Shown: one piece after another, positions 1 through 35,046 of the stretch
How positions within the stretch are numbered: position 1 is the first letter of the stretch
Layout of the letters: every line of letters begins with the position of its first letter
NCBI GenBank assembly: GCA_003566635.1
Contig: PXCK01000005.1
Span: forward strand, 1 to 35,046
Length of the DNA: 35,046 nt
From: Balneolia bacterium
GTDB lineage: Bacteria; Bacteroidota; Rhodothermia; Balneolales; Cyclonatronaceae
Direction: 5' to 3'
Position numbers and translations under genes: made by a program
The notes under the pieces: generated by a model
What the model was told of the DNA's origin: nothing
What the model saw: the letters and a program-made list of their open reading frames with translations, nothing else
The model's database searches: none

Positions 1-164
1 CCGTAGGCATGACCGGGTATCATAATCCCGTAATTCATTGCAGGGCAAGAAAAGAAGCAACAAACTCATAACAATTCTACGACTTTTGTAACCTCAAAAC
101 CTTTCGCACCATCCCCCTCGAATTGAATTCGCCTGCTATACACATCAAAACCATCCACTTCGTC

Positions 165-207
165 ATCCCGGAAATGCATTCGGCGAAGCAAATGCATTAT
201 CCGGGAT
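165..207. repeat. Imperfect inverted repeat (atcccggaaatgcatt ... aatgcattatccgggat) in intergenic DNA
   Basis: Arms at 165-180 and 191-207 are complementary apart from one extra base. Confidence 0.6.
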
Positions 208-304
208 CTTCCAGTTGAGAAATGGGGAAGTCGTGTTTAGGGCTGAATGTCCCTAAGAAAAGCTAAGAATCGGCTGCAAAATGGTCTTGACTCAGTACTG
301 TAAG

Positions 305-347
305 ATCCCGCATAGCCCGCTTGCTACGCTTAGCGGTCTTGCGGGAT
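305..347. repeat. Inverted repeat atcccgca ... tgcgggat, intergenic
   Basis: Arms 305-312 and 340-347 are perfectly complementary; same 'atcccg' theme as 165-207. Confidence 0.5.
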
Positions 348-580
348 GACGCTTCGTTATTTTTTTAATTTATAAGTCTTTGCTACCTATTGTTTTATTA
401 ACTAAGCCCCCAAATGCCGTAGGCATGACCCAATATCATAACCCCACGAAGTGAAACCTAGATTACTCAATCATAGCACGTCTTTAAAAAGTTTTTTGGA
501 AAAATAAGTAACCGGATTTGCTAAGTGCCGTAACATCAATATATTCACACATCAATCATTCATAAAAAATATAGTGACTT

Positions 581-1144
581 ATGGAACTTTGGATAATCCT
601 TCTCATCATTTTTGTACCGCTGTTGGTTATTATCTTAATCTACAATAGGCTTGTAGGTTTACGCAATAAAGCACGTAACAGCTTTGCAAATATCGATGCA
701 CAACTAAAAAAACGTTATGACCTAATTCCAAACCTTGTCGCTTCAGTTCAGCAGTATATGCAACATGAAGCAAGTACGCTTCAAAACTTAACCGAGCTGA
801 GGGCAAAAGCAGTTCGTGGTGGACTAACCGACGATCAAAAGGTTGAAGTTGATAACGAAATACGGTCGGTAATGTCGGGGATTATGGTAAATGTTGAAAA
901 TTACCCAGATTTGAAAGCCAGCGAGAACTTCAATCAACTGCAACGTTCCCTAAATGAAGTAGAAGAGCAGCTTGCAGCATCTCGCCGCTCGTACAATATG
1001 GCGGTTACTCAGTACAATACAGCTACAGAGGTTTTCCCAACTTCAATCATTGCCAATCTATTCAATTTCACCCAAAAAGAATTGTTCAAGATTGAAGAAC
1101 GTGAGCGTCAGAATGTAAATGTAAAAGACTTGTTTAAATCCTGA
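581..1144 (+). CDS. lemA: LemA family protein
   Basis: N-terminal TM segment then NSFANIDAQLKKRYDLIPNLVASVQQYMQHE...TELRAKAV, typical LemA; ends LFNFTQKELFKI. Confidence 0.93.
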   Translation: MELWIILLIIFVPLLVIILIYNRLVGLRNKARNSFANIDAQLKKRYDLIPNLVASVQQYMQHEASTLQNLTELRAKAVRGGLTDDQKVEVDNEIRSVMSGIMVNVENYPDLKASENFNQLQRSLNEVEEQLAASRRSYNMAVTQYNTATEVFPTSIIANLFNFTQKELFKIEERERQNVNVKDLFKS

Positions 1145-1149
1145 GTTAG

Positions 1150-2136
1150 ATGAAAACATCACAAGAATTTTGGGCTTTCTACCAAAACAGACTAATAACT
1201 TCTTTAAACGAAGTAGAAGAAAAGAGAAAAGAAAGGCTTAAATACGGTTTAATATTATTTGTTGTCCTGGGTTTGGCTCCATTATATCTGTGGATTATTT
1301 TTAGTGTTTTTGGTAGCTCATTTGCCAAAAGTTGGGATGGAGGTATCGTTTTTTTCATAACGATAATTACTTCGATATTTTCATTTCTGATTAGTTCTCA
1401 ATTACCGGCCTATAAAGCCTATAAACGTTATTACAAAGATCATGTAATTGAACCTATTGTTAAGTTTATCTCATCTGATTTGCAATATGATGCAACCCAT
1501 CATATCTCTAAATATGATTTTGAACGATCAACAATTTTCCCCGGCCGAATAGATAATTTTAACGGTGATGACTATGTTAAAGGGTTTATTGATAAAACTG
1601 CTTTTGAGTTTTCAGAAGTTAAAGCTACACGACGAGAGACATCCGGTTCCGGTAAAAATCGAAGGACAAAAACAGTAACTGTTTTTCAAGGGCTCTTTTT
1701 TAAAGCTGATTTTAATAAAGAATTTTTCGGATCAACTGTGTTGGTTCCAAATTATGTAGGGCGATTTAGTTTCTTAAAAAAAATGGCAGGTGTAGCACGT
1801 CCACAAAAGTATATAGAACTTGAAGACCCGGAGTTAAATAAGCTTTTTAATTGTTATAGTACCGATGATGTGAAAGCGAGATATGTTCTTTCTCCTGCTT
1901 TAATGCAACGTATTGTTCAGTTCAAAAATAAATATCCAAAAAACCAAGTCCATCTTTCTTTTGTTAATGGCACTCTTTTCGTAGCTATAAGTTATTTACA
2001 TAATCTATTTGAAGCACCTTTGTTTAGGTCAGCTATAAATTTTAAACGAATAGAATCCTATTTCGATGATATTCGACTTGTGGTAGAAACTGTAGAAGAC
2101 TTCAACCTAAATACCAGAATCTGGACGAAAGAGTAG
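1150..2136 (+). CDS. DUF3137 domain-containing membrane protein
   Basis: Two N-terminal TM segments, 'FQGLFFKADFNKEFFGSTVLVPN' and 'ELEDPELNKLFNCYSTDDVKARYVLSPALMQRI' as in DUF3137 proteins; directly follows lemA. Confidence 0.85.
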   Translation: MKTSQEFWAFYQNRLITSLNEVEEKRKERLKYGLILFVVLGLAPLYLWIIFSVFGSSFAKSWDGGIVFFITIITSIFSFLISSQLPAYKAYKRYYKDHVIEPIVKFISSDLQYDATHHISKYDFERSTIFPGRIDNFNGDDYVKGFIDKTAFEFSEVKATRRETSGSGKNRRTKTVTVFQGLFFKADFNKEFFGSTVLVPNYVGRFSFLKKMAGVARPQKYIELEDPELNKLFNCYSTDDVKARYVLSPALMQRIVQFKNKYPKNQVHLSFVNGTLFVAISYLHNLFEAPLFRSAINFKRIESYFDDIRLVVETVEDFNLNTRIWTKE

Positions 2137-2174
2137 TTGTAGTAACGGGTGCTTAAAATTTCAGCATAGTTTAA

Positions 2175-2230
2175 CCCGGATTATTCACCAAAAAATTTTC
2201 TTGGTAGCAAGGCGAAGGTGGAAAATCAGC
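2175..2230. repeat. Dispersed intergenic repeat, copy A (56 bp identical to 18273-18328)
   Basis: cccggattattcaccaaaaaattttcttggtagcaaggcgaaggtggaaaatcagc present identically at both sites. Confidence 0.9.
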
Positions 2231-2524
2231 TGGGGGATGTTTCCTGAGTACCCTGAGCATGGTCCTTCGTCTTAAACGCAGCTAATGGGGAAGTCAATTA
2301 GTAACCTCAGTTCAATTATTATTACACTTGATTCACTCTGTTAGGTACTATTTATGCCCTTTAAATAAAAAAATAAGTTCTTTGAGTGATTTGAACCACA
2401 GAGCCCACCTGACGAAGAGTTACTGAATAAGCTAAAATAGTGTAAGTACGGCAGACAGTTTTTGCAGATTTCTTTCCCTTGTAAAATTGGTAAGCCAATT
2501 ACATCCAGCTCTTTTTTAGCCAAG

Positions 2525-2567
2525 CTCTGTGTAACTCAGCGCTTTACTCCGTGACCTCTGTGTTAAA
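2525..2567. repeat. 'ctctgtgtaactc...cctctgtgttaa' type intergenic repeat
   Basis: Two related ctctgtgt motifs; related cacagattaacacagag at about 30937-30953. Confidence 0.4.
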
Positions 2568-2641
2568 AAATAGAGATGGTTAAAAATCGAACTCAGGTTA
2601 GTACTATACCACAATCAAACTTGAGTGCGAAGTGTATTTAT

Positions 2642-3400
2642 CTATATCTCAATCGAAAGCTGATCATAAGCAAGCTTCACATGGTCAGGTAGGCGCTCGG
2701 ATACCTCTTTGTGAACTACATAAGACGATATATGCACGAGATAGGTAATTGGAATTTCAAGTTTTGTAGCAATTTCTACTGCGTCGGGTATAGACAGATG
2801 TGTCGGGTGGTCAGGCGACCATCGTAATCCGTTCAGTACTAATACTTTTGATCCTTTAACTTTTTCAAGCGTTTCATCAGAAATAATTTTCGCATCGGTA
2901 ATGTAAGACAAATCGTTGATCCTAAACCCCATTACGGGCATGTTTATATGATCTACCATTAGAGGGGTGATCGTGCAATCTCTAAATTGAATGGTATCTT
3001 TCATTACCTGCAAATCAAGATCAACAGAACCGGGTGTTTTATTCGGTCCGAACATATAGTCGAATTTTCGTCGGATGGTTTTAACACAACCTTCGGTGGT
3101 GTAGGTGGGGATGGCTTTCCCACGGGTGAAACAGTAAGGACGCAAATCATCCAATCCGGCGATATGGTCGGTATGCTCGTGAGTCAATAAGAGGAGGTCA
3201 ATTGCACCAATACCTGAGCGAAGGGTTTGAAGGCGGAATTCCGGCCCTGTATCAATTACAATAGATGTTTCTTTAGTTTGTACCCAGGCGGAGGTTCGGT
3301 ATCGATTATCGCGAAAATCCAATGCACGGTTTTCAAAACCAAACCCACCGGCAACCGGTACTCCCATCGATGTTCCTGTACCCAAAAATGTTAATCGCAT
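2642..3400 (-). CDS. MBL-fold metallo-hydrolase (PhnP/RNase Z-like)
   Basis: MRLTFLGTGTSMGVPV ... LLLTHEHTDHIAGLDDLRPYC, metal-binding HxHxDH motif. Confidence 0.92.
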   Translation of the reverse strand: MRLTFLGTGTSMGVPVAGGFGFENRALDFRDNRYRTSAWVQTKETSIVIDTGPEFRLQTLRSGIGAIDLLLLTHEHTDHIAGLDDLRPYCFTRGKAIPTYTTEGCVKTIRRKFDYMFGPNKTPGSVDLDLQVMKDTIQFRDCTITPLMVDHINMPVMGFRINDLSYITDAKIISDETLEKVKGSKVLVLNGLRWSPDHPTHLSIPDAVEIATKLEIPITYLVHISSYVVHKEVSERLPDHVKLAYDQLSIEI

Positions 3401-3706
3401 TTAATCATCCTCAGTGGTGAACAGATCCGCATTTTTTCGTTCTGATAATTCAAACTCTGCCCATTTATTTTCAAGTTCGCGCCGGGTTGCAGGCTTCATA
3501 AAGATATCATCAAGTTGTTGATCTTTAAGAAACCGAGCTAAAAAGCCCGCTTGTACATCAGGTGGGTGGTTTTTATTAATCATAACAAGTCTGGTACCAC
3601 TTACCACACAAAAACCGCCGCGAAAACTTCCACGTTCTTTTCTAACTTTATATCCTAACTGTTCAGTGATTTCTTCGAGTTCTAAAAAAAACTTTTCTGG
3701 TTTCAT
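3401..3706 (-). CDS. Conserved hypothetical protein
   Basis: 101-aa ORF adjoining the MBL hydrolase and next gene with 0-3 bp gaps; operon-like packing. Confidence 0.75.
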   Translation of the reverse strand: MKPEKFFLELEEITEQLGYKVRKERGSFRGGFCVVSGTRLVMINKNHPPDVQAGFLARFLKDQQLDDIFMKPATRRELENKWAEFELSERKNADLFTTEDD

Positions 3707-3709
3707 ACA

Positions 3710-4447
3710 TCAAAAAGTAAATCCGGCAACTATTGAAATAGATGAATAATCATATTTGAAGCGTTCATTGGTGTTGTCAAATCTTGAATAGCGTAGGTCA
3801 AAACCGGCAACGAGTCCGAATCTCTGAATCAGATTATCAGCGTAAATCCTAAATTGTTGATATAGCTTGTAAGAAGCGCCTCCACCGGCACCAAGAGACC
3901 CTGTTGTGTACCCTATTGCTATTGTAGATCTTGAAGCAATACGTGCATTGTTTCCCGCTCTGACCAACATATTTAAGCCTGTTCCTAAGTAGACAGAGCT
4001 TTGTGAAAATTCGGCCGCTGTATTAGCAGTTTCACTTGTTCTAACCAACGCATAATCGGTACTTAACATTAATGGAATAGCCATAGTAAAACGTTCTCTT
4101 CTTAATATGGGGTAAAGTGTTTCCAGATTAGCCCCTATTAGGGTTGCTCTTACATCCTCATCATCACCTAAATTATTCCCTAAAGCAGCATATAGTTGAA
4201 TAAGAGGAGATTCATAGCGAACACCAAATAAATTTCCTGAAAAATTATACCGATCATTATTTACATTGTCTCCTTCGGTAAGATCACCAAAGTAATTAAA
4301 ATCAGCAAAGTCTGTAAATCCCACAATTGCATTAATTGGTGTTCCCGGAGTGGAACGGTCTGTACTACTTTGAACCGAAAACATTTGCGCATGTGCACTA
4401 ATGCAAACAAATAAAAAGGTCGTTAAAAAAAGAAGTGTAACTTTCAT
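3710..4447 (-). CDS. Secreted/outer-membrane beta-barrel-like hypothetical protein
   Basis: Signal peptide MKVTLLFLTTFLFVCISAHAQ, alternating beta pattern, C-terminal aromatic (AGFTF). Confidence 0.75.
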   Translation of the reverse strand: MKVTLLFLTTFLFVCISAHAQMFSVQSSTDRSTPGTPINAIVGFTDFADFNYFGDLTEGDNVNNDRYNFSGNLFGVRYESPLIQLYAALGNNLGDDEDVRATLIGANLETLYPILRRERFTMAIPLMLSTDYALVRTSETANTAAEFSQSSVYLGTGLNMLVRAGNNARIASRSTIAIGYTTGSLGAGGGASYKLYQQFRIYADNLIQRFGLVAGFDLRYSRFDNTNERFKYDYSSISIVAGFTF

Positions 4448-4529
4448 GCGTAGAATTTAAAACTTTAATATGGAACGAATCCTAAATTATTTAAATTTGA
4501 GTATTCAAAATAACCAAACTTACTGACTT

Positions 4530-5078
4530 ATGATTCATTTATTGTTCTTACTATTCATATCCGCTATGTTAAACCAAAATCCAGAGACTTCTGTTCACAA
4601 TTTTGCTGTACCTTCGCTAATGGGTCAAGACACAATTAAGCTATCTTCTTACGAAGGAAAGGTGCTTCTTATTGTAAATACTGCTTCAAAGTGTGGGTTT
4701 ACCAGACAATATGAGGGCTTGCAAAATTTACATGAAAAATTTGAAGGCGCCGGTTTTGCTGTAATTGGTTTTCCGGCTGCTAATTTTGGAGGGCAGGAGT
4801 TTGATGATGATTCTGAAATCGCTGAATTTTGTGAGGTAAACTTCGGTGTTACGTTCCCGCTATCGTCAAGAGTTTCTGTTAGGGGTGATGATAAACATGA
4901 GCTTTTTGAAATGTTAACCAATCTTCCAAACCCTGACTTTACAGGTGATATTAACTGGAATTTCGAAAAGTTTCTAATTGATCAAAATGGAAATTTAGTA
5001 CGACGCTTTAGAAGTAACGTTGAGCCAGAGTCAGAGGAGTTAATTGGAGCAATTGAAAGCCTTTTGGCTGCTGAGTAG
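4530..5078 (+). CDS. Glutathione peroxidase family protein
   Basis: LLIVNTASKCGFTRQYEGLQNLHEKF ... GFPAANFGGQE ... INWNFEKFLID. Confidence 0.95.
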   Translation: MIHLLFLLFISAMLNQNPETSVHNFAVPSLMGQDTIKLSSYEGKVLLIVNTASKCGFTRQYEGLQNLHEKFEGAGFAVIGFPAANFGGQEFDDDSEIAEFCEVNFGVTFPLSSRVSVRGDDKHELFEMLTNLPNPDFTGDINWNFEKFLIDQNGNLVRRFRSNVEPESEELIGAIESLLAAE

Positions 5079-5102
5079 GTAATATCTTAATTGTGATTTT
5101 TT

Positions 5103-5138
5103 TTAAGGTCTGGACTTTAATGGTTCAGGCCTTTTTTT
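5103..5138 (+). terminator. Rho-independent terminator after glutathione peroxidase
   Basis: aaggtctggac...gttcaggcctt hairpin (with G-U pairs) followed by ttttttt. Confidence 0.65.
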
Positions 5139-5586
5139 ATGATATCGTTTACGCTTGTTATCATATTTTTATTAGGTTTTATTAGTACCGTTTTAGTCTT
5201 TTAAATACAGATTTATACTTAGTGATTTTGGGTTAAAAAAACTTTAAGCAGACATATTTAAATAACTGGAAAATCAATATGTTGGACAAAGTGGGATACT
5301 CATAATGTGATGATATGTCAACGTCAACCGGAATTACGTCATTAAAATTGAACTACAGTGGGTCAGTACAGTTTTACAGCAAATAGAAGGGTTAAAGATG
5401 ACTTCAACCTCAATTAAGAGGAGATTTAATGAAGTAATTTTGATCGAAAAAGGTCCGTTATACGCTAATTTAATCGCTGCTATGCGAATATTTTGAGGAA
5501 GATGAAATGAAGCTGAGAATATTATGTTATAACTTACCAAGAGAATTAAGTGTCGATGTAAACTTATACGTAATTGGAGGTACCCT

Positions 5587-7545
5587 ATGAAAAAGACAAG
5601 TACCCCTGACCATATCGTAGCCATAGGCGCATCAGCCGGAGGGTTGGAAGCTCTGCAACAACTACTGAGAAATCTGCCTGAGCTTAAGAAAACGGCCATT
5701 ATTATTGCGCAGCATTTAAGTCCTACGCATAAAAGCCATCTGGTTGACTTGCTAAGTCGTGTAACAAAGCTTACCGTTTTAGAAGCAAAAAATGGGCTTA
5801 AGCTTTCCTCTAATCACATTTATATTACTCCACCGGATGCAGAAATTTCTGTTGAAAAACAAAAAATTATCCTCAAAAAACCGGAATCTTCAATTGGGCC
5901 AAAGCCAAGTGTAGATGTTTTATTCCAATCTATTTCCAAAATTCCGGATATCAAAATTACGGCTATAATTCTATCCGGTACGGGCAAAGATGGGGCAGAA
6001 GGGTTAAAGGTTTTAGATAAGAACAGATCCTTTATAATGGTACAGGATTTGGCATCAGCAAAATACGATGGCATGCCTGCTTCGGCTTTGGATACGGGCT
6101 TGGTTGATACTATTCTGACACCAGATAAGATGGGTGAAGAAATTCTTCGGTTCGTTGAAAATGGATTGACAGCTAAGAAAAATAAGCCTGAGGAAGAGCA
6201 TAAGAATGAGGGGCAATTTGAAAAGATACTTGAAGTTCTGTCTAATCGAACAGGTACAGATTTTACGCATTATAAAAGAGCGACATTACTGCGACGCCTT
6301 GAAAAAAGGATGCAGCAGCTGAAAATAAGAGATATAGATAGTTATCTGTCCTACCTTAAAAAGCATCCGGATGAAGTATCCATCATGTTTAACATGATAC
6401 TGATTGGAGTAACACAGTTTTTCAGAGACAGCGAGGCTTTTGATGCACTTAAGAATGCACTAAAAAAAGTGCTGGACGATAAAGGTGAAGATGAATCCAT
6501 TCGAATTTGGGTTCCTGGTTGTTCTACAGGAGAAGAAGCCTATTCTATTTCAATGATATTGGATATGCTTAGCGCGGAAAAACCGCAACGAAATATCCAG
6601 ATATTTGCTACAGATATAGATGAAAGAGCTATTCAATTTGCCAGATTAGGCAAATACACCAAAGATAGTCTTAAAGGGTTACCTGAAGAAATTATAAGCC
6701 GCTATTTTAAGAAAAATGGGAAATATTACGAAGTAGATAAATTTCTAAGAAGCCGTGTGTTATTCTCCAAGCATGACCTCACCCAACACCCACCATTTTT
6801 ACGATTGGATTTAATTTCTTGTAGAAACCTTCTCATATACTTTGATATCAAATTGCAACAGTATGTGCTACCTGTTTTTCACTATGCTTTAGAGCCGGGT
6901 GGGCTGTTATTTTTGGGTAAATCAGAAACGGTAGGGCAATTTACAGCTCTCTTTTCCACATTAGATTCGGTGAGTAAAATATACAAGCGTAAAGCCGGTA
7001 AAAGTATTCATGAGGTTCGTTTTTCTGCATTTCGCCCTAAAATTTTCAAGCCACAAAGAACTGCGCCTACAGTTTCAGACTACGAAACCACTCTGGAACA
7101 GCAAATTAAAGAGACACTCTTTAAGACCTATGAAAACCCCTTTGTTATTATAGACAGTGAGTATGAAATAAAGGAAGTCTTTGGGGACGTGCGCCTGTTT
7201 GTAAGCCTAAAGCCGGGTAATATTCAGGTGAATCTAATCAATATGGTTAACCCTGAATTGAAAATTGAACTCAGGAGGTTACTCGCTGAAATTAGCCTCA
7301 ATGGGCAGAATGTACGGGGAGAAATCAAAAAGTTTAACCTTTATGAAAAAGATTACTTTGTTCGCTTATCGGTTCGCATAATACCATCAGATGCCGACTC
7401 AAGCGGTCTTTATATGGTAATTTTTGAACAATTAGATATTGAAAAGTTTATTACCAAAAGTGAGTCGCGCTCTACTTCTCATTCCGCTAATGTAGAGATT
7501 CAGGATTTGGAACGAGAGTTAGAGGCTACAAAAGAACAATTGTAA
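5587..7545 (+). CDS. CheB-CheR fusion (methylesterase + methyltransferase + PAS), N-terminal part of an interrupted hybrid sensor kinase
   Basis: CheB motifs GASAGGLEAL, AQHLSPTHKSHL, SGTGKDGAEG; CheR SAM motif VPGCSTGEEAYSISM; ends at in-frame TAA 7543-7545 within ...LEATKEQL*TYIEELETSNEEL. Confidence 0.93.
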   Translation: MKKTSTPDHIVAIGASAGGLEALQQLLRNLPELKKTAIIIAQHLSPTHKSHLVDLLSRVTKLTVLEAKNGLKLSSNHIYITPPDAEISVEKQKIILKKPESSIGPKPSVDVLFQSISKIPDIKITAIILSGTGKDGAEGLKVLDKNRSFIMVQDLASAKYDGMPASALDTGLVDTILTPDKMGEEILRFVENGLTAKKNKPEEEHKNEGQFEKILEVLSNRTGTDFTHYKRATLLRRLEKRMQQLKIRDIDSYLSYLKKHPDEVSIMFNMILIGVTQFFRDSEAFDALKNALKKVLDDKGEDESIRIWVPGCSTGEEAYSISMILDMLSAEKPQRNIQIFATDIDERAIQFARLGKYTKDSLKGLPEEIISRYFKKNGKYYEVDKFLRSRVLFSKHDLTQHPPFLRLDLISCRNLLIYFDIKLQQYVLPVFHYALEPGGLLFLGKSETVGQFTALFSTLDSVSKIYKRKAGKSIHEVRFSAFRPKIFKPQRTAPTVSDYETTLEQQIKETLFKTYENPFVIIDSEYEIKEVFGDVRLFVSLKPGNIQVNLINMVNPELKIELRRLLAEISLNGQNVRGEIKKFNLYEKDYFVRLSVRIIPSDADSSGLYMVIFEQLDIEKFITKSESRSTSHSANVEIQDLERELEATKEQL

Positions 7546-7554
7546 ACTTACATT

Positions 7555-7680
7555 GAAGAACTGGAAACCAGCAATGAAGAATTGCAATCGCTCAATGAAG
7601 AACTGCAAAGTACAAACGAAGAACTCCAAAGCAGCAATGAAGAATTAGAAACTACGAACGAAGAATTACAGAGCAGTAAC
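7555..7680 (+). repeat. 21-bp (heptad) tandem repeat encoding EEL(E/Q)(T/S)xN coiled coil
   Basis: Six consecutive 21-nt units: EELETSN EELQSLN EELQSTN EELQSSN EELETTN EELQSSN. Confidence 0.85.
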
Positions 7681-9996
7681 GAAGAAATTCAAATCACCTA
7701 TGCCGAACTTAAGGAAACCCATGAAGTTCTGGCGAAAAAAGAGGAATTATTAAAAACAGAGCAAGCGTATTCGAGGGCATTGTTATCCAATACGTTACAG
7801 GGATTTGTTTTAATAGATAACAATTATCAGGTATTAGATTATAATAGCAGAGCCAATGAAATTCTTGGAAGAATAAGTAAGCATGCTGTAAGAAAAAGAT
7901 CACAATTTCTTGATTCTGTTCCGGAAAAGGATGTTGCAGAAATGCTTATAACCTTTAAAGAGTGTTTTAAAGGTTCGAAAGAACATGTAGAAGATGTAAT
8001 TCTGCTAAAAACTCTTGATGAACAGGATTTATGGCTATCCTTTAGCGTTAATCCCGTTATAAATTCTAATGGGAAAGTTGTATCACTGGCAATTGGTCTT
8101 TTGGATATTACAAGCCAGAAAATATATCAAAAAGAACTTGAGAGTCTTAATCGAAGACAAGAAACCTTGTTAAATGCTCAAACTCATTATGTATTACGTA
8201 CTGACATGGAAGGGCGGCATACGTATTGGAATCAAATTTTTGAAGAAGATTATGGTTGGTTATATAAAGATGGAAAAATCGATGGTACCGATAGCTTAAT
8301 CTCCATCAGTGGGCACGATCATCATAAGGCATTTAAAGCTGTAGAAGAATGTGTTGCGGAGCCAGGTAAAGTCGTTAAAGTGGAGTTAGATAAACCGGCG
8401 AAGGAAGGTGGTGTAAGAACAACTCTCTGGGAGTTTATGTGTCTTACGGATGAAAACGGGCAGCCATCTGAAATGCAATGCATGGGTATAGAAATTACTT
8501 TACTCAAGGAATTACGAAAGAGTGAAACTCAGTTTAGAACATTATTTGACGATGCTCCCGTCTCCATTTTAGTTCATGACAGAGAGACCGGCGAAATTTT
8601 AGATGCAAATGGAATAGCATGGAAGTCGTATGGCTTTGATAGCCTTAAAGAACTAAAGGAAAATGATTTTTGGCTGGAACCTCCTTACTCCTTTAAAGAG
8701 GCTAAAGAAAAGATGGATGAAGCGGTTCGCGAAGGATATACTCAGTTTGAATGGAAGTCGAAAAATGTAAATGGAGAAGTTTTCTGGGAATTGGTTACCC
8801 TTAGGCCTATTACCATCAATGAAGAAGAGCAAATATTATCGGTTGCGATAGATATAACCGAAAAAAAGGCGATTGAAGAATCTCTTAAGGATAATGAGCT
8901 GCAACTTCTTAACACTAATTCGTTATTAGAATATGTGATTGAACATACCAATAGTGCAGTAGCCATACTTGACGACAAGCTGCATTTTGTTTATGTAAGC
9001 GAACGGTTCAAAAAAGATTTTCAGGTACAAGATGAGACGATAATTGGAAGGCACCACTACGATGTATTCCCGGATTTGCCACAAAAATGGAGAGATGTGC
9101 ATGCACGTGCCTTGAAAGGCGAAGTATTACATGCGGATGCAGATCCATACGTGCGAGATAGTGGAGAAGAATTGTTTACAAGGTGGGAATGTCGCCCATG
9201 GTATAAGTCTGGTGACCAAATCGGAGGCATAGTTTTATACACTGCTGTAATAACAGATGAAATTCTAAGAGAAAGAGAGCTCAAAAAATTATCCACTGCA
9301 GTTACACAAAACCCGGCCAGTGTTGTTATAACAGACATAGATGGCACAATTGAATATGTGAATCCTAAATTTTCTGAATTAACCGGATATACTCAGGAAG
9401 AGGCCATTGGTAAAAATCCACGAATATTAAAATCAGGATTTCAACCTAAAGCTCTCTACGAAAAATTATGGGATACCATATCTAATGGCAAAATTTGGCG
9501 TGGTGAATTACTAAATAAGAAAAAAAATGGAGAATACTACTGGGAATTTGCCACAATGGCGCCCATTTTTGGCAAAGATGGTATCATAAAAAACTATCTG
9601 GCAATAAAACAAGATATAAGCGAACAAAAAAAATCTCAAAAAGAAGCAGAGCGTTTTAAAGCAATAGCAGAAGAATCTGAATTTGGTTTGGCTGTAGCAA
9701 ACCTGCAGGGTGAGATTATTTATATCAATAATTTCTTTGCCCGCATACACGGATTCGAGCCTGAAGCATTGAAAGGGAAGCATTTGTCTATCTTCCACAC
9801 AGAAGAGCAAATGGAGCGGGTGCAAATGTTACATAATCAACTCTTTAATGATGGGTATTACCAACCGGCTGAAGTAGAACATGTGAACCAAGCTGGGCAT
9901 ACATTTTCGATGTTAATGAGTGGGGTCTTACTAAAAGATGAATTTGGTGAACCGGAATTTATAGCTGCTTCAGGAAGAACAACCCGAAATGTATGA
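7582..9996 (+). CDS. Multi-PAS sensor segment, same frame as the CheB-CheR ORF (central part of the interrupted kinase)
   Basis: Several PAS repeats (e.g. ITDIDGTIEYVNPKFSELTGYTQEEAIGKNPRILKSG; VANLQGEIIYINNFFARIHGFEPEALKGK). ORF-track start is TTG inside the coiled coil, so probably not a genuine start. Confidence 0.85.
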   Translation: MQSLNEELQSTNEELQSSNEELETTNEELQSSNEEIQITYAELKETHEVLAKKEELLKTEQAYSRALLSNTLQGFVLIDNNYQVLDYNSRANEILGRISKHAVRKRSQFLDSVPEKDVAEMLITFKECFKGSKEHVEDVILLKTLDEQDLWLSFSVNPVINSNGKVVSLAIGLLDITSQKIYQKELESLNRRQETLLNAQTHYVLRTDMEGRHTYWNQIFEEDYGWLYKDGKIDGTDSLISISGHDHHKAFKAVEECVAEPGKVVKVELDKPAKEGGVRTTLWEFMCLTDENGQPSEMQCMGIEITLLKELRKSETQFRTLFDDAPVSILVHDRETGEILDANGIAWKSYGFDSLKELKENDFWLEPPYSFKEAKEKMDEAVREGYTQFEWKSKNVNGEVFWELVTLRPITINEEEQILSVAIDITEKKAIEESLKDNELQLLNTNSLLEYVIEHTNSAVAILDDKLHFVYVSERFKKDFQVQDETIIGRHHYDVFPDLPQKWRDVHARALKGEVLHADADPYVRDSGEELFTRWECRPWYKSGDQIGGIVLYTAVITDEILRERELKKLSTAVTQNPASVVITDIDGTIEYVNPKFSELTGYTQEEAIGKNPRILKSGFQPKALYEKLWDTISNGKIWRGELLNKKKNGEYYWEFATMAPIFGKDGIIKNYLAIKQDISEQKKSQKEAERFKAIAEESEFGLAVANLQGEIIYINNFFARIHGFEPEALKGKHLSIFHTEEQMERVQMLHNQLFNDGYYQPAEVEHVNQAGHTFSMLMSGVLLKDEFGEPEFIAASGRTTRNV

Positions 9997-10933
9997 AAAT
10001 GAAATAACACAACTTCTCAAAGAATCAGCTATAAAATTAGAAAATACCATACTTGACTTGAACAACGTACTGAAAATCCAGCTTGGTACTAATCTGAAGC
10101 TAACGGATGTTAATGTTTATAAGTTGGTAAATAAAATCATCGATAATAAACAGGATGTAGTACGAAAATCATCTGTTAAGTTGTACAATAACATACCAGA
10201 CGACCTGACTTTAAAAACCGTTAAATCTTATTTAAAAGCCACCCTTATAACACTCATTTCGAATAGCATAAAATATTCAAGTCCGGAAAGAGATTCATGG
10301 GTAAAAATTTCTTCAAATAAAACCAAAGGATACATTGAAATTAGTGTGGAAGACAATGGCATAGGGATTGACCTGGAAAGACATGGTCGCATTATTTTTG
10401 GTATGTATAAAAGATTCCATAATAAAGATTCAAAGGGAATAGGTTTGTATATTAGTAAAAATCAAGTTGAAGCTTTAGGAGGCGAAATAACGGTTGATAG
10501 CGAAGTAGGTAAAGGTTCAATATTTAGAGTTTTGTTGCCCTATGAAAAATTTAAGGAAATATCTCTAATTGAAGATGACAATGTTCAGATTTTTCTCTTG
10601 AAGAAATTTATTGAAAAGACCAATCTGGTAGAAAGTATTACTTCATTTAAAAATGGGAAAGAGGCATTTAATGAAATGAAAGAACGATCGGAAAAGCTGA
10701 GCGCTTATCCTGATTTAATCTTTCTCGATTTAAATATGCCAGTTTGGTCCGGATGGGATTTTTATGATGCTTTCAAAACCTTGCCGAATTATAAAAACGC
10801 GAGGATTATGATACTTACAAGCTCTCTTAGTGAAGAAGATTATCAAACTGCACTAAAGCACGGCTTGGATGATTCTTATATTGTGAAGCCAATCAACTAT
10901 GAGAAATTGGAAAAAACACTAAAAAGTTTGTGA
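9989..10933 (+). CDS. HATPase + C-terminal receiver domain (C-terminal part of a hybrid histidine kinase, H-box not found)
   Basis: N box LISNSIKYSS, G1 EDNGIGID, G2 SKGIGLYISKNQVEALGG; receiver LIEDD...LIFLDLNMP...ILTSS...VKPI. Confidence 0.9.
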   Translation: MYENEITQLLKESAIKLENTILDLNNVLKIQLGTNLKLTDVNVYKLVNKIIDNKQDVVRKSSVKLYNNIPDDLTLKTVKSYLKATLITLISNSIKYSSPERDSWVKISSNKTKGYIEISVEDNGIGIDLERHGRIIFGMYKRFHNKDSKGIGLYISKNQVEALGGEITVDSEVGKGSIFRVLLPYEKFKEISLIEDDNVQIFLLKKFIEKTNLVESITSFKNGKEAFNEMKERSEKLSAYPDLIFLDLNMPVWSGWDFYDAFKTLPNYKNARIMILTSSLSEEDYQTALKHGLDDSYIVKPINYEKLEKTLKSL

Positions 10934-10947
10934 TTAATCACGAACCA

Positions 10948-11337
10948 TCAATTCAGCAAATGCGAGCGAAGTAAAAATTCCGGGATTCTAACTTTAATGT
11001 AATCCCCGTTATCTTTTTCCATAGTATAAAAACCTTTCATACTGCCTTTCATAGACTTTAACACACAGTAGCTGTTGTATCTGTAGGAAGAACCGGGCTC
11101 AATACGTGGTTGGCGCCCGATGACACCATCGCCTTCTACTTCATTAACCTCACCGGTGCTGTCCATTATTTTCCAATATCTGCTAAGCAACTTTACAGGT
11201 TTATTGCCAAGGTTTTCAATCATCACATAATATGCATAGATGAATTTTTTTCGGATTACATCCGAATCACTCTCTACAAATACAGGTTGAACACTAATTT
11301 TTATATCGTGGGATATTTCCGTAAAAAGTAGTTGCAT
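10948..11337 (-). CDS. apaG: ApaG family protein
   Basis: ISVQPVFVESDSD...FIYAYYVMIENLGNKPVKLLSRYWKIMDSTGEVNEVEGDGVIGRQPRIEPGSSYRYNSYCVLKSMKGSMKGFYTM. Confidence 0.96.
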   Translation of the reverse strand: MQLLFTEISHDIKISVQPVFVESDSDVIRKKFIYAYYVMIENLGNKPVKLLSRYWKIMDSTGEVNEVEGDGVIGRQPRIEPGSSYRYNSYCVLKSMKGSMKGFYTMEKDNGDYIKVRIPEFLLRSHLLN

Positions 11338-11340
11338 AAA

Positions 11341-12399
11341 TTATTGAAGTGGGGTTTCGTCTTCTAAAACAACAGCGGGTTCAAGTGGACGAACCACAAC
11401 ATTATCCCCAACTGCGAATGGCATTCTATTATCGGTATGAACAAGGCAAGCACAATCTTTTAACTTAACATTGTAGGTGATGTCGTGCCCTTTAAATTCC
11501 CTTGTAAGAACAGTACCGCATATACCGCCACAATTGGCAGGAGTCGTTTGTTCTAAAGTTAAGTGCTCGGGTCTTATAGAAATGATCACATTTCCCCGAG
11601 CAGGACGGTCAAGCATAATTGATCCAATTGTAGACTGAGCTTCCAGTCCTGAGGCTTGTGCGTTAAACAAATTGGTTCTACCAAGAAAATTTGCAACAAA
11701 CTTAGTTTTAGGGCGATAGTACACATCCTCCGGAGTACCAATCTGAACAATGCGCCCATTTTCCATAACACCTATCCGGTCGGCTACAGATAATGCTTCT
11801 TCCTGATCGTGCGTTACTAGAACAGCACTCATTTTAGAAGCCTTTAAAATTTTTCTCACCTCGTTACGGGTTGATTCTCTTAGTACGGCATCAAGGTTGG
11901 AAAATGGTTCATCCATTAAAATGATTTCCGGTCTGGGAGCAAGAGCCCTTGCAAGTGCAACACGTTGTTGTTGCCCCCCGGATAACTCCTGTGGCTTCCT
12001 GTCCTTAAAGGACTTCATTCCAATAAGTTCGAGTATTTCAAGAGCACGATGATTACGTTCACCACGACTTAACTTTTGCAACCCAAACATCACATTCTCT
12101 AATACCGTGAGATGTGGGAATAACGCATAATCCTGAAATACGAATCCTATTCCCCGTTTTTCCGGGTTGATGTGATTATAAGGACATTCCAACGTTTGTC
12201 CTTTAAGCTGAATGGAACCTTCGTCAGACCGTTCAAATCCGGCAAGTAAGCGTAAAGTGGTCGTTTTCCCACAGCCGGATGGGCCAAGAATGGCAAAAAT
12301 CTCCTCCTGTTCAACCGTAAAGCTCACCTTGTCAACAATGGGTGGCTCGTTGAAATCGAAATATTTAGTAAGATTGGTAACTCTGAGTAAACAGTCCAT
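11341..12399 (-). CDS. Fe(3+) ABC transporter ATP-binding protein (FbpC-like)
   Basis: Walker A GPSGCGKTT, signature LSGGQQQRVALARALAP, Walker B IILMDEPFSNLD; C-terminal TOBE-like region. Confidence 0.93.
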   Translation of the reverse strand: MDCLLRVTNLTKYFDFNEPPIVDKVSFTVEQEEIFAILGPSGCGKTTTLRLLAGFERSDEGSIQLKGQTLECPYNHINPEKRGIGFVFQDYALFPHLTVLENVMFGLQKLSRGERNHRALEILELIGMKSFKDRKPQELSGGQQQRVALARALAPRPEIILMDEPFSNLDAVLRESTRNEVRKILKASKMSAVLVTHDQEEALSVADRIGVMENGRIVQIGTPEDVYYRPKTKFVANFLGRTNLFNAQASGLEAQSTIGSIMLDRPARGNVIISIRPEHLTLEQTTPANCGGICGTVLTREFKGHDITYNVKLKDCACLVHTDNRMPFAVGDNVVVRPLEPAVVLEDETPLQ

Positions 12400-12402
12400 A
12401 GG

Positions 12403-13974
12403 TTAACTTTTCCATTCGCGGGAAAATAAAATTCCCACGAAAAATACTGAAAAAAACAAAATACTTAATGCAAAAGGCGCAGCTTCTGCAAACATACCTT
12501 CAGCCGAATAACTCCAAACGTTTACTGCAAGTGTATCAAGACCGATAGGAGCTAATAAAAACGTGATAGGAAGTTCTTTCATTGCTGATAAGAAAACAAA
12601 CGACGCCCCCACAATAATTCCATTAAACAATAATGGGAGAGTAGATTTTAAAAAAGCTTTAAAACGGTTCATACCTAATGACATAGCCGCTTCTTCCAGT
12701 TTAGGTGATGCCTGATACAGGGAGCTTCTTACAGGACCAATTGCTTCAGCTAAAAAATGTAGAGCGTAAGCAAAAATTAAAAGGGCAAATGTTTGATATA
12801 AAACCGGAACAACATTTAAACTAAAGAAAATAAAAGCAAGTGCAAGTGCCAGTGGAGGTGTTGCATAACCCAAGTAGGCAAATCGCTGTAGAATATTGGA
12901 TGTACGGGATGGAAATCTAACGGCTATATAAGCCAATGGAATAGCCATTAATACGGAAAGTACAGCCGCCGGTGCCGATACAAGCACAGATGATCGAATG
13001 GCATCTCCAAGGTTAGCCCACACTGCCGGTGATACACCTTGTGCCATCCAATACAAAATGGTAAAAATGGGTATAATAAGAGAGAATAAAATAATAGCAC
13101 CTACAAATCCATAGCTTATCCAGCGGAGTTTGCCGAGTTTGCTTTCCCTCATTTTTCTGCCCGTGCCTGTTCCCGCGCGGTAGAATAACAAACCCTTAAG
13201 CAATTTATACTCTAAAACGAGCACAACAACGGTTATGGAAATGAGGATAAGTGCAATAATAGCAGCATAAATTCGATCAAAAGAAGCGGCATACTGGATG
13301 TATAGTGAATAGCTGAGTGTTTCGAAACGCATGAGTGAAACAGCTCCAAAATCACCCAAAACATAAAGGGTGATAATTAAAATGCCTGCCAAAAAAGATG
13401 GCCGAAGTTGTGGTATGGTTACCTTCCGTAAAATTTGAAACGAACTGTACCCTAAAGATCGGGCAGCCTCTTCGGTGGATGGGTCCAACCCTAAAAAACC
13501 TGCCCGAAGGTTTAAGAATAAATATGGAAAGGTGTATAAGCTTACGGCAAGAAGAGAGCCCCAATATCCGGTTAGTCTGGAGATTTCGAGACCAAACACC
13601 ATTGCTAAAGTACCATTATCGCCTCCCAGACCTAAAATAGCATATGCGACAACATAGCCGGGTAAAGCAAGGGGTAAAACGCCAATCATGGTTATAAACT
13701 TTTTGGCGGGTATATCTGAACGGGTACTTAGCCAAGCTAAAGGATACGAAACAAGTGTAGTTACGACCACCACCCCAAGTGTGAGGGAGACCGTATTCCA
13801 AAAAAGTACGAGGTTACGCTGACGAAACAGTAGCTCCGTAGTTTCTGAGAAATCACCACCCAAAGCTCTTATTATAAGATAAACAAGCGGAATAGAAACT
13901 GCCAGACCGATAAATACGGATGGCAGTAAAAAATACCAGGGTGGAAGTTTTCTAAGAAAATATGGTAATCTCAA
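12403..13974 (-). CDS. Iron ABC transporter permease (FbpB-like, two fused permease units)
   Basis: Two EAA loops (EEAARSLGYSSFQILRKVTIPQLRP; EEAAMSLGMNRFKAFLKSTLPLLFN), many TM segments. Confidence 0.93.
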   Translation of the reverse strand: MRLPYFLRKLPPWYFLLPSVFIGLAVSIPLVYLIIRALGGDFSETTELLFRQRNLVLFWNTVSLTLGVVVVTTLVSYPLAWLSTRSDIPAKKFITMIGVLPLALPGYVVAYAILGLGGDNGTLAMVFGLEISRLTGYWGSLLAVSLYTFPYLFLNLRAGFLGLDPSTEEAARSLGYSSFQILRKVTIPQLRPSFLAGILIITLYVLGDFGAVSLMRFETLSYSLYIQYAASFDRIYAAIIALILISITVVVLVLEYKLLKGLLFYRAGTGTGRKMRESKLGKLRWISYGFVGAIILFSLIIPIFTILYWMAQGVSPAVWANLGDAIRSSVLVSAPAAVLSVLMAIPLAYIAVRFPSRTSNILQRFAYLGYATPPLALALAFIFFSLNVVPVLYQTFALLIFAYALHFLAEAIGPVRSSLYQASPKLEEAAMSLGMNRFKAFLKSTLPLLFNGIIVGASFVFLSAMKELPITFLLAPIGLDTLAVNVWSYSAEGMFAEAAPFALSILFFSVFFVGILFSREWKS

Positions 13975-13984
13975 AAGGGATGAA

Positions 13985-14971
13985 TTAGAGTAAACCTACC
14001 GATCTTAAAAGCCTGAGTGTGGCATCTAAATCACTCAGTAACTCCAAATCCATAGATGGTGAAACTTCAAGGGCTTCAATTAACTTAGAATCGTAATCAT
14101 CCATTCCGTAAATTACCGGGTATTCGAAAGTTTCATTCACGAAATAGCGTTGGATTTCATCCGATAATAAAAATGCTATAAAGCGTTCGGCATTCTCCTT
14201 GTTTCGGCTTGAATTTAACACCCCAACACCTGCAACATTCAGTAAGTTTCCGATATCATTATCTGAAAAGAAAGTCATGTTAACGGTATAAGTAGGGTTT
14301 TCTGACCGCATTCTTTCAATATAATAATGGTTAGTAATACCTAATTCTACTTCGCCTGCCGCTATAGCCTGAATAATTGAATTGTTGTTATTGTATGCAA
14401 CCGCCCCGTTATTTTTCATATCTGTAAGCCATTGTCGTGTTTGCTCTTCACCAAGGTTTTTACGCATAGCTGTTACAAACGATTGGAATGAGGCATTTGC
14501 CGGCGACCATCCAACTTTACCTCTCCATTCAGGCTTGGTTAAATCAAATATGGATTCCGGAAGGTTGTCTTGAGAAACTCTCCGCTCATTATAAGCTAAA
14601 ACGCGAGCTCTGCCACTTGTCGCAACCCATGTACGATCATTATTTTTAAAACCTTCGGGTATTCCGCCCAAAATAGGTTCAGGTAAATTAGCTAACAACC
14701 CTTGGTTGTGAAGTGCGCCAAGAGCGCCTCCATCTTGTCCCCAAAACACATCAGCCGGAGACCTGCGCCCTTCTTCCATTATAGCTACTGCCAATTGTGT
14801 TGTACCTCCAAAACGAATGCGAACATTAATGCCGGTTTCTTCTTCGAACTTTGCAATTATGGGATCAACCAATGCTTTGCTTCTGCCGGAATAAATGGTA
14901 AGCTGCGCTAATGCATCGCCTGTAAAAAACAGAAAGAGGGCAGTAAATAGAATAAAATTATGGAGTTTCAT
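13985..14971 (-). CDS. Fe(3+) ABC transporter substrate-binding protein (FbpA-like)
   Basis: Signal peptide, LTIYSGRSKALVDPIIAKFEEETGINVRIRFGGTTQLAVAI, NVAGVGVLNSSRNKENAERFIAFLLS. Confidence 0.93.
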   Translation of the reverse strand: MKLHNFILFTALFLFFTGDALAQLTIYSGRSKALVDPIIAKFEEETGINVRIRFGGTTQLAVAIMEEGRRSPADVFWGQDGGALGALHNQGLLANLPEPILGGIPEGFKNNDRTWVATSGRARVLAYNERRVSQDNLPESIFDLTKPEWRGKVGWSPANASFQSFVTAMRKNLGEEQTRQWLTDMKNNGAVAYNNNNSIIQAIAAGEVELGITNHYYIERMRSENPTYTVNMTFFSDNDIGNLLNVAGVGVLNSSRNKENAERFIAFLLSDEIQRYFVNETFEYPVIYGMDDYDSKLIEALEVSPSMDLELLSDLDATLRLLRSVGLL

Positions 14972-14986
14972 GAAATTAATGTGTTA

Positions 14987-15001
14987 TTAGACTAAATCTA
15001 A
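14987..15001. promoter_or_regulatory. Candidate metalloregulator operator TTAGA-N5-TCTAA upstream of the iron ABC operon
   Basis: Inverted repeat ttagactaaatctaa, 16 nt 5' of the substrate-binding-protein start. Confidence 0.4.
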
Positions 15002-15133
15002 ATAAAGGTACGAAGTTTTCATGAATTTTTTATGTGATAGAGAAAGGGAATTGGTGGGAGTAACACAGCAATTCTAATCTTTTATTTCAATATTTTGCTA
15101 CATCACCTATACTCAATCTTAAATAGAAGCTCA

Positions 15134-16225
15134 ATGAAAAAAACATCCTTACTCATTATTGCTTTAATCCTTTTTGGTTGCCATGCAATCGAAAGTGAAA
15201 CAATATCACTAGAAGGTATTCCTGTAATTACACCGAATTTGTTGCATGAGTATGATGGTGTATCTGATGATGACTTCTTTGCACATCTCGCATATAAAAC
15301 AATCGTACTTGATGATGGCACTATTTTTCTTGGCGACCGTGAAACGAACAGAATTTATAAAATTAAGTCAAATGGTAATTTGGTAGATGTACTAGCACGT
15401 GAAGGCAGAGGACCCGGTGAGTTCCGAGATATCACTTCAATTAGCCGCTCATTTGATGGTTCAGTTATAGTGTATGATCAATTCAATTCGAAAGTTATTC
15501 GATTTGACCAAAGTGGTAATTTTATGGGAGAATATGTAATCAGAAGCAGGGGCGAGGGTATGCTCACTGAAGTTTTTGATATTAATGAAGAACAATTATT
15601 ACTGACTTACAGAATATTAGGAGATTTCAACCAAAGTGGTGTAAATCCTCAACAACATATCGTAGCCTATCAAAAAGAAACTGAGGTGTTTCAAGATTAT
15701 ATTTCCATAGCATCTAATCCAATTGCATGGATTTTGATGGATGGTCAACCGGTTGGTGGAAGGGTTGTTCCGTTCACTGCAGCCAACCTTCTTTATTTTA
15801 ACCATTCCGATGCATCTATTTACTCATATTATTCCGATGGTACAAAAATTGTCCAATTATCAGCAGATTTTGATACGCTCAGTACAGTTAGATTTGAATT
15901 AACCGCCGAAATCTTATCAGAAGAAGATATCACCGAATTGAGAGATGACACTTCTCCGGACCAATGGCCTTCATTAGCAATATTGCTTCCTGAGTACAAA
16001 GCGATAGCTGAGGATTTTAAACTTGATGATGAAAATAGATTCTGGTTACGTCTCAACCATAGAAGTGATTACCAAAAATGGTTAGTTCTGTCATCATCAG
16101 GTGAAAAACTTGCCATTGTACAGTTTCCGGAAAGTGGCATTCTCACACATATTTCAAGTCAGCATATTGGGTACAGACTTGATGATCATTTATTTGGGAT
16201 TTTTGAGACTATAAATCTACCCTAA
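15134..16225 (+). CDS. 6-bladed beta-propeller lipoprotein
   Basis: Start placed at the internal ATG giving MKKTSLLIIALILFGCHA lipobox; repeated propeller-like LAREGRGPGEFRDITSISRSFDGSVIVYDQFNSKVIRFDQSG. Confidence 0.85.
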   Translation: MKKTSLLIIALILFGCHAIESETISLEGIPVITPNLLHEYDGVSDDDFFAHLAYKTIVLDDGTIFLGDRETNRIYKIKSNGNLVDVLAREGRGPGEFRDITSISRSFDGSVIVYDQFNSKVIRFDQSGNFMGEYVIRSRGEGMLTEVFDINEEQLLLTYRILGDFNQSGVNPQQHIVAYQKETEVFQDYISIASNPIAWILMDGQPVGGRVVPFTAANLLYFNHSDASIYSYYSDGTKIVQLSADFDTLSTVRFELTAEILSEEDITELRDDTSPDQWPSLAILLPEYKAIAEDFKLDDENRFWLRLNHRSDYQKWLVLSSSGEKLAIVQFPESGILTHISSQHIGYRLDDHLFGIFETINLP

Positions 16226-16315
16226 CCCCGGCAATCGAGTCAACTATCAGTCTCTCAATTAAATTCAAATTATTATTAACTTCTCTTTTTTTCTAAATCG
16301 AACTTTTATTTAAAA

Positions 16316-18262
16316 ATGAAGCATTCAATCGTGTTAATCGCCCTTTTGGGACTTACTTTTTATGGGTATAAAACCTCAGTCTTTGCACAAGAATCTGATA
16401 CTACAATAACCATGCAGGTAGATTTATCATCTGTGGTAGTGAGCGCGCAGCGAACGCCTGTTATGCGGGGTGAGCTCATGCGGTCGGTTCAGGTAATTAC
16501 CGCGGCTGAAATCCGCCAAAGTGGCGCCAATGATTTAGCCGGTGTGCTGGAACATGTGCGTGGCGTGGATATCCGAAAACGAGGTACATTCGGGATGCAG
16601 GCGGATGTCAGTATTCGTGGCGGCACATTCGATCAAACCCTCATTTTGCTAAACGGCGTGAACATCACTGATCCCCAAACCGGCCACCATAATTTAAACG
16701 TACCTGTAGATTTGGAAACCATCGAACGGATTGAGGTGCTTCATGGTCCCGGTGCCAGAGTTTTTGGGCCTAATGCCTTTAACGGAGCCATCAATATTAT
16801 TACCAAACAACCGGGCAAACAAAATGCTACGCTGCGGCTGACGGGCGGTGAGCACATGTTCGGTGCAATATCGGCAACGGCTGGACTTACCACCGGGCCG
16901 GTATCTCATTTTTTATCCGTAAGCGGTTTAACAAGTGATGGCTTTACAAATAATACAGACTTCAAATCCGAAAACATCTTCTACAGGTCGAACCTACAAA
17001 CCGATGCCGGTCGCCTTGATCTACAAGCCGGATATAACCAAAAAGCATTTGGAGCGAACAGTTTTTACACGCCTCGTTTTCCTGATCAATACGAGCAGAC
17101 AAGAGCGGGATTTCTGTCTTTAAGGTGGCTTCCCGATGGAGGGATAAACCTTTCCCCGACCGTTTATTGGCGTCGTCACCATGACCGCTTTGAGCTTTTT
17201 CGGGATGAAGCCCCCGTCTGGTACACCACCCACAATTATCACCGCACGGATATTTTGGGGGCATCCGTAAATTGGGTGCACGTTTCTCAATTTGGAACCA
17301 CCGCGCTCGGACTCGATTACCGTTATGAGCATATTTTTAGTAATGTTTTGGGGGATGAGATGTCCTCGCCCTTGCCGGTGCCCGGCTACGAAGACGCGTT
17401 TTTTACCAACTCCTACGACCGCAACACTTACAGCCTGATGGCCGAGCAAACGGTTCAGTATGGGGATGTTACCGTGAGTGGCGGAACCCTGGTTTTTGTG
17501 AACACAGAACTGGATAATAACGTGAGTTTCTTCCCCGGTTTGGATATCGGCTGGCAGGTAAATCCCAACTGGAGGATGTACACCACAGCAAACCGCACGC
17601 TCCGTTTACCCACCTTCACTGATTTGTTTTATGAAGGTCCCGATAATCTCGGAAATCCCGACTTAAAACCCGAAGAGGCCATTTCTGTAGAGGCCGGCGT
17701 GAAACTCAATTACGGCAGGTTTAGCGCTGATGCGGCTTTATTCAGAAGATGGGGTACCAATATGATAGACTGGGTTCGCGCCCCCGGTGATCCGGTTTGG
17801 AGAAGTGAAAACCTCACGGATGTAGTCATTACCGGTGTAGAAACGGGCGTTACCTTTTTACTACCGTATGATGACAGGGCAAGACTCTCTGTACAATACG
17901 GATATAATCATGCTGACAGATCAAGTGGTGATTTGGTTTCTAATTACGCACTCGATTTTCTTCGAAATAAGGTGGATGTCGTGTATTCTACGCCTGTCCT
18001 CAGAGACGGCGGCATAAACCTTTCAGCTTCCTGGCTCGACAGAAATGGCTCCTATCTGGTATTTGATGGAATAGATTTTACCGGTGAATCTGACTTTGAA
18101 GCCCAATGGGTCGTAAACGCCAAAGCGCATTGGAATGTTCAATCGGTGCAGCTTTTTGGTGAGGTTTCCAATCTATTTGCCACCCAATACGCACCCATAG
18201 CAAATGTCCCTCAACCAGGTCGTTGGGTACGTTTTGGCATTGCAACACAATTTTCTTATTGA
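16316..18262 (+). CDS. TonB-dependent receptor
   Basis: Plug domain VVVSAQRTPVMRGELMRSVQVITAAEI...DVSIRGGTFDQTLILLNGVNITDPQTGHHN...GANAFNGAINIITK-like motif; C-terminal barrel ending ATQFSY. Confidence 0.95.
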   Translation: MKHSIVLIALLGLTFYGYKTSVFAQESDTTITMQVDLSSVVVSAQRTPVMRGELMRSVQVITAAEIRQSGANDLAGVLEHVRGVDIRKRGTFGMQADVSIRGGTFDQTLILLNGVNITDPQTGHHNLNVPVDLETIERIEVLHGPGARVFGPNAFNGAINIITKQPGKQNATLRLTGGEHMFGAISATAGLTTGPVSHFLSVSGLTSDGFTNNTDFKSENIFYRSNLQTDAGRLDLQAGYNQKAFGANSFYTPRFPDQYEQTRAGFLSLRWLPDGGINLSPTVYWRRHHDRFELFRDEAPVWYTTHNYHRTDILGASVNWVHVSQFGTTALGLDYRYEHIFSNVLGDEMSSPLPVPGYEDAFFTNSYDRNTYSLMAEQTVQYGDVTVSGGTLVFVNTELDNNVSFFPGLDIGWQVNPNWRMYTTANRTLRLPTFTDLFYEGPDNLGNPDLKPEEAISVEAGVKLNYGRFSADAALFRRWGTNMIDWVRAPGDPVWRSENLTDVVITGVETGVTFLLPYDDRARLSVQYGYNHADRSSGDLVSNYALDFLRNKVDVVYSTPVLRDGGINLSASWLDRNGSYLVFDGIDFTGESDFEAQWVVNAKAHWNVQSVQLFGEVSNLFATQYAPIANVPQPGRWVRFGIATQFSY

Positions 18263-18268
18263 TTATAA

Positions 18269-18530
18269 CTAGCCCGGATTATTCACCAAAAAATTTTCTT
18301 GGTAGCAAGGCGAAGGTGGAAAATCAGCGGAAGGGTACCTAAATACCCTGAGTATGACTTTTTCAACTTCAACGCAGCTAGCATGGAATAGCACTTCGTG
18401 GGAATCGCTTCGCTCGGAGTGCAGCATTTTAACCACACTCAAATTTGAGTGAGTGTGATATCTTTCTATATATAATATTTTTAATAGCATAAGATTCAAA
18501 TTTCATGCTTTCGTGAATAATTCGGGCTAG
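18269..18530. mobile_element. TIR-bounded ~262-bp non-coding (MITE-like) element
   Basis: 18-bp terminal inverted repeats ctagcccggattattcac (18269-18286) and gtgaataattcgggctag (18513-18530), 17/18 matching; left end shared with the repeat at 2175. Confidence 0.55.
18273..18328. repeat. Dispersed intergenic repeat, copy B (56 bp identical to 2175-2230)
   Basis: Direct comparison of the two sites. Confidence 0.9.
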
Positions 18531-18559
18531 AATATTGCCAAATAATCCTTGCTAATTCG

Positions 18560-18985
18560 TAACTGGTTGGGGTGTTCCGGTTGTTTTCCGTAGTGATATG
18601 GACGTAATTGGTAGGGATAATCCGAATACTGCGCGTGGTTTAATTTGTTGGGGCGTTTCAGAAAATGTCCATGGTGGTAATTTATATTGGCGACGTTTTT
18701 TTGTAGGGTCATTGGTAATTTATAGGGGTTCTTGTATAGACGTTAATTCATAGGGGCATTGCATTTCGTAAGGACGATTTCGTAGGGACGTTGCATGCAA
18801 CGTCCCTACGAAATTAACGCCTTTACCATGCAACGTCCCCACAATTTGACACCATTACCACCAACGTCCCTACGAATTACACCGATACCACTGTTACCCT
18901 TTACGGCTAACGTCCAATATCGCAACCTCTGTTGCTGCCGTCTACCGATATCTGCAACGTCCCTACAAATTGACACCGTTATCAT
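18560..18985. repeat. Convergent array of degenerate 'caacgtccctacaaattgacacc' repeat units centred on the palindrome
   Basis: Right side: units at 18798, 18831, 18862, 18907 (degenerate), 18955; left side: reverse-complement-type units (gttggggcgttt, gtagggtcattggtaattta, taggggttc, taggggcattg, gtaaggacg). Confidence 0.75.
18777..18814. repeat. Perfect 38-bp palindrome
   Basis: atttcgtagggacgttgca|tgcaacgtccctacgaaat, 19-bp arms with no mismatch. Confidence 0.92.
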
Positions 18986-19169
18986 AATCACACAATGCCA
19001 TCAAAGCTTGATACCTCAAATATCCCTACTAACCACCACGGAAACGGGAATAGGAATCTCACTTAAACACGACCGAATGACCTAAATTTCACCAAAACCA
19101 AATAACCTTTCAACCATAAAGTGCCAAGTAGCAATTACAATTTCGGTACATCAAAATAAAAAAACTGGG

Positions 19170-19973
19170 TTAATTATCTGTCTGTTCCCGCATAATTTTT
19201 TCTGAGATATTCATGGAAAGTTTATCAGGTATAATGCCGGTTAGTTTGCTTAATATTTTTAATGATGTGGAGGTTGGAACCACAGGGATATTACGAATCA
19301 AACCATCTAAACCGATTTTTGCTACATCATCTGCTTTTTGGATGTTTCTCATCATGTTTTCTGCTGGCTTTGCACCCGCAACTTCAAAGAACTCCGTTTC
19401 CACAGGCCCGGGACATAAGCATGACACATGAATTCCCATAGGTTTCATTTCATGCCATAAGGCCTGACTAAAGCGCAGTACAAAGGCTTTAGTCGCAGCA
19501 TAGACTGTAAACAATGGAATAGGAGAAAAACCTGCCATTGACGCAACATTTAAAATTCCGCCGGAATTGCTTGGTATCATTTTATTTGCAAAATGATAAC
19601 TCAACTCCGTGAGAACATTCATGTTGAGCGTATTCATTCGGGTATAGGTCTCGGGTTCTGTATTTAAAAAATCACCATTATAACCGAAACCGGCATTGTT
19701 GATAAGTATATCAACCGAAATGTCATGCTTTACCAAAAAAGCATCGATTGTTTGCAGGTAATTACTGTCTAACAGGTCTAGTGGAAGTATAAAAGAATCC
19801 GTTTTATACTTTTTCTTGATTTCATTAGCTAATTCAATCAACCTTTCTTTTCTTCTTGCCAACAAAATAGGTATACCACCTCTTGCAGCAACTTCTAAGG
19901 CAAAGAATTTACCAATTCCAGAAGATGCTCCGGTGATTAAGACGGTTTTTTTATCAATTAATAATTTATTCAT
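19170..19973 (-). CDS. SDR family oxidoreductase
   Basis: TGASSGIGKFFA, NNAGFGYNGDF, YAATKAFVLRFS, CPGPVETEFF. Confidence 0.95.
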   Translation of the reverse strand: MNKLLIDKKTVLITGASSGIGKFFALEVAARGGIPILLARRKERLIELANEIKKKYKTDSFILPLDLLDSNYLQTIDAFLVKHDISVDILINNAGFGYNGDFLNTEPETYTRMNTLNMNVLTELSYHFANKMIPSNSGGILNVASMAGFSPIPLFTVYAATKAFVLRFSQALWHEMKPMGIHVSCLCPGPVETEFFEVAGAKPAENMMRNIQKADDVAKIGLDGLIRNIPVVPTSTSLKILSKLTGIIPDKLSMNISEKIMREQTDN

Positions 19974-20007
19974 AACTGTTTAAAAAAATAATTACATTTG
20001 GACTGCT

Positions 20008-20039
20008 AAATATGTTATACATATAAATATGTTATACAT
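20008..20039. promoter_or_regulatory. Tandem operator-like sites aaatatgttatacat x2 between divergent SDR and mscS genes
   Basis: Identical 15-mers at 20008-20022 and 20025-20039 (17-bp period); each contains the near-palindrome tatgttatacata. Confidence 0.5.
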
Positions 20040-20084
20040 AATCACTTAAATTAATTACAACGTTCATAAATATAGAGGTTATCT

Positions 20085-20894
20085 ATGGAATCATTCGAAA
20101 TTGATTTTGCAGCTTTGCTTTCTCAGTATGGTCCTAACATACTGTTTGCAATCATCACCCTTGTAGTGGGTCTTTGGATTGCAGGTTTACTCACTAAATT
20201 GACTAAAAAATTACTCGTAAAGGCAGATGTTGAAACAGCTCTTCAAACTTTTCTGGCTAGTTTAGTTTCGATACTATTAAAAGTTATGGTTTACATTACA
20301 GCATTGACTGTACTTGGCGTAGCTATGACATCCTTTATAGCTATACTTGCAGCAGCAGGTTTTGCTATTGGTCTGGCACTCTCCGGTACGCTCCAGAATT
20401 TTGCCGGTGGAGTAATGATATTATTATTCAAGCCATTTAAAGTTGGTCATTTTATTGATGCCCAAGGCCATATGGGCACCGTTAAAGAAATTCAAATTTT
20501 TACTACTATTCTAAAAACCCCTGATAATAAAACCATTATAATTCCCAATGGTCCGTTATCTACAGGTTCATTGACCAACTTCTCTGTTGAGCCTACTCGC
20601 CGTGTTGATTGGACTTTTGGTATTGGTTACGGAGATGACGTAGATAAAGCTACCGAAGTAATTAAGCGTTTATTAGCAGAAGATGAGCGTGTTCTTAAAG
20701 ATCCTGAACCATTCATCGCTGTTAAAGAACTTGGAGACAGTTCAGTAGATTTTACTGTTCGTGCCTGGGTAAATGCCCCCGATTTTTGGGGAGTATTCTT
20801 CCGTATGAATGAACTTGTTTACAAAACGTTCGACAAAGAGGGACTGTCTATTCCTTTCCCACAAAGAGATGTACATATTTACAACGAGAAGTAA
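20085..20894 (+). CDS. mscS: Small-conductance mechanosensitive channel (MscS family)
   Basis: AAAGFAIGLALSGTLQNFAGGVMILLFKPFKVGHFIDAQGHMGTVKEIQIFTTILKTPDNKTIIIPNGPL. Confidence 0.96.
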   Translation: MESFEIDFAALLSQYGPNILFAIITLVVGLWIAGLLTKLTKKLLVKADVETALQTFLASLVSILLKVMVYITALTVLGVAMTSFIAILAAAGFAIGLALSGTLQNFAGGVMILLFKPFKVGHFIDAQGHMGTVKEIQIFTTILKTPDNKTIIIPNGPLSTGSLTNFSVEPTRRVDWTFGIGYGDDVDKATEVIKRLLAEDERVLKDPEPFIAVKELGDSSVDFTVRAWVNAPDFWGVFFRMNELVYKTFDKEGLSIPFPQRDVHIYNEK

Positions 20895-20917
20895 AACGTA
20901 CTATAAAGAAAATAAAA

Positions 20918-20945
20918 AAAGCCATCCTAATCGGATGGCTTTTTT
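20918..20945. terminator. Bidirectional rho-independent terminator
   Basis: aaaaaagccatcc-taatc-ggatggctttttt between convergent mscS and the downstream minus-strand ORF. Confidence 0.9.
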
Positions 20946-20957
20946 TATGCAATTAAA

Positions 20958-21440
20958 TTAAAAATAATACCGAATACCTAAGCCACCATTACCGGTAAAC
21001 GTTGTATCCGGAGCTAGGTCAAGAATAGGTACAATCTCCATAAAAATTTCAAGAGGATCGTTTGCAAAAAGGTAATTCAATCCCAATGGGAAACGAGCGC
21101 CGAGCTTACTATCGCGGTTATCACGGGCTAACAGCCTTCCGCCAATACCATAATAAAAGCTCATGGAGCCTTGCTCTACGTTAATCAAGCTAAAGTTGTG
21201 GATTTGGTAATCTGCATGAAGATGAATAGAAGCATCCTTTGAAAATGACCAAGATACGGCACCGGCAATGGCAGAGTTTGCCCCGGTCCATAACTTAGGG
21301 GTGATACCTGTAGGTTCTCCTAAGATAATACCGATTCCAAAATCACCGCTGTTTCTTTGAGCTTCAGCAGTTTGTACAGGAATAAAATAGCCTATGAAAA
21401 AAACAATAATTATGAGGGGTTGAATGAATCTTGATGACAT
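20958..21440 (-). CDS. Secreted outer-membrane-like hypothetical protein
   Basis: Signal peptide ending TAEAQ; beta-rich glycine-containing body; C-terminal RYYF. Confidence 0.8.
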   Translation of the reverse strand: MSSRFIQPLIIIVFFIGYFIPVQTAEAQRNSGDFGIGIILGEPTGITPKLWTGANSAIAGAVSWSFSKDASIHLHADYQIHNFSLINVEQGSMSFYYGIGGRLLARDNRDSKLGARFPLGLNYLFANDPLEIFMEIVPILDLAPDTTFTGNGGLGIRYYF

Positions 21441-21571
21441 AAAGTTAAGTTTAGGTTAATCCGTTTAGAAAAGAATTTCGTTTAATAGAATAGTTATTTA
21501 CTTTGTTAAAATACGACAATATGAAATGTGTTAATATTAAAAACTAAAATCATAATTCTAATTTTTTAATC

Positions 21572-21907
21572 ATGAGTGATACATATTATAACCCCAAAGA
21601 TTTAAGTAAGTTCGGTGAAATCGGTGAATTCGGACAAGAACTGGCAGATAAATTTTTTGACTATTATGGTTCTGTTTTTGCAGAAGGTGAGCTTACGGCC
21701 CGTGAGAAATCATTGATTGCCCTTGCTGTTGCTCATGCTGTTCAATGTCCTTACTGTATTGATGCATATACAGAAGATGCACTTCAAAAAGGATCGAACG
21801 AACTTCAAATGATGGAGGCTGTACACGTTGCTGCTGCTATTCGTGGAGGCGCATCTCTGGTTCATGGCGTACAAATGATGAATAAGGCTAAAAAGATTGG
21901 AATGTAA
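21572..21907 (+). CDS. Arsenosugar biosynthesis-associated peroxidase-like (carboxymuconolactone decarboxylase/AhpD-fold) protein
   Basis: EKSLIALAVAHAVQCPYCIDAYTEDALQKG (CxxC AhpD-fold motif); TAATG overlap with arsS. Confidence 0.88.
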   Translation: MSDTYYNPKDLSKFGEIGEFGQELADKFFDYYGSVFAEGELTAREKSLIALAVAHAVQCPYCIDAYTEDALQKGSNELQMMEAVHVAAAIRGGASLVHGVQMMNKAKKIGM

Positions 21908-22962
21908 TGAGTTTAAAATCCTTACTGGCCAGAGGCAACGAACTTGCAGACCCGGTAAAGCAAATCGAAACCATTAATTTCGGTTCAGAAACGCTGACAA
22001 AACTCCCTAAGTTTGAATCGAAACTAAAGGAATCTGATTTCTACCCTTTAAAGCCTACACAACTTGATATCCTACAGATCAATTTAGGTTATATGTGCAA
22101 CATGACGTGTAAGCATTGTCATGTTGATGCAGGTCCTGACCGAAAAGAAATGATGACTCGTGAAAACCTGGAGCACTGCATTCGGGTAGTGAAGGAAACC
22201 AAAGTTCATACGGTTGATCTAACAGGTGGTGCCCCGGAAATGCATCCTGATTTTCAATGGTTTGTAGAGCAAATTGCTGATCATACTCAAACAATAATTG
22301 TGCGGTCGAACCTAACTATTTTGGTGACGAATCCAAAGTATCGAGCGTTTCCTGAATTTTTCAAAAAATACGGACTTGAGGTAACGTGCTCACTTCCTTT
22401 CTATAACAAATTTACAACCGACCGCCAACGTGGCGAAGGAACTTACGACCGTTCTGTAGAAGCTTTGAAAGTTCTTAATGAGTTAGGTTATGGGAAAGAT
22501 GACAGCGGACTAATCTTAAATTTGGTTTACAATCCGGCAGGTGCTTTTTTGCCGGCTGATCAAGATACTTTAGAGGAAGAGTTTAAAGAAAACTTAAAGG
22601 CCAAGCATGGTATTGAGTTTAACAGTTTATTTACCATCACAAACCTGCCAATAAGCAGATATTTAGAGTTCTTGGTGTTATCCGATAATTTAGATGATTA
22701 CATGAATAAACTTGTGCAGGCCTATAACCCTGTTGCTGCGGAAGGTGTTATGTGTAGGAATACCATATCGGTAGCATGGAATGGCGTATTGTATGATTGC
22801 GATTTCAATCAAATGCTTCACATTCCAATAGATGAGAGCGATTCCGGTCATATTAAAGATTTTAATGCGATGAAACTCTTAAATCGAGCCATCAAAACCA
22901 ATCAGCACTGTTATGGTTGCACTGCCGGAGCAGGTAGTAGTTGTGGAGGGGCAACTGCATGA
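21907..22962 (+). CDS. arsS: Arsenosugar biosynthesis radical SAM protein ArsS
   Basis: Radical SAM CNMTCKHCHVDAGP; C-terminal GVMCRNTISVAWNGVLYDCDFNQML and CYGCTAGAGSSCGG. Confidence 0.93.
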   Translation: MSLKSLLARGNELADPVKQIETINFGSETLTKLPKFESKLKESDFYPLKPTQLDILQINLGYMCNMTCKHCHVDAGPDRKEMMTRENLEHCIRVVKETKVHTVDLTGGAPEMHPDFQWFVEQIADHTQTIIVRSNLTILVTNPKYRAFPEFFKKYGLEVTCSLPFYNKFTTDRQRGEGTYDRSVEALKVLNELGYGKDDSGLILNLVYNPAGAFLPADQDTLEEEFKENLKAKHGIEFNSLFTITNLPISRYLEFLVLSDNLDDYMNKLVQAYNPVAAEGVMCRNTISVAWNGVLYDCDFNQMLHIPIDESDSGHIKDFNAMKLLNRAIKTNQHCYGCTAGAGSSCGGATA

Positions 22963-23549
22963 GTAAAAAAGCCATTATCGTTTTTTTGAAAAATCCGGTA
23001 TTGGGAAAAGTAAAAACCAGATTAGCAAAGACCTTGGGTGATACTGAGGCGCTCTCCATATACCAAAAACTTGCAAATCATACGATTAGCGAAGTTAAAA
23101 AAACAAAGGTTGATGCGTTCTATTATTATTCTGAAAATGTCGATAATATTTTCAATCACCCAGCAAAGTCTTCTGTAAAGGTTCAGGTTCCCGGCGATTT
23201 AGGATTACGAATGATGAAGGCATTTGAGGGATTATTCCAAAAAGGATACCAACAGCTTATCATTATTGGAAGTGATTGTCCCGGCATTTCATCCGATTTA
23301 CTCAATGATGCATTTAAGCACTTGTCGATAGTAGATGTAGTAATTGGGCCCGCTCGAGATGGCGGTTACTATTTACTTGGAATGAATGAATTGCACCCGA
23401 ACTTATTTCAAAACAAAAAATGGAGCACACCTTCTGTTTTTGATGATACATTGAAAGATATCCGTGCGCTTTCTCTGAACTACGCACAGCTTGAAACACT
23501 AAATGATATCGATACAGAACAAGATTTGATTCTGTCTGGGTTTGGTTGA
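22959..23549 (+). CDS. Arsenosugar-cluster glycosyltransferase (TIGR04282/DUF2064 type)
   Basis: VFLKNPVLGKVKTRLAKTLGD...IIGSDCPGISSDLL...VIGPARDGGYYLLGM; ATGA overlap with arsS stop (ORF-track start at 22941 is TTG). Confidence 0.9.
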   Translation: MSKKAIIVFLKNPVLGKVKTRLAKTLGDTEALSIYQKLANHTISEVKKTKVDAFYYYSENVDNIFNHPAKSSVKVQVPGDLGLRMMKAFEGLFQKGYQQLIIIGSDCPGISSDLLNDAFKHLSIVDVVIGPARDGGYYLLGMNELHPNLFQNKKWSTPSVFDDTLKDIRALSLNYAQLETLNDIDTEQDLILSGFG

Positions 23550-23552
23550 TTT

Positions 23553-24254
23553 ATGAAAAAGCTAGTTCAGGTTATCATTCCGGCTTACAACGAAGAGCAA
23601 AACCTCGAAAGACTTTTGCCATATCTAAAGAAAATTGCAGATGATAGTATTCGTGTTGTTGTGGTCGATGGCGGAAGTACTGACCAAACGGTGCAGGTAT
23701 GCAAAAAGAACAATATAAATGTGATTTCGGCTCAAAAAAAGGGCAGAGCACCACAAATGAATGAGGGTGCAAAAAAATCAGAAGCATATATTTTGTATTT
23801 CCTTCATGCCGATACAATTCCTCCGAATGATATTTTCCAAAGGATTAGATCAGCGGTTGCTAATGGATATGAATCAGGTTGTTGCCAATTAAAATTTGAC
23901 GAAGAAAATCTAGTTATGGATTTATACTCTTGGTTTACTCGCTTCGACCTTCTTCCATTTCGCTTTGGTGATCAAAGTTTGTTTTGCAGAAGGGACGTTT
24001 TTTTTGAGTTAGGCGGTTTTGATGAGAGCTTTATAGTAATGGAAGATAACTACTTCATTAAAAAGTTAAGAAGTAATGGGAGCTTTACAGTTTTGAATGA
24101 GTTTGTAACGACATCTGCTGAAAAGTACAGAGAGAATGGCTTCATTCGCTTACAGCTCATATTTTCATTCATCTTTATCCTTTTTTACCTGGGGGCATCT
24201 CAAGATACGTTAGTTGCAATTTATAAGGAATTTATCAGGCAGGATAAGGTTTAG
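23553..24254 (+). CDS. Arsenosugar-cluster glycosyltransferase family 2 (TIGR04283 type)
   Basis: VIIPAYNEEQNLERLLPYL...VVDGGSTDQTVQV...LHADTIPP...FGDQSLFCRRDVFFELGGFDE. Confidence 0.9.
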   Translation: MKKLVQVIIPAYNEEQNLERLLPYLKKIADDSIRVVVVDGGSTDQTVQVCKKNNINVISAQKKGRAPQMNEGAKKSEAYILYFLHADTIPPNDIFQRIRSAVANGYESGCCQLKFDEENLVMDLYSWFTRFDLLPFRFGDQSLFCRRDVFFELGGFDESFIVMEDNYFIKKLRSNGSFTVLNEFVTTSAEKYRENGFIRLQLIFSFIFILFYLGASQDTLVAIYKEFIRQDKV

Positions 24255-24490
24255 ACTCAATTATTTAATTAAAATAATGGGTTCAGTATTGTGTTTTCCT
24301 TTCTAAATTTGTAATTCAAAATCAATATTAACAATTTGATAATATATATTCTAAGTCACATAAAAATAGTAGTATAGATAATATAATCAAATTTGCTTTA
24401 CAATGGCTTAATATTAGTGCCAAAATGAATTCCTAAATTTGATTCACCTATAAAATGAGGTGTTATATCTAAAAATTAAATTTAAGATTC

Positions 24491-27400
24491 ATGAAGCATA
24501 TTTTACTATTCGTTTCTTTAATGCTATTGCCTGTTTTAGCATTTTCACAGGGGGTAACGACCTCTTCAATGACCGGTGTTATTACCGATGAAACAGGTGA
24601 AGGTTTACCGGGTGCTAACATAGTTGCGGTACATGAACCATCAGGAACAAGCTACGGAACATCAACCCGCCTTGATGGTAGTTTTGGTATTGCGAATATG
24701 CGAGTTGGTGGTCCTTACCGTATCACTATTTCATTCGTTGGTTACCGCACGCTTGTTGTTGAGGATGTATTTTTAAGGTTGGGCGAGCCCTATAACCAAT
24801 CTGCTCAAATGGTTCCGGATGATGCAGAGCTTTCTGAAGTAATTGTTACAGCTTTGGGTGATAGAGTTTTTAATTCAGAGCGTACGGGTGCTTCTACAAA
24901 CGTAACATCAGAACGTATTGCATCTGTACCTACAATTACAAGAAGTATTAACGATCTTACAAAGTTATCACCACAAAGTAATGGTACTAGCTTTGGTGGT
25001 CGCGATAATCGTTTTAATAACTACACTATTGATGGTAGTAACTATAATAATAACTTTGGTTTGGGGAATGCTCAATTTGCAGCAGGAAATCCTATCAGTT
25101 TAGACATAATTGAAGAAGTGCAAATTAACCTTGCTCCCTACGACGTGAGACAAGGTGGATTTACCGGTGCAAACGTAAATGCTATTACAAGAAGCGGAAC
25201 TAACGCTTATCGAGGTACGGCTTATTTGTTCTATCGTAATCAGGATTTTTTAGGATCTAAAATTGGTGATAATGAAATTTCGATTGATGATTCTTTCACC
25301 AGAACTATTGGTGCATCGGCAGGTGGCCCAATAATACAAGACAGGTTGTTTTTCTTTGTAAACGTTGAACAAGAAGAAGCCGATAATCCAGGTGATAATC
25401 GTAGGGCATTAAGAGCTGGCCAAAGCCCGGACGGTGCGCAAATTACTCGTGTACCAATTGAGCAAGCTCAGTTTGTAAGAGATCAGATTCAGCAAATTTA
25501 CGGGTATGATCCGGGTGCATTCGAAAGTATAGCTTTTGGTAATGAAGCTTTACGCATAAATGCACGTTTGGATTACAACATCAACCAGAATCACAGAGCA
25601 ATGATTCGTTTTAACAGGTTCGATTCATTTGTAGATAACTTTGTAAATGGTAACAGTATTCGTGGATTTCCGGGATCAGAAAGATACAGAAACACAAACC
25701 GTTTTGGTCCCGAAGCACTTACGTTCAGAAATGGTCATTATTCCACAGATGCAATTGTAACGTCTTTAGTAGCTGAATTAAACTCTACCTTTGGGAATAA
25801 CTTAGCTAATAGCTTTAGAGTAGGTCAAACTTGGGCGGTACCTCAACAGCGAAGTGTGCCGGGAGGAGATGTATTCCCATTTATAGAAATAATGGAACCA
25901 TTAGAAGGTAATGCAAATGTCTACTATATGTCCTTAGGTAATGAATTATTTACCGTTGGTAACCTATTGGAAAATGATACTTTCAACATTTCTAATACAC
26001 TAACCTATTTTACGGGTAGACATACTATTACTGCTGGTGCCAGCTTTGAATATATGACATTTGCCAATGCATTTAACCCTGTATGGAACTCATGGTATCG
26101 TTTTGCAACTTATGAAGATTTTGTTGAATCGGTTATCAACGGAAATGTAAATGTTAGGCCTAGCCATTTTGCTATTGGTTATACTTATGATGTTGATAAT
26201 CCAACTACTTTACCACTCGATGAAGTATCATTCTCTCAACTTGGTTTATATGTTCAAAACGAATTTCAAGTTAATCCAAGATTGAGACTTACTGCAGGAT
26301 TACGAATCGATTTACCTTTCTATCCAATTGATGCGCCAAGAAATCCGGCGGTAGAAGCTCTGAATCTTTCTATTGAAAACCCAAGAGGTGGATCTAATAT
26401 TACTCCTGACGTAAGTCAGTTTCCGGGAGTTAATCCACTTTGGTCACCACGCTTAGGTTTTAACTGGGATGTAAATGGCGACAGAAGTACACAGATTCGT
26501 GGTGGAACAGGTGTTTTTTCCGGTAGATTGCCATTTGTTTGGATTTCTAATCAGGTAAATGCAAATGGGGTAACCAGGGGGCAACGCGGTTATTTTGCAG
26601 ATGATTGGGGTACAGGTAATGCACCTGCATGGCAAGGTTTCCAGGCTGACCCTAATGTTTACAGACCAGATCCAGCTACACTTGAAGCAGAAATACCGAA
26701 TCAAATTAACATAACAGCCGATGACTTCAAACTTCCACAAGTTTGGAGAACTAACCTGGCGTTAGATCAAAGACTACCTCTGGATATTATTGGTACTTTA
26801 GAATTAATTTATTCTAATGATTTCAATAGTCCATTAGCTGTAAATCTAAACCATCGTGCTACAGGAGAAGTTGTGAACATTGCCGGCAATGAATATCCTG
26901 TATATCGTTCTACCCCATTCTTTACTCAAGATAATCCTGATGGTAGTACAACAACAGCGCTTGATGAAATTTATTACCTCACGAACACCAACAAAGGCTA
27001 CTACTGGTCTGCTAATTTTGGCTTGGAGAAAACCTGGGATTTTGGTCTTTTTACAAGTCTCAATTACACCTACAGCCGATCAAGAGACTATGGTTTAATT
27101 GGTGGATCACAAGCACAATCTCTATGGCCAAACGTTGCAAGAAACAATAGAAACGACCCGGAAGAAGGCTTCTCTCGTTTCGATGCTCCAAATAGAATTG
27201 TGGCACAAGTTGAGTACAGTACTCGCCTGTTTGCAGGTCAATTCCCAACTCGCTTCTCATTGATTTATGTAGGTGGCGATCAAGGTAGATACAGTTATAC
27301 CTATGCCGGTAACTTCGGCGATGGTGGCGGTGTTCGCTTGTTCTATGTACCACGTAATTTTGAAGAAGCGCAGCTTATCGATATCGTAAATGATGACGGA

Positions 27401-27811
27401 GTTGTTACAAGAACCGCACAGGAGCAGTGGGAAGATTTAAACCGTTTTATTGAGCAGGATCCTTACTTAAGCAGTAGAAGAGGCGAAGTTACAGAACGTA
27501 ATGGAGCGAAGCTTCCCTGGTTACACCGCTTTGATTTCAGAGTTGCTCAAGATGTAAGCTTCCGTCAGCATAGGTTACAATTAACTTTCGATATTCTTAA
27601 TGTTGGTAACCTTATCAGTAATACCTGGGGTGTAAGTAAATCTCCGGTTCAGTCAAACCCGTTAACGTATCGTGGTGCTGATGACAATGGAAATGCAAGA
27701 TTTACTGTTAATTACCCGTCCGGCGGAAATTTAGACAACTCCTTCCGTGAGAATATTAGCATAGCAAATACCTGGAGCGGACAAATTGGTATTCGCTATT
27801 TGTTTAACTAA
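24491..27811 (+). CDS. TonB-dependent receptor with N-terminal carboxypeptidase-regulatory-like domain (Oar-like)
   Basis: GVITDETGEGLPGANIVAVHEPSGTSYGTSTRLDGSFGIANMRVGGPYRITISFVGY; plug; very large beta-barrel ending IGIRYLFN. Confidence 0.95.
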   Translation: MKHILLFVSLMLLPVLAFSQGVTTSSMTGVITDETGEGLPGANIVAVHEPSGTSYGTSTRLDGSFGIANMRVGGPYRITISFVGYRTLVVEDVFLRLGEPYNQSAQMVPDDAELSEVIVTALGDRVFNSERTGASTNVTSERIASVPTITRSINDLTKLSPQSNGTSFGGRDNRFNNYTIDGSNYNNNFGLGNAQFAAGNPISLDIIEEVQINLAPYDVRQGGFTGANVNAITRSGTNAYRGTAYLFYRNQDFLGSKIGDNEISIDDSFTRTIGASAGGPIIQDRLFFFVNVEQEEADNPGDNRRALRAGQSPDGAQITRVPIEQAQFVRDQIQQIYGYDPGAFESIAFGNEALRINARLDYNINQNHRAMIRFNRFDSFVDNFVNGNSIRGFPGSERYRNTNRFGPEALTFRNGHYSTDAIVTSLVAELNSTFGNNLANSFRVGQTWAVPQQRSVPGGDVFPFIEIMEPLEGNANVYYMSLGNELFTVGNLLENDTFNISNTLTYFTGRHTITAGASFEYMTFANAFNPVWNSWYRFATYEDFVESVINGNVNVRPSHFAIGYTYDVDNPTTLPLDEVSFSQLGLYVQNEFQVNPRLRLTAGLRIDLPFYPIDAPRNPAVEALNLSIENPRGGSNITPDVSQFPGVNPLWSPRLGFNWDVNGDRSTQIRGGTGVFSGRLPFVWISNQVNANGVTRGQRGYFADDWGTGNAPAWQGFQADPNVYRPDPATLEAEIPNQINITADDFKLPQVWRTNLALDQRLPLDIIGTLELIYSNDFNSPLAVNLNHRATGEVVNIAGNEYPVYRSTPFFTQDNPDGSTTTALDEIYYLTNTNKGYYWSANFGLEKTWDFGLFTSLNYTYSRSRDYGLIGGSQAQSLWPNVARNNRNDPEEGFSRFDAPNRIVAQVEYSTRLFAGQFPTRFSLIYVGGDQGRYSYTYAGNFGDGGGVRLFYVPRNFEEAQLIDIVNDDGVVTRTAQEQWEDLNRFIEQDPYLSSRRGEVTERNGAKLPWLHRFDFRVAQDVSFRQHRLQLTFDILNVGNLISNTWGVSKSPVQSNPLTYRGADDNGNARFTVNYPSGGNLDNSFRENISIANTWSGQIGIRYLFN

Positions 27812-27871
27812 AAAAATTAGTAACAATTAAACATAGAAGTCAGATTTTTCTGAACATCTCATGTAAATCCC

Positions 27872-27907
27872 AAGGGTGGTCGTTTGATAACGGTCGCCCT
27901 TATTTGT
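27872..27907 (+). terminator. Rho-independent-like terminator after the Oar-like receptor
   Basis: aagggtggtcg-tttgataa-cggtcgccctt followed by T-rich tract. Confidence 0.65.
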
Positions 27908-28001
27908 TTAAATAAAAACCATTCGTTAAAAGACGTCAATGAACTTTAGCCATATCTTATGTTTATTTATATTTAATCAAATATCATTAAATAAAACAGT
28001 T

Positions 28002-29237
28002 ATGCAATTTCGACTTTATCTAATAGTATTATTTTTGTTTCATTTATGGGTAATTGGTTGTACAGATGCAGATTCGCAAACAAGTGAGCGTACTCCCTTA
28101 ATTCTTATTTCTATTGATGGCGTAAAACCTTCTTACTTAGAGTTAACCGATACCCCCGTACTCGACAGCCTTATTCAAAGAGGCGTGATGGCAGAATCTA
28201 TGATTCCGGTTTATCCTACCAATACTTTTCCGAATCATTATTCATTAGTTACCGGACTATACACCGAAAACTCCGGTGTGATTTCAAACACCATGTACGA
28301 TGCCGAAATGGAGCGTTGGTTTCGTTTAAGTGATCGTTCTGCTGTTGGCGACGGACGTTGGTATGGGGGTGAACCAATATGGGTTAATGCCGAAAAAAAT
28401 GATATTCGCACCGCCACAATGTTTTGGCCCGGTTCTGAAGCTGAGATTCAGGGTGTAAGACCAACAAGATGGTTTACTTATGATGGCAGTCTTGATTATT
28501 ACGCCCGGGCTGATAGTATAATCCATTGGTTACAAGACCCCACCGAGAATCGACCTGATTTTATGACTTTATATTTTAGTAAGGTTGATGGAATGGGTCA
28601 TCGTTACGGTCCATACGCAGATTCTACACTAGCTGCTCTTACCTTTGTTGATGATGTACTTGGCCACTTGGTAAACCGTCTTGAAGAAGAAGGTTTTTGG
28701 CCGAATGTGAACATGCTTATTACCTCTGATCACGGTATGATTGATTTATCTGATGATCGCCTTGTATTTCTGGATGATATTATTGATTTAGATGATGTGA
28801 ACGTGATAAATTGGTCGCCGGCGGTAATGATGCAGCCTGTTGAAGGTAAAAAAATGGAAGTATATGAGGCACTCAAAGCCAGAGAAGACGAGCTTGAGTA
28901 CAGAGTTTTTCTAAAAGAAGACATTCCCGAGAGGTTCCGTTTTAAAAACCATCATCGTGTTCCTGATATCTTAATGATGGCCGATTTGGGTTGGACTATT
29001 ACCAACCACAGCTTCTATGAGCGTAGGGGAATTTTGGGGGGAACTCACGGATTTGACAATGAGTATCCTGATATGCACACGTTTTTCCTTGCAGCCGGGA
29101 AAGATTTTAAACAGGGTGAAGTGATTCCATCATTCGAGGTAGTTCATATATACGAACTCATGGCCTACATGCTGGGTGTTGAACCTGCACCCAATGACGG
29201 AGACCTTTCCGTTCTCCGAGGGATTTTAAACCGATGA
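28002..29237 (+). CDS. Ectonucleotide pyrophosphatase/phosphodiesterase (alkaline phosphatase superfamily) lipoprotein
   Basis: LILISIDGVKPSYLE...YPTNTFPNHYSLVTGLYTENSGV...ITSDHGMIDL...GGTHGFDN; start moved to ATG 28002 giving a lipobox (VIGC). Confidence 0.93.
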   Translation: MQFRLYLIVLFLFHLWVIGCTDADSQTSERTPLILISIDGVKPSYLELTDTPVLDSLIQRGVMAESMIPVYPTNTFPNHYSLVTGLYTENSGVISNTMYDAEMERWFRLSDRSAVGDGRWYGGEPIWVNAEKNDIRTATMFWPGSEAEIQGVRPTRWFTYDGSLDYYARADSIIHWLQDPTENRPDFMTLYFSKVDGMGHRYGPYADSTLAALTFVDDVLGHLVNRLEEEGFWPNVNMLITSDHGMIDLSDDRLVFLDDIIDLDDVNVINWSPAVMMQPVEGKKMEVYEALKAREDELEYRVFLKEDIPERFRFKNHHRVPDILMMADLGWTITNHSFYERRGILGGTHGFDNEYPDMHTFFLAAGKDFKQGEVIPSFEVVHIYELMAYMLGVEPAPNDGDLSVLRGILNR

Positions 29238-29244
29238 TACAAGA

Positions 29245-29279
29245 AGGGCTCCAATTGTTTTAGTCAGAGCCCTTTTTTA
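29245..29279 (+). terminator. Rho-independent terminator
   Basis: agggctc...gagccct followed by tttttt. Confidence 0.85.
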
Positions 29280-29381
29280 TTTTGGTTTGTTAATTGAATT
29301 AGATTCACTTCTGCTTACTAAACTCTCTTACAAGTTATATGTATTGTCAAAAAAGTAAATTAGTGGTACTATAGTATTACT

Positions 29382-29639
29382 ATGAAAACAGAACTTGTAA
29401 CAACACTGAAGCGACATGCTACAAAGCTTCTAAAAGACCTAAAAGAACAAAAAGAACCGGTTTTGATTACTGAGCATGGCAAACCTTCCGCTTATTTGGT
29501 TGATGTTGATCATTTTGAACATATCCAAAATAAATTAAAATTGTTAGAAGGCTTGGCAAGAGGGGAGAAGGCTATTCTTGAAGACCGGATTGTTTCACAT
29601 GATGATGCAAAAAAGCGCATGGCGCGATGGATCGAGTAG
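29382..29639 (+). CDS. Phd/YefM family antitoxin (no intact toxin partner visible)
   Basis: TLKRHATKLLKDLKEQKEPVLITEHGKPSAYLVDVDHFEHIQNKLKLLEGLARGEKAI. Confidence 0.9.
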   Translation: MKTELVTTLKRHATKLLKDLKEQKEPVLITEHGKPSAYLVDVDHFEHIQNKLKLLEGLARGEKAILEDRIVSHDDAKKRMARWIE

Positions 29640-29726
29640 CAAAATTAGGTGCTAAAGCGGTCGAGAATTAAAAATAAATCTTTCAGTAATTTTTCTTCTC
29701 GCCGCTTTGCTACCATTTAAACCGGA

Positions 29727-30677
29727 TTAATGCTCCTCCCTCGATTCTAACCAACGCTCAGCATCCATAGCTGCCATACAGCCGGTGCCCGCTGCCGTTA
29801 CAGCCTGACGATAAATAGAATCCTGGGCATCGCCACAGGCAAAAATACCTTCCATATTTGTTTTGGTTGATTTACCATCTGTTTTGATGTAACCAACATC
29901 ATCCATATCAAGCACATCTTTAAATAAATCGGTATTTGGCTTGTGCCCGATAGCCAGGAAAACTCCGGTAACATCTTCTAAAACAGATTCGTCACCTGTT
30001 TTTTTGTTTTTGATTTTTACACCCTGAACAACCTGTTCGCCAAGAACCTCTGCTACTTCAGAATCCCAAATAATCTCGATTTTATCATTCGCAAAAACGC
30101 GGTTTTGCATGGCTTTTGACGCTCGGAATTCATCTCTGCGGTGAATGATTGTTACTTTGCGAGCATAGCGGGTAAGGAAGGTCGCCTCTTCCATAGCGGT
30201 ATCGCCGCCGCCAATTACTACAACGTGCTCATTTCTGAAGAATGCACCATCGCAGGTTGCACAGGCCGTAACACCACGACCGCGAAGTCGTTGTTCGCTT
30301 TCAATCCCCAACCACTTGGCAGATGCACCGGTTGACACAATAAGTGTGTCGGCGGTTAGTTCTTTTTCCTCATCAACAACCAGTTTAAAAGGGCGGTTGT
30401 CAAAATCGATAGATGTTACCATTCCGTAGCGAATATCAGCTCCAAAACGAGCAGCTTGAGCTTTGAAATCTTCCATCATTTTTGGCCCCATAACACCTTC
30501 GGGATATCCGGGGAAATTTTCCACATCGGTTGTGGTTGTTAGTTGTCCTCCCGGTTCAGGGCCCTCAAAAACGATAGGTGCCAAATCGGCACGGGCAGCA
30601 TATAAAGCTGCGGTTAAACCTGCAGGACCACTTCCTACTATTACTACTTTGTAATGCTTTCCATTAAAATCTTCCAT
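29727..30677 (-). CDS. trxB: Thioredoxin-disulfide reductase
   Basis: VVIVGSGPAGLTAALYAARADL, ACATCDGAFF redox CxxC, GIFACGDAQDSIYRQAVTAAGTGCMAAMDAERWL; start placed at MEDFNGKHYK. Confidence 0.96.
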   Translation of the reverse strand: MEDFNGKHYKVVIVGSGPAGLTAALYAARADLAPIVFEGPEPGGQLTTTTDVENFPGYPEGVMGPKMMEDFKAQAARFGADIRYGMVTSIDFDNRPFKLVVDEEKELTADTLIVSTGASAKWLGIESEQRLRGRGVTACATCDGAFFRNEHVVVIGGGDTAMEEATFLTRYARKVTIIHRRDEFRASKAMQNRVFANDKIEIIWDSEVAEVLGEQVVQGVKIKNKKTGDESVLEDVTGVFLAIGHKPNTDLFKDVLDMDDVGYIKTDGKSTKTNMEGIFACGDAQDSIYRQAVTAAGTGCMAAMDAERWLESREEH

Positions 30678-31084
30678 AATAATACTTCTCAAGAATATGA
30701 TTAAAAATTCTGTTTTGCCTTAATGCTTTACAATAACAATGCCGTTTAAAAAGGTAACGCATATTGGCAGTATTTGTGGCGCAAATTACAAATTATTGAA
30801 CTCTGTTGAGATAAAATATTTTAAAAGTGGGTAACCTTGTAGTTGAAGCGGTAGAATGTGCTAACATGTTATAATACAGATAATCACTTCCAAAATTGTA
30901 CTGCGAACCTATCATACCGCGGATTAAGCAGATTTCCACAGATTAACACAGAGTGTTGCAAAGGATTCGGGGAAGTCTATATATCATTGATGTTTTGGAA
31001 GTATTTATTCAAATGATTGGTATCGAATTTCATATCTTCAACCAAAATCAAAAAAAGAAACAATCGACTGTTAACCAATGCATT

Positions 31085-31873
31085 ATGTCCAAATCACTTA
31101 CCTATACATCATACCTCAAAATTAATGAGTTATTAGAGCTTCAACAGTGTAAATCCAACCCCGAAGAACACGATGAAACCTTGTTCATTATAATTCATCA
31201 GGTTTATGAATTATGGTTCAAACAAATTTTGCACGAATTGGGTCTTTTGCGTTCAGAAATGAAAAAGGGTCATACGTGGAGTAGCGTAAAAACAATGCGA
31301 CGCATACTAACCATCATGAAAACACTGGTGACTCAAATTGATATTCTGGAAACAATGACTCCTTTATCGTTCAATAATTTCAGAAAATTTCTTGACAGTT
31401 CAAGCGGATTCGAAAGTGTCCAGTTTCGGGAGCTTGAAATATTATGCGGACTCCGTTATTCCCTTATGATTACTGCCCATAAAGAAAACTTGCAGGCTCA
31501 GACTGTCATCAAAAAAAGGATGGAAGAGCAAACCATTTGGGAGGCATTTTGTGAATATTTAACCGTAAGAGGTTACAATATTGAAACGCCTGAAAGGGTG
31601 AATGAGCATGGTTTGATTTTTAATACTTCAGATCACAACCAGGATGTTTTAGTTGAAGTGATGAAAAATAATCCGGTGTCAGCAGTTTTATGTGAGCTGT
31701 TGGTAGATTTTGATGAAGGACTACAGGAATGGCGTTACCGACATGTGAAAATGGTAGAACGGACCATTGGCACCAAAAAAGGAACCGGAGGTTCCGACGG
31801 TGTTGAGTACTTAAAACGAACAACCCACAAAGCGATCTTTCCGGACTTATGGGAAATACGTGCTCGATTGTAA
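31085..31873 (+). CDS. kynA: Tryptophan 2,3-dioxygenase
   Basis: LTYTSYLKINELLELQ...HDETLFIIIHQVYELWFKQILHEL...PLSFNNFRKFLDSSSGFESVQFRELE; upstream 44 codons of the ORF-track call lack family similarity. Confidence 0.93.
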   Translation: MSKSLTYTSYLKINELLELQQCKSNPEEHDETLFIIIHQVYELWFKQILHELGLLRSEMKKGHTWSSVKTMRRILTIMKTLVTQIDILETMTPLSFNNFRKFLDSSSGFESVQFRELEILCGLRYSLMITAHKENLQAQTVIKKRMEEQTIWEAFCEYLTVRGYNIETPERVNEHGLIFNTSDHNQDVLVEVMKNNPVSAVLCELLVDFDEGLQEWRYRHVKMVERTIGTKKGTGGSDGVEYLKRTTHKAIFPDLWEIRARL

Positions 31874-32006
31874 GATTAAAAAAAGATTGTAAGGCATTTT
31901 AAACTTTCGGATTAGAAAGAAAAAAAATTGAGGGAATTGAAAGCGATTATTTTCAATTCACATATTTTATACATATTATATCCGAAACTCAAAACAAATT
32001 AAGATT

Positions 32007-33053
32007 ATGTCCAATACAGATAGACTCAAAGCACTTGAATTGGCAGTTGGCCAGATTGAAAAAGCACACGGAAAAGGCACTATTATGAAATTGGGTGATA
32101 GCCCGATTCAGAATATCCCATCCATTTCGTCAGGATCGATTTTGATTGATTCTGCACTCGGAATTGGCGGGTTTCCAAGGGGAAGAATTGTAGAAATTTA
32201 TGGCCCTGAATCAAGTGGTAAAACAACGCTTGCACTTCATGTAATTGCCGAGGCTCAGAAAAAAGGTGGTTACGCTGCTTTTATAGATGCAGAAAATGCG
32301 TTTGATGCAAAGTATGCAAGAGCGCTTGGAATCAATACCGAAGAACTTCTGGTTTCTCAGCCCGACAGTGGCGAACAAGCCCTTGAGATTTCTGAAACAC
32401 TAATCAGATCTGCGGCTTTGGATGTGGTAGTCATAGACTCGGTAGCTGCACTCGTTCCTCGTGCTGAACTTGAAGGCGAAATGGGAGATTCTCATATGGG
32501 ACTTCAGGCAAGATTAATGTCGCAAGCCTTGAGAAAACTTACCGGTGTTGTTAATAAAACGCACACTTGTGTAATCTTTATCAACCAAATTCGTGAGAAA
32601 ATTGGTGTAATGTTTGGGAATCCTGAAACCACAACAGGTGGACGTGCACTTAAATTTTATTCATCTGTTCGATTGGATATCCGTCGTATCGGAAGTATTA
32701 AAAAAGCTGATGCCGTTGTTGGTAACAGAACAAAAGTAAAGGTGGTAAAAAACAAAGTTGCACCTCCGTTTAAAGAAGTTGAGTTCAATATTGAGTATGG
32801 TAAAGGTATTTCTCGATTAGGTGAAATACTAGACCTTGCAGTTGAATTCGATATCATACAAAAAAGAGGGAGCTGGTATCGTTATGATGGTGAACCTATC
32901 GGACAGGGAGCAGATTCGGCTCTTCAATTCCTGGCCGAAGACCCTGAGCTTTGCAATAGTATTGAGGCCACTGTTAGGGCAAAAGTTATGCCTGATTTAG
33001 AAGTGTCTACCAACGGTCAGGAGGAACCTCAAAAAGCATCTGCTGAGAAGTAG
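32007..33053 (+). CDS. recA: Recombinase RecA
   Basis: [78 protein letters not shown]. Confidence 0.99.
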
Positions 33054-33751
33054 TGCAAAGTAAAAAGTCTTTAGCAACAGAAGAAGAGATTCTTAAAAAG
33101 GAATCCATGCTTCCTGCTGTAATTACTAAAGTAACCGTTCAAGCCCGCGATGCGTCGCGGGCTTCTCTGTTTATAGGTGATGCGTTCTTTTATGGTTTTT
33201 ACAGAGATTCTCTTAGAAAAAGATCTGTTAGTGAGGGTACACGCCTGACGGTCGAAGAGTTTAGAATACTTTTATCATTGGACGAAAGTCGTAAAGTAGA
33301 TAATTACATTGCTAAACTCTTAGGTAACAGAGACCATTCAACCATAGAATTAAAACGTAAGGCAACGCAAAAGAAATTTAATCCCAAGATTATTGAAGAA
33401 GTCTTAAACCTGTATAGTGAAAGAGGTTTTATTTCTGATGTTGGTTATGCAAAGAAGTTTATTCAAAATAAACGCAGTAGCGCTAAATGGGGCGACTTAA
33501 AAATCAAAGCTGAATTATTGAAAAAAGGAGTTCCGCCAAAAGTTATAGATGAGGCTTTGTCAGATCTGGGGGCGGCTGATGAAAAAGCGTTCATGCTGCA
33601 ACTTGTCGAAAAGAAAAAAGCTACTTTTAAAAGAGAAAATGATATTGGTAAACGCCGGAAAAAAATATTTGACCATTTAGCACGTAAAGGTTTTCAACCT
33701 GGTACTATTCTTCAGTATCTTGACACTTTAATACAGGAATTAGAAAACTGA
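33053..33751 (+). CDS. recX: Regulatory protein RecX (GTG start, or internal ATG at 33107)
   Basis: Immediately follows recA; LYSERGFISDVGYAKKFIQNKRSSAKWGDLKIKAELLKKGVPPKVIDEAL and C-terminal RKGFQPGTILQYL. Confidence 0.93.
   Translation: MQSKKSLATEEEILKKESMLPAVITKVTVQARDASRASLFIGDAFFYGFYRDSLRKRSVSEGTRLTVEEFRILLSLDESRKVDNYIAKLLGNRDHSTIELKRKATQKKFNPKIIEEVLNLYSERGFISDVGYAKKFIQNKRSSAKWGDLKIKAELLKKGVPPKVIDEALSDLGAADEKAFMLQLVEKKKATFKRENDIGKRRKKIFDHLARKGFQPGTILQYLDTLIQELEN
33141..33164 (+). promoter_or_regulatory. Perfect 10-bp-stem hairpin inside the 5' part of recX (attenuator-like)
   Basis: aagcccgcga-tgcg-tcgcgggctt followed by ctctgttt, ~88 nt after the recA stop. Confidence 0.45.
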
Positions 33752-33752
33752 G

Positions 33753-34832
33753 ATGCCCACGTTCACTTTCGACAAAGTAATTCGATTTTTGCTCATCACC
33801 GGTGTAGGTTTATTGAGCTTGTGGTTGATGTGGAAGTTTTCTGTATTACTTATTTATCTTGGGGTTTCACTCATCCTCAGCTATATGCTCGACCCAATAG
33901 TGAACCGTATGCAGGCCGGGGGCATGAATCGAACGCTGGCAATATTGCTCGTTCTAACCTCTCTTATTCTTCTTATTATTTGGGCTTCAACTACTATTTT
34001 ACCGAATATAGGTAATCAGGCAGCCCGTCTTGCACAACAGTTCGATTTAGATACCTTGGTTTTTATTGCGCGAAATGTAGAAGATTATATATTACAGGTT
34101 TTTCCTTTTTTTGACCCCGGTTTCTTAGAACGTGGAATAACATCTTCTTTTGACTCATCTTTAGAACTAGGAAATTTTCAGGAAGTTATTGGCAATATTC
34201 TTGGCGTATTTACGAATGTTTTTTTTGCTGTTTTAATCATTCCTTTTACAACGTTCTTTTTCTTAAGAGATGGGGCAAAACTAAGGAGGGGAATTCTACA
34301 ATTAGTCCCCAATAAATATTTTGAAACCTCATTAACCATTATATCAAAAATCGAAACACGGTTAGGTTTTCATTTTAGAGGAGTAGCCTTACAAAGTACA
34401 CTTGTTGGTTTATTATCATGGATTTTACTGTCTATTGCCGGACTGAATAATTCGTTATCGGTTGGTATTGCAATAGGGGTCGCAAACACTATTCCTTATT
34501 TCGGTCCCGTTTTTGGCTATTTATTATCTATAGTTATTGCTATTATCGAAACAGGAGATTTTTCACTTGTTATCAACTGTATTTTAGCGGTTGCTGTAGT
34601 TCAGATTTTAGATAATATTGTTTTTTATCCGGCTATCTTTTCCCGAACGTCAGAGATTCATCCGCTATATGTACTTTTTATCATTTTAATTGGTGCCGAG
34701 TTGGCAGGGCTACTTGGTATGCTTTTAGCGATTCCAATTGCAACAATTATAAGGGTAATTATTACGCAGATTGCCTGGAGTTTTAAAAACTATCACGTAT
34801 TCAAATCCAATGTCAACACAGGTAAAACTTAA
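33753..34832 (+). CDS. AI-2E family transporter (PerM/YdiK-like)
   Basis: Multi-TM; LLIYLGVSLILSYMLDPIVNRMQ, SVGIAIGVANTIPYFGPVFG, HPLYVLFIILIGAELAGLLGMLLAIPIATIIRV. Confidence 0.93.
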   Translation: MPTFTFDKVIRFLLITGVGLLSLWLMWKFSVLLIYLGVSLILSYMLDPIVNRMQAGGMNRTLAILLVLTSLILLIIWASTTILPNIGNQAARLAQQFDLDTLVFIARNVEDYILQVFPFFDPGFLERGITSSFDSSLELGNFQEVIGNILGVFTNVFFAVLIIPFTTFFFLRDGAKLRRGILQLVPNKYFETSLTIISKIETRLGFHFRGVALQSTLVGLLSWILLSIAGLNNSLSVGIAIGVANTIPYFGPVFGYLLSIVIAIIETGDFSLVINCILAVAVVQILDNIVFYPAIFSRTSEIHPLYVLFIILIGAELAGLLGMLLAIPIATIIRVIITQIAWSFKNYHVFKSNVNTGKT

Positions 34833-35046
34833 GCGGCTGCCCGTAAAAGGCACTATAGGAATTTTTGGACCATCAACCCCGGCAGAGGTAGATAGGTTGG
34901 AAAGGGGTATTAAATACGTAGAGGGGCTGGGATATAGAGTTAAACTAGGCAAAACCTGCAAAAGTGGATTGGATTATCTAACAGCTTTAGGAAAAGATAG
35001 AGCCGATGACTTGCACAATTTAATTGATGACAAACAAGTTGATGCC
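34810..35046 (+). CDS. LD-carboxypeptidase (peptidase S66), 5' part only; runs off the window
   Basis: Open frame MSTQVKLKRLPVKGTIGIFGPSTPAEVDRLERGIKYVEGLGYRVKLGKTCKSGLDYLTALGKDRADDLHNLIDDKQVDA; not in the ORF track because no stop before the window end. Confidence 0.85.
   Translation, partial: MSTQVKLKRLPVKGTIGIFGPSTPAEVDRLERGIKYVEGLGYRVKLGKTCKSGLDYLTALGKDRADDLHNLIDDKQVDA

Follow-up and report, generated by a model that had tools for sequence, protein, structure and literature searches.

Organization of the CheB-CheR, PAS and kinase genes

The window, that is, the whole stretch of 35,046 nt analysed here, corresponds to the complete contig C50 of a Balneolia bacterium genome (2.85 Mb, 246 contigs, 87 % complete). 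Sequences were compared with those from other genomes of the same order, none of them from the genus of this organism, among which the nearest kinase is 47–49 % identical to that of the window. The forward strand contains a signalling locus with three independent lesions within 5.3 kb. Its first ORF (coordinates 5587–7545, 652 aa) codes for a CheB methylesterase, a CheR methyltransferase and the start of a coiled coil, matching the Pfam families CheB_methylest (E-value 1.4e-51), CheR (2.8e-54) and CheR_N (2.2e-17). It shows the features of a CheB-CheR fusion, namely the CheB catalytic motifs (GASAGG, AQHL and TGKDG, all intact) and a CheR domain. The CheB domain (5617–6144) is the only one found in the genome. 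A search of the genome for an MCP signalling domain was negative, leaving this CheB-CheR without a known chemoreceptor substrate.

The first lesion is a TAA (7543–7545) within the NEEL coiled coil (KEQL*TYIEELETSNEEL). As the original prediction held, this stop is real: the reading frame is identical on either side, and the remaining coiled coil and an array of PAS domains (7546–9993, within an ORF spanning 7582–9996) continue in the frame of CheB-CheR. The array is matched in five stretches by TIGR00229 (sensory box, 4.1e-72), and also by PAS_9, PAS_4 and others. All five close CheB-CheR relatives (L052–L056, 45–47 % identity over about 880 aa) have Gln at the position of the TAA, in the contexts LQTYIEE, MQTYIEE or IQSYIEE, and a single C-to-T change converts CAA into the stop. 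These fusion kinases share with the window CheB, CheR, the NEEL coiled coil and the first PAS domain, but they lack the stop in the coiled coil and those read to the kinase end have a different DHp (EIHHRVKNN).

The PAS ORF ends with AASGRTTRNV and a TGA (9994–9996), shortly after an ATG (9989–9991) that opens a third ORF in the +1 frame (9989–10933, 314 aa), as originally described. Sensor and kinase are thus not encoded in one continuous reading frame, given the TAA at 7543 and the +1 shift at 9989. The third ORF contains the second DHp helix and the HATPase_c domain of an HNLR-type histidine kinase but not its H-box helix (9989–10540), and a CheY-like receiver (10559–10933) with its phospho-acceptor Asp in LIFLDLNMP. 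The motifs of both domains had been reported as intact, in agreement with the profile matches (HATPase_c 3.1e-20, with the N, G1 and G2 boxes present; Response_reg 1.1e-17).

The missing H-box and the deletion joint

The DHp of the intact relatives of this kinase in the order follows the pattern FTHIVSHNLRxHTANMLG...EEPE(M/L)(Y/F)ENE...LxETIxxLNxVL. A search with Pfam HisKA (PF00512), suggested with the original prediction, was uninformative: intact HNLR-bearing relatives gave E-values of 0.009–0.29 or no score, always below the cut-off, so the silence of this model in the window proves nothing and it was rejected as a test for the H-box. We used instead a family profile spanning DHp and HATPase, constructed from 11 intact relatives and searched with filters off against the three forward frames of positions 9301–10933. 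The window matched with an E-value of 1.7e-81, although the alignment started only at profile position 55, after the H-box. This supported the claim that no H-box lies between the last PAS domain and helix 2, since none is encoded in any of these reading frames. The kinase ORF contains three histidines (residues 132, 144 and 291), all of them in the HATPase or receiver and none in helix 2. As encoded, the kinase of the window is without an H-box; of the features of a functional HNLR-type histidine kinase, it has HATPase_c with its N, G1 and G2 boxes. An AlphaFold2 model of this ORF alone, run without alignment, had a pLDDT of 39.5 and was set aside.

Homology in the kinase frame starts about eight codons before the ATG at 9989, where the window reads LLQEEQPE|MYENE and the relatives EEPE(M/L)(Y/F)ENE. 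The LLQEEQPE segment starts at about 9965, just after a TAG (9962) in this frame, and matches the relatives where their H-box helix ends (FLEDEEPE, LKLEEPE). At the position of the ATG, relatives read EEPEMF or EDPEMF; because homology begins upstream of it, the starting Met of the ORF is an inherited internal residue. In the PAS frame, homology to three kinases of the order (L024, L026 and L028, from genomes G008, G003 and G007, respectively) extends to FIAAS, ending at about 9972. The two homologies therefore abut or overlap within positions 9965–9988, without added bases, and this identifies the second lesion as a deletion joint. The overlap, GCTTCAGGAAGAA, can be read as either parent sequence, making a deletion at microhomology plausible.

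The PAS arrays of these three HNLR kinases include the PAS type that comes last in the window (38–45 % identity), and their helix 2 plus HATPase is similar (45–48 % identity). Unlike the window, they retain an H-box (FTHIVSHNLRxHTANM) and additional PAS domains and, where a regulator is kept, it is a separate gene, that of G008 being itself frameshifted. Aligning full-length homologues, as had been proposed for sizing the deletion, gave a distance from this PAS to the helix 2 boundary of ca. 563 aa in L024, 820 aa in L028 and 831 aa in L026, occupied by further PAS domains, a linker and the H-box helix (HNLR). From this spacing, the deletion was probably of about 1.7–2.5 kb and removed several PAS domains along with the H-box helix, although an ancestor with as few domains as L033 could bring it down to about 150 nt. 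The proposed loss of the H-box helix was therefore borne out by both profile and joint, but it is probably part of a deletion larger than one helix.

Fusion of the response regulator to the kinase

The receiver had been taken as an intrinsic domain of the kinase, but in most relatives that keep it, it is a separate overlapping gene. The regulator occupies its own frame in L027, L028, L016, L017, L018 and L025, and an overlapping single-domain receiver gene commonly follows the HNLR kinases of the order. In L027 and L028, the end of the kinase gene overlaps the start of the regulator gene (TATGAAAAAAAT...), reading LPYEKN in the kinase frame and MKKI in that of the regulator. The corresponding sequence of the window, TATGAAAAATTTAAG (10541–10555), is one base shorter in its A run, and the kinase frame continues into the receiver. 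This third lesion, which was absent from the original prediction, indicates that the apparent hybrid kinase of the window is a fusion of two genes. Single-base changes can fuse an overlapping receiver gene to the preceding HNLR kinase. The regulator downstream of L024, the closest kinase homologue (about 7260–7675, minus strand, in G008), is itself frameshifted at an A run, reading SEDDQKRLHYLV* in one frame and going on as ALLGLEHNYLIKPIDF in another, through either decay or a sequencing error.

Probable gene decay and its alternatives

In kinases of this kind, autophosphorylation of the DHp histidine is under the control of the PAS array, and the phosphate passes from this histidine to the regulator. 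We consider that the locus is a young pseudogene, derived from a CheB-CheR-PAS(n)-histidine kinase and its response regulator, with a probability of about 0.77. The ancestor would be a pair of overlapping genes, a single long CheB-CheR-coiled coil-PAS(n)-DHp(HNLR)-HATPase kinase and, downstream of it, a single-domain response regulator. It would have acquired the nonsense mutation (C to T) of the coiled coil, the out-of-frame deletion of the size estimated above, perhaps between short similar sequences, in which the H-box helix went together with distal PAS domains, and the loss of one base in the A run that joined the regulator to the kinase remnant; we infer from the sequence both this order of events and microhomology as the cause of the deletion. 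The phosphorelay would be unable to work as encoded, pointing to loss of function, while the cell may still produce CheB-CheR, the PAS array and the HATPase-receiver, each as an orphan fragment.

For each broken boundary, several full-length homologues without the lesion have the intact sequence, and the locus combines several inactivating lesions (nonsense, frame-changing deletion and -1 in a homopolymer), amid neighbouring genes that, where checked, look complete. No orthologue with the full architecture was found in the order, only partial ones, and the putative complete ancestor was pieced together from the CheB-CheR relatives and the PAS-kinase relatives; a scan of the genome contigs for homologues retrieved one distant locus, which was not used. 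Bacterial pseudogenes commonly carry short indels and premature stops (PMC2916853). Like those described by Kuo and Ochman (2010), the gene in the window, here read from one genome, has a premature stop and indels that shift the frame, and full-length counterparts of it exist elsewhere. Several observations were counted against decay: no catalytic motif of CheB, HATPase or receiver is damaged; the three products could plausibly each be a complete domain or array; a usable ATG, preceded by AGGA, opens the kinase ORF; and there is no close relative. The original prediction left open gene decay or a rewired ATPase/receiver protein. Decay is the option that gained support, the rewired protein finding nothing positive in its favour: among the relatives read in the order, the ATPase/receiver architecture never occurs as a complete gene.

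Homologues with E-values of at most 1e-50 occur in three of 129 genomes of the order, including that of the window, and from this patchy presence the gene appears accessory and probably dispensable. The branch of the window kinase (0.42, against a median of 0.61) shows that its sequence is not accelerated, suggesting that constraint lasted until recently, as expected for recent decay. The genome also contains an intact paralogue on contig C191, with 1951 open codons and its own regulator, which is the only other kinase with an HNLR-type H-box.

An assembly or sequencing artefact, with the contig misjoined at about 9970 by collapse of a PAS-rich stretch and/or base errors in a gene that is intact in the organism, is unlikely. 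The assembly is fragmented, PAS arrays are repetitive at the protein level, and the third lesion sits in a homopolymer, errors in which are a known source of false pseudogenes (PMC2916853). However, the first lesion is a substitution and the second a junction without a long repeat, neither of them a typical assembly error, and the missing piece is absent from the other contigs. Within the gene, no DNA repeat is long enough to cause a collapse, the best being 85 nt at 74 % in the coiled coil, and repeats were discarded as its cause. The background of lesions, taken from the window neighbours and the inspected kinase matches of this genome, also argues against error: the neighbouring proteins checked (ApaG, an ABC transporter set, RecA, thioredoxin reductase, ArsS and others) look full-length, their alignments covering most of the respective family profiles, and the stops within the other kinase matches are natural gene ends. 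Elsewhere in the window, about 900 bases (18263–19169) have no convincing ORF and no Rfam match, and positions 21572–22962 contain an arsenosugar biosynthesis pair, a peroxidase-like protein and the radical SAM protein ArsS.

Split kinases, in which the ATPase and the phospho-acceptor are separate proteins, are known from Mycobacterium tuberculosis. By this precedent, CheB-CheR, the PAS-array protein and the HATPase-receiver could be separate partners, the HATPase phosphorylating the DHp of another kinase or the receiver being an orphan regulator. The intact motifs, the short kinase branch and the ATGTATGA overlap, of a kind seen in translational coupling, agree with such a system, which we nevertheless consider quite improbable. 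With only half of its DHp, the protein cannot form the usual dimer bundle; the genome (87 % complete) yielded no stand-alone H-box or DHp partner of HNLR type, nor any second H-box fragment, the C191 kinase alone carrying one; no relative shows the split; and each of the three boundaries looks as if a longer ancestor had been mutated there. The literature on split kinases and pseudokinases offered nothing decisive. A three-protein system derived from a split sensor kinase, whose ATPase-receiver lacks its own phospho-acceptor His and uses the DHp of a partner, is a reading to which we give very little credence.

Pfam HisKA is not usable for calling H-box loss in the HNLR kinase family, and caution also applies to annotation. 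Automatic annotation would call three proteins at this locus (a CheB-CheR, a PAS protein and a hybrid kinase/receiver), of which the third would resemble a new, H-box-less hybrid kinase when it is actually what a deletion left of the kinase, fused to the gene next to it. The locus most likely represents an ordinary gene in decay and not a new type of signalling protein.
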